Below are positions 1 to 64,000 of a DNA stretch of 64,000 bases, piece by piece; within the stretch, counting starts at the first letter, position 1, and every line of letters starts with the position of its first letter. The stretch is taken from the NCBI GenBank assembly GCA_903927615.1, contig CAIYNU010000055.1:1-64000 (forward strand). The letters run 5' to 3'. The DNA comes from an uncultured Rhodospirillales bacterium. GTDB lineage: Bacteria > Pseudomonadota > Alphaproteobacteria > Azospirillales > Azospirillaceae. The notes under the pieces are model-generated. The model saw nothing but the letters and a program-made list of their open reading frames with translations. It was not told the origin of the DNA and did no database searches. A program made the translations under genes and the position numbers.

Positions 1-2
1 GG

Positions 3-128
3 AACCTCGTCGAACGATTCTTCAATAAAATAAAAGGATTTAGGGCTATTGCCACCCGTTACGACAAGCTTGAAACCACTTTTCTGGCCGCCGTTCAACT
101 TGTCGCTACCTTCCTGTGGCTCAATTGA
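3..128 (+). CDS. IS5-family transposase, C-terminal end (cut by window edge)
   Basis: The first bases encode the last 41 residues of a transposase. The reading frame is open from base 3 and carries the pattern N-L-V-E-R-F-F-N-K-I-K, then a conserved R-Y-D-K-L segment and a hydrophobic tail ending at a TGA. The R-Y-D-K-L block followed by a short hydrophobic end is typical of the C-terminus of IS5/IS427-group DDE transposases. The rest of the gene lies outside the window, so completeness cannot be judged. The right end of the element probably falls just downstream, around the CGCCCTAG near 133-140, but no inverted repeat can be matched without the left end. It marks the edge of a mobile-element-rich stretch. 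Confidence 0.75.
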   Translation, partial: NLVERFFNKIKGFRAIATRYDKLETTFLAAVQLVATFLWLN

Positions 129-253
129 CGACACGCCCTAGTTTGTTGATAATATTTATACCGCAACAGCATCATTATTCCTTCTACGGCAGGCCATTTC
201 ATTCTGCCGGGAGTTTCACGAGCTCCAGAAGACGGCCAATTTATACATTATGT

Positions 254-808
254 TCAAAGATTTTTATTGTTCAGCCTCGAAATCGTCCACCGACTGACAT
301 TATAGCTGCGGGCTATGTCCGGCACTGGCTCGCCCGCTTCGCGCCGCTTGATTGCCTCGCGCTGCTGATGCGGTGTGAGTGTAGGCTTGCGGCCCATCTT
401 CACGCCACGGGCTTTGGCGCGTTCACGCCCCTCAGTGGTACGAGCACGGATCAGTTCGCGTTCGAACTCGGCGAGTCCGCCAAGGACGGTCAGCATCAAG
501 CGGCCGTGCGGTGTCGTTGTGTCGGCCCACGCGTCGGCAAGGGACCGGAAGCCTACGCCCATGTCGGCAAGAGCCTCGAGGGTGTGCAACAGGTCGAGCG
601 TCGAACGGGCTAATCGGTCAAGTCGCGTCACCATCACCACATCACCGGCGGTGAGTTGGTCGAGCATGCGGCGAAGCTGGGCGCGGTCAGACTTCGCGCC
701 GCTCGCCACTTCCTGAAACACCCGCTCGCACCCTGTGGCCGTCAGTGCGGCCACCTGTGCCGCCACGCTCTGACCGTCGGTCGAGACCCGCGCATAGCCA
801 TAAATCAT
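254..808 (-). CDS. Small serine recombinase (Tn3-type resolvase/invertase)
   Basis: A protein of about 184 residues with the full resolvase layout. The N-terminal catalytic domain begins Y-G-Y-A-R-V-S-T-D-G-Q with the nucleophilic serine at about residue 9. It continues with V-T-R-L-D-R-L-A-R-S (catalytic arginines) and A-E-F-E-R-E-L-I. A C-terminal helix-turn-helix ends around V-P-D-I-A-R-S-Y-N-V-S-R-W-T-I. The ATG at 808 was chosen over a GTG at 823 because the catalytic strand starts there and a res-like inverted repeat (815-839) then sits directly upstream. Enzymes of this family cut and rejoin DNA at paired sites through a phosphoserine link. The gene stands beside a transposase tail and a toxin-antitoxin pair, so it probably belongs to a transposon or integrated element. 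Confidence 0.9.
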   Translation of the reverse strand: MIYGYARVSTDGQSVAAQVAALTATGCERVFQEVASGAKSDRAQLRRMLDQLTAGDVVMVTRLDRLARSTLDLLHTLEALADMGVGFRSLADAWADTTTPHGRLMLTVLGGLAEFERELIRARTTEGRERAKARGVKMGRKPTLTPHQQREAIKRREAGEPVPDIARSYNVSRWTISRLNNKNL

Positions 809-814
809 GCGGGT

Positions 815-956
815 ATTCTGCACCGGATTTCTGCACTGGAAAAGCCTAATCAGCTCAAAGAAAGAACTGTGTTTAGTGCGGAATTCAAGACTTTTGCACG
901 AATCTCAAGTCATTGAATCCGGCAACGATTTCTGGTGCAGAAGTCGGGTGCAAAAT
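815..956. repeat. Res-like inverted repeat upstream of the resolvase
   Basis: Two 25-base segments, 815-839 and 932-956, are inverted copies of each other and match at about 20 of 25 positions. Each holds two TGCAC-type blocks about ten bases apart. They are separated by 92 bases and lie immediately upstream of the resolvase gene, where Tn3-family res sites normally sit. The reading as recombination subsites is inference from position and symmetry. Apart from this the 809-964 interval holds no gene. Confidence 0.5.
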
Positions 957-964
957 GACGGGCA

Positions 965-1495
965 TCACGTCCCGGTTGGCAAGGCGGCGCCTGCAAAGCT
1001 CCGATCTAAATCAGCCATCCGCACGAGCATGGTGCGGTGTGGGTCGAACGGCAGCTCCTGGAAGCCCCATCGGGCATAGAAGCGGCGCACGCCGTCGTCG
1101 AGCGGATGGGTGATGACCCCCATACTGCCGACGTTCCGGGAGGCATTGAGCGCTGTCCTCAATGCGAACAGGAGCAGGGACGAGGCATGTCCCTGGCCCT
1201 GATAGTCCCTATCCACGGCGAGTTGCCCGAGAAGCGTTACCGGCACCGGATCGGGGCGGTTGCGTTGTTGCGGCTTGGGAAGAAATGCTCGTTCGATTTG
1301 CGCAGAGCTGAGGGTGACATAGCCGACGATCCGACCGGAATCGACATTGGTAATGACATTCACGCGCGAGACGCCGCTCACGTGGTTGCCCCAAGCGTGA
1401 CGGCGGAACCAAGCGTTGAGGGAGTCGCGGCCACAGTCGAAATGAGCTGGATCGTCGCTCTCGACCAGGGGACGCGGCGGCGTGACCGCCGTCAT
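965..1495 (-). CDS. GNAT acetyltransferase toxin (TacT-like)
   Basis: A 176-residue GNAT-fold N-acetyltransferase. The acetyl-CoA pocket motif appears as Q-L-A-V-D-R-D-Y-Q-G-Q-G-H-A (about 90-103), followed by a G-V-I-T-H-P-L-D strand and the F-Y-A-R-W-G-F-Q-E-L motif near 139-148. Length and the C-terminal F-x-P-H-R-T-M pattern fit the TacT/AtaT toxin class, which blocks translation by acetylating the amino group of charged tRNAs. The partner is the DUF1778 protein immediately upstream: its stop codon and this ATG are one base apart, so the pair is one transcription unit. The toxin role is known for the family and inferred here; the tRNA target cannot be read from sequence. Confidence 0.88.
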   Translation of the reverse strand: MTAVTPPRPLVESDDPAHFDCGRDSLNAWFRRHAWGNHVSGVSRVNVITNVDSGRIVGYVTLSSAQIERAFLPKPQQRNRPDPVPVTLLGQLAVDRDYQGQGHASSLLLFALRTALNASRNVGSMGVITHPLDDGVRRFYARWGFQELPFDPHRTMLVRMADLDRSFAGAALPTGT

Positions 1496-1496
1496 G

Positions 1497-1772
1497 TCAG
1501 CGCTCCCAGGACGGGGCGCGTCGCGCGAGTTCGACCAATGGAGCGATGGTTTCGGCGGGGCGATCGATCCAGGCTTCGAACGCCTCCCAATCCTTAGCCG
1601 GAATGGTGACGACGAGACGGTTGAGGACTTCGACTTCGGCGGATTCCAGGGCTTTGCGGCGCACGAAGTCGCTGAGGCTGGTGTGCGCCTGTTCGGCCGC
1701 CGCTTCGAGGATGGCCCGCTCGGCGGGGTTGACCCGGACGCTCAAAACCGAGGAGGTGGAGGGGACGTTCAT
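1497..1772 (-). CDS. DUF1778 antitoxin (TacA-like, ribbon-helix-helix)
   Basis: A protein of about 91 residues from the ATG at 1772; an adjacent ATG at 1775 is equally possible. The N-terminal part (S-V-L-S-V-R-V-N-P-A-E-R-A-I-L) is the ribbon-helix-helix DNA-binding region of DUF1778 antitoxins. The C-terminal tail, with D-W-E-A-F-E-A-W-I-D-R-P, is the segment that wraps the GNAT toxin in characterised pairs. Antitoxins of this type neutralise the toxin and repress their own promoter. Gene order (antitoxin then toxin, one-base gap) is the standard arrangement. A strong promoter lies directly upstream and leaves almost no untranslated leader. Confidence 0.88.
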   Translation of the reverse strand: MNVPSTSSVLSVRVNPAERAILEAAAEQAHTSLSDFVRRKALESAEVEVLNRLVVTIPAKDWEAFEAWIDRPAETIAPLVELARRAPSWER

Positions 1773-1782
1773 CATGTGTATG

Positions 1783-1811
1783 ACAATAGCACACGGCGGT
1801 GTGGTTGTCAA
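1783..1811 (-). promoter_or_regulatory. Promoter of the toxin-antitoxin operon
   Basis: Reading leftward, a consensus -35 box TTGACA (1811-1806) is followed after 17 bases by TATTGT (1788-1783). Transcription would begin about 1776, next to the antitoxin start codons at 1775 and 1772, so the message would be leaderless or nearly so. An imperfect palindrome (GTGT...ACAC, 1776-1794) covers the -10 box and could be the autoregulatory operator. Boxes and spacing are seen directly; activity is inferred. Confidence 0.6.
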
Positions 1812-1819
1812 AGCCCATC

Positions 1820-1960
1820 GCTATCCGGTAACAGCCAAAGCCGGATACGCCCCGAGCCTTGGCGGCCTTGATGCCCGCCGTGGTGCGTTCGACGATCAAG
1901 GCGCGCTCGAAATTCAGCCAAGGCCGCCATGATGATGGAACACAAGCCGACCGCCGACAG
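1820..1960 (-). pseudogene. Frameshifted serine-resolvase remnant
   Basis: The minus strand encodes a recognisable internal resolvase segment split over two frames: S-I-I-M-A-A-L-A-E-F in one, then E-R-A-L-I-V-E-R-T-T-A-G-I-K-A-A-K-A-R-G in the next. The break is a single extra base near 1911. No start, catalytic serine or downstream HTH remains. It is unlike the intact resolvase at 254-808 in detail, so it is a fragment of a different recombinase. It lies just upstream of the toxin-antitoxin promoter and shows that this interval was assembled by earlier insertions. Confidence 0.65.
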
Positions 1961-2087
1961 AGCGCTGTTTCTCGCACCGGCACCTAACTTCTGCTGCCAA
2001 CCAGCCCCGCCGCGCTCTCGCCCAAAACGTCGGCTGACCCTATAGTTGTTGGGCAGACAGCCAGTCATTGTACGGAACGCCGGGGAA

Positions 2088-4673
2088 ATGAGCGCCACGC
2101 TCGACAACGAAATTGCGGAGCTCGAGGAGCGCCTGGCGTCCCTGGATCGGGAACGCCAGTCTATACAGGCCGCTCTGTCAGACTTGCGGGAGCGCCGCGA
2201 AGCCGAACTCGCCCTTGCGAACATTCCCCCTGAGCCGGTCGCAAACGATGCTTCGGTCACCATGGCGTCATCGCCAGCGGACAAGGTTGCCTTGTTTCGC
2301 AGCCTATTCCGTGGACGAACCGATGTGTTCCCGAAGCGGTGGGACAACCCCAAGACGGGAAAGTCGGGATACTCTCCAGCCTGCCGCAATGAATGGATCA
2401 GGGGACTCTGCGGCAAGCCGAAGGTGAAGTGCGGAGACTGTCCCGATCAGGCGTTCACTCCGGTCACGGACGAAATCATCGGCGGCCATCTCCAGGGTGT
2501 CGAACCGGGCACCCGGAATCGGTTCGGCGTACCGCCGAACTTCATTGCGGGCGTCTATCCTCTTCTTCCGGACGAGACCTGCTGGTTCCTCGCCGCCGAT
2601 TTCGACAAGCAATCCTGGATGCGGGACATCAAGGCGTTCCTCGACACCTGCCGGGACAAGGGCATTCCCGCGGCCTTGGAGCGATCCCGTTCCGGCAATG
2701 GCGGCCACGTCTGGATATTCTTCTCCGAGCCGGTTCGGGCAGACGAGGCCCGCAGGCTCGGCTCCTGGCTGATCACCGAGACCATGGAACGCTGCCCCGA
2801 CATCGGGTTCGATTCGTATGACCGCTTCTTTCCCAGCCAGGACACGATGCCGGCCGGCGGTTTCGGTAACCTAATCGCACTGCCAATGCAGAAGGTTCCG
2901 CGCGCCAAGGGCAACAGCGTTTTCCTTGATGACGCGTTCCGGCCATACGAGGACCAGTGGGCGTTCCTGTCGACGATCCGGCGGATGTCGAGAGCCGAGG
3001 TCGGGGTGCTAATCGAACGGGCCGCCTCCAACGGACGCATTCTGGGCGTCAGGTTGCCGCTCGACGAGGATGATGAGCAACCCTGGCTGACGCCGCCGTC
3101 TCGGCGGAAGCCAGAGCCGCCGGTTGCAGAGCCTCTGCCCGCCGGCGTCGACGTTGTGCTGGGAAACAAGGTCTTCATCGACCGCTCAGCGCTGCCGCCA
3201 ACCATCGTCAACCGACTCATCCGCCTCGCGGCATTCCAGAACCCCGAGTTCTATGCCGCGCAGGCGATGCGGTTGCCGACCTTCGGCACGCCGCGGATTA
3301 TCTCGTGCGCAGAACTGTTCGTGAAGCACGTCGCCTTGCCCAGGGGCTGCCTGGACGCCGCCCTTGATCTGCTCACCGGCATCGGCGTCACTCCGACTGT
3401 CCGGGATGAACGGCAGTCCGGCACGACGCTCGACACCCGGTTCGCGGGAACGCTGACGGCGGAACAGGAAGCAGCCACCCGCGCCCTGCTCGTCAAAGAC
3501 ACCGGCGTGCTGGCGGCGACGACGGCCTTCGGAAAAACAGTGGTCGCGGCGAGAATGATCGCGGAGCGGAGCACGAACACGCTCATCCTTGTCCACCGCC
3601 AGCAACTGCTCGATCAGCGGGTGGCGAGGCTGAAGGCGTTCCTCGACATCGATCCCGGTCGGATCGGCGTCATCCGCGGCGGAAAGAGGAAGCCAACCGG
3701 GGTCATCGACGTTGCCCTCATCCAGAGCCTATCGCGCAAAGGCGAAGTAGCCGACCTCGTCGCCGACTACGGCCACCTCATCGTCGATGAATGCCACCAC
3801 CTCTCGGCGGTCAGCTTCGAGGCGATCGCGGCCGCCGCGAAGGCCAGGTTCGTGCTGGGGCTGTCGGCGACGGTCACCCGGAAGGACGGCCACCACCCGA
3901 TCATATTCATGCAATGCGGGCCTGTCCGATATCGCGTCGACGCCCGGAAACAGGCGGCGGCCCGCCCATTCACCCATCGCGTCGTCCTCAGGACCACCGA
4001 CTTCTGCCCTCCCCCGACCGAGGACGGCGGGCGCATTCCCATACAGACCCTGTACGGCCTGCTCGCCCGCGACGAACGCCGCAATGACCTTATATTCGAC
4101 GACATCCTGGCCTCGCTCGAGGTCGGCCGTTCGCCCGTCGTCATCACCGAGCGCAAGGACCACCTCCAGATATTGGCCGAGCGGCTCTCCCGGTTCGCGA
4201 AAAACGTGATCGTCCTGAGCGGTGGCATGGGGGTCGGCGACAGGCGGAAGACAGCTGAAGCTCTGGCGTCTGTGCCTGACGACACAGAGCGGGTTTTGGT
4301 CGCCACCGGCCGATATCTCGGTGAAGGATTCGATGATGCCCGGCTCGATACCTTGTTCCTGACCATGCCGATCGCGTGGCATGGGACCCTCGCCCAGTAT
4401 GCGGGACGCCTCCACCGACTGCATGCGGCCAAACGCGAGGTCGTTGTGTACGACTACGTCGATAGCGCCGTCGCCACGCTTGCCCGCATGGCCGATAAAC
4501 GGCTTACGGGATACAGGGACCTCGGTTACAAAATTACCGACGGGGTCAGGCGGCTGACGAAAGCTCCCCGGCCCTCTGCTGCCGAACTTCCTCTCATCTC
4601 CGATAGGATGACGCCCTCCAAAAATGCGAACGGGGAAATGCCACCACACGACATCCTTGATATGGAGGTTTGA
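2088..4673 (+). CDS. Archaeo-eukaryotic primase - SF2 helicase fusion, candidate defence protein
   Basis: An 861-residue protein from the ATG at 2088; an in-frame TTG lies at 2046. A short coiled coil (about 1-45) precedes a likely zinc knuckle (Cys 99, 108, 115, 118). The primase domain shows a D-F-D metal motif near 171-173, S-G-N-G-G-H near 202-207 and D-R-F-F-P-S-Q-D after it. The C-terminal half is a superfamily 2 helicase: Walker A variant A-T-T-A-F-G-K-T (477-484), D-E-C-H (567-570), S-A-T (593-595) and a Q-Y-A-G-R-L-H-R motif VI. This primase-plus-helicase layout matches proteins that databases label as TOTE conflict-system primases, thought to act on invader nucleic acid. The gene stands alone between the toxin-antitoxin pair and the SIR2 gene. 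A function beyond DNA/RNA-dependent ATPase and primase-like activity is inference. Confidence 0.8.
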   Translation: MSATLDNEIAELEERLASLDRERQSIQAALSDLRERREAELALANIPPEPVANDASVTMASSPADKVALFRSLFRGRTDVFPKRWDNPKTGKSGYSPACRNEWIRGLCGKPKVKCGDCPDQAFTPVTDEIIGGHLQGVEPGTRNRFGVPPNFIAGVYPLLPDETCWFLAADFDKQSWMRDIKAFLDTCRDKGIPAALERSRSGNGGHVWIFFSEPVRADEARRLGSWLITETMERCPDIGFDSYDRFFPSQDTMPAGGFGNLIALPMQKVPRAKGNSVFLDDAFRPYEDQWAFLSTIRRMSRAEVGVLIERAASNGRILGVRLPLDEDDEQPWLTPPSRRKPEPPVAEPLPAGVDVVLGNKVFIDRSALPPTIVNRLIRLAAFQNPEFYAAQAMRLPTFGTPRIISCAELFVKHVALPRGCLDAALDLLTGIGVTPTVRDERQSGTTLDTRFAGTLTAEQEAATRALLVKDTGVLAATTAFGKTVVAARMIAERSTNTLILVHRQQLLDQRVARLKAFLDIDPGRIGVIRGGKRKPTGVIDVALIQSLSRKGEVADLVADYGHLIVDECHHLSAVSFEAIAAAAKARFVLGLSATVTRKDGHHPIIFMQCGPVRYRVDARKQAAARPFTHRVVLRTTDFCPPPTEDGGRIPIQTLYGLLARDERRNDLIFDDILASLEVGRSPVVITERKDHLQILAERLSRFAKNVIVLSGGMGVGDRRKTAEALASVPDDTERVLVATGRYLGEGFDDARLDTLFLTMPIAWHGTLAQYAGRLHRLHAAKREVVVYDYVDSAVATLARMADKRLTGYRDLGYKITDGVRRLTKAPRPSAAELPLISDRMTPSKNANGEMPPHDILDMEV

Positions 4674-5272
4674 TCTCGTCCAGCCCGAGCCATGGGTGGG
4701 CGTCGGGAGCGCCCGGACCAAGTTGGGAGCTGTTGCTTTACAGTTGGGCGTTAACCTTTACAGGCGTAATCGGATATGCTAATAATAACAATTAGTTAGC
4801 GCTGGGCAGTTGGAAACTATGCTTTACGTTACACTTGGTGGCCAAGGCCAGATGGAATGCACCCTAGGCCCAAGTAGTGTATCGAAAGGAAGCATCAGCC
4901 TGTCGCCGCTTCGCTGCGGCGGGCTGAGCGCCGTAAAAACCAAGATTTCTGCCATCTTCGGCATCGCCCCCCGTCACCCCGACCACGTCTGGTCTTGGCG
5001 CCACCGCCGGGGGCTTCACGGAAGCTTCTTGACACCCCCTTGGGATCGATCGCAGCTTGCCCCTGGGCTTGCCGCATCCCCGGCAAAATGAAAGTCGTGC
5101 ACCTGGAAAGCGTCAGCAATCCGCTCAGTCACGAGAATAGACGGAACGACTACGCAACCTCCGGGCAGCCATCTAAGGAAACTCACCATGACCTCAGAAG
5201 AGTGTAGTTGCTGAATCCAGGGCACCCAAATGCAACTCAAAAGGATGGGTTTGCCTCAATCATATAACAAGC
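4674..5272. other. 599-base gene-free interval of mixed composition
   Basis: No reading frame here looks like a real protein. The first part (4740-4800) is visibly AT-rich compared with the window. The middle holds one copy of a degenerate repeat (4850-4975) also found at 8636-8775. Minus-strand frames across 4895-5240 are arginine-rich and resemble translated non-coding DNA. The interval separates the convergent ends of the primase-helicase and SIR2 genes. No clear terminator with a T-tract was found. Confidence 0.6.
4850..4975 (+). repeat. Degenerate direct repeat, copy 1
   Basis: This segment aligns in the same orientation with 8636-8775. Shared landmarks in order are TGGA-AATGCA, TAGTGT, CATCAGCCTGTCGC, a G/C-rich block with GGTGGGC or GCGGGC, an AAACCA stretch and GATTTCTGCCAT (GATTTCCGCCAT in the other copy). 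Between landmarks the copies differ by substitutions and short indels. It lies beyond the 3' end of the SIR2 gene and its partner lies upstream of that gene. It could be the remains of an insertion-sequence end or of a duplicated insertion boundary; the element family is not recognised. Confidence 0.55.
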
Positions 5273-8200
5273 TCAATATACCAGTTTGGTCACCACTGGT
5301 CCTCGCAAAGAAAACCCCACCTGAAATCGAACGACACTATCCAGCAAAACCTCACTCTCTGCTTCCGGAGAACAATCTGGTATATGAAAAAAAGCGCTCA
5401 GTTTCATCGCGTCGCATTGGATAAACCCATACCTATCCCGAAGGAACGACACGGTCCCGACGAATTCGCTCGGTGTCCCATCACTCTCACACAGTACACC
5501 ACTTACTGTAGTCTTTTCCTTGAACGGAACATTCGATTCGGAGAGCCTCCTGTAAATGGGGCGGGCCTCTTCGAAACGACCCATGATACACAACTGACGC
5601 GCATACCAGAACTGGGCCTGAAGGTTCCTATCCTCCGGTGAAAACGAACGTTGCAGGTGATACAGAATGAGCGGTGCTTCGATCCGATCGCCGTTATAGG
5701 CGCTTTCCATGATCGTCATAGCCAAATCGTAGTGTATGTCCTGGGCGGCAGGATTGAAGCCGAGGCATTGGTGGAGAACCTGCCGGGCTTCCGCATACGC
5801 TCCCTTGGATCGCTTCATGCGGGCGAGACGCTTCGTGATCAGCGTGCTCCGAGGGTTTGCCACGAAAGCTTTCTCTAATGCCGTTTCGGCTCGAATTGAT
5901 TGAGACAGGATTTTCGACAGTTCCGACTCTTCGGCCAGGAGAACCGCTTCATTCGGGAATGCCTGGAGGCCCCTCTTCAGGATTACCTCGGCCTTCGCGA
6001 TGCAGTCTCCGAGCTTCACCGTCGCAGCATCCGTATGGCCGTCCTCAATCACTGCGATCGCATCCTTCACTCCGTCGATCGCAGCCTTCAACAGGGTGTG
6101 ATGCGGATATGGACTGGTGTTACCCCTCCCGAGCAACGCGGACGCCGTCTCCATTGCGCTCTTTCTCCACGCCTGCCGTGAGAGAGGGTCTGAAACGATA
6201 CGAGACCGCTTAAGATTGAGTTCGGCGAGTGAATGTATTATGGCGAGATTGTGTGGTTCCAGACCCCTCGCTTTCTCGAGAAGTACTTCCGCAACGTTTA
6301 GTGCGCCCATGTTCACCGCGATATTCTTTTCGAAGATTCCCCTTTGCTGATACAGCACCGCACGTTCACCGAGGGCCGACTGGGCAGCGTCATAGACCTG
6401 CCGTATCTTGGAATGATCGGAAAGAACACTTTCCAGGTTTTCCGCCCTCACCAGTTTTCCGATTACCTCCTGGTCATAAGAAAAGCTGGGATTAAGTTTC
6501 GTAAGGATGCGAATGATGTTATCAAAGCGCTCCTCCTGACTTTTCACTATGGTCTCATAAAGCGTGTGCGCGATAAAGGAATGCCTCGCCTCGTATACGT
6601 AGTCGCCTGAACGCTTGTCCTCGCGAAGCACCACGATCGCCTCGAGAGGCTTAAACAGTTTATTTTGAAAGTTTTCAAATGAAATGTCGTGGATACGCGA
6701 AATCAAGCCTGCTCTCACCGGAGGACCGAAACGATGAAGTGAGCAAATGTCGAGATACAGAAGCTTGGCTTCGGCGGGATAAATCGACTGGTACTCCATT
6801 GCGATGATGGCCATGAGCGGCACACCGTGCGTCGCCTCCAGCAGTGCGACGAACAACTGCCTTCCATGCACATAATTGAGTTCATGGATTCTCCTCTCCT
6901 CGGACAATCCTTCTAGATATCCGAGGCTGCCGTGCTTTTCGAGCTTTGCTATGAGCGCCTTGACATTAGTCTCAGACAAATAACGCATTTCTTGAATATC
7001 CGAAACGTACGGTTCCAGGTCCTCGCACGACACATTCCAAGTATTCGGGGTCTCGGTTCCGATGATTTTCATACTGACCTTCAATCTACGAGCCAGCATC
7101 AGGATATCTAGAACCCTGTCCCTGTGTTCCGCGACATTGTCGACGAACAGAAACACAGGGAGATTGGTCAGACGTAATATCTCTTCGAAGCGATCTGTTT
7201 GGATGAGGTGCTGCCTGGCCACGAAGAAACACAGTCGGTCGTGCCTGGTAGCAGCCTCGTAACAGACCCGACGGAGAACAACACTCTTGCCAGATCCAGC
7301 GTGGCCTTTGACGACGACGAGTGATTGTCCAGCCCTGCCGAAGCTCGGCACCACATGCTCCGCAAGAAGAACGTCCACGATAGGTTGGCGTACGTCGAGT
7401 TCAGCCGCTATGGGGTACCAGCCTAGATCGAACCCGCGATAAAATTTTCCAGGGTCGCCGACAGGCGGATCGACTTCAGGCCCGACATGTTCGATGAATG
7501 AGTTCAGATAGTGCCTGAGATCCTCACTCTCCTGAGACCTCGGCGCGTTGATGAAACGCGAGAATGATGTCTTGTGCGACACGTCCGCCGAAACGACAGA
7601 AAGCACACGCTCGTTCGCGCTCAGCCTACGGTCTAGGCTTTCGAGCAAATTCTGGAAGGTCGTGTCGACCGCCACTACACGTCGGTCACGCCAGTATGCA
7701 ATCTCCCTCTCCCGAATACCCTTGCTGATGATGTAATGGCGCGGACGGTTATCCCCCTCCTTTATTATTTCATCAAACAGGCATCGCAGGTTCCTATCCT
7801 GAAATGAATAACCACAGAAAATCATTGTTTTCGTTTTTGACCATTCGAGAAACGTATTGAACTGCCCATTCCGTCCGTTCCTGAAAGAAATTAGCTGTTC
7901 AGTACTCGCGATCAATGGCGGATTCACTTCCTGGTAGCGCGTGATGCAACCGTGAAGCTTTACGTACAGCAGACTCCGATCACCCAGTTGGTCGGTCGCT
8001 CCGTCACCGTCCTTCGTGTTCGGCACCAGTTTTTGGAGCCGCCCGGGAGCACGCTGGTAGGCACGCTCCAACAGTAGATCATAATTGGTGCCCGCGATTC
8101 CCGCCCAAGCGAAAGTCGGAATTAGCCGGTGGAAATCGGTCGGGTGAAACGGATTGAGGATTTCGAATATTTTCCGCTGGACTGACCGTACGTCGCTGGC

Positions 8201-8413
8201 CGAGCATGCCAGATCGTATACGCCCCGGATGTCAAGGTCGTCGTAGCCGCTTCCGAGAAACTCCCCTGCCAGAAGTTTTGCCAATTCAGGATCGTCTGGC
8301 ATCGGCTGCAGCTTATCGTCGACCGCGCCACGGGAAGCTCCCGCGCCCAGGAACAGGACAGCTCGTCCTTCCTGCACAGCCTTAGTTAGTTCGCTTGGAA
8401 TATCGCACGTCAT
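5273..8413 (-). CDS. SIR2-STAND NTPase-TPR protein with C-terminal cold-shock domain, candidate anti-phage effector
   Basis: A single 1046-residue protein. Residues 1-265 form a SIR2-like NAD-binding domain: F-L-G-A-G-A-S (21-27), G-T-N-Y-D (108-112), K-L-H-G with the probable catalytic His154, and G-Y-S-F-Q-D-R-N-L-R (201-210). A P-loop NTPase follows, with Walker A G-H-A-G-S-G-K-S (370-377) and Walker B V-F-L-F-V-D (420-425). The region from about 680 to 960 is helical and TPR-like. The last 61 residues form a cold-shock-type OB fold with Y-G-F-I (RNP1-like) and F-F-H-I (RNP2-like). SIR2 domains in Avs5, Thoeris and DSR-type defence destroy NAD after phage sensing, and STAND NTPases act as the sensor switch. 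The nucleic-acid-binding OB fold at the tail is unusual. No partner gene is adjacent, so it appears self-contained. Defence is inferred from architecture and neighbourhood. Confidence 0.85.
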   Translation of the reverse strand: MTCDIPSELTKAVQEGRAVLFLGAGASRGAVDDKLQPMPDDPELAKLLAGEFLGSGYDDLDIRGVYDLACSASDVRSVQRKIFEILNPFHPTDFHRLIPTFAWAGIAGTNYDLLLERAYQRAPGRLQKLVPNTKDGDGATDQLGDRSLLYVKLHGCITRYQEVNPPLIASTEQLISFRNGRNGQFNTFLEWSKTKTMIFCGYSFQDRNLRCLFDEIIKEGDNRPRHYIISKGIREREIAYWRDRRVVAVDTTFQNLLESLDRRLSANERVLSVVSADVSHKTSFSRFINAPRSQESEDLRHYLNSFIEHVGPEVDPPVGDPGKFYRGFDLGWYPIAAELDVRQPIVDVLLAEHVVPSFGRAGQSLVVVKGHAGSGKSVVLRRVCYEAATRHDRLCFFVARQHLIQTDRFEEILRLTNLPVFLFVDNVAEHRDRVLDILMLARRLKVSMKIIGTETPNTWNVSCEDLEPYVSDIQEMRYLSETNVKALIAKLEKHGSLGYLEGLSEERRIHELNYVHGRQLFVALLEATHGVPLMAIIAMEYQSIYPAEAKLLYLDICSLHRFGPPVRAGLISRIHDISFENFQNKLFKPLEAIVVLREDKRSGDYVYEARHSFIAHTLYETIVKSQEERFDNIIRILTKLNPSFSYDQEVIGKLVRAENLESVLSDHSKIRQVYDAAQSALGERAVLYQQRGIFEKNIAVNMGALNVAEVLLEKARGLEPHNLAIIHSLAELNLKRSRIVSDPLSRQAWRKSAMETASALLGRGNTSPYPHHTLLKAAIDGVKDAIAVIEDGHTDAATVKLGDCIAKAEVILKRGLQAFPNEAVLLAEESELSKILSQSIRAETALEKAFVANPRSTLITKRLARMKRSKGAYAEARQVLHQCLGFNPAAQDIHYDLAMTIMESAYNGDRIEAPLILYHLQRSFSPEDRNLQAQFWYARQLCIMGRFEEARPIYRRLSESNVPFKEKTTVSGVLCESDGTPSEFVGTVSFLRDRYGFIQCDAMKLSAFFHIPDCSPEAESEVLLDSVVRFQVGFSLRGPVVTKLVY

Positions 8414-8444
8414 CGGATGCCATCAGCTTAAATGCACGCACTAG

Positions 8445-8472
8445 ATTACAATTCGTGATCGGTTTCAGGCAA
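8445..8472 (-). promoter_or_regulatory. Candidate promoter of the SIR2-STAND gene
   Basis: Reading leftward, TTGCCT (8472-8467) and TGTAAT (8450-8445) are separated by 16 bases. They end about 30 bases before the ATG at 8413. The boxes are reasonable but not consensus, and no strong ribosome binding site is visible before the ATG. This is a pattern match only. Confidence 0.35.
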
Positions 8473-8580
8473 GCATCCTAACGCATCCCGACGCAAATGC
8501 TTCGGAACGCCGAGACTGCGATAGACCGATGCCTCGCCAATGGACACGGTATGATACTGACGCCTCCGGCGATCCACGTA
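8446..8580 (-). pseudogene. Possible resolvase C-terminal HTH remnant
   Basis: The minus strand carries a short open stretch with I-G-E-A-S-V-Y-R-S-L-G ending at a TAA at 8448-8446. The I-G-x-A-S-V-Y-R pattern is how the recognition helix of many serine resolvases reads. Nothing upstream in this frame looks like a catalytic domain. It may be a recombinase relic, but the match is short and could be chance. Confidence 0.3.
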
Positions 8581-8635
8581 AATTCAAAGGGTTGCAAGGT
8601 AGTCAGAGGCATTGCGTGGGGCCTTGGCCAGCTAT

Positions 8636-8775
8636 TTAGTGGAGAATGCAGCATAATTTGCCTCTATGCGCCATAGTGTGTACCGAATCGCGGCATCAGC
8701 CTGTCGCACTTCCGGGTGCGGTGGGCGGATGCCCGAGAAACCACCGATTTCCGCCATTTTTATGTAGCCGACACC
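8636..8775 (+). repeat. Degenerate direct repeat, copy 2
   Basis: Partner of 4850-4975, in the same orientation. It starts with TGGAGAATGCA, then TAGTGTGTACCG, GCATCAGCCTGTCGC, GTGCGGTGGGCGGATG, GAAACCACCGATTTCCGCCATTTT. It lies about 220 bases upstream of the SIR2-STAND gene, so the two copies bracket that gene. The interval 8581-8967 holds nothing else recognisable: frames on both strands are arginine- or proline-rich shadows. Confidence 0.55.
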
Positions 8776-8967
8776 GGCTCGGTTTTTCCGGGTCGCGGGC
8801 GGCTTCTGGAACCGGCCGGAAGCAGCGCTATCCAACGAAGTTGTCATGCGCGCTACGCGCCCTGTATCGCGTTTAAGGGCCATCCGCCCGGCCGCCCGGG
8901 ACCCGGTAAGATCAGTTTCGCCCGCGCTCTCGTCAGAACATGTTCTGCGCGGTGTGGCGCTCCGGTG

Positions 8968-9255
8968 GGATTCGTCTCGGCTTCCTACGCGAAGTGGCAG
9001 GGATCGGGTCACCTTGGTGACTTCATCAAAAGCATGCAGAAGGATTTTCAGGCTGCGACCGCAACCGACCTGCATGTCCGGAACGGCAAGCTCGGGACCT
9101 GGACGACAGCGCCGTCCGCCCGAGCCGCACACCCGCGTGAGGAGCATCTCATGCCCCTGATGGTGATTGCCGGGGCGGCGGGACCGGATGTCGGCCGACG
9201 CGCCTACTATGACCGCATCGGCGGCAAGCGGTTCTCCGGCTACGAGTTCGGCTGA
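8968..9255 (+). pseudogene. C-terminal fragment of a LigB/DODA-type extradiol dioxygenase
   Basis: The plus strand from 8968 encodes the last 95 residues of a class III ring-opening dioxygenase. It reads W-x-x-A-P-S-A-R-A-A-H-P-R-E-E-H-L-M-P-L-M-V with the conserved H-P-R-E-E-H metal-site block, followed by a G-A-A-G-P-D turn and a terminal stop. The N-terminal two thirds, including the first metal ligands, are missing; upstream sequence is the repeat region. The fragment lies 35 bases upstream of an exported stub and 340 bases from an FMN reductase, a common neighbour of this family, so an operon was truncated at its 5' side by the event that created the island edge. Confidence 0.7.
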
Positions 9256-9290
9256 GCCGGTGACGGACGGATATTCAGGAGACCATATCG

Positions 9291-9434
9291 ATGAACAAAG
9301 ATGCATCTTTCGGTACAGGGCTCATGGGTATGGTCCGGAGGATCGTTCCGGCGCTGCTGCTGATAGCCATGCCGAGCGTCTCGTTTGCGGCACGCCTTTC
9401 ACAGATATTTTCCCATACCACCAATCCTTGGTGA
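9291..9434 (+). pseudogene. Truncated exported protein (signal peptide only)
   Basis: An ATG at 9291 opens a 47-residue frame. After M-V-R-R-I-V-P it has a hydrophobic core A-L-L-L-I-A-M-P-S-V and an A-A cleavage-like site, then only about 14 more residues before the stop. This is a well-formed Sec signal peptide without a mature domain. The downstream sequence to 9590 holds no continuation in any frame that could be recognised. It is probably the 5' end of a deleted or decayed secreted-protein gene between the dioxygenase and the FMN reductase. Confidence 0.45.
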
Positions 9435-9595
9435 TGCGTAGCGGGGCAGACCGAATGGCTACCCATGGTGCACGAACCGCCGCCGCACCGACCCGGTGAC
9501 ATGTACCGCTGTTGAGTTTCCCGTCGCCATGGAGCACCATACACAACTTGTTAAGGAGGTCCGTCTGACCTCATTCATTCCCATGGGGGAACACC

Positions 9596-10147
9596 ATGAG
9601 CAAGTATCAGATCGCGGTCATCGTGGGCAGCCTACGGAAGGACAGCTTCAACCGTAAATTGGCTGACGCCATCGTGAAGCTGGCGCCGCCGGAATTTTCA
9701 TTCAAGCCGTCTCAAATCGGCGACCTTCCGCTCTATAACCAGGATGACGACGCGGAGCCGGCAGCATCCGTCACTCGGCTGAAGGCGGAAATCTCGGCCG
9801 CCCAGGGATTGCTGTTCGTGACGCCCGAGTATAACCGCTCGTTCCCCGGCGTGCTCAAGAACGCCATCGACCATGCCTCGCGGCCCTACGGCAAAGGTGT
9901 TTGGTCGGGCAAGCCCGCAGGTGTCCTGGGCGTTTCGCTCGGTGCCATCGGCACTTCCATGGCACAGCAGCACCTGCGCAACGTTCTTGCCTACCTGGAC
10001 GTGCCGACACTTGGGCAACCCGAAGCTTTTATCCAGATGAAGGACGGACTGTTCGATGAAGCCGGAAACATCGGCCCGGGCAGCAAATCTTTTCTACAGG
10101 GTTGGATGGACCGGTACGCCGCATGGGTGAAGCGGCACGCGGCGTGA
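9596..10147 (+). CDS. NADPH-dependent FMN reductase (flavodoxin-like fold)
   Basis: A 183-residue cytoplasmic flavoprotein. The N-terminal G-S-L-R-K-D-S-F-N-R (about 12-21) is the FMN phosphate-binding loop, and T-P-E-Y-N-R-S-F-P-G-V-L-K-N-A-I-D (about 78-94) is the signature of the NADPH-dependent FMN reductase/azoreductase family. G-V-S-L-G-A-I-G-T forms a further FMN contact. The ATG at 9596 follows a strong GGGGGA ribosome binding site. Such enzymes reduce FMN, quinones or azo compounds at the expense of NAD(P)H. It lies behind remnants of a dioxygenase operon, which suggests an original role with aromatic substrates. The gene itself is intact. Confidence 0.9.
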   Translation: MSKYQIAVIVGSLRKDSFNRKLADAIVKLAPPEFSFKPSQIGDLPLYNQDDDAEPAASVTRLKAEISAAQGLLFVTPEYNRSFPGVLKNAIDHASRPYGKGVWSGKPAGVLGVSLGAIGTSMAQQHLRNVLAYLDVPTLGQPEAFIQMKDGLFDEAGNIGPGSKSFLQGWMDRYAAWVKRHAA

Positions 10148-10347
10148 CGTCAACGGTATCGCGACTGGTGCTCTCCCTATCGTTGGCGGCCCAATTGGCC
10201 GCCGCGATTACTGACAATGGTCTGATTTCTCACCCCGTCATTGGGCATCTGTTTCGAGCCGGCCGATGCCTATGCAGTCGATCCTTGCCGATCAGGTTGT
10301 GAGCGACGCGGCGTTCAGCCTTGCGGATGCCAAAGGCGGAAGCCGTC

Positions 10348-11349
10348 ATGAAAATGCTCGAGGGGATGTTCTCGGCCCGGTATTTCGTGTTCCTGCTTGC
10401 CGCTGGCGGTGGGGTGATGCTGGCGGTGTTCGCCGTCATCGACGGCGGTTGGACTTCGGCACTGACGGTGGCCCTGGCGCTTACGGCGCTGGGCGTCCAC
10501 GACATTGTTCAAACCCGTCACAGTCTTCTGCGCAACGACCCCATCGTCGGCCATGTCCGCTTCATTCTTGAGGAACTGCGAGGGGTGGTTCGGCAGTATT
10601 TTCTGGAAGGGGACGACGAAAATGTTCCTTTCAGCCGCAACAATCGGTCCGTGGTCTATCAGCGGGCCAAGGAGGAACTCGACAAACGGCCGTTCGGAAC
10701 GAAGCTCGACGTCTACGCCCCGGCCTTCGAATGGCTGAATCACTCCATCGCCCCGAAGCTGCCAGCCCCTCAACCGGACAGGGTTATGGTTGGGGGGCCT
10801 GACTGCTCATGTCCCTATTCCGTCTCACGGCTCAATATCTTGGCGATGAATTTCGGTGCGCTCGGCGCCAACGCCATCCGGGCGCTCAATCGCGGTGCCC
10901 GCATGGGAGGATTTGCCCAAGACACCGGTGAGGGCGGTTGCACTGTCCGCCATCTTGAGGACGGCGGGGACCTCATCTGGGAAATTGGCAGCGGCTGTTT
11001 CGGTTGCCGCACCCCGGACGGACGCTTTTCCCCGGAACGCTTTGCCGAGCGCGCCGCCCTGGAACAGATACGCATGGTGGAGATCAAGCTGTCCCAGGGC
11101 GCCAAGCCCGGACACGGTGGCGTGCTGCCCGGGGCGAAAGTCACGCCCGAAATCGCGGCGGCGCGCGGGGGACCGGTAGATGTGGACTGCGTTTCGCCGC
11201 CAAGTCACTCGGCATTCAGGACGCCGCTGGACCTGATGCGGTTCATCGGCGAACTCCGCACGCTCTCCGAAGGCAAGCCGGTCGGTTTCAAGCTCTGCAT
11301 CGGACTGGAATGGGAGTTCATCGCCCTCGGCGCGGATTATCCTGTATGA
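10348..11349 (+). pseudogene. FMN-binding glutamate-synthase-like protein, 3'-truncated
   Basis: About 333 residues. Two hydrophobic helices near the N-terminus (F-V-F-L-L-A-A-G-G-G and A-L-T-V-A-L-A-L-T-A) precede an FMN-binding glutamate-synthase-like barrel. Visible motifs are M-N-F-G-A-L-G-A-N-A, D-T-G-E-G-G, G-S-G-C-F-G-C-R and K-P-G-H-G-G-V-L-P-G-A-K-V. Intact relatives run to roughly 500-540 residues with the flavin and iron-sulfur half after the K-P-V-G-F-K-L block. Here the frame breaks at L-C-I-G-L-E-W-E-F and stops a few residues later, 36 bases before the photolyase ATG. ATGs at 10327, 10348 and 10354 are possible starts; 10348 has the best upstream GGCGGAAG. The gene is very probably inactive, with its 3' part replaced by the photolyase region. 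Confidence 0.7.
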
Positions 11350-11385
11350 TGGAGTGCCGGAAGTTCCGGAAACGAGTGCAATAAA

Positions 11386-12819
11386 ATGAGTGAACCCGGG
11401 CAACCGCCCATCCTGCTGTGGTTTCGGAGCGACCTGAGGCTGGCCGACAATCCGGCCCTAACGGCGGCGGCCATGTCGGGACGCCCGGTCATTCCGGTCT
11501 TCATCCATGATGACCCGTCCAACCTCGGCGGGGCATCCCGATGGTGGCTTCACCAAAGTCTCGTGGCGCTGTCACGGGATATCGGCGCGCTCGGCGCGCC
11601 GTTGGTCGTGCGTCGGGGAGACGCGCCGACGGTTCTGGCCGCGCTCGGTAAGGAAACCGGAGCCGATACGCTCCATTTCAACCGCGTACCGCGCCCCCGC
11701 GAAGCCCGCCAGGAAGAACTGATTGCCGGACTGCTCGGAAGCCGCGGCATTGCCGTTCACGGCCACGACGCGGCCCTTCTCTTCGAACCGCGCACGGTCA
11801 GGACGCAGGCCGGCGGCAATTTCAAGGTCTTCACTGCTTTCTGGAAGACCTGCATGGCCATGCCGGAGCCGCCACGACCGCTGCCGGCCCCGAAGACGCT
11901 GAGCGTGTGGCCGCACTCCCTTCCGAGCCTTGGGCTCGACCAGTTGGGGTTACTGCCAACGGGTGTCGATTGGGCCGACGGGCTTCGAGCCGTCTGGACA
12001 CCGGGCGAACGTGGCGCCCAAGGTCGCCTGACCGATTTCCTCGAGGATGGCGTCATCGAGAGCTACGACAGCGACAGGGACCGTCCGGATCGCGAGGGAA
12101 CGTCACGCCTTGCACCCCATCTTGCGTTCGGCGAAATCAGCGTACGGGCGGTATGGCATGCCGTCAGAACGATGTCCGCGCCGGGAAACGGTGTGACGCG
12201 GTTCCTGACCGAATTGGGCTGGCGCGAGTTCTGCCACGACCTGCTGCTCCATCATCCCGACATGGCGGAACGTCCGCTGCGCCCGGAATTCGAAACCTTT
12301 CCATGGAGGAGCGATCCTGCGGCCTTCCGGGCGTGGTGTAAGGGTCGCACCGGCTATCCCATCGTCGATGCCGGCATGCGTCAACTCTGGCAGACGGGCT
12401 GGATGCACAACCGGGTGCGGATGATCACGGCATCGTTTCTGGTCAAGCATCTGCTCTGTCCCTGGCAGGATGGCGAGCGCTGGTTCCGGGATACCCTCGT
12501 CGATGCCGACGTCGCCAACAACGCGGCGGGCTGGCAGTGGGTCGCAGGATGCGGTGCCGATGCCGCGCCGTTCTTCAGGATTTTCAATCCGGTCTTGCAA
12601 GGCGAGCGCTTTGACCCCGATGGGGCCTATGTGAAACGGTACGTGCCCGAGTTGGCCGACTTACCACCGCAGTGGATACACAAGCCATGGACCGCCCCAC
12701 CGTCGGCGCTTGCGGCGGCCCGGCTTCAAGTGGGGGCCGACTATCCGTTGCCGATTGTCGACCATGCTCGGGCACGGGCACTCGCCCTGTCTGCGTTCAA
12801 GGCGATATCAAGGAAGTAG
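11386..12819 (+). CDS. phrB: Deoxyribodipyrimidine photolyase (class I CPD photolyase/cryptochrome family)
   Basis: A 477-residue flavoprotein that repairs UV-induced cyclobutane pyrimidine dimers with light. The N-terminal antenna domain opens L-L-W-F-R-S-D-L-R-L-A-D-N-P-A-L. The C-terminal FAD-binding domain has F-L-T-E-L-G-W-R-E-F, G-R-T-G-Y-P-I-V-D-A-G-M-R-Q-L and the W-M-H-N-R-V-R-M-I block, then V-D-A-D-V-A-N-N-A-A-G-W-Q-W. All these are diagnostic of class I CPD photolyases. Length is typical. It is transcribed away from the truncated glutamate-synthase gene and ends near a polypyrimidine repeat before a convergent kinase gene. A cryptochrome-like role cannot be excluded, but the DNA-repair family is the better fit. 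Confidence 0.95.
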   Translation: MSEPGQPPILLWFRSDLRLADNPALTAAAMSGRPVIPVFIHDDPSNLGGASRWWLHQSLVALSRDIGALGAPLVVRRGDAPTVLAALGKETGADTLHFNRVPRPREARQEELIAGLLGSRGIAVHGHDAALLFEPRTVRTQAGGNFKVFTAFWKTCMAMPEPPRPLPAPKTLSVWPHSLPSLGLDQLGLLPTGVDWADGLRAVWTPGERGAQGRLTDFLEDGVIESYDSDRDRPDREGTSRLAPHLAFGEISVRAVWHAVRTMSAPGNGVTRFLTELGWREFCHDLLLHHPDMAERPLRPEFETFPWRSDPAAFRAWCKGRTGYPIVDAGMRQLWQTGWMHNRVRMITASFLVKHLLCPWQDGERWFRDTLVDADVANNAAGWQWVAGCGADAAPFFRIFNPVLQGERFDPDGAYVKRYVPELADLPPQWIHKPWTAPPSALAAARLQVGADYPLPIVDHARARALALSAFKAISRK

Positions 12820-12891
12820 AGATCGATTGCGGCTGGTCCACAGAGGTTAACCATGCGAGGAGGCGGGTTCGAGGACGGCCACGGCGGAACA

Positions 12892-12922
12892 TTCCTCCTC
12901 CTTCCTCCTTCCTCCTTCCTCT
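12892..12922 (+). repeat. TTCCTCC heptamer tract
   Basis: A polypyrimidine run made of about four imperfect TTCCTCC units lies in the intergenic space between the convergent photolyase and sensor-kinase genes. It is low-complexity DNA with no obvious coding or terminator role; the interval 12820-12970 holds nothing else. Confidence 0.6.
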
Positions 12923-12970
12923 TTCTTGCTCTGCTTCGAACTTTGAGGTGGTTACGAAGCCGCAGATGGG

Positions 12971-14773
12971 TCATGGCGGAGGTTCCGGTGGGAAGTGGAT
13001 CGTGAAGGTCGTACCTTTGCCAAGCTCGCTCTCAATGCCGAGGCGGCCGCCATGCAACTCGACGAGTCCCTGCACAAGGGGCAACCCCAATCCCGTGCCT
13101 CCGTGAGCACGGCTGAATCGGTTGTCGATCTGCTCGAACGGCTTCACGACACGGCCGATTTCACTCGCTGGTATGCCCATGCCCGTATCTGATACGGTCA
13201 GAACCATACCGCCATCGGGTGCGCTCCGTGCCGTTACCGTGACGCTTCCTCCGAGAGGCGTAAACTTTATCGCGTTCGAAATCAGGTTGAAAAGGATGTG
13301 GCGGAGACCGCGCTCGTCGGCCAGGACCGTGAGGTCCGGACTGTCGACCTCCGCGGACAGGGTCACTTCGGCGGTTTCGGCCTTCAGGCGGAAGACGCGG
13401 AGGCTCTCCGCGAGCATGGCGGCGATCGGAACGCGGCTTCGCTCGATCTCCATCTTGCCCGCCTCGATCTTGGCGACGTCGAGGATGTCATTCACCAGAG
13501 TCAGCAGGTTCATGCCGCCGAGGTGGATGTCGTCCGCCGCCTCCACATACCTCTCCTCCAGCGGACCGAACGCGCGATCGCGAATCAATTCGGAGAAGCC
13601 GACGATGGAATTGAGCGGCGTGCGGATTTCATGGCCCATGTTCGCGAGGAAGTAGGATTTCGCCTCGTTCGCCCTTTCGGCCTGTCGGCGGGCTTCCGCG
13701 ACAGTCCGGTCGTACGCCCGCTGGTGCCTTTGGAAGAAGAACAGTCCGACCGTCGACACCGACAGCAGCAGGAGGTAGAGCCAGGCCTGCTTCAGGGCGT
13801 CCTCCCGCCATGCCGCATGGATGGCGCCGTAGTCGCGGCTGATCGCGGCCACCAGTGGTCTGTCCATGTGAACCTTGGGAGGCTTGATGGTGACCTGCGC
13901 GAGCATCCGGTATTGTCCGGTGGCGTATACGGTGCCCGTCACCACGGTTTCCGTCAGACCGCTCTCGATGTGGCGGATGAAGAGGGTTCCGGGCAGCGCG
14001 AGATTCTTGCCGCGTTGGTCTGCCCGCTCGGGTACCGTCAGGAACTGCAATCCATCACCGTGGACGATGGCACTCCACATGTCCGGCGCGTAGAGCGTGG
14101 AACCCAGCAGGGTCGTGAAGTATTCGGGGTCGAGCGTGGCTGTCACCACACCTGCGAATTCTCCTCGCGCGCCTCGAATCATCATCGACATGTTCATGGA
14201 GTAGACCCCGAGAACGGTCTCGAAAGGCGGCGAGATGATGACCGCATCGGGATCGTCGGAGTCATGCGCGCTCCTGAAGTAGGCGCGCTCGGCGAAGGTC
14301 CTGCCGACGAGTTCGGCCCGGTTGGATGTCGTCACCGTGCCGGAACCGTCCAGGACGCTGATCGTGCGCACGCCCGGCATGGCGTCGGCCAGGGTCTTCA
14401 GACGCTGCGGAGCGGGGTCGAGGGCGTCGGCCCGCGCCCGGTAGGTCGGATCACCCCTGACGCCGAGCAGGGCTTGATGCGTCGCCTCCATCTCCAGCGC
14501 GAGGTTCTTCGCGACCATCCGGACATGGTGCAGGAGCAACTTGCCTTCGTTGTCGTCGAGACGGACATACTCGACCTGAAGCTGGTAGCCGATAACGCCC
14601 GCGAGGGCCGCCATTGACAGCGCATGCATCAGCCAGTGCAGAAGGTAGGACCGCTTGGGCTGAAGGTCCCCGCCACCTATGGACCTGTGCCGACGTTCGG
14701 CATTCGGCAGGCCGACGAAGGAAACACGCGCCAAGCGCAGGAACGCCTTCCCCCAACGACCGACCGTCTTCAT
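12971..14773 (-). CDS. Membrane sensor histidine kinase (dCache-type sensor)
   Basis: A 600-residue kinase from the ATG at 14773, whose ATGA overlaps the stop of the upstream EAL gene. A transmembrane helix near 50-70 is followed by a periplasmic dCache-like region of about 230 residues (D-G-S-G-T-V-T-T-S-N, P-F-E-T-V-L-G-V-Y-S). A second helix (W-L-Y-L-L-L-L-S-V) leads into a short coiled coil. The HisKA box reads F-L-A-N-M-G-H-E-I-R-T-P-L-N, with Gly where Ser is usual before the phosphorylated His. The ATPase domain has an N box, D-T-G-M-G-I and G-G-T-G-L-G-L. No receiver domain is attached and no response regulator is adjacent; the co-transcribed c-di-GMP phosphodiesterase suggests a shared pathway. 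The ligand is unknown. Confidence 0.92.
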   Translation of the reverse strand: MKTVGRWGKAFLRLARVSFVGLPNAERRHRSIGGGDLQPKRSYLLHWLMHALSMAALAGVIGYQLQVEYVRLDDNEGKLLLHHVRMVAKNLALEMEATHQALLGVRGDPTYRARADALDPAPQRLKTLADAMPGVRTISVLDGSGTVTTSNRAELVGRTFAERAYFRSAHDSDDPDAVIISPPFETVLGVYSMNMSMMIRGARGEFAGVVTATLDPEYFTTLLGSTLYAPDMWSAIVHGDGLQFLTVPERADQRGKNLALPGTLFIRHIESGLTETVVTGTVYATGQYRMLAQVTIKPPKVHMDRPLVAAISRDYGAIHAAWREDALKQAWLYLLLLSVSTVGLFFFQRHQRAYDRTVAEARRQAERANEAKSYFLANMGHEIRTPLNSIVGFSELIRDRAFGPLEERYVEAADDIHLGGMNLLTLVNDILDVAKIEAGKMEIERSRVPIAAMLAESLRVFRLKAETAEVTLSAEVDSPDLTVLADERGLRHILFNLISNAIKFTPLGGSVTVTARSAPDGGMVLTVSDTGMGIPASEIGRVVKPFEQIDNRFSRAHGGTGLGLPLVQGLVELHGGRLGIESELGKGTTFTIHFPPEPPP

Positions 14774-16710
14774 CGGTTCGCCCTCATGTAGGCCGTGAAA
14801 TCCTCCACGGGCATCGGACGGGCGATGTGATAGCCCTGGGCCTCGTCGCAATGGCAGTCGCGGAGCAGGTCCAGTACCTGCTCGTCCTCGACTCCCTCTG
14901 CGATGGTTCTGAGGCCGAGACTGCGGGCCATCCCGATTATGGCGCGGACGATGGCTTCGTCCCCGGGGTCTGTCACCAGACCCCGGACGAAGGACTGGTC
15001 GATCTTCAGTTTGTCGACCGCGAAACGCTTGAGGTAGGCGAGACTGGAATAGCCGGTTCCGAAGTCGTCGATGGACAGGGCGATGCCGAACATCTTGAGC
15101 CGCCGGATCGTTTGCAGAACGGTCTCGGTGTCCCCGATCAGGATGCTCTCCGTGAGTTCCAGTTCGAGTAGACCCGGGTCAAGACCCGATGACGTTAGCG
15201 CCGCGATCACAGTCTCTTCGAGACGGCCGCGTCGGAACTGGACGGCGGAAAGGTTCACGGCCACCACCAGTGTCGGCAGGTCGGCCCTTTGCCAAGCGAC
15301 CGCCTGTCGGCAGGCTTCGTGGAGCACCCATGCTCCGATGGGTACGATTAGCCCGCTTTCCTCGGCGATCGGAATGAACTTGCCGGGAGGAATCAGGCCG
15401 AGTTCGGGATGGCGCCAGCGGAGCAGGGCCTCGGTCCCGATGACATGGCCGTCGGCGAGGTCGATTTGTGGCTGGTAGTGCAGGACGAATTCGTTTCGCT
15501 CGAGGGCGAGTCTCAATCCATTCCGAAGTGCCAGTCGCTCCTCGGCATCGGCGTTCATTCGGCGGTCGAAGAATCGCTCCGGCACACCGGTTCGCGCAAC
15601 CCTGCCGTACACCTCGAACAATTCCGGACTGGACTCGCGCACGCCAGGAATGACCTCACTGACCCGCCTGCCGACAACGTCGCCGAGGCCGGTCAGGCGA
15701 TGGAATGCCGGATTGACGTCGAGGTAGGTGAAGTCGACGGGGACGTCGCCCTCATAGTGCATGCGGCAGTGGGCGAAGCCTCCCAACATGTGGTCGAATA
15801 GCGACCGCCAACTCTGCTCCCGCTCCTTCAACGCGGCGGAGGCCCGCCTTGCATCCAGCCCGAATACGACATCGCGGGCAAGATCCTCGAACACCCGGAC
15901 CTCATCCGGTCCGAATGCGTCAACCCGGTCGGAATAGATGGTCAGTGCTCCGAACGCCACTCCATCCCTGACCAGGGGCGCCGATACGGACGATCCGATG
16001 CCGTGGGCGCGGGCGCGCTCAGCCCAGGGCGCGAAAGCCGGATTGGTCAGTGCGAAGTTGTTGATTCTGGTTTCGCACAGCCGTATGGCGAGTCCTGTCG
16101 GCCCCTTGCCGCTCGGAACGTCCGCCCAGGAGATCGACAGATTGTCGAGATAGGCTGTGCGACCCGAGGCCGCCACGGCGGTGACCGTTTTCGCTGGATC
16201 GTCGTTCGCAAGGCCGATCCAGGCCAGGACGAACACATCGCCGAGAATTCCTTCGCAGACTGAGCGCGTCAGGTCAGTCTCAGTATCGGTTGAGGCCGCC
16301 GCCAGGTTTGCCCGTCTGATGGCGGAAAGCGCCCAGTTCAGCCGCACCACCGCGTCCTCCGCCTTGCGGCGGGTACTGTCGTCACGCAGGCCACAGACGA
16401 TAATTAGTTGCCCCTCGTCTTCGAACACGCCTGCGGAGACGCTGACCGGAACCCGGGTTTCGTCGGGTCTAAGGACGTTCAAGTTGCAAATAGCTTCCGA
16501 TCCGGCCGACCAGTCGTTCAGTGCCTCGGCCGCCCGGTCTCTCTCGTCGGGCTGATAGAGCGCGGTGAAGGGCAACGACCTCAACGCCCCGAGGGGACGC
16601 CCCAGAAGTTTTCCGGCCCTGGCATTGGCGTCGACCAGACACCCCGTCTTGGCAGACACAAGAATCAGACCGTCGCCGCAGTGGTGCCATATCTTCTCAT
16701 GATTTTGCAT
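14770..16710 (-). CDS. PAS-GAF-PAS-EAL c-di-GMP phosphodiesterase lacking a GGDEF domain
   Basis: A 646-residue cytoplasmic protein. PAS 1 covers about 5-115, a GAF domain about 125-300 and PAS 2 about 305-400; an EAL domain fills the C-terminus from about 415. The EAL motifs are intact: T-E-A-L-L-R-W, N-L-S-A-V-Q-F, E-L-T-E-S, D-D-F-G-T-G-Y-S-S-L, K-I-D-Q-S-F-V and E-G-V-E. In most relatives a GGDEF domain lies between the last PAS and EAL. Here only the closing helix of such a domain (M-N-A-D-A-E-E-R-L-A-L-R-N) remains, joined directly to the PAS end, as if about 160 residues had been removed in frame. The product should hydrolyse c-di-GMP under PAS/GAF control. Translation is coupled to the downstream sensor kinase. 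Confidence 0.9.
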   Translation of the reverse strand: MQNHEKIWHHCGDGLILVSAKTGCLVDANARAGKLLGRPLGALRSLPFTALYQPDERDRAAEALNDWSAGSEAICNLNVLRPDETRVPVSVSAGVFEDEGQLIIVCGLRDDSTRRKAEDAVVRLNWALSAIRRANLAAASTDTETDLTRSVCEGILGDVFVLAWIGLANDDPAKTVTAVAASGRTAYLDNLSISWADVPSGKGPTGLAIRLCETRINNFALTNPAFAPWAERARAHGIGSSVSAPLVRDGVAFGALTIYSDRVDAFGPDEVRVFEDLARDVVFGLDARRASAALKEREQSWRSLFDHMLGGFAHCRMHYEGDVPVDFTYLDVNPAFHRLTGLGDVVGRRVSEVIPGVRESSPELFEVYGRVARTGVPERFFDRRMNADAEERLALRNGLRLALERNEFVLHYQPQIDLADGHVIGTEALLRWRHPELGLIPPGKFIPIAEESGLIVPIGAWVLHEACRQAVAWQRADLPTLVVAVNLSAVQFRRGRLEETVIAALTSSGLDPGLLELELTESILIGDTETVLQTIRRLKMFGIALSIDDFGTGYSSLAYLKRFAVDKLKIDQSFVRGLVTDPGDEAIVRAIIGMARSLGLRTIAEGVEDEQVLDLLRDCHCDEAQGYHIARPMPVEDFTAYMRANR

Positions 16711-17201
16711 GTATCAATCCACCGCACATGACAGCGACCGTCTGCTCTCATCTCAATGAAGGTGACGAGGCCATCTTGCAAGGCCGATGCGGCCATCCGT
16801 TATCCGAAACGAACCTCCGCGCCCGGATTTCATTCGAGCCACCGAGAATGTCCCTGGCGATGCGGGGCCTCTCTCCAGCAGGACGGCGGGGTGTGGCCGA
16901 CAGGCATTCATCGCAGGAGTTGAATCACCACGACCATCGCGACGGCCGTGGACAATCAGGGCCTGGCCATGCACGAGATCGAAAGGAACGTCGCACAGGC
17001 GTGACAATCCTGTTCGCCATCGAGACCGTCCCGCCGGCCCGTCGCTCGCTGCTGTAGGTGAACATGAACGGTGCTGGGGCCCGCGCTCTTGCGGGATGAC
17101 ATCACTGTCACCAGATTATTACGAAGCCGGTGATGGCTCCGGCGGCGATGCCCAATGGGATCGCCTCATCATCGGTCACCTGTCGCTCAATGGAGGACAG
17201 C
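16711..17201. other. 491-base intergenic interval between divergent genes
   Basis: It separates the leftward EAL gene from the rightward M48 protease. No frame gives a credible protein: those present are arginine-rich and lack ribosome binding sites. Only the last bases have a clear role, a GGAGGAC ribosome binding site 5 bases before the ATG at 17202. Promoters for both genes must lie here but no near-consensus pair was seen. Confidence 0.5.
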
Positions 17202-18074
17202 ATGTATGCCTACACAATGCTTGACCATGCCGCGTTGAAGCAAGCTCGCCTTCGGACAAACGTCATGACCGCGGCGATCTTCGCCGGCATGCTTTTTATC
17301 CTTTGGCTCTGCGCATATATTGTGGTCGGCGACGATGCCCTGGTGGTGGCGGCCGCCGGGGCTGTCGTGATGGTTCTGATGTCGGCCACCCCCACGGCCG
17401 GGTTGGTCATGCGGTTGGCGCGGGCAGTCCCGATTTCCCCCCGGGAGGCCCCCGACCTCTATTCCGACTTGGCAGAATTGTCGCGCCGTGCGGGTCTGAG
17501 CGCCTGTCCGCGGCTGTGGTGGCAGGGAACTCCCGGCATCAACGCATTTGCCGCCGGCCATGGTGACGGCGCCGGTATCGCAGTCTCGGAGGGCGCCTTG
17601 CGAACCTTGTCGCGGCAGGAGTTGGTCGGAGTGCTCGCCCACGAGGTCGCGCACATTGCTGCCGGCGACACTCGCCTCATGACCGTCGGCATCGTCGTCC
17701 TCCGGGTGACCCAGGTTTTCGCGATGCTCGGCTTGCTGCTGTCGTTCATGCTGGTGGTGCTGACTGGCGACCCCGACTTCGCACCGATCGGGTTGACCCT
17801 GATGCTGGCGGTGGCGACGCCCGCCGTAGCCGTTCTCCATCTTGCGCTGTCTCGGAACCGTGAGTTCGCGGCGGACCTCAGGGCGGCCCGGTTGACCGGG
17901 GACGCCGTCGGGCTGGCCCGCGCGCTCGAGCGGATCGACAGGTACCAGCGGGAAAGGAGCATCTCTCACAAATGGCTTCGGACGCATCCGCCGACCACCG
18001 AAAGGGTGGAACGGCTGCTGGACACCGTCAGGCTGGTTTCCCGCCGGCCGCAGCCAGCGGTCATCTACATCTGA
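17202..18074 (+). CDS. M48-family membrane zinc metalloprotease (HtpX-like)
   Basis: A 290-residue inner-membrane protease. The ATG at 17202 was chosen over one 72 bases upstream because GGAGGAC precedes it. Two N-terminal transmembrane helices (about 20-70) are followed by the zinc motif H-E-V-A-H (about 150-154), with a further glutamate ligand in S-R-N-R-E-F-A-A-D near 225. Two more hydrophobic helices lie between them. The C-terminal T-H-P-P-T-T-E-R-V-E-R-L is the typical HtpX end. HtpX proteins degrade misfolded membrane proteins and are usually heat-shock controlled; an rpoH-type sigma gene lies about 1.2 kb downstream. The gene ends 4 bases from the convergent EAL gene. Confidence 0.9.
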   Translation: MYAYTMLDHAALKQARLRTNVMTAAIFAGMLFILWLCAYIVVGDDALVVAAAGAVVMVLMSATPTAGLVMRLARAVPISPREAPDLYSDLAELSRRAGLSACPRLWWQGTPGINAFAAGHGDGAGIAVSEGALRTLSRQELVGVLAHEVAHIAAGDTRLMTVGIVVLRVTQVFAMLGLLLSFMLVVLTGDPDFAPIGLTLMLAVATPAVAVLHLALSRNREFAADLRAARLTGDAVGLARALERIDRYQRERSISHKWLRTHPPTTERVERLLDTVRLVSRRPQPAVIYI

Positions 18075-18078
18075 TTGG

Positions 18079-18834
18079 TCACCAACGGATGTCGTCGTCG
18101 GTCGGAAGGTGGCCGAGAGTCGGGCGGGCGAACAGGAAGCCTTGGAACAGGTTGATGCCCATGTTCCGCAGGGTTTCGACCTCCTCGCGGCGTTCGACGC
18201 CTTCGGCGACGATGGTCAGGCCGAGCATGGCGGCCGTCTTCACCGCTCCCGCGATGATCGCCTGGCGAGGCTTGTCGGTGTCAACGTTCGCGACGAGAAC
18301 CCGATCGATCTTGATGACGTCCGGCTGGAAATCCGCCAGCAACGCCAATCCCGCATAACCGGCGCCGAAGTCGTCCAATGCGGTCTGGAAGCCGTGCCGT
18401 CGGTAGGCGGCAATGATGGCCTTGAGGTGGTCGCGGTCGACAATCCGCTCGTTTTCGGTGAACTCGAAGGTGATGAGGTCGAGGGGAAAGCCATGCTCGC
18501 GGGCCGCCTGGAGGGTAAGGCGCAGGCAGGCGTCGGGATGGTACACCGCATTGGGAAGGAAGTTGATGCTGAGGCGGCGGTCCAATCCGAAGTGGGCCGC
18601 CGTTTCGATCGCCTTGACCCGGCACGCTTGGTCAAAAGCGTAGAGGGTGTCGTCGGTCACCCGGGACAGCACCGAGGCGGCCGACTCGCCTTCCGGCCCG
18701 CGCACCAGGGCTTCGTAGCCGTAAATGCGTTTCGCCTCAAGGTCCACGACAGGCTGGAATGCCATGGTAAACGGAAAGTCCGGCTTGGCATCACATATGC
18801 CGCCGCAGCGTAGAGAGCCTTCGAATCCGGACAT
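18079..18834 (-). CDS. Stand-alone EAL-domain c-di-GMP phosphodiesterase
   Basis: A 251-residue protein that is almost entirely one EAL domain. Motifs: Y-E-A-L-V-R-G, I-N-F-L-P-N-A-V-Y, F-E-F-T-E-N-E-R, D-D-F-G-A-G-Y-A-G-L, I-K-I-D and E-G-V-E. All metal and general-base positions seem to be kept, so it should cleave c-di-GMP to pGpG. There is no sensor domain apart from a short N-terminal tail. The ATG at 18834 follows an AGGTGAGG ribosome binding site; a GTG at 18843 is an alternative. It resembles the BLUF-partner or YcgF-like EAL subgroup in its N-P-N-A-V-Y-x-P-D-A-C-L pattern. Its 3' end lies 4 bases from the M48 protease end, leaving no room for separate terminators. Confidence 0.92.
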   Translation of the reverse strand: MSGFEGSLRCGGICDAKPDFPFTMAFQPVVDLEAKRIYGYEALVRGPEGESAASVLSRVTDDTLYAFDQACRVKAIETAAHFGLDRRLSINFLPNAVYHPDACLRLTLQAAREHGFPLDLITFEFTENERIVDRDHLKAIIAAYRRHGFQTALDDFGAGYAGLALLADFQPDVIKIDRVLVANVDTDKPRQAIIAGAVKTAAMLGLTIVAEGVERREEVETLRNMGINLFQGFLFARPTLGHLPTDDDIRW

Positions 18835-19238
18835 TCGCCTCACCTGTCAGAGTTTTGTCTAAGTTGGGTATGTGTCTCGGAGTCAGCAAGGCGGTATCGG
18901 AACCGCCCTCCAGGGGCTCAAGGCCATCGGGCTATCCATGCCTCGTATTCCGGAGATTCGGTACGATCAATCCGGCCGCTTGCAACCGGCGTGGCGATCT
19001 CCCGCGCGATCAACCAACTCGGCGACCTCTGCGGCATACTCCGGATCATCGAGGTGCCTGGGGGGCGCATCCTGCTGGACGACGGCAATAGCATTCACGC
19101 CCCCCGTCTTGACGCTTTGACCGACCCTTCCCACATACCGCGCCGACGATCGCCTTCCAGGGGTCGTCGGCGGCGTGACCGGCATCTCCACCGGGCCAAC
19201 AGGCCGCCGTTCTGTTTGGATCGCTCTGAAAGAGGGTC
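18835..19238. other. 404-base intergenic interval upstream of rpoH
   Basis: Between the leftward EAL gene and the rightward sigma-factor gene. Several short frames exist (for example 18991-19242) but none resembles a known protein and none has a good ribosome binding site. The region should contain the rpoH promoters. An AGAGGG ribosome binding site precedes the rpoH start codons. Confidence 0.5.
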
Positions 19239-20129
19239 ATGATTATGGCTGCCGCCGTCGCAACCGTTCCTGTCATCGGCCACGAAGGAAACCTCAACCG
19301 CTATCTTCAGGACATTCGCCGTTTCCCGATGTTGGACGTCGGGGAGGAGTACATGCTGGCCAAGGCATGGCGCGAGCACGGAGACACCGATGCCGCCCAT
19401 CGGCTGGTGACCAGCCACCTCCGCTTGGTGGCGAAGATCGCCATGGGATACCGGGGTTACGGACTGCCGCTCTCCGAACTCATCTCCGAGGGCAATGTCG
19501 GGATGATGCAGGCCGTGAAGCGCTTCGACCCCGACCGCGGGTTCCGCCTCGCCACCTACGCCATGTGGTGGATCCGCGCCTCGATCCAGGAGTTCATCCT
19601 CCACTCCTGGTCGCTGGTCAAAATCGGCACCACCGCCGCCCAGAAGAAGCTGTTCTTCAACCTGCGCAAGCTGAAGGGCCAGTTGCAGGCCATCGACGAG
19701 GGCGACCTGTCGGCCGAGCATGTCCGCTCCATCGCCGAGAAGCTCCACGTCCCCGAGGCCGACGTCGTCGACATGAACCGACGTCTGCGCGCGCCCGATC
19801 AGTCCTTGAACGCGCCGCTGCGTGCCGACGCGGAGGTGGAATGGCAGGATACTCTGGTTGACGAGTCCGACAGCCAGGAGGCCGGCCTCATGCAGCGCCA
19901 GGAGTTGGACAAGCGCCGCCGCCTGCTCAACGACGCCATCGGGACGCTGAACGAGCGCGAGCGCCATATCTTCACGGAGCGACATCTCCGGGAGCACCCC
20001 ACCACCCTGGAAGAACTCTCGCGTCTCTACGGCGTCAGCCGCGAGCGCATCCGGCAGATCGAGGAGCGCGCTTTGGCGAAGATTCAGAAGGCCGTCAGGA
20101 AAATGGCCCCGACGGAGCAGTTTGCCTGA
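19239..20129 (+). CDS. rpoH: RNA polymerase sigma-32 (heat-shock) factor, RpoH family
   Basis: A 296-residue group 3 sigma factor. Region 1.2 to 2 shows [27 protein letters not shown] and [17 protein letters not shown]. Region 2.4 shows [19 protein letters not shown], and the RpoH box Q-K-K-L-F-F-N-L-R follows. The region 4 helix-turn-helix ([17 protein letters not shown]) closes the protein. It directs core polymerase to heat-shock promoters. Alphaproteobacteria often carry more than one RpoH, so this may be a paralogue with a different stress input. The start is ATG-ATT-ATG; either ATG (19239 or 19245) can serve. Confidence 0.95.
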
Positions 20130-20196
20130 CGGTTGGCGCCCAGCCTGAGCCTCGCGGTTCACAACGCAAGGGACAACGTGAACGCGAGGGGGCGTC

Positions 20197-20508
20197 ATGT
20201 TGGGAAAAGCGGTCATCGCGGTCGGCGCGATCTCCTCGGGCTTTTGAACACCGGCCCCGCGGCCGCGGCGAACGCGCTGATTGCCATTGCCCGGCTCGAC
20301 GTGCCGCGCTACATGGGGACTTGGTACGAAATCACCAAATATCCCCAACTGGTTCCAGAAAAAGTGCGTTTCGGACACCAGTGCCGACTACAGCCTCCAA
20401 CCCGACGGCAGCGTCAAGGTCTTCAACCGCTGCAAGATGGCGGACGGCACCTGGGCCGAGGCCATCGGTCAGGCAGTGCAGACCGGCCCTTTGCGGGTCA
20501 CCACGTAA
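20197..20508 (+). pseudogene. Lipocalin (Blc-like) pseudogene with two frameshifts
   Basis: The pieces of a bacterial lipocalin are spread over frames. ATG 20197 starts a signal-peptide-like M-L-G-K-A-V-I-A-V-G-A-I that stops early. A second frame gives A-I-A-R-L-D-V-P-R-Y-M-G-T-W-Y-E-I-T-K-Y, the lipocalin G-x-W-Y motif. After a CCCC tract near 20343 the third piece reads N-W-F-Q-K-K-C-V-S-D-T-S-A-D-Y-S-L and N-R-C-K-M-A-D-G-T-W, then ends early. Blc-type lipocalins bind lipids in the outer membrane and are about 170-180 residues, so roughly the last third is also missing. The MYG1-like gene starts 22 bases later. The gene cannot make a working protein unless the sequence has errors. Confidence 0.8.
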
Positions 20509-20530
20509 CCAGCCGGGATGGAAGGTCTTG

Positions 20531-21433
20531 ATGCTGAAAGTTGCCACACACAACGGAACATTTCACGCAGACGATGTTTTTGCCTACGTGATCCTGAAGG
20601 CGGCGACCGCCGGTCAGCTTGAACTCACCCGAACCCGGGAGCCGGACCTGCTGGCCGCCGCCGCCGTGGTCTTCGATGTCGGCGGCGTATTCGACCCGGG
20701 TTCGGGCCGATATGACCACCACATGCGCGACCGGCCGACCCGGCCCACGGGCGAACCGTTCAGCTCGGCGGGATTGATCTGGAGGGATTACGGTGAGGTC
20801 GTCGTCCGGGCCCTGATGCCCACAGCCTCGGCGGCGGCGGCGGCGCGGGTGGCGGCTCTGGACGACCAGGGTCTGATCCGGGACGTGGACCTGATGGACA
20901 ACGGCGAGATGACGCCAACTCCCGGACATTTTTCAACCGTGATCGAGGCCTTCAACGTCACGTTCGCCGAAGATCAGACCCCAGAGACCCGGCGCACCGA
21001 GACCACCGCCTTTTTCCAGGCGGCCGAACTTGCCACGCAGGTGTTGATCCGAGTCTGCGCCCACGCCCATGCCGCGGTGCTGGCCGAGCGGACCGTGGCC
21101 GAGGCGGCCGAGGCCGGGACCGATCCGAGAATCATCGTGCTGGACGTTCGCGTGCCGTGGGAAGAGGCCGTGTTCGACCTTGGGTTGGAGCAGGCTCTCT
21201 TCGTCGTCCGCCCGGCCGGCGACGCCTGGACCTGTAGCGCGGTGCCGCCGAGTCGCGGCTCCTTCGAGCAGCGTCGCCCCCTGCCGGACCCCTGGGCCGG
21301 GTTGCGCGACGCCGCCCTGGCGGCGGCGACCGGCGTGGCCGATGCGACCTTTTGCCATCCCGCCCGCTTCGTCTGCGGCGCACGCAGTCGCGAAGGGGCG
21401 CTGGCCCTGGCCACCCTGGCGGCTTCGGCCTGA
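20531..21433 (+). CDS. MYG1/UPF0160 family hydrolase (DHH-like nuclease)
   Basis: About 300 residues from the ATG at 20531, which follows GGAAGG. Motifs near the start are diagnostic: T-H-N-G-T-F-H-A-D-D-V-F-A (7-19), a D-V-G-G at about 60 and Y-D-H-H-M at about 70, forming the metal site of the MYG1 family, distantly related to DHH phosphoesterases. Eukaryotic MYG1 is a 3'-5' RNA exonuclease of mitochondria and nucleus; bacterial members are little studied. A longer upstream frame runs through the lipocalin pseudogene and is not the real N-terminus. The product is probably cytoplasmic. Confidence 0.88.
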   Translation: MLKVATHNGTFHADDVFAYVILKAATAGQLELTRTREPDLLAAAAVVFDVGGVFDPGSGRYDHHMRDRPTRPTGEPFSSAGLIWRDYGEVVVRALMPTASAAAAARVAALDDQGLIRDVDLMDNGEMTPTPGHFSTVIEAFNVTFAEDQTPETRRTETTAFFQAAELATQVLIRVCAHAHAAVLAERTVAEAAEAGTDPRIIVLDVRVPWEEAVFDLGLEQALFVVRPAGDAWTCSAVPPSRGSFEQRRPLPDPWAGLRDAALAAATGVADATFCHPARFVCGARSREGALALATLAASA

Positions 21434-21495
21434 GCCTCTCTAGCCAAGGCGGCGCAAGCTCGCCGCGCCCTTGATGCCAATGCCGGGCGATGATG

Positions 21496-21574
21496 TTGCA
21501 CTGCACAAAAAGGCTTGACCGCCAACCTCGGATCCGGCACCTTGCCTTCAGTTACGCTGCGGTGCAACAAAAAG
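21496..21574 (+). promoter_or_regulatory. Paired TGC-rich motifs upstream of the phasin, candidate PhaR operators
   Basis: Two similar sites, TTGCACTGCACAAAAAGG (21496-21513) and GCTGCGGTGCAACAAAAAG (21556-21574), lie about 60 bases apart and 95-170 bases upstream of the phasin ATG. Each pairs a TGC-N-TGCA block with an A-rich tail. PhaR, which controls phasin genes, is known to bind TGC-rich sites, so these are plausible operators. The repeated motif is seen; PhaR binding is inferred. Confidence 0.4.
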
Positions 21575-21667
21575 ACGGCCCCCGAAATGGCTTGCGGGGA
21601 GAGGTCGGATGGTGCACACAGCCTCATAATTCGTCGGCCGCAGGGCTGCTAACGAGGGACAACGACA

Positions 21668-22105
21668 ATGGCAAATCCGACTTCTTTCCCGTTCTTCGAG
21701 ACCGACGTTACGAAGCTCCTTACCAGCTTCAAGGTTCCCGGCGTTGACACTGACGCCCTTCTTGCCGCTCAGCGCAAGAATATTGAAGCCGTCACCGAGG
21801 CGAACAAGCTCGCGCTCGAAGGACTGCAAGCCGTCGCTCGTCGTCAGGCTGAAATTCTTCGCGCCACCTTCGAGGAAGTCGGGCCGGCCATTGCTCAGGC
21901 GTTCGGCCCGGGCTCGCCCGAGGCGAAGGTTAGCCAGCAGGCTGAACTCGTGAAGGCGGCGGTTGAGAAGGCGCTGTCCAACATGAAGGAACTGGCGGAA
22001 TTGGTCGCCAAGTCCAACAGCGAAGCGACCAGCGTCATCAGCAAGCGGGTTAATGAAGGCTTGGACGAGTTGAAGGTTGCCCTGGCCAAAGTTGCCCAGA
22101 AGTAA
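21668..22105 (+). CDS. Phasin (polyhydroxyalkanoate granule protein)
   Basis: A 145-residue, almost wholly helical protein of the phasin_2 family. The start F-F-E-T-D-V-T-K-L-L and the block A-A-Q-R-K-N-I-E-A-V-T-E-A-N-K-L-A-L-E-G are the typical phasin signature, followed by Q-A-E-I-L-R-A-T-F-E-E. The C-terminal half is alanine- and lysine-rich and amphipathic. Phasins coat storage granules of polyhydroxybutyrate and control their number. A GAGGGAC ribosome binding site precedes the ATG and a strong terminator follows 42 bases after the stop, fitting a highly expressed single-gene unit. No PHA synthase gene is nearby. Confidence 0.95.
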   Translation: MANPTSFPFFETDVTKLLTSFKVPGVDTDALLAAQRKNIEAVTEANKLALEGLQAVARRQAEILRATFEEVGPAIAQAFGPGSPEAKVSQQAELVKAAVEKALSNMKELAELVAKSNSEATSVISKRVNEGLDELKVALAKVAQK

Positions 22106-22146
22106 CTTTCTCTCCACCGCCGGCTTCACCGCCGTCGGCCAATGAC

Positions 22147-22181
22147 AAAAGGGCCACCCAAGGTCAGGGTGGCCCTTTTTT
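22147..22181 (+). terminator. Rho-independent terminator of the phasin gene
   Basis: A perfect 13-base stem (22147-22159 with 22167-22179) with a 7-base loop is followed by a T-run. The A-tract on the left side makes it work in both directions, so it may also end transcription of the small minus-strand gene at 22241-22441. Confidence 0.95.
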
Positions 22182-22240
22182 GTTGGGTTCAAGGCAAGCG
22201 ACGCCCGGACATGGTCCTGACCGGCCCTAAACGGGATGTG

Positions 22241-22441
22241 TCAGGATCGTTGCCGGCCGGTATCATTCAGTTCACGCTCGAGACCGGCAATCCGCTTGGT
22301 GATCGAGTCCCGCATCGAGGCTGCGGCAAACGGCTTCAGTCCGGCCAACTGTTCGCGAAGCTGGGCCAGTTGAGCCTGCTTCTGAGCTTGGGTACGCTTG
22401 ACTGGGACTGCGTCAGAGTGCTGACCGGCAAAGGCACGCAT
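22241..22441 (-). CDS. Small helical protein of unknown function
   Basis: A 66-residue frame from the ATG at 22441, preceded by GGAG. The composition is coiled-coil-like: two helices with R-T-Q-A-Q-K-Q-A-Q-L-A-Q-L-R-E-Q-L and R-I-A-G-L-E-R-E-L-N. It is basic and lacks a signal peptide. It converges on the phasin terminator. No family was recognised. Its residue composition looks like real protein and the plus-strand frame opposite does not, but the evidence is modest. Confidence 0.45.
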   Translation of the reverse strand: MRAFAGQHSDAVPVKRTQAQKQAQLAQLREQLAGLKPFAAASMRDSITKRIAGLERELNDTGRQRS

Positions 22442-22512
22442 GGCCGCTCCATTCGAGAAAGGGTAAGGGGGGCCTGTCTATCGTGTGTTGCCCCCGAACG
22501 GAAGGCAAACCG

Positions 22513-23100
22513 ATGGTGATGAACAGGCATGGCGCTCCGAAGCCGCCACCGCAGCCGGCGAGTCGGACCAATGCCCCATCGGCCGGTCCCGCGGCGGCGG
22601 CACGAGTCGTCGTTGAAGGGGCCGTGATCCTCATCCCCTGCTTGGTTGGCCTGGGGATCGTGTGCCAATCCCTTCTGGCGTCCCGGGGCAAAATCACGAT
22701 CAACGATTTGGCAGCCCTGGCCGACACGCTCTCACTCTGGGCCCTGCTGGCGACCGGCGGATTCTGCGTCACCCGTCTGATGGGCGATGCCCTCTGCGCC
22801 CGTGGCGCGCCGACCCCTTGGAAAGCGGTCCATGATCGGGTCGTGGCCAGGGTGCTGGCGGTCCTGGTCGGGTTTGGCGGTCTGTTGGTGTGCGAACCGC
22901 TGGGCGATACCGCCGAGCGATGGTTCACGGCACTGACCCGCACCCTGGTCCCCTCGGCGACACTGCACTCGTCGATTGGCACCGCCGCCGTCGTGGTACA
23001 ATTTGCCGTCACGTCCATTGCCCTGGCAGCGGTGGTCAAGATGTGGCATCTCGTCAGTTCGCGATGTCTTGGCCTCAATCCCCCGACGAAGGCCCGATGA
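22513..23100 (+). CDS. Four-helix integral membrane protein, unknown
   Basis: About 195 residues from the ATG at 22513 (GGAAGG upstream); an ATG at 22519 is equally likely. A proline-rich cytoplasmic N-terminus is followed by four predicted transmembrane segments: V-E-G-A-V-I-L-I-P-C-L-V-G, S-L-W-A-L-L-A-T-G-G-F, V-L-A-V-L-V-G-F-G-G-L-L and A-A-V-V-V-Q-F-A-V-T-S-I-A-L-A. No enzyme motif or known family was recognised. It stands between the phasin and an AIM24-like gene and is 180 bases from the latter. Confidence 0.7.
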   Translation: MVMNRHGAPKPPPQPASRTNAPSAGPAAAARVVVEGAVILIPCLVGLGIVCQSLLASRGKITINDLAALADTLSLWALLATGGFCVTRLMGDALCARGAPTPWKAVHDRVVARVLAVLVGFGGLLVCEPLGDTAERWFTALTRTLVPSATLHSSIGTAAVVVQFAVTSIALAAVVKMWHLVSSRCLGLNPPTKAR

Positions 23101-23280
23101 GGGACCATCAAGGTTACGATGATGACCAAGGCACCGGATCAACAATCCCTGGGATCCAGTTGAACATCATCGCGATGCGCCGCCTGGATAACTTGCATAA
23201 TTCCCCACAAGTCGATATCTCCGAGTCTCGGGACAACGACGTCGGCGTCTGCCCCCGCCGACCGAACCGGAGAGTGAAAC

Positions 23281-24039
23281 ATGTTTGGACGCCCTGTTCT
23301 CAAACCAACCTCTGCCAGCGATGAAACCTTCGCCGGCGTCACCTATCACTTGGATGGTGCGCTGGTTCCGGCCCTGACCGTCGAGATCACGCCCAACCAA
23401 CCGGTCTATTTTGAGCACCATATTATGCTCTGGAAAAATCCGGAGGTCTCCATCGTCGTCAAGCCGATCGCCGGTGCGGTCAAGCGAATGCTCGCCGGGA
23501 TGCCCGTGTTCGTCACCGAAGCCACCGGAAACGGCATGATTTCGTTCAGCCGGGACGGCGCGGGACAAATCATCGCCCTTCATTTGGCGGAAATGGAAGA
23601 AATACACGTCAGGGAGCACCAGTTCCTGGCGGCGACAAAAAACGTCGATTACATGTACGAACGGGTCAGGGGCATCGCCAATATGATGGCCGGTGAAACC
23701 GGCTTCTTTATCGATAAATTCCGCTGCCATCAGGGCCAGGGAATCCTCTGGCTCCACGGCTACGGCAACGTCTTTGAAAAATTACTCGCCCCGGGTGAAC
23801 AGATCGAAGTGGAGCCCGGCGCTTGGTTGTACCGCGACGCCAGCGTCATCATGGAGACCAACGTGCAGAGGCTTTCCAGCGGGTTGTTCGGAAGCGCCAA
23901 CATGATCACCAACCGCTTCACGGGCCCCGGACGGATCGGCATTCAAAGCATGTATGCCGGCGGGCCGGGCTCCGAGGCCTCGGGCGGCGGTGGGGGCTTG
24001 ATGGGTTTCCTCGCCGGCCTTCTGGTGGCAGAGGCGTAA
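23281..24039 (+). CDS. AIM24 family protein
   Basis: A 252-residue protein built of repeated beta-strand segments. Features typical of the AIM24 family are G-D/A-G-x-M-V/I-S-F-S-R-D-G-A-G-Q-I, the H-L-A-E-M-E-E-I-H-V-R-E-H-Q-F-L-A block, F-F-I-D-K-F-R-C-H-Q-G-Q-G and W-L-H-G-Y-G. The C-terminus is glycine-rich (S-G-G-G-G-G-L-M-G-F). Family members occur from bacteria to mitochondria; the yeast protein helps cristae organisation, while bacterial roles are unknown. There is no signal peptide or obvious membrane helix. The next gene is convergent, with a strong palindromic hairpin between them. Confidence 0.88.
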   Translation: MFGRPVLKPTSASDETFAGVTYHLDGALVPALTVEITPNQPVYFEHHIMLWKNPEVSIVVKPIAGAVKRMLAGMPVFVTEATGNGMISFSRDGAGQIIALHLAEMEEIHVREHQFLAATKNVDYMYERVRGIANMMAGETGFFIDKFRCHQGQGILWLHGYGNVFEKLLAPGEQIEVEPGAWLYRDASVIMETNVQRLSSGLFGSANMITNRFTGPGRIGIQSMYAGGPGSEASGGGGGLMGFLAGLLVAEA

Positions 24040-24148
24040 ACCGCTCAACACGCCGGGCACCTTGGCCGTCGCTTCGTGACCAGTTGTCCCGACGCGCAAA
24101 ACGACTGAACCGGCCAGCCATGACAACGCCCCATCGCAGGTTACCGAC

Positions 24149-24170
24149 CGCGACCGCGTTCGCGGTCGCG
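24149..24170. terminator. Perfect GC-rich hairpin between convergent genes
   Basis: A 10-base stem with a two-base loop (24149-24158 and 24161-24170) lies in the 240-base space between the AIM24-like gene and the chemoreceptor. It has no T-run on either side, so simple intrinsic termination is doubtful. It could pause polymerase from both directions, act with Rho, or protect 3' ends. Confidence 0.35.
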
Positions 24171-24279
24171 TGCCCGCATGGGCGCGAAGCCAAGGGCGCG
24201 ACCGCGACCGCCTGGCGTTCTGGGCGTTCTGGGCGGCCTCGATGGCCTGATGTCGCCGATGCCCGACCCCAGCATGGCT

Positions 24280-26784
24280 TCAGCTTCCGACTTTTCCCCG
24301 GCTCGCCATTTCAACCGCCTTCAGTTGCGCCACCAGTTGGGACGAGATGCCGTTAAAGGGTTCCGTGATGGCCAGTGCCGCTTCCGCCTCACGCCGGCGA
24401 CCTGCAACCGCCAAACCCAGGATACGGCCGGCTTCCTTGTGAAAATCGGCATGAAGCTGGCGGATTCGTTGCGCGGTTGGCGACCGGTCGAAGGCTTTCA
24501 CCAAGGTGCCCCCATAAAGCCACTGGCCGAAGGCGCATTTGCGGTCGCTGCTGGCGTCCGGCACGCTGATGTCGGAGGTGCCGCTATCAACCGCCTGGCG
24601 CAGGCGAACCTTCCACTGGGCGTGCGCCCCGATCGCCTTTTCGACGGCGTCCGCGACCTGCGCCAGTTCCTCCCTCGAACATTGGTGGCAAAACTCGGAG
24701 TCACAGGCCGCAGCCAGGTCCCCGAACGACGCGCCGCTCTGGTCATGACTTCCGGCCGCAAACCGGAACCGCTCGACTTCCACCCGCGTCTGGTCGGTCA
24801 GACGGGCCAGTTCGACCATGGTGGCCGTGACCTCCTCGGCAGCAACCGCATTGCTTTCCCCAATGCGGGCCAAGTCCACGACGCTCTCCCGAATTTGCTC
24901 GATGGAGACGGCTTGTTCTTTCATCGCGACGGCAATCGCCGCCGCCATCTGGTCGCTTTGGCCGACCACCTGCGAGATACGGTCGATGCTATGGCCGACC
25001 GCCTCGGCGCTCCGGACCCCTACGGCGGTCTCGCCATCGGCCCGATCGATCACCGCATTGATTTCCTCTACGGATCGCCCGGAATGCTCGGCAAGTTTGC
25101 CGACCTCTTCGGCCACCACCGCAAACCCCTTGCCGGCCTCGCCGGCCCGGGCGGCCTCGATCGCCGCATTCAGGGACAACATGTTGGTCTGACTGGCAAT
25201 GCGATCTATCACCCCGGTAATCTTGGAAATCTCCCGGGCGTTACCGGCAATGGCATGGACCGACTGCACAAGCCCGATAATCGCCTGCTGGCCGTCGGTG
25301 ACAAGTCGCGTCGCGTCGCCGGCCTGAGTGCTGGTCATGCGCGCATTTTCCGACACGTCTTCAATGGCTTGGGCGCTCTGTTGGACCCCTGCCGAAATCT
25401 TTTTGACCGCGCTCAGTTGATGTTGGGCGCCATCGGAAATCTGCGTCACCGTCTGGGAAATTTGTCCCGCCGCCACCGCGACCTGACGAATACTGCTCAC
25501 CACCAGTTGCAGCGTAGCCGACAGCGTTTCCAGCGACCGGTTGACATTCGCCTTGATCAGCGCCAGATCGCCTTTGGCGGCCACATCGATCCGAGCGCCG
25601 AGATCGGCCTCCGCCACCCGGTTCATGGCGGTGCTGATCGCCGACATCACCGCGTTGAGGTCGGCCAACAGGGTGTTAAACGCCCTGGCCATGACGCCGA
25701 TTTCGTCGTTGACCAGCACCGGCACCCGGAGCGTCAGATCACCGGTCGCCGCGATCCGCTGAATGGTCGCGGCAAACCCGGACAGGCTGGACAGAATGTG
25801 CCGCATGGTGGCGACTGCCATGACCGTCACCAGACCGATACCGCCGACGATCGCCAGCACAGCCAGCCACAGCGCCAGCCGGGCCTGGGCTTCCCGAGCC
25901 GCGGCATCGTCCGCCAGGTGCGCGGCCAACAGGTTTTCAACGCCTTTCAACGCATCGATCCGGGTGGTCGCGGCTTGGAACCAGGCGGCCCCGGTGGTCG
26001 AGCCGACGGTGCCCGAAACAACACTGTCGAGCGCAACTTGACGGAGCGCCGCCACCGGGGGTAGTGTCGTTTCTTCGGTCCGGGTATACGCTTGAACGAT
26101 CGCGGTCGGCGCCAGCGTCTTAAACGCCGCGAACCAGGCATCCTCCGCCCCGGCCAGCATGGCGAACCGCCGATAAAGCGCACCGTCGAACCGGCCGACC
26201 GCAAAGCCGGCACCGCCGGTCGCCCGCTCCTGCCCCGCCCGCTCCTTGCCTTGTAAAAAGTTGATGTAGGCGCCCGCGTCCTGGATCGTTGCCGCATCGT
26301 CGGCTAGGGTGACCAGAACTTCGTTCAGGCGCAACAAGGCGGTAATCAAGTCGGTATAGGTTGCAAAAGAGCTTGGCCCATCAACGGACAAGCCGTCGAT
26401 CCGTTTCCGAAAATCTTGGAGATCATGGAGTCTGGCAACCGATGTGCCAATGACCTCCTGGAAGGCCGCGTTTTCCCCCGATTGTCGCAGAGCGGCAATC
26501 ATCGTTTCGAAGCCTCTGGCTGCTTGATCGGACTCAAGGCGACGCGCCTTCAAATCATCAACCAACCGTTGCCCCTTGCTGGCGATCACGATGGCACTGG
26601 TGCCCCGTTCCTTCTGCAATTCATGCACCAGGGCGCCGACGGACGTCGAGAGTGTCATCGCCTGCGCGACCTGCGCCGCGGCAGACCGATGCATCCAACT
26701 CTGACCGATGATCAAGGCTCCGAACACCATCAGGCCGATCAGGCCCAGAGACACCACCGCCAACAGCCGGGTCTTGATACTCAT
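24280..26784 (-). CDS. Methyl-accepting chemotaxis protein with NIT sensor and CZB zinc-binding domain
   Basis: An 834-residue transmembrane chemoreceptor. After an N-terminal helix (about 7-27) comes a NIT-type periplasmic region to about 300 with [12 protein letters not shown], the family hallmark for nitrate/nitrite sensing. A second helix, HAMP segments and the methyl-accepting signalling domain follow; the hairpin tip reads [24 protein letters not shown]. At the C-terminus is a chemoreceptor zinc-binding domain: H-A-Q-W-K near 690, C-A-F-G-Q-W-L near 725 and H-A-D-F-H-K near 760, giving the 3His/Cys set. CZB domains respond to zinc and hypochlorous acid in studied receptors. One protein thus seems to join two inputs. 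Confidence 0.93.
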
Positions 26785-26811
26785 CCGACAATCCCTCTCA
26801 AAGCCCCTGAT

Positions 26812-28491
26812 TTACGGCAACAGTCCGGCGCGCATAACCGGAAACCAGCGATGCAGTTCCAGATCCATGCCGCACAAACCCTGCCACAGACCATAGCGGT
26901 CGACCCAGGTCACCACCGCCTGACGGTAGCCGTCCCGATCCGTGGGATCGAACAACCTCCATCCGTCGGGCGCCAAACCACTATAGCCGTTGAGAACCGG
27001 CACCCCCCAGGCTTGGGCCACCATCACTGCCCCAAGCTGATGCGACCAGCGATGATACGCGGGTGGTGGTGCCGACGGCAACAGGACCAGCACCCGACAC
27101 GCTTTGGGCACCGGCGGCATGGCCTCGACGTCCGCGAAATCACCGGATCGGCTCAGGGTTCCCGACAAGACATTGACCTGTTCGACGATCAGCACCATCG
27201 CCGCCAGACCCACGGCAACCCTCGCGCTCTGGGCCGCCGTCGCCCGCCCGGCCCAAAGCCAGGCGCAGTGCAGCCCGATCGCCGCGACCGCGGCCACCGA
27301 AAACGACAGCACCAGATTAAACCGGAAGACCGAACGAACGCTCCGGCCGCCCGGCACCCCCTGGTAAACCAGCGTCCACAGCGACCAGCCATGGTTCTGA
27401 AGCATCAGTGCCCAGCAGACCAGGACGCCCGCCCCCAGCACCAGCGCCAGCCGGCGGGTTTCGGGCGCCAGGCCGGCCACCGGCCCCCGCGCCAACCGGA
27501 CGAGTGTGATGACAAACACCAACAACAGCGCCCAGCTTAGCCCCTTGCCCAGTTCCCCGCCCCGGGTCGACAGGCCCGGCCACAGCGCCTCGATGACCGG
27601 TGACCACAGCGCATTGCCGCGGGCTTCCAGCAATTGAGACGCATCGGGAAGCGTCCGCACCACCTCCGACCAGGGCCGCCCCTCGCTGTGATCGTGGGCG
27701 ACCGGACCGTAAATCATCAGAAACGGCACCAGCCCCAGCCCCAAGACCAACACCATCGCCGGGAGCGATCGACGGCGGCCGACAAGCCACAATCGCGCCG
27801 CCGCCACCGTGCGGGTGAAACCGGCCAGGGACAGCGCCATGATCAGACCCAGGGCGGCCAGGACCAGCAGATAAATAGCCAGGAACCAGCCCACGTAGAA
27901 CGACGACAGCAGGATGGCCGCCAACAGCAACGCCGCGCCGGCCGCCACCCCGCCGCCGCCCGATCGGGCGTAACGCCAGACCAGGCAGACCAACCAGGGA
28001 AGCGCCTCCACCACCATCATCTGAACATGACCGACGCTGAGCGATTGATACAGGGCGGTACCGGTGGCAAAGGCGCCGGCACCAGCCAGCACCGCCGGCC
28101 ACGCCAGCCCCAACAGACGGCGCAGGAACACCACCATCCCGGCAAACCCGACCGCGGACGCCACCATCACCGTACCGGCCAGGGCCGGCACCACCCCCAA
28201 ACCGGCCCATCGCCCCGCAACGTACACGGGGGCCAGCAGCACCAGGCCATCGCTATAGCCCAGGACACCCGGAACCGGAAAATAGTAGCCGGGCGACGCC
28301 GCCGCCTCGGCCCCCAACGTCACCCGGTACCAGTGCTCCAGAACCGCCAGATTGAACCGTCCATCACCGGCATCGCCCAGAACCGCCTGGAATCCCGAAA
28401 GCACCTCCACCCGATTGAACAGCAACAAGGCCGCCCCGGCCACCGCCAGCGCGACAAGACCACCCCACCGGGTGCTTATCCAAAACATCAT
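26812..28491 (-). CDS. Large multi-pass membrane protein, GT-C/YfhO-like
   Basis: About 559 residues from M-M-F-W-I-S at 28491; an upstream ATG at 28554 would add a polar tail. Roughly twelve hydrophobic helices are followed by a soluble C-terminal region of about 120 residues (C-R-V-L-V-L-L-P-S-A-P, G-Y-S-G-L-A-P). An early luminal loop has G-D-A-G-D-G-R-F-N-L-A-V-L-E-H-W-Y and P-G-Y-Y-F-P-V-P-G-V-L-G-Y-S-D. Such an acidic first loop and polytopic layout resemble lipid-linked sugar glycosyltransferases of the GT-C fold, but the exact family is not recognised. The stop lies 27 bases from the chemoreceptor start, which is transcribed the same way. Confidence 0.75.
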   Translation of the reverse strand: MMFWISTRWGGLVALAVAGAALLLFNRVEVLSGFQAVLGDAGDGRFNLAVLEHWYRVTLGAEAAASPGYYFPVPGVLGYSDGLVLLAPVYVAGRWAGLGVVPALAGTVMVASAVGFAGMVVFLRRLLGLAWPAVLAGAGAFATGTALYQSLSVGHVQMMVVEALPWLVCLVWRYARSGGGGVAAGAALLLAAILLSSFYVGWFLAIYLLVLAALGLIMALSLAGFTRTVAAARLWLVGRRRSLPAMVLVLGLGLVPFLMIYGPVAHDHSEGRPWSEVVRTLPDASQLLEARGNALWSPVIEALWPGLSTRGGELGKGLSWALLLVFVITLVRLARGPVAGLAPETRRLALVLGAGVLVCWALMLQNHGWSLWTLVYQGVPGGRSVRSVFRFNLVLSFSVAAVAAIGLHCAWLWAGRATAAQSARVAVGLAAMVLIVEQVNVLSGTLSRSGDFADVEAMPPVPKACRVLVLLPSAPPPAYHRWSHQLGAVMVAQAWGVPVLNGYSGLAPDGWRLFDPTDRDGYRQAVVTWVDRYGLWQGLCGMDLELHRWFPVMRAGLLP

Positions 28492-28688
28492 GGTTGATTT
28501 CAAAATCCCCGGCTTGACAAGCAATACCCGACCATCAGTCGGCTTTCGAGCCATCGGGTCCGGTCGCCCGATGATCTACCAAAAGAGGGCGGCCCCTGCT
28601 ATGGTTGATGCCATCGTCGCCGTGTGTGTTCCCGCCGCTCCGGCCGGCGCCTCCGGAATTCCCGGCCTCCCACTGACCGCAGATCATC

Positions 28689-28889
28689 ATGTCCGACACC
28701 GTACAAATCGGCGACCGCTTTCGCAGGCCCGGCGTCTTTCTGGAAATCTATCGGGTTGTCGCTCTTCACGCCTATGACCGCCGGTTGGTGTTGGCCGATC
28801 TTGCCCTGGAAGGCCCGCGGACCGACAGCCTGACCATTCCGGTCTCGATGCTGCTGAATTCCAAACAGTGGCGACCGGTCGGCAAGTAG
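28689..28889 (+). CDS. Small conserved-looking protein, unknown
   Basis: A 66-residue frame from the ATG at 28689. Predicted mostly beta-strand: V-Q-I-G-D-R-F-R-R-P-G-V-F-L-E-I-Y-R-V-V, then R-R-L-V-L-A-D-L-A-L-E and S-L-T-I-P-V-S-M-L-L. The composition is balanced and the third codon positions are GC-rich as in neighbouring genes, which supports coding. It is divergent from the membrane protein upstream. No family was recognised. Confidence 0.55.
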   Translation: MSDTVQIGDRFRRPGVFLEIYRVVALHAYDRRLVLADLALEGPRTDSLTIPVSMLLNSKQWRPVGK

Positions 28890-29800
28890 CCGGCTGTTGC
28901 GTAATCATCACAGCCCGTGCCAGTTTCGCGCCATCGCATCGGAACCATTTGCGTGACACCCGCCGGTGCGCTACACCTTTTGACGCCGCGACAAACGGTC
29001 GCAGGGCGCGCGTTGACTGTGACGCGCGTTGCATGTTTCGTGCTTTGGCATGGCTGGTGTGCGTACCCGTTGCCTGGAACTGCCGGATCTCGGCCAGAGG
29101 CCCCGTACGCCGTTGGATGGCCCTGATCAGACCCCTTGCCGTCGGCCGCATCCGGGCCGAACGGACCGGTCGGGACGCCGCCTCAGACGATGCCCGACCG
29201 AACGGGAGACATCATCCGATGATCAGGAACAGCCTGGTTCCGTTGGCATTTCGACAATTCGCCTCGACCATTGAGTTCGAACGAGCCCTGGGAGAGATTG
29301 CTACCCATAGGGATTTCAAGGCTTGGTTCTTGCAACTGCCATGGGATGAGAAGGCCTTCAAAATCAATGATGACCTGGCTTCCACCGACACCCCCAACGG
29401 CTCGGCCGGCAATTGGCTGGCGCGGATCTGCAAAGATGGCCCTCGCCTGATCCTGACCCCCACAGTCCATGTGTTCGGTAAGGGCGTAACCGTGGGAGGG
29501 GGCCAGTTCTGGAAGCAACTCATCCTTGCGCTGCACCAAACCCACAGCGCGTTCCGCCTTGACCGGGGTCATGACCGCAGCGGCCAATTCCCAACGGAGA
29601 CGGGCAACGACGCCGCCAGCATCGCGCTCCATCGCTGGGATAAGTCCCACTTTCATAAATGGACCCGCGCCCCCGAGCGCCCCCATCAGGATGACGGCAA
29701 AACCACCGGAGTCAGCCAAGCCCGTCAGGCCTATTCCCTGTTCTATCAGTAACGGCTTTACCGGCAAGGCTGGCCGCAACGCCAGTTGCTGGCAGGTCCG
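28890..29800. other. About 0.9 kb without a convincing gene
   Basis: Long frames exist on both strands (for example plus 29218-29752 and minus 29183-29779) and overlap each other. Neither resembles a known family and neither has a good ribosome binding site. The plus frame has F-K-A-W-F-L-Q-L-P-W, faintly like a reverse-transcriptase palm fragment, but lacks any Y-x-D-D. Codon third positions are less biased here than in the flanking genes. It may be decayed or foreign DNA. Confidence 0.45.
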
Positions 29801-30298
29801 CTATTTTTTCTCGTCAAGCCGCCGCTTCAGTTCCATGTCGTTCTGAAGCAGGACGGCTTGGCCGTCCAGGAGCCTCGCCAGCATACCCTCAAGACCGGTA
29901 AACCGCTGATCAATCTTGGCGAATTGCTCGTCAACTTTCGCAAATCGCTCATCGACCTTGGCGAATTGCCCATCGACCTTGGCGAATTGCTCGTCAACTT
30001 TCGCAAATCGCCCATCGATCTTGGCGAATTGCTCATCAACCTTCGCGAATCGCTCATCGATCTTGGCGAATTGCTCATCAACCTTCGCGAATCGCTCATC
30101 GATCTTGGCCTCAAGGCCGACGAACCGGCGCTCCACCGCCCGGGCCAGGGCCTCAATCGACTCGATGACCGCGCTCTTAGTCGCCAGCCGCGGTCTCTCG
30201 GCCAAGGCTTCGGCCAGCACCTCGGCCTGCCGCTCGGGCATCCCCGCGGCAGTGATCCGTTTGACAAAGGCGTTGGTATTAAAAGTGGGCGTATTCAT
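29801..30298 (-). CDS. Heptad-repeat coiled-coil protein (DUF1640-like)
   Basis: A 165-residue protein from the ATG at 30298. The N-terminus (F-V-K-R-I-T-A-A-G-M-P-E-R-Q-A-E-V-L-A-E-A-L) matches the start of DUF1640/CCDC90-type proteins. Residues about 60-140 are a run of heptads alternating R-F-A-K-V-D-E and Q-F-A-K-I-D-E, encoded by near-identical 21-base units, which predicts a long parallel coiled coil. The end (L-L-D-G-Q-A-V-L-L-Q-N-D-M-E-L-K) is polar. Most DUF1640 proteins end in a transmembrane helix; none is obvious here. The function of bacterial members is unknown. The gene lies 33 bases beyond the mrdA stop, so it may share that transcript. Confidence 0.8.
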   Translation of the reverse strand: MNTPTFNTNAFVKRITAAGMPERQAEVLAEALAERPRLATKSAVIESIEALARAVERRFVGLEAKIDERFAKVDEQFAKIDERFAKVDEQFAKIDGRFAKVDEQFAKVDGQFAKVDERFAKVDEQFAKIDQRFTGLEGMLARLLDGQAVLLQNDMELKRRLDEKK

Positions 30299-30330
30299 GC
30301 CCAGAAGTGTAATCCTGAAGCGGTGACACG

Positions 30331-32199
30331 TCAAGCGGGCTTGTCCTGCCCGATGCCGGCCGCGGCGCTCGCCGACGAGCGGGCGGGGTTCCGGCGTTGG
30401 CACTCCTCCAGAATGTCTCGCACAATCGGCGCCGCCACCACGGAACCACCGCCACCGTGCTCCACCACCGCCGCCACGGCATAACGCGGCGCGTCAACCG
30501 GAGCAAAGCCGATAAACAGCGCGTGGTCGCGCTCGCGCCACGGAAGATCCTCGTTCTTGATCACCCCGGTGGATCGTTCGGCCATGGTGATCCGTCGAAC
30601 CTGGGACGTCCCGGTCTTCCCCCCCATCTCAAAGCCGGGTTCGGTGATCCGGGCCTTGTAGGCGGTACCGTGAGGATGATTGACCACCAGATTCATCCCC
30701 TGGACGATCATGTCCAGATTGGCCTTGTCGACTCCAATCTCCGGCCACACCGTCTGTTCGGCGATGCCTTGCCTGACCTGTTTGACCAGATGCGGCTTGA
30801 CCGCATAGCCGCCATTGACCAGTCGGGCGCACATCACCGCCAGTTGCAACGGCGTGGTCAGCACATAGCCCTGACCAATGGCTGCCACCAGGGTTTCACC
30901 CTGCTGCCACGGCACCCCGTAGGTGGCCTGCTTCCACAGGCGCGACGGCACCAAGCCCGGCCGTTCGCCGGGCAGGTCCAGCCCCAGGATTTCCCCCAAA
31001 CCAAAACGGTGGCACATTTCGGAGATACGATCGATGCTCATTCGACGTGCGAGATCGTAGAAATACGTATCGCAAGACTGGCGCAATGCATCACTCATAT
31101 CCACCATCCCGTGTCCACCTTTCTTCCAACAGTGAAAACGGTGATCGCCCAGATCCATGTAACCAGGACAGAAAACGGTATGGTGGGCGCCAATCACGCC
31201 TGATTCCAACGCGGCCAATGCCACAACTGTTTTAAGCGTTGACCCTGGAGAATAAAGGCTCCCCGTTGTTTTATTGGTCAGCGGCGCATTGGGGTTGGAG
31301 AGCAACTCTTCCCAGACCTCGGCATTGATACCGGTGGAAAAATGATTCGGATCGTAACTGGGGTTGGAGGCCATGGCGTAAATGCCGCCGGTATGAACAT
31401 CCATCACCACAGCACAGGCGCTTTGCTCGTCGGCTAAGCGTTTCTGGGCAAATTGCTGAAGCCCCAGATCAAGGGTCAGGGTCAGTTCACGGCCGGGTTG
31501 CCCCTCGTCCCGGGACAACTCACGAATGACCCGGCCAACCGCATTGACCTCCAACTGGCTGGTGCCCGCGACCCCCCGCAACTCTTTCTCCCAGTGCTTC
31601 TCGATACCGGCCTTGCCGATGCGGAATCCCGGCAGGGACAGGACCGGATCACCCTGAATCTCCGACACCGTGACGGCGCCGACATAACCCAGAATGTGAG
31701 CCGTGGCGTCGCCAAACGGATAATTGCGGATTTCTCCAACCTCAATGGAAACCCCGGGAAGGTCCGGTGTATTGGTCTCGATCTGCGCCACCTGATCCCA
31801 GCTCAGGTTTTCCTTGACCGTCACCGGCACAAAGCGGCGCTTGCGCTGAATCTCACGCAGGATGCGGCGCCGGTCGGTGTCCGACAGCGGCACAATCTGG
31901 GTCAACAGGGTCAGAGTCCCCTCAATGTCCCGGACCCGCTCCTGAACCAACACCACCCGATAGTTCTGCTGGTTGATCGCCAGCGGCACGCCCAACCGAT
32001 CAACGATCAGCCCCCGGGACGGCGCCACCAACCGTAAGCTGATCCGGTTCTCGTCGGCCAACATGGTGTAACGCGCCGATTCCAGCACCTGGAGATAGTA
32101 CAGACGACCAACCAAGGTCGAAAGCAATCCAAGCTTGATGCCGCCGAGAACCAACACCCGCCGGGTCAGGGTGCGGTAGCGGTCGGTATCACGGTTCAT
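30331..32199 (-). CDS. mrdA: Penicillin-binding protein 2 (elongasome transpeptidase)
   Basis: A 622-residue inner-membrane peptidoglycan transpeptidase from the ATG at 32199. One N-terminal transmembrane helix is followed by the dimerisation/pedestal domain (R-G-L-I-V-D-R-L-G-V-P-L-A) and the transpeptidase domain. The active-site serine lies in S-P-G-S-T-L-K, the second motif is S-C-D, and the third is G-G-K-T-G-T-S-Q. It cross-links side-wall peptidoglycan with RodA under MreB control. It is the last of four genes mreB-mreC-mreD-mrdA; rodA, often next, is absent here. The start is 48 bases from the mreD end. Confidence 0.96.
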   Translation of the reverse strand: MNRDTDRYRTLTRRVLVLGGIKLGLLSTLVGRLYYLQVLESARYTMLADENRISLRLVAPSRGLIVDRLGVPLAINQQNYRVVLVQERVRDIEGTLTLLTQIVPLSDTDRRRILREIQRKRRFVPVTVKENLSWDQVAQIETNTPDLPGVSIEVGEIRNYPFGDATAHILGYVGAVTVSEIQGDPVLSLPGFRIGKAGIEKHWEKELRGVAGTSQLEVNAVGRVIRELSRDEGQPGRELTLTLDLGLQQFAQKRLADEQSACAVVMDVHTGGIYAMASNPSYDPNHFSTGINAEVWEELLSNPNAPLTNKTTGSLYSPGSTLKTVVALAALESGVIGAHHTVFCPGYMDLGDHRFHCWKKGGHGMVDMSDALRQSCDTYFYDLARRMSIDRISEMCHRFGLGEILGLDLPGERPGLVPSRLWKQATYGVPWQQGETLVAAIGQGYVLTTPLQLAVMCARLVNGGYAVKPHLVKQVRQGIAEQTVWPEIGVDKANLDMIVQGMNLVVNHPHGTAYKARITEPGFEMGGKTGTSQVRRITMAERSTGVIKNEDLPWRERDHALFIGFAPVDAPRYAVAAVVEHGGGGSVVAAPIVRDILEECQRRNPARSSASAAAGIGQDKPA

Positions 32200-32247
32200 G
32201 GTACCTCCGTTGAACGACATCTCCCTGTCCCCAAATCACCGTCGTGC

Positions 32248-32763
32248 TTAATGCTCTTTCAAAAATGCCCGGTGAACACGAATAAACAGCCAGGCAAAGA
32301 TCGGAAACAGGGCCAGCGTCAACGCCGCTTGAAACAGGGCCGCCTCCAGAGGCATGACGGTCAGCGTCAGCACGGAAAAAGCCAGCCACTGGACCAACGC
32401 CGCACCGAATACGATAAACGCGAATCCAACCCACAACAGTACAAAAGAGTTTGCCAGGAAAAAGCCACGCTGGGACACCACCACCCAGTGACACAACACC
32501 AGCACCAAAGCGGTCACGCCCAACGGCGCCCCCGCCAGCATGTCCTGAAGCAACCCGATGGCAAAGGCGACACTCGGCCGGATCAAATCGGGTCGGTGGA
32601 TCGCCCAATAATAAACCGACATCAAGGCCAGTGCCGGCGGCACCAGTTCGGAGCCGGGCAGATACAGCGGCACCATGCTGAGCAGCAGCAGCATCACCGT
32701 CACCGCCACCGGTGCGAGGCTGCGTCCCGCCTGATCGAGTCTTTGCCAGACACTGACCGTCAT
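32248..32763 (-). CDS. mreD: Rod-shape-determining membrane protein MreD
   Basis: A 171-residue polytopic protein with five to six hydrophobic helices (L-A-P-V-A-V-T-V-M-L-L-L-L-S-M-V-P, L-G-V-T-A-L-V-L-V-L-C-H). The loop I-H-R-P-D-L-I-R-P-S-V-A-F-A-I-G-L-L-Q-D with a conserved G-x-x-x-D is typical of MreD. It links MreC to the elongasome in the membrane. It lies 10 bases after mreC and before mrdA in the same direction, so co-translation is likely. Confidence 0.93.
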   Translation of the reverse strand: MTVSVWQRLDQAGRSLAPVAVTVMLLLLSMVPLYLPGSELVPPALALMSVYYWAIHRPDLIRPSVAFAIGLLQDMLAGAPLGVTALVLVLCHWVVVSQRGFFLANSFVLLWVGFAFIVFGAALVQWLAFSVLTLTVMPLEAALFQAALTLALFPIFAWLFIRVHRAFLKEH

Positions 32764-32773
32764 GGACCGACCG

Positions 32774-33649
32774 TCACCTCACACCGGCAAGCCCAGTCTC
32801 CCCGACCAGACCTCCAGGCAAGCCAAAGTCCACCAGTTCAACATGCTCCAGCTTGCCAAGGTCAACCATGGGCTTGACCTTGATCACACGATCGCCGACG
32901 GCGGCAACCACCCCGATCGGCAAACCCACGGGAAACAATCCACCGTCGCCGGACGTCACCACCCGGTCCCCTACCGCCACGGACGCTTCGGGCGGCAGAT
33001 ACAACAGTCGCGGCTCATCCGAATTATCGCCAGCCAATACCGCCCGTTGCCGGGTGTTATTGTCCACCACCACCGGCACCCGGGCATTGATATCGGTGAT
33101 CAGCAGCACCCGTGCCGTCCACTCGCCAACTTCGACCACCCGTCCGATCATGCCGGCCCCGGCAACCGCCGCCTGCCCGCGCCGAACGCCGTCCCGCCGG
33201 CCAGCGGTCACCAGCACGTCGCGCAAGAACGGGCCACCCGGCGCCGCGATCAGGCGTGCGGAGATAAACGCCGCCGACGGGTCCGGCTTGTAATGGAGCA
33301 ACGAGCGCAAGCTGTTGTTCTCGGCTTCCAACCGCAACGCCACCTGCTTCCATTGCAGCAGCCGGGCGTTCTCCAATCTCAGTTCGCTGTTCTCCCGGTG
33401 AATTTCGCTGATCTCGACCACCGTTTCGACCATGCGGGCGGCGGTCGCCGCCGGCCGCGAGATCGCGTCGAGAATCGGCACAAAGGCATCGGTGACATGA
33501 GATCGCGCATCCTCGACCAGCGAGGGGTCGATCTTCCCCAGCATCATCAGAGCAATCGATGCCAGAACCAACAGCAAGAATGAAAACCGTTGAACCAGCG
33601 TCTTTAACGCCGTCAGCCTGGTCATCGATCTTGCGGTGCGTGGTTTCAC
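32774..33649 (-). CDS. mreC: Rod-shape-determining protein MreC
   Basis: A 291-residue bitopic protein; an internal ATG at 33625 could be the true start. A transmembrane helix (F-S-F-L-L-L-V-L-A-S-I-A-L-M-M-L) is followed by a coiled coil (I-H-R-E-N-S-E-L-R-L-E-N-A-R-L-L) and the beta-rich periplasmic domain with D-G-V-R-R-G-Q-A-A-V, G-M-I-G-R-V-V and V-G-D-R-V-V-T-S-G-D-G-G-L-F-P. MreC forms filaments in the periplasm and activates PBP2. It follows mreB after 113 bases. Confidence 0.95.
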   Translation of the reverse strand: MKPRTARSMTRLTALKTLVQRFSFLLLVLASIALMMLGKIDPSLVEDARSHVTDAFVPILDAISRPAATAARMVETVVEISEIHRENSELRLENARLLQWKQVALRLEAENNSLRSLLHYKPDPSAAFISARLIAAPGGPFLRDVLVTAGRRDGVRRGQAAVAGAGMIGRVVEVGEWTARVLLITDINARVPVVVDNNTRQRAVLAGDNSDEPRLLYLPPEASVAVGDRVVTSGDGGLFPVGLPIGVVAAVGDRVIKVKPMVDLGKLEHVELVDFGLPGGLVGETGLAGVR

Positions 33650-33762
33650 GATAATATTCCATAATTATCGTTCAAGGCCAGCCGCGCTGAATACCTGTAG
33701 CGACGTCCTGACGCGGCCTTAACTAGCCGCACCGTCAGAGACACCGATCACAGAGTACAGGA

Positions 33763-36517
<2,755 letters not shown>

Positions 36518-36841
36518 GGCGGAAATCCTTAGAGGGTCTCTCTCGGTACCCGGGAGTGACGACCCATCGCAAGGAAATTTGGGCGCCGGCCCGATGCCGT
36601 CGAGTCGGAACCGCCGGAAGTCCCGGCAGCCCTCGCGCTCAAAGCTTGCCGCAAACCCCGGTTTCGGTTCTTTCATGGCCCAATTCGTTTCGAGCTGATA
36701 ACCTCGGGTCCATGGACGCGCCGCGCGCCAAAGCTGGGACAGCCCCATGACTGCCAAACCGGGTCCCGTTGTGCTGAACCTTCCGCAAGCCACGCGCGCC
36801 GACATCGCCGGCCCTTGCCGCCGGCATTGGAGTCAGGCCTC
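36518..36841. other. 324-base divergent intergenic region
   Basis: Between leftward leuA and the rightward repeat protein. Frames reaching into it from leuA are not preceded by ribosome binding sites. No leader peptide rich in leucine codons was found, so leu attenuation of the enterobacterial type is not supported. GGAG lies 9 bases before the ATG at 36842. Confidence 0.45.
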
Positions 36842-37471
36842 ATGAGTGCATCGGCGGTCCTCAAGCTTCAGAAAGTCGGCTTCACCATTGATCAGGTCGA
36901 GGCCCTGGCCGACTTCATGGATACCCAGGCCGCAAGCAAGACGGACCTGATGGAGGTCAAGGCAGAACTCAAGAGCGATATCGCCGCAGTCAAGGCGGAC
37001 CTGGCGGAGGTCAAGGCAGAACTCAAGAGCGAGATCGCCGCAGTCAAGGCGGACCTGGCGGAGGTCAAGGCAGAACTCAAGAGCGAAATCGCCGCAGTCA
37101 AGGCGGACCTGACGGAGGTCAAGGCGGACCTCAAGAGCGAGATCGCCGCAGTCAAGGCGGAACTCAAGAGCGAGATCGCCGCAGTCAAGGCGGAACTCAA
37201 GAGCGATATCGTCGCGCTCAGAACCGAACTCAAAGGCGATATCGTCGCGCTCAGAACCGAACTCAAGAGCGATGTCGCCGCGGTCAAGGCGGACCTGATG
37301 GAGGTCAAGGCGGAACTCAAAGGCGATATCGCTGGGCTCAGAACCGAACTCAAAAGCGATATCGCCACGGTCGGGGCCAATCTGTTAAAGACCATCATCA
37401 GTGCGATGGCCGTCAATTCGGCGGTCGTGCTCGGCGCCATGTTCGGACTTGCCAAACTGCTCGGCCACTAG
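36842..37471 (+). CDS. Tandem-repeat coiled-coil protein with C-terminal membrane anchor (DUF1640-like)
   Basis: A 209-residue protein from the ATG at 36842. Residues about 5-35 (V-L-K-L-Q-K-V-G-F-T-I-D-Q-V-E-A-L-A-D-F-M) form the CCDC90/DUF1640-like head. Then comes a highly repetitive stretch of 11-residue units such as E-V-K-A-E-L-K-S-E-I-A-A-V-K-A-D-L, encoded by near-identical 33-base repeats. A C-terminal hydrophobic helix (A-V-N-S-A-V-V-L-G-A-M-F-G-L) should anchor it in a membrane. Relatives include the mitochondrial MCU regulator family; bacterial roles are unknown. The near-perfect DNA repeats suggest recent expansion. Confidence 0.8.
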   Translation: MSASAVLKLQKVGFTIDQVEALADFMDTQAASKTDLMEVKAELKSDIAAVKADLAEVKAELKSEIAAVKADLAEVKAELKSEIAAVKADLTEVKADLKSEIAAVKAELKSEIAAVKAELKSDIVALRTELKGDIVALRTELKSDVAAVKADLMEVKAELKGDIAGLRTELKSDIATVGANLLKTIISAMAVNSAVVLGAMFGLAKLLGH

Positions 37472-37624
37472 GGGACCACGAGACCATTATCGGAACGACA
37501 GCGTTTCGATCAGACCACCAGCCGCCCCGATCTCAACACCGGCCTCGCTGACGCCGGAACCGAAATCCTCAACCGGGCTTGTGCCTCATGGCCCGCCCCG
37601 CTTCAAGCTGCTAAGGTGCCAGGC

Positions 37625-38212
37625 ATGTTCACGGGAATCATCACGCATATCGGCGAGGTCTCCGCCATCGAGCGCGGGGGGGATATCCGCTTCACCATTG
37701 CCAGCGGCCTCGACACCGCCGAGGTGCCGCTGGGGGCGTCCATCGCCTGCAACGGCGTCTGCCTGACCGTGATCGACCGCGACTTCGGCTGGTTTGCCGT
37801 CCAGGCCTCGACCGAGACTCTCAACCGGACCACCCTTTGCGCCTGGACCGAGGGCACGCCGGTTAACCTGGAACGGTCGCTGCGGCTGGGCGACGAGTTG
37901 GGCGGGCATCTGGTGTTCGGCCATGTGGACGGCGTGGTCGAGGTGATGGAAATCACGCCGGTCGGCGGCAGCCTGCGATTCGAGTTCGAAGCGCCGCCCG
38001 AATTTGCCCGGTTCATCGCGGTCAAGGGCAGCGTGGCCCTTGACGGCGTCTCGCTAACGGTCAATGAAGTGGCCGGCTGCCGGTTTTTCATCAACATCAT
38101 TCCCCACACACAGCAATGCACCACATTCGGCTCCATGACTCAGGGACGGGCAATCAATCTCGAAGTGGACATGCTGGCGCGCTATGTCGCGCGCCTGACC
38201 GAGGCAGTGTGA
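37625..38212 (+). CDS. ribE: Riboflavin synthase alpha chain
   Basis: A 195-residue enzyme that turns two 6,7-dimethyl-8-ribityllumazine molecules into riboflavin. The start M-F-T-G-I-I-T-H-I-G-E-V is the family signature, and two lumazine-binding barrels follow (C-N-G-V-C-L-T-V in the first, L-D-G-V-S-L-T-V-N-E in the second). The ATG at 37625 was chosen over a GTG nine bases earlier because it begins that signature. It starts the ribE-ribBA-ribH run; ribD, usually upstream, is not present. The upstream 150 bases show no FMN riboswitch consensus that could be recognised. Confidence 0.96.
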   Translation: MFTGIITHIGEVSAIERGGDIRFTIASGLDTAEVPLGASIACNGVCLTVIDRDFGWFAVQASTETLNRTTLCAWTEGTPVNLERSLRLGDELGGHLVFGHVDGVVEVMEITPVGGSLRFEFEAPPEFARFIAVKGSVALDGVSLTVNEVAGCRFFINIIPHTQQCTTFGSMTQGRAINLEVDMLARYVARLTEAV

Positions 38213-38220
38213 CGCCCGAC

Positions 38221-39381
38221 ATGCTCTCGGCCCTGTCGTCCAGCGAAGAGATCATCAACGAGGCCCGTCAGGGCCGGATGGTGATTCTGGTCGACGACGA
38301 AGACCGGGAAAACGAGGGCGATCTGGTGATCCCGGGCGATGCCGCGTCGCCCGAAGCGATCAATTTCATGATCCGCTTCGGGCGTGGTTTGGTGTGCCTG
38401 GCGCTCCCGCGCGAGCGGGTCGAGCAGTTGCGCCTGCCCCTGATGACCCGGCACAACCAGACCCGCCACCAGACCGCCTTCACCACCTCGATCGAAGCCC
38501 GGGTCGGGGTGACCACCGGCATTTCCGCTGCCGATCGCGCCCGCACCATTCAGGCCGCCATCGATCCCCTTGCCGCGGCACACGATCTGGTGAGTCCCGG
38601 CCATGTGTTTCCGCTGGTGGCTCGGGACGGCGGCGTGCTGGTGCGGGCCGGCCATACCGAAGCGGCGGTGGACATTGCCCGACTGGCCGGGCGTTCGCCC
38701 GCGGGCGTGATCTGCGAGATTCTCAACGACGACGGCACCATGGCCCGGTTACCCGATCTGGTGCCGTTCGCCCAGTACCACGGACTCAAGATCGGCACCA
38801 TCGCCGATCTGATCGGTTACCGCCGGCGCACCGAAACCCTGATCGAACGGACCCTCGACACGGAAATCGTCAGCCGCTACGGCGGACGCTTCCGGCTGGT
38901 CACCTATCGCAACACCGTCTCGGGCATCGAGCATGCGGCCCTGATTCGCGGTGATGTCGGTGACGGCGCACCGGTTCTGGTCCGAATGCATGCCCACGAC
39001 CTGCTGGACGATGTCATCGCCGAACAAAGCGGCGGACGCGACGCCAATCTGCAAGCCGCCATGGCCATGATCGCCGAAGCCGGTCGGGGGGTGGTGGTTA
39101 TGCTGTGCGACCCGCCGGAAAAACCGTTGGTCGAGCGGATCCAGGCGCGGCTGTCCCGAACGGCGCCGCCGGGGGCCGAATTGCGCGATTATGGCGTCGG
39201 GGCGCAAATCCTGCTGGACCTGGGCGTCCGGCATATGGTCCTGCTGTCCAATCATCGCCGTACCATCATCGGTCTCGACGGCTACGGCCTGACGGTGGTC
39301 GGCCATCGGCCGATCGCGGTCGAAGCGGCGCTGTCCGGACTTAAGAAAACCGCCATTGGGGAAACCGCCGTCGATGGTTGA
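38221..39381 (+). CDS. ribBA: RibBA: DHBP synthase with degenerate GTP cyclohydrolase II domain
   Basis: About 386 residues from the ATG at 38221; a GTG at 38209 overlapping the ribE stop is an alternative. The N-terminal 3,4-dihydroxy-2-butanone-4-phosphate synthase half has D-D-E-D-R-E-N-E-G-D-L and R-x-G-H-T-E-A-A-V-D, both essential. The C-terminal half has the GTP cyclohydrolase II fold (L-R-D-Y-G-V-G-A-Q-I-L, G-L-D-G-Y-G-L) but lacks the three zinc cysteines: the C-x10-C-x-C position reads H-D-L-L-D-D-V-I-A-E-Q-S-G-G-R-D. It should therefore supply only the four-carbon precursor. Similar loss is known in other alphaproteobacterial RibBA proteins. Confidence 0.94.
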   Translation: MLSALSSSEEIINEARQGRMVILVDDEDRENEGDLVIPGDAASPEAINFMIRFGRGLVCLALPRERVEQLRLPLMTRHNQTRHQTAFTTSIEARVGVTTGISAADRARTIQAAIDPLAAAHDLVSPGHVFPLVARDGGVLVRAGHTEAAVDIARLAGRSPAGVICEILNDDGTMARLPDLVPFAQYHGLKIGTIADLIGYRRRTETLIERTLDTEIVSRYGGRFRLVTYRNTVSGIEHAALIRGDVGDGAPVLVRMHAHDLLDDVIAEQSGGRDANLQAAMAMIAEAGRGVVVMLCDPPEKPLVERIQARLSRTAPPGAELRDYGVGAQILLDLGVRHMVLLSNHRRTIIGLDGYGLTVVGHRPIAVEAALSGLKKTAIGETAVDG

Positions 39382-39838
39382 TACACCCACGCTGCTGATC
39401 GTCGAAGCCCGCTTCTACGAAGACATCGCCGACGAACTGGTCCGCGGCGCGGTAGCCGAGATCGATCAGGCCGGCGCCACCTACGAACGCCTGTCGGTCC
39501 CCGGGGCGTTCGAGATTCCGGCAGCGATTCGCTTTGCCGTAACGTCGATGGAGTACTATTCGGGCCGCCGCCGGTTCGACGGCTACGTCGCGTTGGGGTG
39601 CGTCATTCGCGGCGAGACCACACATTATGATTATGTCTGTGCCGAAAGCGCCCGCGGCCTTCAAGACTTGGCGTTAACGCATACCCTGGCCATCGGTTAC
39701 GGCATCCTGACCGTGGAAAATCGGGAACAGGCCTGGGCTCGGGCCTCGGTCAAGCACAAGAACAAAGGCGGCGGTGCCGCCCGCGCCTGCCTTGACATGA
39801 TCGAGTTGAAGCGCCACTTCCGGCTTTATCCTCGATAA
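39374..39838 (+). CDS. ribH: 6,7-dimethyl-8-ribityllumazine synthase
   Basis: A 154-residue lumazine synthase from the ATG at 39374, which overlaps the ribBA stop by eight bases. Motifs: G-A-F-E-I-P-A-A-I, G-C-V-I-R-G-E-T-T-H-Y-D-Y-V-C and N-R-E-Q-A-W-A-R-A, then K-G-G-G-A-A-R-A-C. It joins the four-carbon and pyrimidine precursors, making the substrate of RibE; family members form pentamers or icosahedral shells. The overlap indicates coupled translation. nusB follows after 10 bases. Confidence 0.96.
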   Translation: MVDTPTLLIVEARFYEDIADELVRGAVAEIDQAGATYERLSVPGAFEIPAAIRFAVTSMEYYSGRRRFDGYVALGCVIRGETTHYDYVCAESARGLQDLALTHTLAIGYGILTVENREQAWARASVKHKNKGGGAARACLDMIELKRHFRLYPR

Positions 39839-39848
39839 TCGGACCACC

Positions 39849-40424
39849 ATGCCCCCCCCCCATAAGGTCGCGCCCCCCCCCCAGAAGGCCGCGTCCTCCC
39901 CCCACAAGGCCGCCGGTCGCAATCGGCGCGGTCGCGGCTCCGCCAAGGCGCGGCGCAACGCCGCCCGACTCGCCGCGGTTCAGGTGCTTTACCAGATCGA
40001 ACTCCTGGGAGCCGAGCCCGAGGCCGCCCTGACCGAATTCCTTCAGCACCGGCTTGGCCACGAGGTCGATGGCGTCTCCTACGTCGCGGCCGACCCGCCC
40101 TTGCTGTCAGCCATCGTCCGCGGCGCCAGCGTCCGACGGGCGGACATCGACGGGATCCTGTCCGCGGCCCTCGACCCGCGGATGCCCCTCGACCGGATCG
40201 AATTGCTGATGCGGGCGATCCTGCGGGCCGGCGCATTCGAGTTGCTGGCCCATGCCGAGATCCACCCGCGCATCATCCTCAGCGGCTATGTCGAAATCGC
40301 TCATGCGTTCTATCAGGGGCGCGAGCCGGGGGTCATTAACGGTGTGCTCGACCACATTGCCCACCGGCTACGTGCCGAAGAACTGAGTCGACCGGAGCCG
40401 CGCGGTGACGATCCCGAAGACTGA
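39849..40424 (+). CDS. nusB: Transcription antitermination protein NusB
   Basis: A 191-residue all-helical protein that joins NusE on boxA RNA for rRNA antitermination. The core begins R-R-N-A-A-R-L-A-A-V-Q-V-L-Y-Q-I-E and ends G-V-I-N-G-V-L-D-H-I-A. The first 30 residues are a non-conserved proline/lysine tail encoded across two runs of ten cytosines (39852-39861 and 39873-39882). The gene order ribH-nusB-thiL is common in proteobacteria. The last 20 bases overlap the thiL start, so translation is coupled. Confidence 0.94.
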   Translation: MPPPHKVAPPPQKAASSPHKAAGRNRRGRGSAKARRNAARLAAVQVLYQIELLGAEPEAALTEFLQHRLGHEVDGVSYVAADPPLLSAIVRGASVRRADIDGILSAALDPRMPLDRIELLMRAILRAGAFELLAHAEIHPRIILSGYVEIAHAFYQGREPGVINGVLDHIAHRLRAEELSRPEPRGDDPED

Positions 40425-41544
40425 AAACGCCAGCCCAGAACCATGCGCCCTGGGTGAGTTCGGCCGAATCGCGCGATACCTGCGTCCCCTCGCCGCCGGC
40501 TGTCCGGGGGCCCTCAATCTCACCGACGATGCTGCCGTGCTGCCGGTGCCGCCGGGTTACGAGTTGGTGGTCACCACCGATGCCATGGTTGCCGGCATCC
40601 ATTTCTTTCCCGACGACTCGCCCGACGACATCGCGGCAAAATTACTGCGAGTCAACCTGTCCGACCTGGCAGCTATGGGAGCGGCGCCGTTCGCCTATAC
40701 CCTGGTGCTGGCGCTCCCTCCTACCTTACAGGAGGACTGGCTGGCCGCCTTCTGCGCCGGCCTCAAATCCGATCAGGCCCGCTACGGCATTCCGTTGGCC
40801 GGCGGCGACTCGGTTTCGACTCCGGGCCCCATCACCCTTTCGGTGACAGCCCTGGGGCTGGTGCCGTGTGGTCGGGCCCTGACCCGACGGGTGCGTGGTC
40901 CCGTCGACCGAGTCGCGGAACAAAGAGTGTTCGTAACCGGAACAATCGGCGACGCGGCGCTGGGTCTGGCGCTGGCAGAAGGCCGCCTGGGCTCGCCGCC
41001 CGTCTCTGCCGACGCCGCGGCCATGCTGATCGCCCGTCTGCGCCGGCCGGAGCCGCGTCTGGGACTGGGATTGGCCTTACGGGACATGGCCACCGCGGCC
41101 ATCGATATCTCTGACGGGTTAATCGCCGACCTCGGCCACATTGCCGAGGTGACCGGATGCTCAGCCATCATTGAAGGCGCCCGTCTGCCACTGTCGGCGG
41201 CGGCGCGGTCGCTGCTGGACTGGCGGCCGGACTTACTGGCCTCGGTGGTCGGCGGCGGAGATGATTATGAGCTGGTGTTCACGGCCCCAGCCGGCGACCG
41301 TGCGACGGTGGCGGCGTTAGCCGCTCAGCACGGGGTCGCCATCACCGAAATCGGCCGGCTGACGTCCGCCCCAACTGGTCAGGTTGAGATTCTCGACTTT
41401 GATGGCCAACCTCTGGCACTAACGCGGCGCGGCTGGAACCACTTTACCGGCGCTGATCGGCCGGTCGCCATGGGCACCTTTGACCCGCCCCCCCCGATAA
41501 CCCAAGCTGGGTGCGCGAGAACCCCGGGACGAGATCAACGATGA
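40405..41544 (+). CDS. thiL: Thiamine-monophosphate kinase
   Basis: A 379-residue enzyme that phosphorylates thiamine monophosphate to the pyrophosphate cofactor. The GTG start at 40405 lies inside nusB. Motifs: L-T-D-D-A-A-V-L, T-T-D-A-M-V-A-G-I-H-F, R-V-N-L-S-D-L-A-A-M-G-A, G-G-D-S-V-S-T-P-G and D-I-S-D-G-L. The last 30 residues form a proline-rich tail beyond the usual end. Its stop overlaps the next ATG (ATGA). Confidence 0.95.
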   Translation: MTIPKTENASPEPCALGEFGRIARYLRPLAAGCPGALNLTDDAAVLPVPPGYELVVTTDAMVAGIHFFPDDSPDDIAAKLLRVNLSDLAAMGAAPFAYTLVLALPPTLQEDWLAAFCAGLKSDQARYGIPLAGGDSVSTPGPITLSVTALGLVPCGRALTRRVRGPVDRVAEQRVFVTGTIGDAALGLALAEGRLGSPPVSADAAAMLIARLRRPEPRLGLGLALRDMATAAIDISDGLIADLGHIAEVTGCSAIIEGARLPLSAAARSLLDWRPDLLASVVGGGDDYELVFTAPAGDRATVAALAAQHGVAITEIGRLTSAPTGQVEILDFDGQPLALTRRGWNHFTGADRPVAMGTFDPPPPITQAGCARTPGRDQR

Positions 41545-42002
41545 AGGGTGCCATTCTCATGGTGGTCGGCCTCATCATGCTGGCCGGCGCCGCCGTCGGG
41601 GGCTGGTTTGCCTATCAGAAATATGTCGCCCCGCCGGCCGAAAACGCCGAGCAAACAAAAGCGAAAAAGCAGCCCGAACCCCCGCCGATCTATGTCCGCC
41701 TGTCCCCTTTTACCGTCCCTGCGATCGGCGCCGAACGGCCTGAACAACTGATCACCTTTGTCATCGTCCTGCTGGTGAGCAACCAAACCGCCGAGAGCGA
41801 GGTCAACGACCGGATGCCGCGAGTCATGGATACCTTTCTGACCACGCTGTACGCCTCTATCGACGAAGGTGAAATGATCAATGGCAGTCTGGTTGATGTT
41901 TCCGGTGTCAAAAAACGGTTACAAGCCGCGTGCAACCGTTTGCTCGGAAACGATGTCGTAAAGGAAGTGCTGGTCCAGACCGTGCTGCAACGCCGTTTTT
42001 GA
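41541..42002 (+). CDS. FliL-like single-pass membrane protein
   Basis: A 153-residue protein starting at the ATG in the ATGA overlap with thiL. An N-terminal helix (A-I-L-M-V-V-G-L-I-M-L-A-G-A-A) is followed by a linker and a FliL-like periplasmic domain: Y-V-R-L-S-P-F-T-V-P, L-I-T-F-V-I-V-L-L-V-S-N, D-R-M-P-R-V-M-D-T-F-L-T-T-L and N-R-L-L-G-N-D-V-V-K-E-V-L. FliL proteins sit at the flagellar stator; members in non-flagellar operons like this one have unknown roles. Linked to the riboflavin/thiamine block by overlap, followed by hppA after 173 bases. Confidence 0.82.
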   Translation: MKGAILMVVGLIMLAGAAVGGWFAYQKYVAPPAENAEQTKAKKQPEPPPIYVRLSPFTVPAIGAERPEQLITFVIVLLVSNQTAESEVNDRMPRVMDTFLTTLYASIDEGEMINGSLVDVSGVKKRLQAACNRLLGNDVVKEVLVQTVLQRRF

Positions 42003-42175
42003 TCCGAGCAGGGCTTCAGCCGGATCAACTCCGGGAAACGCCGTCTCAACCGTTGCATTGTGACGATCGCTCCGGCATGCTGGGCCTACACAAGGCCCGG
42101 CCAGATCCGGCGTCATGACGACGGATCTGAGCAACGGGGAATCCCAAGAAGTTCCAAAGAAACTCGGGGGGCTCT

Positions 42176-44314
42176 ATGACTCTTGCTTTTGTCTTCGTCA
42201 TTCTCTGCGGTTTGCTGGCGCTGGCTTACGGCGTCTATGCAGGCCGACAGGTAATGGCGGCGAGTGCCGGTACCGCGCGCATGCAAGAAATTGCAAGCGC
42301 CGTTCAGGAAGGCGCCCAGGCGTACCTGAACCGGCAATACACCACCATCGCCATGGTCGGCGTGGTCATCGCCATCCTGCTGTCGGTCACGCTTGGACCC
42401 AAGACCGGCGTCGGATTCCTGATCGGCGCCATCCTGTCGGGTGCGGCCGGTTACATCGGCATGAACGTGTCGGTACGGGCCAACGTTCGGGTTGCCGACG
42501 CCTGTACACGCGGGCTGGCTGACGGGTTGGACCTCGCCTTCAAGTCGGGCGCCATCACCGGGCTGCTGGTGGTCGGTCTTGGCCTGCTGGGCGTCACCAG
42601 CTACTATTACGCCCTGACCAACATGATCGATCCGGCGATGGATCCCGAGATTGCCCGGCGCGGTGTGATCGAAGGTCTGGTCGCCCTCAGCTTCGGCGGC
42701 TCGTTGATTTCGATCTTCGCCCGTCTTGGCGGCGGTATCTTCACCAAGGGCGCCGACGTGGGCGCCGATCTGGTCGGTAAGGTCGAAGCCGGCATTCCCG
42801 AAGATGATCCCCGCAATCCGGCCGTGATCGCCGACAACGTCGGCGACAATGTTGGCGACTGCGCCGGCATGGCTGCCGACCTTTTCGAAACCTACGTCGT
42901 GACGATCGTCGGCGGCATGTTGCTGGCCGCCATCCTGTTCACCGGTGCGGACCAGACCAACCTGATGTTCTACCCGCTGCTGGTCGGCGGCGTGTGCATC
43001 ATCGGCTCGGTTGCCGGCACCTTCTTCGTCAAACTCGGCGCTTCCAAAAATATTATGGGCGCGCTCTACAAGGGCCTGATCTACAGCGGTCTCATCTCGC
43101 TGGTGCTGATCTTCGTGGCAACCCTGGCCCTGGTCGGCCTCACCACCGACTTTACGGTCAACGTCCACACCGCAACCGGCGCCGGCCTCAAGGTCAATGG
43201 CTGGTCGCTGTTCGAATGCTCGCTGATCGGCCTGGTCGTGGTGGGCCTGCTGTGCTGGATCACCGAGTACTACACCGGCACCGACTACCGTCCGGTCAAG
43301 AGTGTGGCCAAGGCCTGTGAAACCGGCCACGCCACCAACATCATCCAAGGTCTCGCGGTCTCCATGGAGGCCACGGCACTGCCGGTGATCGTGATCAGCA
43401 TCGCCATCGTTCTGGCTTACAATGTCGCGGGTATCTTCGGCGTCGGTATCGCCGCTACCGCCATGCTGGCGCTCGCCGGTATCGTGGTCGCCCTCGACGC
43501 CTTCGGCCCGGTCACCGACAATGCCGGCGGCATCGCCCAGATGGCCGGCCTGCCCAAGGAAGTCCGTGTCCTGACCGACGCGCTGGATGCGGTCGGCAAC
43601 ACCACCAAGGCCGTGACCAAGGGCTACGCCATCGGTTCGGCCGGCCTTGCCGCACTGGTGTTGTTCGCCGCCTACATTCAGGACCTCCGGTACTACTTCC
43701 CGAACCTCGACGTGAAGTTCGAACTGAACGACCCGTATGTGGTGATCGGCCTGTTCCTCGGCGGTTTGCTGCCCTACCTGTTCGGGGCCATGGGCATGAC
43801 CGCGGTCGGCCGCGCCGCCGGTTCGGTGGTGGTGGAAGTCCGCCGTCAGTTCCGCGAAATCCCCGGCATCATGGAAGGCACCGGCAAGCCGGAATACGGT
43901 CGCGCCGTGGACCTGCTGACCAAGGCCGCCATCAAGGAAATGATCATTCCGTCGATGCTGCCGGTGTTTGCTCCGGTGGTGTTGTTCTTCGTGGTCAAGC
44001 TGACCACCGGTTCCTCAACCGCGGCCTTCACTGCGGTTGGCGCCATGCTGCTCGGCGTGATCGTTACCGGCCTGTTCGTCGCCCTCTCGATGACCTCGGG
44101 TGGCGGCGCTTGGGATAATGCCAAGAAGCTGATTGAAGAAGGCCACCATGGCGGCAAAGGTTCCGAGGCCCACAAGGCCGCGGTGACCGGCGACACCGTC
44201 GGCGATCCCTACAAGGACACCGCCGGCCCGGCGGTCAACCCGATGATCAAGATCACCAACATCGTCGCCCTGCTGATGCTGGCCATCCTGGCCCACCTGC
44301 ACATCGGCGGTTAA
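42176..44314 (+). CDS. hppA: K+-insensitive proton-translocating inorganic pyrophosphatase
   Basis: A 712-residue polytopic membrane enzyme that pumps protons while hydrolysing pyrophosphate. Substrate and metal motifs are complete: [31 protein letters not shown], and D-N-A-G-G-I-A-Q-M and [13 protein letters not shown] in the second half. The segment [10 protein letters not shown] has Lys where potassium-dependent enzymes have Ala, marking the K+-independent class, as in Rhodospirillum rubrum. It conserves energy under low-light or low-energy conditions. A GGGGGG-rich ribosome binding site precedes the ATG, and strong hairpins follow. Confidence 0.97.
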
Positions 44315-44321
44315 TGCCGGT

Positions 44322-44417
44322 CCCCGGGGATACTTCCCCGGGGCAAGCAATCCCGGCCGCAAGGGTTCGCCCTTGCGGCCGACTCTTCGGGGAGCCCTTC
44401 GGGGCTCCCTTTTTTTT
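44322..44417 (+). terminator. Three consecutive hairpins ending with a T-tract after hppA
   Basis: Three stem-loops follow the hppA stop: 44322-44330 with 44335-44343 (9 base pairs), 44355-44365 with 44370-44380 (11 base pairs, TTCG loop), and 44390-44397 with 44402-44409 (8 base pairs, TTCG loop) followed by eight T. The third is a textbook intrinsic terminator; the first two may stabilise the hppA message. Confidence 0.9.
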
Positions 44418-44701
44418 GCCCGCCAATCTCGAGTCGGCTTCTACCCGTGATCCTGAAGCCTCGGGGCCGCGCACCGACCCGCGGTTCGACCCAGTCCGCA
44501 CGGAGTACCGGCTAACCTCCTCATTTCTCGAACATTTCTTATTTTAGACAAATGCTCCTGAACTACTCACTGGCGCCTTTATCCTTGACGGTTTTGGTTA
44601 AGTCCTATTAACCTTTAACACCATGATCCACCGCATCGGTGACCTGACGATAGCGGCGGAATACGACATCCCGCTGTTCGAAACCGCCCGGAGGAAGAAC
44701 G

Positions 44702-45157
44702 ATGATGAACAGTCCGATGGAATTGCGCCAAGCCCTGACTGACCTGGCGGCGGATCATAAGCTGGTGGAAGACACCGTGCGGGACCTGGCCAGGCTGCTC
44801 ACCGCCGACGCCCCGAACCTGCCCGCGATTCAGACCGCCCTGAACACGATTTCCCTGACCGCCAATCGTCACTTTGCCAGCGAGGAATCGCTGATGGCCG
44901 ACCTGGAGTATCCTCGGCTGCCCGCGCATCGGGTTAACCATCAGTGGTTCCGGACCTTCATGAACACTTATCAGAACGGTGTTGCCCTGGGCACGATACG
45001 CATCAACGACGACGCCCGCCGCAACCTTCCCAATCTGATCCGGTTTTATGCCGGTTGTCACGACAACCAGTTTGAAAACTGGCTGGCAGCCAGCCATGGC
45101 TGGCGCCAAGTGCCGGCTTGGCTGCGTACCCCTCAGGCGTCAGCCTGCCATGCCTGA
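44702..45157 (+). CDS. Hemerythrin-like di-iron protein
   Basis: A 151-residue cytoplasmic protein. The di-iron ligands of the hemerythrin fold are visible: an early D-H (about 18-19), H-F-A-S-E-E (H and E about 58-62), H-R-V-N-H about ten residues after L-M-A-D-L, and H-D-N-Q-F-E (about 120-125, Glu in place of the more usual Asp). Bacteriohemerythrins bind O2 reversibly and serve oxygen sensing or supply in microaerobic spirilla. GGAGG lies 8 bases before the ATG. The C-terminal 25 residues are an extra tail with two cysteine-flanked turns. Alternatively it may act in NO or iron handling. Confidence 0.85.
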   Translation: MMNSPMELRQALTDLAADHKLVEDTVRDLARLLTADAPNLPAIQTALNTISLTANRHFASEESLMADLEYPRLPAHRVNHQWFRTFMNTYQNGVALGTIRINDDARRNLPNLIRFYAGCHDNQFENWLAASHGWRQVPAWLRTPQASACHA

Positions 45158-45315
45158 TCGGCCGGCCGGCCCATCGGGCCGCCCCCAGGTCCGACCGTGT
45201 GAGTCAGTCCGCCGCTGCGGTGGACACCACCGGAGCATCAACGCCAAGGTCGATTTGTGCGACAAAATCTGTTAACACCGTCGCTGGTCTTCATCGTAAC
45301 CTTAGGAACTGTCCC

Positions 45316-46239
45316 GTGACTGCTCCGTCCCCACTGTCGATCGGGTTCCTGACGGTGGCGCCCGGCATCGTGCTGCGCTACGCCCAAGCCAGAACCTCAA
45401 TCGAGCCGGCCCGCGGCACCGTCCTGGTGATCCAAGGGCGAGGCGAGTTCATTGAGAAATATTTTGAAGCCGCCCATGAGCTGTTAAAAGCTGGCTATCA
45501 CGTGGTCACTTTTGACTGGCGCGGTCAGGGATTATCGACACGGTTACTTGAGAACCGTCAGAAGGGTCACATTGATTCCTATGACACGTATCTTTCTGAT
45601 CTTGGTATTATGATCGATAAAGTGATAAAGCCGCTCGACACGCGCCCGCTCTATGCGCTGGCCCATTCCATGGGCGGACATATCCTGGCCCGGTACCTGG
45701 AACGTGATCACGATACCATTGATGCGGCGATTCTCTCGGCGCCGATGATCGATATTGCCAAAAATGGCCTGTACCGATACGCCTTTCTATCGTTGTCGTG
45801 GATCATGGTGCGATTGGGTTTGGGTCACCGCTACGCTTTCGGCATGAGGGATTATAACGACGATGACCGCGATTTTGCCAAGAACCGGCGAACCCACGAT
45901 TCGCTTCGTTTCCAACGCGAGGTTCAGGCCATTACCGACAACCCTGAGCTGGCGCTCGGAGGCGTGACGTGGGGATGGCTATACGCCACACTCAGGTCAA
46001 TACTTCGGCTGCGGTCGGCCCGCCCCGACGGCAGCCAACGCATTCCCATGATCCTGATTTCCGCCGGACAAGAACAGATTGTGAGTAACCCAGCGCAGCA
46101 CGATTATGCTGCCCGGCGGCCGCACTGCATTCTCCGAACCCTTGACGGCGCCTATCACGAAATTTTGCAGGAGAGCGACAGCATACGCCAGGAATTCTGG
46201 ACCTGCGCGCGCCCTCTGCTCCAAGGCGGTCACGTTTGA
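45316..46239 (+). CDS. Alpha/beta hydrolase, lysophospholipase/monoacylglycerol lipase-like
   Basis: A 307-residue serine hydrolase of the S33/Hydrolase_4 group, starting at GTG 45316 (AGGA upstream). The oxyanion segment is V-I-Q-G-R-G-E-F-I-E-K-Y, and F-D-W-R-G-Q-G-L-S is the typical strand 4 loop. The nucleophile elbow reads A-H-S-M-G-G with the serine at about 124; acid and histidine lie in the C-terminal A-G-Q-E and G-A-Y-H-E-I-L-Q-E. Such enzymes hydrolyse lysophospholipids or monoacylglycerols. No signal peptide. It stands alone between hemerythrin and the solute-binding-protein operon. Confidence 0.88.
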   Translation: MTAPSPLSIGFLTVAPGIVLRYAQARTSIEPARGTVLVIQGRGEFIEKYFEAAHELLKAGYHVVTFDWRGQGLSTRLLENRQKGHIDSYDTYLSDLGIMIDKVIKPLDTRPLYALAHSMGGHILARYLERDHDTIDAAILSAPMIDIAKNGLYRYAFLSLSWIMVRLGLGHRYAFGMRDYNDDDRDFAKNRRTHDSLRFQREVQAITDNPELALGGVTWGWLYATLRSILRLRSARPDGSQRIPMILISAGQEQIVSNPAQHDYAARRPHCILRTLDGAYHEILQESDSIRQEFWTCARPLLQGGHV

Positions 46240-46441
46240 CCAGACCCACGTCGCGGGCTTGACGCATCAATCTCCAACGGTCAGGGGGCGTCGCCGAGAC
46301 CCGACACACCACCGATGCATCCTCGGGCATGTCTGACGACCCCAAACGTGCGCGCCCCCGCCATGCGCCTTCATTAAGGCGCAAATTTCTTCGATAGCCT
46401 CTCGGAACCGGCTATACTTCGTCGGCAAAGGGAGGAGGCTG

Positions 46442-47239
46442 ATGACCCATCATGGCGATTGGAATCGGGATCGGCGTCTTTATTCCAGGCTTATCCACTG
46501 TTTGGGGGGGATGGCCCTGCTTTGCGCCGTAGCGGCCGACCCGGCCGGCGCGGAACAGGCGCTCCGTGTCCTGACCCAAGATAATATTTTCTCGACAAGG
46601 GATGATCAGGGGCAACTGACCGGATTCGAGGTCGAAATCGCTCGTGCCCTGTGTGCAACCATGCACGCTGTTTGTGACATCGCCCCGCTCCCGTTCGCCG
46701 ACGTCCTTGCCGCCCTCGACCGGCGCGCCGTCGACTTTGCGGTGGCCAGCATCCTCAAGACACCGGAACGACAACAGAAATATCTCTTTACCGATCGCTA
46801 TTGGCGGTCGAATTCCAGCTTCGTTGCCCGGACCCGAACCTGGCCTGCCGGTTCGATGCCCTCGCTGATCGGACTGCATATCGCGGTTAACGCCAACACC
46901 AAACAGGACGAATACATTCAACGCAACGCGACCGGTGGAATTGTGATGCGTTTCGGCAGTCCGCACGGCGCTTTACAGGCGGTCGCGGAAGGAAGGGCAG
47001 ACATCTGCCTGGTTCCGACGATTTTTGCCCTCCAATTCATGATGAGCGTTGACGGCCGGGAGTTGGAGACGGTCGGCGACCCCGTCACCGGCGAGGGCCT
47101 GGGCGGCGACGTGGCCATCGCCCTGCCGCCGGGCCATGAAGCCCTGCGTGATGACATAAATCAGGCCTTGCGTACGATTCTATCCGATGGCCGTTACGAT
47201 GCCATCAGCTCACGATTTCTGCCCTTCAGACTGTACTGA
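46442..47239 (+). CDS. Periplasmic solute-binding protein, family 3 (first of two)
   Basis: A 265-residue exported protein with a signal peptide (L-G-G-M-A-L-L-C-A-V-A-A, cleavage near A-G-A-E). The mature part shows the SBP_bac_3 pattern: L-T-G-F-E-V-E-I-A-R-A-L-C, V-D-F-A-V-A-S-I-L-K-T-P-E-R, then V-A-E-G-R-A-D-I-C-L-V and G-L-G-G-D-V-A-I-A-L. AAGGGAGGAGG precedes the ATG. Such proteins bind amino acids or similar solutes. No ABC transporter permease is nearby; the next genes are a second such protein and a hybrid sensor kinase, so it is probably a sensory input, not a transport component. Confidence 0.88.
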   Translation: MTHHGDWNRDRRLYSRLIHCLGGMALLCAVAADPAGAEQALRVLTQDNIFSTRDDQGQLTGFEVEIARALCATMHAVCDIAPLPFADVLAALDRRAVDFAVASILKTPERQQKYLFTDRYWRSNSSFVARTRTWPAGSMPSLIGLHIAVNANTKQDEYIQRNATGGIVMRFGSPHGALQAVAEGRADICLVPTIFALQFMMSVDGRELETVGDPVTGEGLGGDVAIALPPGHEALRDDINQALRTILSDGRYDAISSRFLPFRLY

Positions 47240-47246
47240 GGCAAAG

Positions 47247-48026
47247 ATGCTCCCCCTGTTCGTCGCCCTCTGGCTGGCCGCTCTGGTGCTGATGTCGCCG
47301 TTTCCGGTCAGGGCGGACCCCTCCCTTGATGGCCGGGCGCTCCGAATCGTCATGAACGATAATTCGCCGCCATTCAGCCAACGACGGGAAGACGGCAGCT
47401 TGTGGGGCTTCAACGTCGACTTTGCCCGGGAAGTCTGCCGGTTGCTGCACGCAACCTGCACCCTGGAAACCCAACCCTTGGCAACCGCCATCGCCAAGGT
47501 TACCGCCGGACAGTACGATATGGCGCTGTCCAACCTGCTGCGCACAGCCGAACGCGAACAGCACCTGTTGTTTTCCGTTCCGTACTGGCGGTCCAGCAGC
47601 AGTCTGATCGGACGGCGGGGCATGCCCGATGTCGACCTGACCGAAGCCGTCCATCACCACCGCATCGCCGTTCTGCGTGGTTCACACCAGATTGAGGTGC
47701 TCTCGGCCCTCGACGGCGCCGCCACCAGTCTGGTCCCGGTTGATACTTATACCGAGCTATGGCGGTGCCTGCGCGACAATCGGGCCGATCTTGGCATTAT
47801 GGCCACTCTTAATGCCCTTCACTTTCTGTTGACCGATGAAGGCCAGGATTTTGAAACCATCGGCAATCCGCTGACCGAAAACGGCTTGGGCGGACCGATT
47901 CACATTGTCTTTCCGCTTGGCCGACTCGAATTAAAAAAAGCAGTTGATGCCGCTATTATTCATTTGCGCGATGATGGAACCTATCAGAACCTTAGCCATC
48001 GATATTTTCCGTTTGATATTTATTGA
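47247..48026 (+). CDS. Periplasmic solute-binding protein, family 3 (second of two)
   Basis: A 259-residue paralogue of the preceding gene, starting 7 bases after it. The signal peptide is [14 protein letters not shown], cleaved near V-R-A-D. Mature motifs: [37 protein letters not shown] and [10 protein letters not shown]. Both proteins end with the same R-F/Y-x-P-F-x-Y tail, which supports tandem duplication. The kinase start follows 15 bases after the stop. The ligand is unknown. Confidence 0.88.
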
Positions 48027-48040
48027 TCGGATCGCTTGTC

Positions 48041-51000
48041 ATGGCCTTTGCCCCCAAACCTGCGGCGCCGCGGCTCCGCCTCGAACCGGTGATGCTGAGT
48101 GGCGGTTCGATCCTGTTGGTGTTGATCGGTCTGCTGTTCGTGATGATGGTCTGTGAACAACATGAGGTGGAGCAGGTCGCCGCCGATAGCCGAAACCGGG
48201 TCGTTCCCCTCATTTTGGAACGCCAACGGGCCGTTGTGAACCTGGAGCGGTTGAAGCAGTCCGGCGCGGTGGTTCTGGCCAGTGAGGATACCCGCAGAAG
48301 ACGAGAAGCAATGCTGGAAGCCCAGGCCTTAGCGTTCCATCCGTCGTTTGAATTCGACCAGGAACTGAATAAGGATACTTCTGACGCCTATGGCGCGATC
48401 CGTCAAATCGCTTTTCTGAAAGAGAGCTGGGTTGCCAGACACCGGGAGGCAGAGACCTACGCCGGCACCCCGACCGGAACCGCCGCACAGCAGACGGCTG
48501 CGGCACTCGAAGAACGTCTCTCCAGCTTGTGGTTGCAAACCCTGACCCGGCTCAATACCGTCGGCGACCGGCTGCTGGTGGATGTCACCGAGCTGACCGC
48601 AGGCCGATTCGCCTTGATTCAGGAGCATACCGAACTGGTGTCGCGCGTCATCATCATCACCTTCTTGGTGATGCTGGCCATTTTTGTCGGCGTCGCCTGG
48701 CTGGTCCGCTGCCATGTGGTCCGACCCCTGCTGCTGGCTACCGACGGTTTGCGCCGGATCGGTTCGGGCGCCCAGGATGTCACCTTGCCGGCGGCGGCCA
48801 CCCAAGAGATCGACAGCATTTTGCAAGCCGTGCGCCAACTGGCCCGCCAGACCGAGGATTTGCGCGTGGCCAGGGATCTGGCCGAGGAAGCCACGCGAAC
48901 CAAAAGCGACTTTCTGGCTAATATGAGCCACGAGATCCGCACCCCCATGAACGCCATCATCGGCATGTCCCATCTGGCGCTGAAAACCGGGCTGACCGCC
49001 AAACAACGGGACTATGTCGGAAAAATCTACGGCGCCGGCACGGCCTTGCTGGGCATCATCAACGACATTCTCGATTTCTCGAAAATCGAGGCGGGCCGGT
49101 TGGAAATCGAACACGCTCCTTTCCAGATCGAGAATGTCACCACCAACTTGCTGACGGTGGTCGCCCAACGCGCCTACGACAAGGGGTTGGAACTGTTGTT
49201 CGACCTGGCCCCGGACATTCCCCGCAGCCTGGTCGGCGATTCCTTGCGCTTGGGACAGATTTTGACCAATCTGGTCGGGAACGCGATCAAATTTACCGAG
49301 GTTGGCGAGGTTCACCTGATCGCAACACTGGTCGAACGAACCGGCCATCGGGTTACATTGCGTTTTGCCGTGCGCGATACCGGAATCGGCATGACCCGCG
49401 AACATGCCGATCGCCTGTTCCGCCCCTTTTCCCAGGCTGACAGTTCAACCACCCGAAAATATGGCGGAACCGGATTGGGGTTGAGCATTTCCAGGCGGTT
49501 GGTCGAGTTGATGGGCGGTACCATCGGCGTTGAAAGCGTCATGGGCCAGGGCAGCACCTTTTGGTTTACGGTTCAGTTGGACGTCGCTCATGAGGAACGC
49601 CGGGCCATCCCATCGCGGTTAAATGGCCTGAGGGTGCTGGTGGTCGACGATAATGACTCGGCACGGCGGGTGCTGGAGGAACAACTTGTCGCCATCGGCG
49701 CGATTGTCGATCAGGTGGCGTCCGGACAACAGGCGATCGACGCGGTCCGACGCAGCGATTCGACCACGCCTTACGATTTGGTCCTGATGGACTGGTGGAT
49801 GCCCGGCCTGGATGGCATCGAGGCGGCCAGGCGGATCAAGATGGAGGCGCTGAAGGGAATTCCGGCCATCGTGATTGTCTCGGCGTTCGGCCGGGAAGAA
49901 ATCCATCAAGAGATCCTGGCCGCCAATCTTGATGACTATCTGATCAAACCGATCAATCAATCGCTGTTGGTCGACACGCTGGTCCGCCTGTTCGCCCCCG
50001 AGTGCCATGCGCTGGAGGAGCGGCGACTCGACCGGACGGTCTACGACCTTTCCGGGATGCGCGTTCTGGTGGTGGAAGACAATGACCTCAACCAACAGAT
50101 CGCCATCGAATTGCTGACCGGTGTTGGCGTCGTCGTCGACACCGCCGTTAACGGACGCGAGGCGGTGGACCGACTCCGAACCTTGGACGACGCCCATGCT
50201 TACCACGTCGTTTTGATGGATCTGCAAATGCCCGTTATGGACGGGTTTCAAGCGACGGCGTGCATTCGTCAGGAAGCCCGCTTCGCTGATTTGCCGATCA
50301 TTGCCATGACCGCTCATGCCATGGTTTCAGAACGCGAGCGCTGCCTGCAAGCGGGGATGCGGGAACATGTCGGCAAACCCATCGATCCCGACCATCTGTT
50401 CCAGACCCTTCGACGCTACCACAAGCCGGGACGGGTGGTGGCGAGTCCCCCCAGTGCCCCCCGGCCACCGACCGAACCCGCCGCCGCGGTCCGGATTCCC
50501 GGAATCGACACCGCCGGCGGCCTGAACCGGGTCGGCGGCAACGGCCGGCTTTACCGGTCGCTGTTGATCCAGTTCGCCGATCGTCAGGGCCAGGCCTCCG
50601 ACGCCATTCGGGCGGCCCTTGCCAGAGCCGACTACCCCACGGCCGAACGCCTGGCTCACACGGTCAAAGGGGTCGCGGCCAGTCTGGGCGCCGCCGACCT
50701 GGGCCAGGCCGCGGCAACCCTCGAAGCGGCGCTCCGAACCCGGGATCGCACCGCCCACCAGACCGCGCTCCCCCTGTTCGCCGCCAGACTGAAACAAACC
50801 GTGACAGCGATTCGGACCGTCATGAACACCCTGGTTGTTGCCGACGGCGTGACGCCACCCGGCCTTGATGGGGCGTCGGCGCACCGCCTGCTCCGCCAAT
50901 TGGCGGATTTGATTGCCGCCTTCGATCCCGGCGCCCTGGACGCGATCCTGGAGGTTCGGGAATCGCTGGCCTGGTTCGTCCCCGAAGCCGACCTGGCCAC

Positions 51001-51103
51001 CCTGGAGGCGAAAATCAGCGATTTCGACTTCGATGCCGCAGCGGTCTGTCTGACCGGGATACTCGCCCGGTTTAACGGGAACTCGGAGACTCATCATGAT
51101 TAA
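48041..51103 (+). CDS. Hybrid sensor histidine kinase with two receiver domains and Hpt
   Basis: A 1020-residue multi-domain phosphorelay protein from the ATG at 48041. Two transmembrane helices (about 15-35 and 205-230) enclose a helical periplasmic region of about 170 residues. A HAMP-like stretch leads to the HisKA box [14 protein letters not shown] and an ATPase domain (D-T-G-I-G-M, G-G-T-G-L-G-L). Receiver 1 has L-V-V-D-D-N-D and L-M-D-W-W-M-P; receiver 2 has L-V-V-E-D-N-D and L-M-D-L-Q-M-P. A C-terminal Hpt carries L-A-H-T-V-K-G. The expected route is His-Asp-His-Asp to the HD-GYP regulator that overlaps its stop. The solute-binding proteins upstream may be its ligands' carriers. Confidence 0.94.
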
Positions 51104-52202
51104 GACCACCGACCGCAAATCCATCCTGATTATCGACGACACTCCGGCCAATATTGCCGTCGTCAGCGGGTTGCTCAAGGATGACTACCGGCTGAAGGCG
51201 GCGACCAGCGGCAGCAAAGCCCTGACCCTGATCGCCTACGGCGAGCCTCCCGACCTGATCCTGCTGGACATCATGATGCCGGAAATGGATGGCTATGAAG
51301 TTTGCCGCCGCCTGAAAGCCAACCCCGAAACCACCGATATTCCGATCATCTTCCTGACCGCCAGAACCGAGGTGATTGACGAAACCACCGGCCTTGAACT
51401 GGGCGCCGCTGACTATATTCATAAGCCGTTCAATCCGGCGATCGTTAAGGCCCGGGTCCGCAATCATCTGCTGATTAAAGAAGCCAAAGATTTTTTAAAG
51501 GTCCAAAACGAATTGCTGGAGGATTTGGTCGCCCAGCGCACCCGTGATCTTGTTCAAATCCAGGATGTGACCATTCATGCGTTATCGTCCTTGGTCGAGA
51601 CCCGCGACAAGGAGACCGGGAATCACATCCGCCGCATCCAATATTACGTTCGAACTTTGGCCACCCGATTGCAGGACCATCCGCGTTTTCGTCACGAACT
51701 GGTCCCCGCCGCCATCGACCTTCTGTACAAATCGGCGCCGCTCCATGATATCGGCAAGGTCGGAATTCCCGACAAAATTTTGTTGAAGCCCGGCCGCCTG
51801 ACCCCCGAAGAGTTCGAAACCATGAAGCAGCATACCACCCTCGGCCGCGACGCCATCGCCAATGCCGAGTCCCGCCTGGGCTTGAAGGTCCCCTTTCTGA
51901 GCATCGCCAAGGCCGTCGCCTACAGTCACCACGAAAAATGGGACGGCACCGGCTACCCCCAGGGCCTGAGCGGCGATGCCATTCCGATCTGGGCGCGACT
52001 GATGGCGGTGGCCGATGTCTATGATGCGCTGATCAGTCGCCGCGTCTACAAGCCGGCCATGCCCCACGAACAGGCCATGGCGGTGATCGCCGAGGGCCGA
52101 GGCATTCATTTCGACCCCGACATTGCCGACGCCGTCCTCGCCGCCGCCACCGACTTCCAAACCATCGCCAGCCACTACGCCGATGGACCGTCCATGGATT
52201 GA
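51096..52202 (+). CDS. Response regulator with HD-GYP c-di-GMP phosphodiesterase domain
   Basis: A 368-residue cytoplasmic protein whose ATG overlaps the kinase stop by eight bases. The receiver domain (about 8-125) has I-L-I-I-D-D-T-P and the phospho-acceptor in [10 protein letters not shown] coiled linker precedes the HD-GYP domain: [22 protein letters not shown]-x-x-x-G-x-D, [12 protein letters not shown] and D-V-Y-D-A-L. All metal ligands and the GYP loop are present, so it should hydrolyse c-di-GMP when phosphorylated. It is the output of the operon. Confidence 0.95.
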
Positions 52203-52253
52203 GGCGCCAACCGTCCCCAGGCCCGGGCAGTCGAAAATGCCGTGATGCGAAAG

Positions 52254-52889
52254 TCATGGCTTGGTCTTCTCCGCAAAAGCACAGAGATCGGCGACCGGAC
52301 AAACCGGGCAGGTTGGGCTTCGGGCTTTACAGACGTAACGCCCGTGGAGAATTAACCAGTGGTGGGCGTGCTGTTTCCAGCGGTCCGGAACCACCGCCTC
52401 CAGTCCCGCTTCCACCGCAGCCGGGGTCCGGCCCGGGGCCAGGCCGGTGCGGTTGGCCACCCGGAAGATATGGGTATCGACGGCCATGGTCGGCTGGCCG
52501 AACGCCACATTGAGAACCACGTTGGCGGTCTTGCGTCCGACCCCGGGCAGGTTTTCCAGAGCCTCGCGCCGGTCCGGAACCATGCCCCCGTGGTCGCGCA
52601 CCAGAATTTCCGAGAGTTTGATCACATTCCGGGCCTTGGTGTTGAACAGGCCAATGGTCTTGATCGCCTGGCGCAGCTTCTCTTCGCCCAAGGCCAGCAT
52701 TCCCGCGGGGGTTTGCACCACCGAAAACAGTGCCCTGGTGGCCCGGTTGACGCCGGCATCGGTCGCTTGGGCCGACAGCACCACCGCCACCAGCAGCGTA
52801 TAGGGATTGACAAAGTCCAACTCCGACCGCGGCTCGGGGTTGCGCCCGGCGAGCCGGGCAAAGAACGAGTCGATGGCATCGGGGTTCAT
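52254..52889 (-). CDS. nth: Endonuclease III
   Basis: A 211-residue DNA glycosylase/AP lyase for oxidised pyrimidines. The ATG at 52889 is preferred; a TTG at 52928 would add 13 residues. Motifs: L-S-A-Q-A-T-D, the helix-hairpin-helix L-P-G-V-G-R-K-T-A-N with catalytic lysine, V-D-T-H-I-F-R-V (catalytic Asp), and the iron-sulfur cysteines C-K-A-R-S-P-T-C-P-V-C-P-V-A-D-L-C. The gene is convergent with the HD-GYP gene. Confidence 0.96.
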   Translation of the reverse strand: MNPDAIDSFFARLAGRNPEPRSELDFVNPYTLLVAVVLSAQATDAGVNRATRALFSVVQTPAGMLALGEEKLRQAIKTIGLFNTKARNVIKLSEILVRDHGGMVPDRREALENLPGVGRKTANVVLNVAFGQPTMAVDTHIFRVANRTGLAPGRTPAAVEAGLEAVVPDRWKQHAHHWLILHGRYVCKARSPTCPVCPVADLCAFAEKTKP

Positions 52890-53082
52890 GGCGGGGACCG
52901 GCACTTCAGGGGACAGAATTATGGGCAACCCGGTCAGTGATAGTCGAAGACAATCCTGAAGACCAGATCAGCGGCGCGGGCGGCCAACACCACCCGGACG
53001 ACCGCCGCGGAACCGCGTGGTCCTGCCAACGACGCACCCAGCGGGTTTTGACTCCGGCCCGAGACCCGTGGATAACCACCAA

Positions 53083-53127
<45 letters not shown>

Positions 53128-53157
53128 CCCACCGCTGCCGCCGAGGATTTTGCCGCC

Positions 53158-53979
53158 ATGCCGGACACCGAGACCGAAGACCGGGCGGTTGCCGCCGCCA
53201 TTGCCCTGCTCACGGCCCCCGACCCGTGCCGCACCACGGCGGCGGCGATCGCCCAATCCGTCGGGCTTGACGCCGAAGACCTGGAACGGCTGTTCTGGCG
53301 CCGGACCGGGGTCAGGCTGGATCGCTTTATCGCCTGCCTGCCTCTGACCGATGCGCGGGCGCTGATGGCGCGCTCACGGCAGCGGATGGCGGCGCCGGCG
53401 ACCCCGGCAGCCCCGCCGCTCGCCATCACCGTCTGGGCACCGGACCGATCCCAGGCCGCGCCGGTGATCCGCTGGGGCCGCCATCCGAGCCCGTTCGGCC
53501 CGGTGCTGGCTGCCGCCGGCGAAACCGGGGTGTGCCGGCTGGGTTTCGACGGCGACGCCGCGGAACCCGTGCGGCTGGCGGCGGAATGGCCCGAGGCCCG
53601 GCTGATCGAAGACGCCGGCGCCACCCGTGCGGCGGTGGCGCGCGCATTCGCCCCCCCCGACCCCAACGCCGAGCCAACGCCGCTACCGGTGCTGCTGCGC
53701 GGAACACCCTTTCAGCGCCGGGTCTGGCAGGCGCTGACGGCCATCCCACCCGGGGCCATCGTCAGCTACCGGGACGTGGCCGCCGCCGTCGGCCAACCCA
53801 AAGCCGCCCGGGCGGTGGGCGGCGCCGTGGGCGCCAACCCGATCGCGGTGCTGATCCCCTGCCACCGGGTCCTTCTGACCTCGGGCGCCCTGCACCATTA
53901 CGGCTGGGGACCGGCGCGCAAGCGGGCGCTGCTGGCTTGGGAACGGGCGGCTGACGGCGATCACCGAGCCCCCCCCTGA
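53158..53979 (+). CDS. Methylated-DNA-protein cysteine methyltransferase with AraC-like HTH (Ada/Ogt type)
   Basis: About 273 residues from the ATG at 53158 (GAGG at some distance); GTG codons at 53017 and 53068 would add an Asp-rich tail. Residues 1-75 look like one AraC-type helix-turn-helix (A-A-A-I-A-Q-S-V-G-L-D-A-E-D-L-E-R-L-F). The C-terminal half is the methyltransferase: F-Q-R-R-V-W-Q-A-L, G-A-I-V-S-Y-R-D-V-A, A-V-G-G-A-V-G-A-N-P and I-P-C-H-R-V with the acceptor cysteine. It repairs O6-methylguanine by suicidal methyl transfer. The phosphotriester-sensing N-terminal zinc domain of E. coli Ada is missing, so it would not be methylation-activated in the same way. Confidence 0.88.
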   Translation: MPDTETEDRAVAAAIALLTAPDPCRTTAAAIAQSVGLDAEDLERLFWRRTGVRLDRFIACLPLTDARALMARSRQRMAAPATPAAPPLAITVWAPDRSQAAPVIRWGRHPSPFGPVLAAAGETGVCRLGFDGDAAEPVRLAAEWPEARLIEDAGATRAAVARAFAPPDPNAEPTPLPVLLRGTPFQRRVWQALTAIPPGAIVSYRDVAAAVGQPKAARAVGGAVGANPIAVLIPCHRVLLTSGALHHYGWGPARKRALLAWERAADGDHRAPP

Positions 53980-54011
53980 TCGCCCGGCAGGTCCGCTCCG
54001 TCCTCCCGACT

Positions 54012-54809
54012 TTACAGGCCCAAAACGTCGGCCATCCCGTACAGCCCGGGCGGACGGCCCCGGGTCCAAAGGGCGGCCGTCACCGCGCCGCGAGCATAGA
54101 TGTCCCGGTTGCTCGCGCGGTGCGCCAGTTCTATGCGCTCACCGTCCCCGGCGAACATCACCACATGGTCACCGACCACGTCGCCACCGCGCAACACCGC
54201 AAACCCGATCTCCCCCGGGCGCCGGGCACCGGTATGACCGTCCCGCACCCGAACCGCGGCGTCTTCAAACGCCACCCCGCGCCCGGCGGCGGCGGCCCGG
54301 CCCAAGGCCAGCGCGGTCCCCGAGGGCGCATCGACCTTGGCGCGATGGTGCATCTCGAGAACTTCGATGTCGAACGAGGACTCCAAAGTCTGGGCCACCC
54401 GCTTCACCAAACCGGCCAGCAGGTTGACCCCGAGACTCATGTTGGGCGCGGCAACAATGGCAATGCGGGAGCCGGCCTCGGCCAGGACCGCCTCCACATC
54501 CCCGGACAAACCGGTGGTGCCCAGCACCAGGGCGCACCGATGCGCCACCGCCAGCGCCACATGGCCGGCGGTCACCAACGGCGAGGTGAAGTCGATCACC
54601 GCCTCGCAGGCCGCGAACACCGCTGCCGGACCCTCGGCCACCGTCACCCCCAACGGCTCCAGGTCCGCCAGCACCCCTGCATCCCCGCCGATCCCGGGAA
54701 AATCGGGGCGGTCGCAAACCGCGGCCAGCACACAACCGGGCGTAGACGCAATCTGCCGCACCAACGACCGGCCCATCCGCCCGGCGCATCCCAGCACCCC
54801 AATCCTCAT
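54012..54809 (-). CDS. dapB: 4-hydroxy-tetrahydrodipicolinate reductase
   Basis: A 265-residue NAD(P)H-dependent enzyme of lysine and diaminopimelate synthesis. The nucleotide loop reads G-V-L-G-C-A-G-R-M-G-R, F-T-S-P precedes the central domain, and the active site is E-M-H-H-R-A-K-V-D-A-P-S-G-T-A. V-G-D-H and R-x-x-F/Y-A-R-G-A elements close the fold. Usual length is about 270. The start lies 161 bases from tssL, transcribed divergently. Context does not suggest special regulation. Confidence 0.96.
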   Translation of the reverse strand: MRIGVLGCAGRMGRSLVRQIASTPGCVLAAVCDRPDFPGIGGDAGVLADLEPLGVTVAEGPAAVFAACEAVIDFTSPLVTAGHVALAVAHRCALVLGTTGLSGDVEAVLAEAGSRIAIVAAPNMSLGVNLLAGLVKRVAQTLESSFDIEVLEMHHRAKVDAPSGTALALGRAAAAGRGVAFEDAAVRVRDGHTGARRPGEIGFAVLRGGDVVGDHVVMFAGDGERIELAHRASNRDIYARGAVTAALWTRGRPPGLYGMADVLGL

Positions 54810-54970
54810 GCTTCGCTCCCTTGACTTTCCAGGCCACTTCCGGTCGATCTACCCCGCAGGCCGGATCATCGGCCGCCGCACCGTCGCTTTCCGAACCAGC
54901 CGCCTGTGTTAACCTGTCATTACCGGGTCCCGCAACGCCAAAGCATCGCCCTCTCTCCGGCCATCACGCC

Positions 54971-56362
54971 ATGGGTCACGCCAAAGACACTCTGGAGCTT
55001 TCGGACAACCACCCCGACGCCGCCGGCCCGGGACGCTGGGGCTGGCTTAACCGCTGGCTGAACGGCTGGCTTGACGAGATTCGGGCACGACTGAGCCGGC
55101 GTATTCCCACCCCGTCGCCGCAACCGTCGGGCGACGCCCCCCCCAACCCGATCTTGCGCACCGCCACACCGCTGCTGGCTTTGATGCTACGGCTGCCCGA
55201 ACTGCCGCCGCCGGCCAACCCCGACGGTCTGCGCCAGCGGATCATTGCGGCGTTACGCCGCTTCCCGTCGGCCGCCCGGGCAGCCGGAATCGGCCCCGAC
55301 CCGATGCGGGCCGCCCACTTTATCCTGTGCGCCGCCCTCGATGACGTTATTTGCCAAACCGGTTGGGGCCGGCATGGCCGCTGGCTCGAGCGCAGCCTGA
55401 CCCGCACCTTCTACCCCTCGCTGGAGCCCGGCCCCAGCCTGGTCACGTTGCTGGAGCATATCCTGACCGTGCCCGACCCCGCCACCGCCACCGCCCCGTG
55501 GCCCAACCCGCATTTGGACGTGTTGGAGCTGGTCTCGGTCTGCCTGGCCCTGGGATTCGACGGCCGGACCGCGCTCAAAGGCACCGTGGACATCCAGCTT
55601 CTGCGGGACAATGTCCACCTGGCCATCCTGGACACCCGGGGCGAACCGGCCAGCGGGCTGTCCCCATACTGGCAGGGCGTGCCGGCACCGCGACCACCGC
55701 TCAGCGCCCTGGTCCCGGTCTGGGTGACGCTCACTCTGGCCGGTGCGTTGCTGACCGGGCTTTACGTGGTCTTCGCCTTTTCCCTGGGCGGCGATGCCGA
55801 CCGCATCTATCAACGACTGGCCACCCTGTTGCCCGACCGGCCGGCGCTGATCGCCGATCTCGAAGCGCCTTCATCCCCGGCCCGATCCCTGGAGTCCGAC
55901 GTCCCGGCACCATCGGCCCGAACCCGACGCCTGCGGACCGCGCTCGCCCAAGAGATCGCGGCCGGACAACTGGAAATCATCACCACCAACGCCGGGGACG
56001 TGATTCGCATCTCCGGACCCCTGGCCTTCAACCACGCCGGCGATACCCTGACAAACCCGGGTCATGACCTGGCCGAACGCCTGGTGCCGTTACTGGATAC
56101 CGAACCCGGGCGCATTCTGGTGGTCGGTCACACCGACGACGGCTTCGTGCCCAGCTTGCGCTTCGCCTCCAGCGTCGCCCTGACCGAGGCCCAGGCCCGC
56201 GCCCTGGGCCGGGTCCTGGTCGCCCATCTGCGCGAGCCCGAACGGGTCGATATCGAAGGCCGCGCCGATACCGAGCCGCTGCTCCCCAACACCAGCCCCG
56301 CCAACCGCGACCGCAACCGCCGGATCGAGATCGTCCTGGCGCCGGCTGAGGCCCGCCGATGA
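54971..56362 (+). CDS. tssL: Type VI secretion protein TssL with OmpA-like peptidoglycan-binding domain
   Basis: A 463-residue inner-membrane component of the T6SS baseplate-membrane complex. The N-terminal DotU/IcmH region (about 60-260) contains A-A-H-F-I-L-C-A-A-L-D-D-V-I and E-L-V-S-V-C-L-A-L-G-F. One transmembrane helix (W-V-T-L-T-L-A-G-A-L-L-T-G-L) is followed by a C-terminal OmpA domain with V-V-G-H-T-D and N-R-D-R-N-R-R-I-E-I. This extended form anchors to peptidoglycan. The ATG at 54971 fits family length; an upstream in-frame ATG lies at 54821. tssM follows after 16 bases. Confidence 0.92.
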   Translation: MGHAKDTLELSDNHPDAAGPGRWGWLNRWLNGWLDEIRARLSRRIPTPSPQPSGDAPPNPILRTATPLLALMLRLPELPPPANPDGLRQRIIAALRRFPSAARAAGIGPDPMRAAHFILCAALDDVICQTGWGRHGRWLERSLTRTFYPSLEPGPSLVTLLEHILTVPDPATATAPWPNPHLDVLELVSVCLALGFDGRTALKGTVDIQLLRDNVHLAILDTRGEPASGLSPYWQGVPAPRPPLSALVPVWVTLTLAGALLTGLYVVFAFSLGGDADRIYQRLATLLPDRPALIADLEAPSSPARSLESDVPAPSARTRRLRTALAQEIAAGQLEIITTNAGDVIRISGPLAFNHAGDTLTNPGHDLAERLVPLLDTEPGRILVVGHTDDGFVPSLRFASSVALTEAQARALGRVLVAHLREPERVDIEGRADTEPLLPNTSPANRDRNRRIEIVLAPAEARR

Positions 56363-56378
56363 GCGCCAAGGTGCCAGA

Positions 56379-59300
56379 ATGAGCGACCATCGCCGACCGG
56401 GCCGCCCGCCCAAACCGTCGCGAAGCCGGGCGCCGCGACGGCGCGGCCGCCGACGGTGGCTCCGGTTACGGGTCGGGATCGGCCAAACCCTGGAGCAGCT
56501 CCACCTGACCCTGACCAGCCGATGGCTGATCAGTCTTGCGGGCGCCCTCGCCGCCTGCCTGCTGCTCTGGTTCCTGGGGCCGTTGCTGACGCTGGACGGC
56601 CTGCGGCCGTTCGAAGACGCCGAGCCGCGCCTGGCCGGCGTGCTGGGGCTGATGGTCGTCTGGGGCCTGTTCAACCAGATGCGGCAGGTCCGGGAGTCCC
56701 GGGCCAATCGCCGCCTGATCCGCGCCCTGATTACCGCGACCAATGCCGGCATCACCGCGCCGACGGCCCCGCCGGCCCCGTTGCGGCTATCCCAACAGCT
56801 CCTGGCGCACCCGATCCCGGCGGAAGCCGGGGAGCCCGGCGGCATCGGCGGTGCCGAGGTCGAAAGCCTGCGCCACCGGCTGACCGAGGCCCTGGCCACT
56901 TACGGCCACCGCCTGGGCACCTCCTCCCTGCGACGGCTGCCCTGGTATCTGGTGATCGGCGCCCCGGGGGCCGGCAAGACCACCGCCATTGCCCAGTCGG
57001 GACTGACGTTCCCGTTGTCCGACAGTTTCGGCCACCACCCGATCCAGGGCGTGGCTGGCACCCGGACCTGCGACTGGTGGTTCACGTCCGAGGCGGTGCT
57101 GGTGGATACCGCCGGCCGCTACACCACCCAAGATAGCGAAAGGCTGGCGGACGCCGCCGCCTGGCTGGGACTGCTCGACCTGTTGAAGAAGCACCGGCCC
57201 GGCCAACCGGTCAACGGCCTGGTGGTCACGGTCAGCCTGGCCGACCTTGTGACCCAGACCCTGCAAGAGCGCCAGCTCATCGCCGATTCCCTCCACCAAC
57301 GGCTGACCGAAATCGATGAACGGCTGGGCATCCGGTTGCCGGTCTATCTGCTGCTGACCAAGGCCGATCGTCTGGCCGGGTTCTCGGAGTTCTTCGCGGA
57401 CCTGTCCGCCGAGGATCGCCGGCAGGTCTGGGGCGTGACCTTTCAGCCGCAGGAGCCGCCAACCGGTGATCCGCCGACACTGGTCCCTTTGTTCACCCGC
57501 CACTTCGAACACCTGAGCGCCCGCCTGGAACGCTGGATGCTGGAACGGCTTGAAGACGAGCCCGACCCGATGCGGCGGGCGTTGATCGTGAGTTTCCCGC
57601 AACAGATGGCCGCCATCCGGGCGCCCCTGGCCGAGTTTCTGACCCAGGCGTTCCGGCTCTCCAGGCCCGACCTGGTCCCGGCCTCCCACCGACGGCTGAT
57701 GCTGCGCGGCATCTATCTTTCCAGCGCCAAGCGCGAAGGGGCCGCCATCGACGGCCTGGCCGCGGAAATCGTCTCCACCTTCGGTCTTGACCACCCGTTG
57801 CCGCAACCCGATCCCGGTCCCGACGACAACGACAGCTTCTTCCTCGGCCGCCTGTTCGGCGAGGTGGTGTTCGCCGAGGCCCATCTGGCCGGCGACGCCC
57901 CCCAAAGCCCTTCCAACAGCATCTTCCGGCAACGGCAATCGCTGGCCCTGGCCATCCTCGTCGCCAGTTTGGTGCTGGCCGGGCTGTGGAGCCAGGCGTG
58001 GTTCGCCGGCCATCGGCAACTCACCGCCCTGGAAGCAAGTCTCGATAGCGCGGCGGCCTTGCTGCCCGACGCCCTGGAAGGCGGCCCCCGGATCGATCGC
58101 GTCACCGACGGTGACACCACCCGGGTTCTGCCGACCCTCGAGGCCCTGTCGACCGTGCAGACGACCGCCACCACGGCCCAGGCCGACCCGGCACCCTGGG
58201 CGATCGGGCTCGATCAGGGCAACCGGTTGCCCCGGCTGGCCGAAACCATGCGCCACCGCGCGCTGCTCCGGCTGTTTCTGCCCCGACTGATGGTAAGGCT
58301 GGAGCAGGTTCTGGCCGGCACCGCTCCCCCACTGCCCGCCAACCGCCTGTACGACGCGCTCAAGGTCTATCTGATGCTCACGGGGCGAGCATCGCTCGAC
58401 CGTTATGTCGTCACCCAATGGTTTACGCTGGATTGGATCGCGATCCTGCCCGGCCCCGAGCACGAGGGTGAGCGTCGCCAACTGGTCAATCATCTGGGAA
58501 CGCTGCTCGAAGCCGGACTCCCGGCCGACGCCGCCATCGCCTCCGGCCCGGTGGTGGCCGAAGCCCGGCGACGGTTGGCCGGCTATCCACTGGCCGACCG
58601 CGGCACCCTGCTCATGCGGGCCGCGCCGGAATTGCGCGCCCTGCCCGGCTGGCACCTGTCCGACCATGCCGGCGCCGCGGTCGCCAAGGTGCTGACCCGA
58701 CGCTCGGGACAGGCGCTGTCGGAACCGATCCCGGGTCTCTACACCCGGGACGGTTGCCTCCAGGCAGTCCTGCCGGCGATCGCGCAGGTGGCCAGGGACC
58801 TGGCTCAGGAAGGCTGGGTGTTGGGCCTGCCCGCCGATGCCGACGCCACCGCGGCCTTGACCCAGCAGTTACGCCGGGACATCGCCGCCCGCTATTTCGA
58901 CGACTACGCTCACCAGTGGCAAGGGTTACTCGGCGACCTGACCCTGGCCCCCACCGGAACGTTGCGGGAGTTGTCGCCGGTACTGGCCGCCGCCTCGGGT
59001 CCGGAGTCGCCGCTGCCGGCCCTGATTGCCGCCGTGGCGGCCGAGACCGGTTTTCCGCCGCCCCCATCGCCAAGCCCCCCAGCCAAAGCCGGTCCCACCA
59101 CCGCCGGCATGTTGGGATTGACCACCGGCACCACGGTTGTTACGTCAATTCAACCGCTCGCCGGCCATGGCGACCCCGGTTGGTGGGCACCGGCCGCCGC
59201 CGATCTGGGCCGGCGTTTCGCCGCGGTGCAGGCTCTTGCGCACCCGGGCACCGCCGACGGCCATCCGGCCGCCCTGACTGCCGCGGTGACGTCATTGGCT

Positions 59301-59492
59301 GCGTTGCAACAAGCCCTGGCCCACTGGACCACCACCAACGCGGAACGGGATGCCGGAACCGAGGTTCGCCATGCCGCCGACCGGGTCCGGGATCAGGCGG
59401 CAACCCTGCCGGCGCCCATCGCGGGCTGGGTCGCCGGTCTTGGCGAAGCGGCTTACCACGTCCTCCTGCTTGGCCCCGGAGGCCCTCCATGA
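56379..59492 (+). CDS. tssM: Type VI secretion membrane ATPase TssM (IcmF)
   Basis: A 1037-residue inner-membrane protein of the T6SS membrane complex. Two N-terminal helices (about 51-72 and 86-100) precede the cytoplasmic NTPase-like domain, with Walker A G-A-P-G-A-G-K-T at 194-201 and D-T-A-G-R-Y as Walker B-like. A third helix lies near 525-545 (A-I-L-V-A-S-L-V-L-A-G-L-W). The periplasmic remainder of about 490 residues is shorter than in many relatives (1100-1250 total), mainly at the C-terminal beta domain. It binds TssL and TssJ. The stop overlaps the tagF start. Confidence 0.94.
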   Translation: MSDHRRPGRPPKPSRSRAPRRRGRRRWLRLRVGIGQTLEQLHLTLTSRWLISLAGALAACLLLWFLGPLLTLDGLRPFEDAEPRLAGVLGLMVVWGLFNQMRQVRESRANRRLIRALITATNAGITAPTAPPAPLRLSQQLLAHPIPAEAGEPGGIGGAEVESLRHRLTEALATYGHRLGTSSLRRLPWYLVIGAPGAGKTTAIAQSGLTFPLSDSFGHHPIQGVAGTRTCDWWFTSEAVLVDTAGRYTTQDSERLADAAAWLGLLDLLKKHRPGQPVNGLVVTVSLADLVTQTLQERQLIADSLHQRLTEIDERLGIRLPVYLLLTKADRLAGFSEFFADLSAEDRRQVWGVTFQPQEPPTGDPPTLVPLFTRHFEHLSARLERWMLERLEDEPDPMRRALIVSFPQQMAAIRAPLAEFLTQAFRLSRPDLVPASHRRLMLRGIYLSSAKREGAAIDGLAAEIVSTFGLDHPLPQPDPGPDDNDSFFLGRLFGEVVFAEAHLAGDAPQSPSNSIFRQRQSLALAILVASLVLAGLWSQAWFAGHRQLTALEASLDSAAALLPDALEGGPRIDRVTDGDTTRVLPTLEALSTVQTTATTAQADPAPWAIGLDQGNRLPRLAETMRHRALLRLFLPRLMVRLEQVLAGTAPPLPANRLYDALKVYLMLTGRASLDRYVVTQWFTLDWIAILPGPEHEGERRQLVNHLGTLLEAGLPADAAIASGPVVAEARRRLAGYPLADRGTLLMRAAPELRALPGWHLSDHAGAAVAKVLTRRSGQALSEPIPGLYTRDGCLQAVLPAIAQVARDLAQEGWVLGLPADADATAALTQQLRRDIAARYFDDYAHQWQGLLGDLTLAPTGTLRELSPVLAAASGPESPLPALIAAVAAETGFPPPPSPSPPAKAGPTTAGMLGLTTGTTVVTSIQPLAGHGDPGWWAPAAADLGRRFAAVQALAHPGTADGHPAALTAAVTSLAALQQALAHWTTTNAERDAGTEVRHAADRVRDQAATLPAPIAGWVAGLGEAAYHVLLLGPGGPP

Positions 59493-60235
59493 ACCAGCAC
59501 GCCCCCACCACCCCGGCCTTCGGCCCCGGTTTCTTCGGCAAACTGCCGTCCTACGGCGATTATGTGGCCCGGGCCCTGCCCGCATCCTTCCTCACCCCAT
59601 GGGAAGAGTGGCTTCAGGGGGTCTGGCAATCCGGCTGGGACCGGTTCGGCCACGTCTGGCCGTCACTGGTCGGCGAGGGGCCGGTCTGGCGCTTTGCCCT
59701 TGAAGCCGAGGTTTGCGGTCCTCATCCGGTCGCCGGCCTGCTGATGCCCAGCACCGACCGGTTGGGCCGGGTCTACCCCTTTTGTCTGGTCACCGCGGTC
59801 CCCAGCCGCACCGACCCTGCCGCCCTGCCGGTGAGCGCCAGCACTTGGTACGGCCAGGCCGAATCCCTCCTCCGCCGGGCCCTCACCCCGAACCTGGATC
59901 TCGATGACTTTGCGGCGCAAGTGTCCGACCTCGGCCCCCCCGAGCGCCGCGGCCCGGCACCGACGCTGGCCTGCTCGGGCCCCGGCTGGCACGTCGCCCT
60001 GGACCCCAACCAACCCCCGGCCCTCTCCTACCCCGCCCTGGTCCACGAACTGGCCGCCACCTTGCCCCAACGCTACAGCCTGTGGTGGACCCTCGGCACC
60101 GGCCGGGTCGCGCCCTCCCTGACCGTCTGTGACGGCCTGCCCCATCAACAGGCCGTCACCGCCTTCTTTGATGGCGCCTGGGACTATTGGGGCTGGAGCA
60201 ATGCCGATGCGGTCTATCCCGAGGATGTGGATTGA
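59489..60235 (+). CDS. tagF: Type VI secretion accessory protein TagF/ImpM
   Basis: A 248-residue cytoplasmic protein whose ATG overlaps the tssM stop (ATGA). The family signature G-F-F-G-K-L-P-S-Y-G-D-Y-V-A-R and W-E-E-W-L-Q are at the start; G-P-V-W-R-F and G-R-V-Y-P-F-C-L follow. TagF represses T6SS post-translationally in Pseudomonas. A repeat-rich gene converges 3 bases from its end. The remaining tss genes are not in this window. Confidence 0.92.
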   Translation: MNQHAPTTPAFGPGFFGKLPSYGDYVARALPASFLTPWEEWLQGVWQSGWDRFGHVWPSLVGEGPVWRFALEAEVCGPHPVAGLLMPSTDRLGRVYPFCLVTAVPSRTDPAALPVSASTWYGQAESLLRRALTPNLDLDDFAAQVSDLGPPERRGPAPTLACSGPGWHVALDPNQPPALSYPALVHELAATLPQRYSLWWTLGTGRVAPSLTVCDGLPHQQAVTAFFDGAWDYWGWSNADAVYPEDVD

Positions 60236-60238
60236 TCG

Positions 60239-61090
60239 TCACCAGACCTTGGCTTGAAACTTGCCGTCGTTGAGAATGGTCACGACGTCGCCGCTCTGGC
60301 CCATCACGAACAGGCCCTTCTGATAGGCATAGCGGGCCACATTATCATCAAAGAGAATCCCGGCGATCGCGCCCAGCAGCTTGTAGTCGCCATATTGCGG
60401 AAAAATCTCCTTGAACACCGACAAGCGGTCCAAATGGTCGTCGATATGGGCGATTCTAGGCCTGGTCTTGACCTCGATGGCCACCACATGATCGGTGTTG
60501 ACCACCAGGATATCGACCTCGGTAGCGCGGCCGTTGCGTTCACCCTGGACGTTGCGGGCAACGAAGTGAACCGGGATGCCGCGGGCGGCAAACAGGCGTT
60601 TGGCCGCCGGGACCACCAGTTCCTCGGCAAACTCCCCAACCTGATTCGAAAAATGCCCCATCTGCCGCGACAGTTGCCGCAAAGCCGCCTCGGTTTCCGC
60701 ATGGCGACGGATGGCGATCTGGTCATTCGCCTTGATCTGCTCGTCGGTTGCCTTGAACTGTTCCTTGAGTTCCTCATTGTTACGCGCTATCCGCTCGTCG
60801 GTCGCCTTGAACCGTTCCTTGAGTTCCTCATTGTTACGCGCCATCTGCTCGTCGGTCGCCTTGAACCGTTCCTTGAGTTCCTCATTGATACGCGCTATCC
60901 GCTCGTCGGTCGCCTTGAACCGTTCCTTGAGTTCCTCATTGGTACGCGCTATCCGCTCGTCGGTCGCCTTGAACCGTTCCTTGAGTTCCTCATTGATACG
61001 CGCCATCTGCTCGTCGGTCGCCTTGAACAACCGCCAGACGTCATCAAGGGTCACTGTCGCCGTCATCGCCTCACCCGTTTCATCAGCCAT
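60239..61090 (-). CDS. Repeat coiled-coil protein with PD-(D/E)xK-like C-terminal domain (DUF3782-like)
   Basis: A 283-residue protein from the ATG at 61090; ATGs at 61066 and a GTG at 61099 are alternatives. Residues about 20-125 are five to six 20-residue units of the form E-R-F-K-A-T-D-E-R-I-A-R-x-N-E-E-L-K, encoded by near-identical 60-base repeats, predicting a long coiled coil. The C-terminal 150 residues contain E-V-D-I-L-V-V-N-T-D-H-V-V-A-I-E-V-K-T-R, the D...E-x-K arrangement of restriction-like nucleases. DUF3782 proteins have this make-up and unknown function. It converges on tagF. Confidence 0.8.
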   Translation of the reverse strand: MADETGEAMTATVTLDDVWRLFKATDEQMARINEELKERFKATDERIARTNEELKERFKATDERIARINEELKERFKATDEQMARNNEELKERFKATDERIARNNEELKEQFKATDEQIKANDQIAIRRHAETEAALRQLSRQMGHFSNQVGEFAEELVVPAAKRLFAARGIPVHFVARNVQGERNGRATEVDILVVNTDHVVAIEVKTRPRIAHIDDHLDRLSVFKEIFPQYGDYKLLGAIAGILFDDNVARYAYQKGLFVMGQSGDVVTILNDGKFQAKVW

Positions 61091-61207
61091 TACCGACACC
61101 CCATTTTATCGCATGCCGGTCGCCACTGTCACCGGTACGGCCGGTTTTAACGATCGGCGATACTTTCCCGATGCCCGCCCCAAGCGCCGGTAACTGTCCC
61201 GGCCGGA

Positions 61208-62311
61208 TCACCGCTCATCGTCCGGTTCCGCGGCCATGCCGTTTTCCCCTGCGGCATGGCGGATCAACTTCCGCATCACCGAGGGCAACGCCTGCCCGGC
61301 AAGCTGCGTCACCGGGACCCAGAAACCGTCGGCACCGGTGACGGCGCCGGGACCGGCCACCCGGGCGGCGACCATGGTCAATTCCAGGTGAAAATGGGTA
61401 AAGGTGTGGCGAACTATGCCCGGCAGCGGTCGCCAGGCCGCTTGAACCGGGGCCTGGTCGGCGATGGCCACCCGGTCGGGCGGTGCCTGGGTCCCCCAGA
61501 CGGTGGACGGCAGTTCGACCATCCCGCCGAGCAAGCCTTTGTCCGCACGACGACGGAGCAGCACCGCGCCCTCGCCGTCCTCCAGCCAATAGGCGACGCC
61601 GCGGCGAGTCGGCCGCTCGGCCTTGGCGGCCCGCCGCGGCAGATCCTGGGCCACCCCGGCGGCGGCGGCCGCACAGGCTCCGACCAACGGACAGACGAGG
61701 CAACGGGGACGGCGCGGGGTGCAAACGGTGGCGCCCAAATCCATCATGGCCTGGGCGAAATCGCCGCACCCGTGCTCCGGCGTCAAGGTCGCCGCCAGCT
61801 CCCGCAGGTGCGGCTTAACCGCCGGCAGAGGCTCGGCCACGGCAAACAGCCGGGCCACCACCCGTTCGACATTACCATCGACCACCGTCGCATGGCGCCC
61901 GAAAGCAATGGCGGCGATGGCCGCCGCGGTGTAAACGCCGATCCCGGGCAGGGTCCGCAATTCCGCCTCGGTATCAGGAAACCGGCCGCCCGGCCGCCCG
62001 GCCACCGCCCGGGCGCAGGCATGGAGATTGCGGGCGCGGGCGTAATAGCCAAGCCCGGCCCAAGCCCGCAACACCGTGTCGAGATCGGCGGCGGCCAGGG
62101 CGCCAACCGTGGGCCAGGCCTCGATAAAACGTTCGAAATAGGGAATGACCGCCGCCACCGTCGTCTGCTGGAGCATGATCTCGGACAGCCAGACTCGATA
62201 AGGGTCACCGGCCTCCCCGGACTCCGCCCGCCACGGTAACGACCGATGCCCGCGCCGATACCAGGCCAGCATCATCGCGGCGCAGTGTGTCATGGTCCCG
62301 CTCATGGCCAT
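61208..62311 (-). CDS. mutY: A/G-specific adenine glycosylase
   Basis: A 367-residue enzyme that removes adenine opposite 8-oxoguanine. The helix-hairpin-helix reads L-P-G-I-G-V-Y-T-A-A-A-I, the catalytic aspartate is in V-V-D-G-N-V-E-R-V, and the iron-sulfur cluster ligands are C-T-P-R-R-P-R-C-L-V-C-P-L-V-G-A-C. A C-terminal Nudix-like domain (about 235-360) recognises 8-oxoG, with T-F-T-H-F-H-L-E. Starts at 62311, 62305 and 62293 are possible. The longer frame to 63073 opposes two other genes and is not real. Confidence 0.96.
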   Translation of the reverse strand: MAMSGTMTHCAAMMLAWYRRGHRSLPWRAESGEAGDPYRVWLSEIMLQQTTVAAVIPYFERFIEAWPTVGALAAADLDTVLRAWAGLGYYARARNLHACARAVAGRPGGRFPDTEAELRTLPGIGVYTAAAIAAIAFGRHATVVDGNVERVVARLFAVAEPLPAVKPHLRELAATLTPEHGCGDFAQAMMDLGATVCTPRRPRCLVCPLVGACAAAAAGVAQDLPRRAAKAERPTRRGVAYWLEDGEGAVLLRRRADKGLLGGMVELPSTVWGTQAPPDRVAIADQAPVQAAWRPLPGIVRHTFTHFHLELTMVAARVAGPGAVTGADGFWVPVTQLAGQALPSVMRKLIRHAAGENGMAAEPDDER

Positions 62312-62359
62312 CCCCACCCTCTGCCGCCGGAAAAACGCGCGCCGCCGGCGCCGGCGGGC

Positions 62360-62905
62360 ATGTCCTGGCTCGACTTCGCCCTCCCAGCATGGCAGCTTGC
62401 GCCCGGCACATCGCGCTGGAGACAATTGATGAACGTCGAGTGGGTCGAAGGGGACATCGCCGGGGGCAAAGGCGCTTTCGGAGTCATGGATAGCGGGCTT
62501 ACGATTGCAATCTTCCGGCAGCGCGACGGCTCGGTCTGGTTTACCGCCGCCCTTCCGCAAAGTTCCCTGACATACGACCCTTACCGTATGCCGATTCTGT
62601 GGATCGACGATACCATCGTCTGCGATGCCGGGGAAACCGCCGAACTCACCCGTCACGCCGAACGTCAGGCCACCAACGATCCGGCCAGTTTCTTCCCCTA
62701 CCATATGGTCGGCGACACCGTGGTCGGCTTCCGCCTGTGGCATGGCCTGGAAACCGAGGGTCTTGGCTGTATCCGCGCCTTTCTCGACGGCGGCAAGCTG
62801 ACCGTCCGATATTTCGTCCGGCCCCACGATTCGATCGACGTTACGGTGCGGTTGGTCGGCCTCGCCCCGTTGTTGCGGCAGACCCTCGGCCTCACCTATC
62901 CTTGA
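62360..62905 (+). CDS. Hypothetical protein, divergent from mutY
   Basis: A 181-residue protein from the ATG at 62360. It is tryptophan-rich and mostly beta-strand: E-W-V-E-G-D-I-A-G-G-K-G-A-F-G-V-M, D-G-S-V-W-F-T-A-A-L, T-V-R-Y-F-V-R-P-H-D and V-T-V-R-L-V-G-L. No signal peptide or membrane helix, and no family recognised. Codon use matches the neighbours. It shares a 48-base divergent promoter space with mutY and precedes a DUF721 gene by 31 bases. Confidence 0.65.
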   Translation: MSWLDFALPAWQLAPGTSRWRQLMNVEWVEGDIAGGKGAFGVMDSGLTIAIFRQRDGSVWFTAALPQSSLTYDPYRMPILWIDDTIVCDAGETAELTRHAERQATNDPASFFPYHMVGDTVVGFRLWHGLETEGLGCIRAFLDGGKLTVRYFVRPHDSIDVTVRLVGLAPLLRQTLGLTYP

Positions 62906-62936
62906 CCCCATCCTCGGAAGGAGGAAGACCGCCATC

Positions 62937-63527
62937 ATGGCCGGTCCTCGGACGTTTGCGGGCATCCTCCCGGCCGTCACCAGCCAGGCACTGGGGCGGC
63001 GGGGAATGGCTTTCGGCAGCCTGTTCGCAGAATGGATCAGCGTCGTCGGCGACCATCTGGGCAGCAACACCATCCCGATCCGGATCGTCTTCCCCCGGGG
63101 ACGACGTGAAGACGCGGTGCTTTATCTGCACGCCTACAGCGCCGTGGCCCTGGAGATCCAGCACCTCGCGCCCCAGATGATCGAGCGCATCAACAGCTTT
63201 TTCGGTTACCAGGCCGTCGGCAAGCTGAAAGTAACCCAAATCCATCGCCTCCCCGGGTCACACGCCCCCCCTCGCTTCCGGCGGCTCTCGGCCGCCGAAA
63301 TCGCGGCCATCGAGGCCGCCACCGGCAAGATTCCCGACCAGGACCTGGCCCGCACCCTCACCAGCTTCGGCATCACCCTGACCGCCCGGGTGGAAGAGCG
63401 CCCCCCCTGGGCGCCGCCGGTGCCGCCCGCACCGGCCTCATCAGACCCTGCCAACCGCACCCAAACCAGGGAGAGGTATTGGTCTTTAAGGCCGCTGGAA
63501 AAACCCCCGTGGAAGCTGTTAGGGTAG
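62937..63527 (+). CDS. DUF721 family protein (DciA-like)
   Basis: A 196-residue protein with GGAAGGAGGAAG about 10 bases upstream. The core (about 15-105) is the DUF721/DciA KH-like fold: [32 protein letters not shown] and [13 protein letters not shown]. DciA loads the replicative helicase in bacteria without DnaC. In alphaproteobacteria this gene commonly lies next to mutY, as here. The C-terminal 70 residues are proline-rich and variable. Confidence 0.85.
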
Positions 63528-63559
63528 GATGGGAATCGGGTTGGCCGTCGGGGTCCGGG

Positions 63560-64000
63560 ATGCTGCTGCTTATCGATAACTACGACAGTTTCACCTATAA
63601 TCTGTACCATTTTCTGGGCGAATTGCGCGCCGAGATCGTGGTCAGGCGCAATGATGCGCTCACGGTCGAGGAGGCACTGGCCATGCGCCCCGACGGCATC
63701 GTGCTGTCGCCGGGCCCCTGCGATCCGGACCGGGCCGGTATCTGCCTGCCTTTGATCAAGGCCGCGGTGGCCCGGCGGTTGCCGCTGCTGGGGGTGTGCC
63801 TTGGCCATCAGGCCATTGGCCAGACCTTTGGGGGCCGGGTGGTGCGGGCGCCGGTGCCGATGCACGGCAAGGTCGGCGTCATGACCCACCGGGGCCACGG
63901 GTTGCTGGCCGGTCTGCCGTCGCCGTTCAAGGCCACCCGTTATCATTCCCTGATCGTCGAACGGGACAGCCTGCCGACCTGCCTGGACATCACGGCCGAG
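63560..64000 (+). CDS. trpG: Anthranilate/aminodeoxychorismate synthase glutaminase subunit, partial
   Basis: 147 residues are present before the window ends. The class I glutamine amidotransferase motifs are [20 protein letters not shown] and G-V-C-L-G-H-Q-A with the catalytic cysteine at about 80; the final histidine-glutamate pair would lie beyond the edge. It supplies ammonia from glutamine for tryptophan or folate synthesis; TrpG and PabA cannot be told apart without the partner gene. TCCGGG precedes the ATG. Confidence 0.92.

Follow-up and report, generated by a model that had tools for sequence, protein, structure and literature searches.

The gene analysed here belongs with proteins that carry the NCBI product name 'TOTE conflict system archaeo-eukaryotic primase domain-containing protein' and that are gathered in the AEP-TOTE family of Pfam (PF22548). 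Our literature search retrieved neither a text defining TOTE systems nor a published test of this AEP-TOTE primase-helicase family. Besides, the two halves of such a chain have described counterparts of their own, namely the CRISPR-associated Prim-Pol (CAPP) for the primase and the XPB, RAD25 and UvsW helicases for the motor. As to mobile DNA, the described recombinase-in-trio (RIT) elements comprise three recombinases in about 3.5 kb, with inverted repeats of 28-34 bp, according to the accessible parts of two articles (PMC3414803, PMC10214605). The former of them called RIT mobility not yet demonstrated in 2012, and, within these same parts, the word 'helicase' does not occur in PMC3414803 and neither 'helicase' nor 'primase' in PMC10214605.

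The window, i.e. the whole stretch of 64,000 nucleotides that was analysed, comes from an uncultured Rhodospirillales bacterium. An original prediction had presented its primase-helicase gene as a likely defence or element-maintenance gene of the TOTE type, standing beside a toxin-antitoxin pair and a SIR2-STAND gene.

Gene and domain organization

On the plus strand, an open frame of 875 amino acids runs from a TTG at 2046 to the stop codon at 4673, and the ATG at 2088, also the start in the original prediction, is the likely start of a predicted protein of 861 amino acids (Table 1). Residues are numbered below from this ATG, the extent of the AEP-TOTE domain (residues 79-319) being counted on the 875-aa frame. 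This domain matches PF22548 with 323.4 bits against a gathering cut-off of 27, and matches to ResIII (E 3.5e-20) and DEAD (E 4.4e-9) are found on the same chain, the order being an N-terminal helix, a Cys4 site, the AEP and the SF2 helicase. The product is an AEP-TOTE family member in which an AEP is fused to an SF2 helicase, and the gene is an ordinary further copy of an already named family.

The motifs lie at residues 99, 108, 115 and 118 (cysteines), 171-173 (DFD), 202-207 (SGNGGH), 478-484 (TTAFGKT) and 567-571 (DECHH). In a conservation alignment of 75 rows, the window protein among them, D171, D173, H207, G482, K483, T484, D567 and E568 are conserved in 100% and the four cysteines in 99-100%, while N204 and G206 of SGNGGH reach 84-85%. 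In the same line, the cysteines, DFD, S-G-x-G-x-H, GKT, DECHH and GRLHR each occur in 97-100% of the 75 rows, and the window protein has them all. The AEP catalytic motif (DxD, SxH and a conserved acid) was recognized in 37 rows, in which D171, D173 and H207 are invariant, as are D245 and D252, the candidates for the conserved acid. Since the catalytic motifs are all kept, the window protein is, judging by its sequence, predicted to be an intact enzyme.

These data largely bear out the domain reading of the original prediction. The DFD and SGNGGH motifs do share one chain with an SF2 helicase, and the profile search for an AEP that it had proposed gave an overwhelming match. The announced zinc knuckle is present as the Cys4 site, but it lies within the N-terminal part of the AEP-TOTE match and no separate knuckle stands ahead of it. 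Finally, the Walker A motif had been called atypical; TTAFGKT is the norm of the family (A480 in 93% and F481 in 99% of the 75 rows) and is therefore not atypical here.

Table 1. Features of the window discussed in the text
Feature	Position	Strand	Evidence
Serine resolvase	254..823	-	PF00239 E 1.1e-44
GNAT acetyltransferase, TacT-like by position	965..1495	-	PF00583 E 5.6e-9
TacA-like antitoxin	1497..1811	-	PF08681 E 1.4e-13
Possible resolvase remnant left of the gene	1846..1914	-	23 residues, 65%, E 0.008 only
AEP-TOTE primase + SF2 helicase, 861 aa (predicted)	2088..4673	+	Frame, Pfam, alignment, AF2 model
AEP-TOTE domain with Cys4 site, DFD, SGNGGH	2280..3002	+	PF22548 E 1.1e-96, conservation
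XPB/UvsW-like SF2 helicase core	3453..4421	+	Start of ResIII match to end of Helicase_C match
SIR2_2-nSTAND_NTPase5-TPR protein, convergent	5273..8413	-	Pfam, GC
Contig-end region with no equivalent at the corresponding place of G048:C120	1..10320	.	One genome compared

Surroundings of the gene in the window

Both the toxin-antitoxin pair and the SIR2-STAND gene of the original prediction were recovered on the two sides of the primase-helicase gene (Table 1). About 600 bp without a clear gene separate the latter from the SIR2-STAND gene, and the GC content is 63.5% in the primase-helicase gene, 52.9% in the SIR2-STAND gene and 63-64% from 10.3 kb onward. In terms of GC content, the SIR2-STAND gene could be a separately acquired defence gene. 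Further along, a repeat of 340 bp (9052-9391) is 98% identical to another contig of the same genome (G000:C92:1201-1540).

Synteny with the one syntenic contig of the same genus (G048:C120) begins at position 10329 of the window, the genes upstream being different. When positions 1-14000 were compared with a first set of the collected loci at E 1e-4, the sole match beyond the gene was a resolvase (L026). In addition, the window's own genome (G000) contains a second, decayed copy of the gene, made of two fragments of 73-74% identity (L108:8457-9190, on G000:C18), which indicates that its loss is tolerated. A DUF6398 gene comes after this decayed copy, and a homologue of it (49%) follows the relative L005 too.

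Distribution and neighbours of the relatives

The window gene is sporadic in distribution. At E 1e-3, a match is present in 21 of the 82 genomes of its own family, and the match extends beyond the helicase part in only two of the 82, namely the window's own genome, with the full gene and the decayed copy, and G057, with an N-terminal fragment. In a sample of the class, 9 of 385 genomes match at E 1e-60, the own genome counted. Among genome contigs, at least 561 of at least 585 pattern matches encode a relative, and 80 of these loci were kept for reading. Copies were counted at E 1e-40 in 45 genomes holding 46 chosen loci: 43 genomes have a single copy, one genome of Magnetospirillum three and a further genome two. 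As regards plasmids, 193 records match, 91 of them with 80% covered in one place, and 96 of the 193 are typed as conjugative. Viral contigs gave 21 loci, 15 of which match most of the query.

The relatives that were read adjoin transfer, toxin-antitoxin, restriction and transposition genes. The pool of neighbours consisted of the 263 nearest proteins, up to two per side, of the 80 loci, split into 140 and 123; genes were called by the longest open frame, some members of the pool being spurious, and proteins above 900 aa or below 110 aa as well as some partial frames were omitted. For the Pfam tallies, which cover the 25 commonest families per pool, phage-type integrases account for 15 of 123 neighbours, many of them from RIT trios, TniQ and TniB for 3 of 123 each, AbiEii for 6 of 140 and 2 of 123, YhcG for 3 of 140 and HipA for 2 of 140. 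PADLOC, run on 140 of the 263, likewise reported six AbiEii, among others.

Several of these neighbours were checked individually: TniQ lies directly upstream of the primase-helicase gene in L052 and L057, a BsuBI/PstI-type restriction enzyme and a methylase adjoin it in L065, HipA and Fic in L034, and a YhcG nuclease in L010, with L006 and L018 in the same cluster. By annotation, TniQ is directly upstream in the plasmids L105 and L137 too and, convergently, adjoins the gene in L138, and the two genes overlap in L057 and L105. By eye, L015 and L020 have HsdR-like genes and L017 has an AbiEii-like one. A gene of an SNF2-type cluster follows in L029, L031, L038 and L064, that of L031 being checked by profile. 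Among the 80 loci, neither a single widely recurring partner nor a fixed effector was found, and this great diversity of neighbourhoods makes a fixed set of TOTE partners doubtful.

Two further observations can be mentioned. In one beta- and one gammaproteobacterial locus, an overlapping gene of 181-183 aa, with no Pfam match at E 0.01, precedes the relative (L144:5310-5861, L145:5313-5858). In L013 (12780-22191), the genes after the primase-helicase resemble by eye a type I-C CRISPR-Cas set.

Relatives carried by RIT elements

The strongest new result comes from relatives of a sister clade, which are located within transposons that have inverted ends of about 90-180 bp, either together with a RIT set or alone between these ends. 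In 9 of 78 loci, long inverted repeats stand on either side of the gene, compared with 1 of 206 control genes, the nine loci being related to each other and two of them (L074 and L081) nearly identical. Seven brackets enclose three tyrosine recombinases (RIT; L059, L063, L074, L078, L081, L082 and L083), and those of L042 and L054, of 2.7 kb, have no Rit match inside. In L042 (9792-12543), the inverted repeats around the gene measure 89 nt (90%), and a perfect palindrome with arms of 16 nt adjoins the right end. Of 17 plasmid loci, picked from match lists and not at random, eight are bracketed with the RIT trio inside, either over 6.3 kb (L104, L106, L136 and L142) or over 7.3-7.5 kb (L134, L135, L140 and L141), inverted DUF736-bearing copies of 630-690 nt flanking the trio in the latter; L103, L105, L107, L137, L138, L139, L143, L144 and L145 make up the nine unbracketed ones. 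Between the ends of the RIT elements, no other gene was seen, or only DUF736 copies.

Over 14 elements, the identities of the primase-helicase correlate with those of RitC (r 0.78, with 0 of 1000 permutations as high). Part of this value reflects a split into two classes; since pairs within a class agree too (L074/L082: 0.81 and 0.83), the pairing looks old within a class, as far as sequences can tell.

In the 75-row tree (quick search, SH-aLRT only, midpoint-rooted, without plasmid loci), one group of 26 rows (SH-aLRT 100) holds all seven RIT loci, both single-gene loci and 12 of 12 left-end loci. This last label is our own, given from an end motif, and includes L035, which is without the exact upstream motif.

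Nine RIT elements (L059, L063, L074, L078, L082, L083, L104, L106 and L142; e.g. L063:9725-16028, L074:9745-16037 and L059:9739-16022) split strawberry-notch genes, always at one position; both orientations occur, with five elements in the first and four in the second, and in L104 one half of the gene is 1.5 kb off, behind an IS110. L136 lies outside a strawberry-notch gene, and for L081 no flank is available. When the two flanks are joined, the frame is restored in L063, L074, L082 and L083. The flank probes of L063 are identical to the plasmid pSA1 of Novosphingobium resinovorum (224/224 and 228/228 bases) up to a shared 6-bp TATGTC, and over 3.2 kb the flanks are 90.0% and 96.8% identical, pSA1 being an exact empty site for the L063 element. 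The joined strawberry-notch site is found to at least 80% in one place in 480 of 534 matching plasmid records.

The rhizobial elements break DUF736 at codon 49/50. Both halves are present in L134, L135 and L141, and also around a lone primase-helicase gene in L035 and, as partial halves, in L054; in L035, a 71-nt inverted pair lies at other positions and was not counted as element ends. Of the 93 loci examined, eleven more have one DUF736 half directly at the left end (L036, L038, L066, L067, L069, L072, L073, L107, L138, L139 and L140); the search gave no left half in L042, L046, L047, L055 and L068, all with the end motif. Joined DUF736 is present to at least 80% in one place in 916 of 962 matching plasmid records. 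The larger elements that split DUF736 (e.g. L135:6636-14440) bear a DUF736 gene of their own, about 50% identical to the broken one. For the single-gene element L042, a search for the empty site in 146 genomes of its genus returned nothing beyond the two flanks of L042 itself and matches of at most 30 bases.

As these elements have definite ends and a constant target position, and one of them an exact empty site, the question of defence or transposition becomes testable. Were the primase-helicase required for movement, a replication step would be added to RIT elements; were it pure cargo, they would ferry primase-helicase genes between conjugative plasmids. The novelty of RIT elements bearing a primase-helicase is unproven, the main paper on RIT phylogeny being reportedly that of Ricker in 2013.

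Possible roles

With about even confidence, we regard the window gene as a stand-alone AEP-TOTE primase-helicase, i.e. an accessory gene of mobile DNA serving element upkeep or inter-element conflict, and this is favoured over a dedicated anti-phage system formed with the SIR2-STAND neighbour. The original prediction of a conflict or element-maintenance gene is partly supported, through the AEP-helicase fusion, the named TOTE family and the accessory mobile setting, and not through the SIR2-STAND link. In our scheme, the XPB-like motor would bind DNA and open it or translocate along it, and the Prim-Pol domain would prime the exposed strand or fill short gaps in it. The benefit could be restart or second-strand synthesis for element DNA that is single-stranded, nicked or attacked, be it by restriction, transposition or conjugation. 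The same chemistry might also serve as a weapon against a rival element. A helper for element DNA that has been damaged, nicked or left single-stranded is in keeping with the association of the gene with units of restriction, transposition, conjugation and RIT type, and primases of conjugative elements, said in the accessible part of one article to prime transferred ssDNA (PMC5512222), offer an analogy. The window gene itself contributes its fold family, its intact motifs, its sporadic presence and a contig-end location unlike that of the one syntenic relative. As it is without long inverted ends, RIT genes and a same-strand partner, the window copy may be an orphan.

A dedicated anti-phage defence, in which the helicase would find foreign DNA and the primase would make aberrant primers or copies that block this DNA or trigger a neighbour, is possible but clearly less probable. 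The restriction, Abi, Fic and Zorya genes adjacent to relatives fit defence equally well as the preferred reading. In E. coli, 868 of 5426 genomes match, 681 covering more than 80%, 892 of 898 places are chromosomal, and all ten rows listed bear the TOTE AEP product name; in the one chromosomal region read, an integrase, YfjI and Gp2 come before the primase-helicase, which is followed by a hypothetical gene, by DprA and by an incomplete Zorya set. However, no fixed effector partner was seen, and one clade rides in RIT elements with no other genes between the ends or only DUF736 copies. Besides, the top PADLOC match of the window protein is the Cas-associated PrimPol model (E 3.7e-85), the adaptation PrimPol also being among the best, whereas mREase_IV, PbeA, RT_UG10, Cas3 and HamB all match at E 3e-10 or worse.

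More tentatively, the AEP-helicase could be a working part of homing-like transposons and no defence gene, priming and unwinding a single-stranded or circular intermediate that the RIT recombinases make, the window gene being a related free-standing form. The forms of the element would then be RIT plus primase-helicase, one that also bears DUF736 genes, and the gene alone between ends. All of them would insert at a single codon of genes conserved on conjugative DNA, namely strawberry notch and DUF736.

It is unlikely that a plasmid, satellite or phage once used the gene as its replication primase-helicase and left it in the chromosome. AEP primase families surveyed in the accessible part of one article are nearly all tied to bacterial mobile elements (PMC5862659), and the E. 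coli copies have directly upstream a gene annotated 'inovirus-type Gp2' and, ahead of it, YfjI, both of which could be replication genes and fit a replication role. Nevertheless, none of 1000 matching phage records covers 80% of the query, and no initiator is annotated directly beside the gene in 20 other plasmid regions, whose gene tables are incomplete; in L138, the partition gene repA is about 6 kb away. The original prediction had opposed its reading to homologues lying consistently in replication modules, and the neighbourhood survey bears this out incompletely: Gp2 and YfjI could point to such a module, and whole relatives were not found in phages.

That the gene is former RIT-type cargo whose element ends have decayed in the window is quite improbable, although the sister-clade copies are RIT cargo or stand alone between similar ends. 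The window protein groups with L005, L006 and L008 (SH-aLRT 95) in another part of the 75-row tree, the 11 closest matches (L004-L014, several cut by contig ends) show no long inverted ends, and RitC matches only two distant recombinases (31%) in the window's own genome. An element of the RIT or inverted-end type at the window was itself rejected: no long inverted ends surround the gene, a search for RIT genes with the Rit proteins of L074 gave no match in the window at E 1e-5, and a scan of the 64 kb for the end motif gave no copy. Together with the separate tree position, this makes the window gene a relative, and not an example, of the element-borne form.

Finally, a two-gene system with the SIR2-STAND protein, suggested by an adjacency seen in the window only, is very improbable and was rejected, because the genes are convergent and about 600 bp apart, differ in GC content, and show no recurrent pairing, no protein clustering with this SIR2-STAND among the 80 loci, many of them short; the SIR2-STAND gene is probably independent of the primase-helicase.

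Comparison with known systems

The AF2 model, built from 31 sequences, has a mean pLDDT of 78 and a pTM of 0.66. Normalised by target, it aligns with the CAPP Prim-Pol at TM 0.77-0.82 and with XPB at TM up to 0.64, and the family profile, run against solved structures, retrieves XPBII (E 4.6e-31) and the CAPP Prim-Pol (E 5.7e-22), as well as RAD25 and UvsW. CAPP (PDB 7nqd, 7nqe and 7nqf) thus has the AEP fold in common with the window model, but in the window protein the AEP is joined to an SF2 helicase, and the score for NCBIfam NF040561 (PrimPol_Msp, CRISPR-associated PrimPol) is 80.2 for a cut-off of 200. In the same way, the helicase core is similar to those of XPB, RAD25 and UvsW, but is joined to a primase, and NF045503 (DNA repair helicase XPB) scores 53.5 for a cut-off of 610.

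Like the published RIT elements, the sister-clade copies have three adjacent tyrosine recombinases between inverted ends, whereas they differ from them by their length of 6.2-7.5 kb, their inverted ends of 89-177 nt and the primase-helicase that they carry. With AEP-TOTE members, the whole domain order is shared by the window protein, which is 44-49% identical to three aligned beta- and gammaproteobacterial proteins, and there is no essential difference between this family and the window gene, a stand-alone copy of it.
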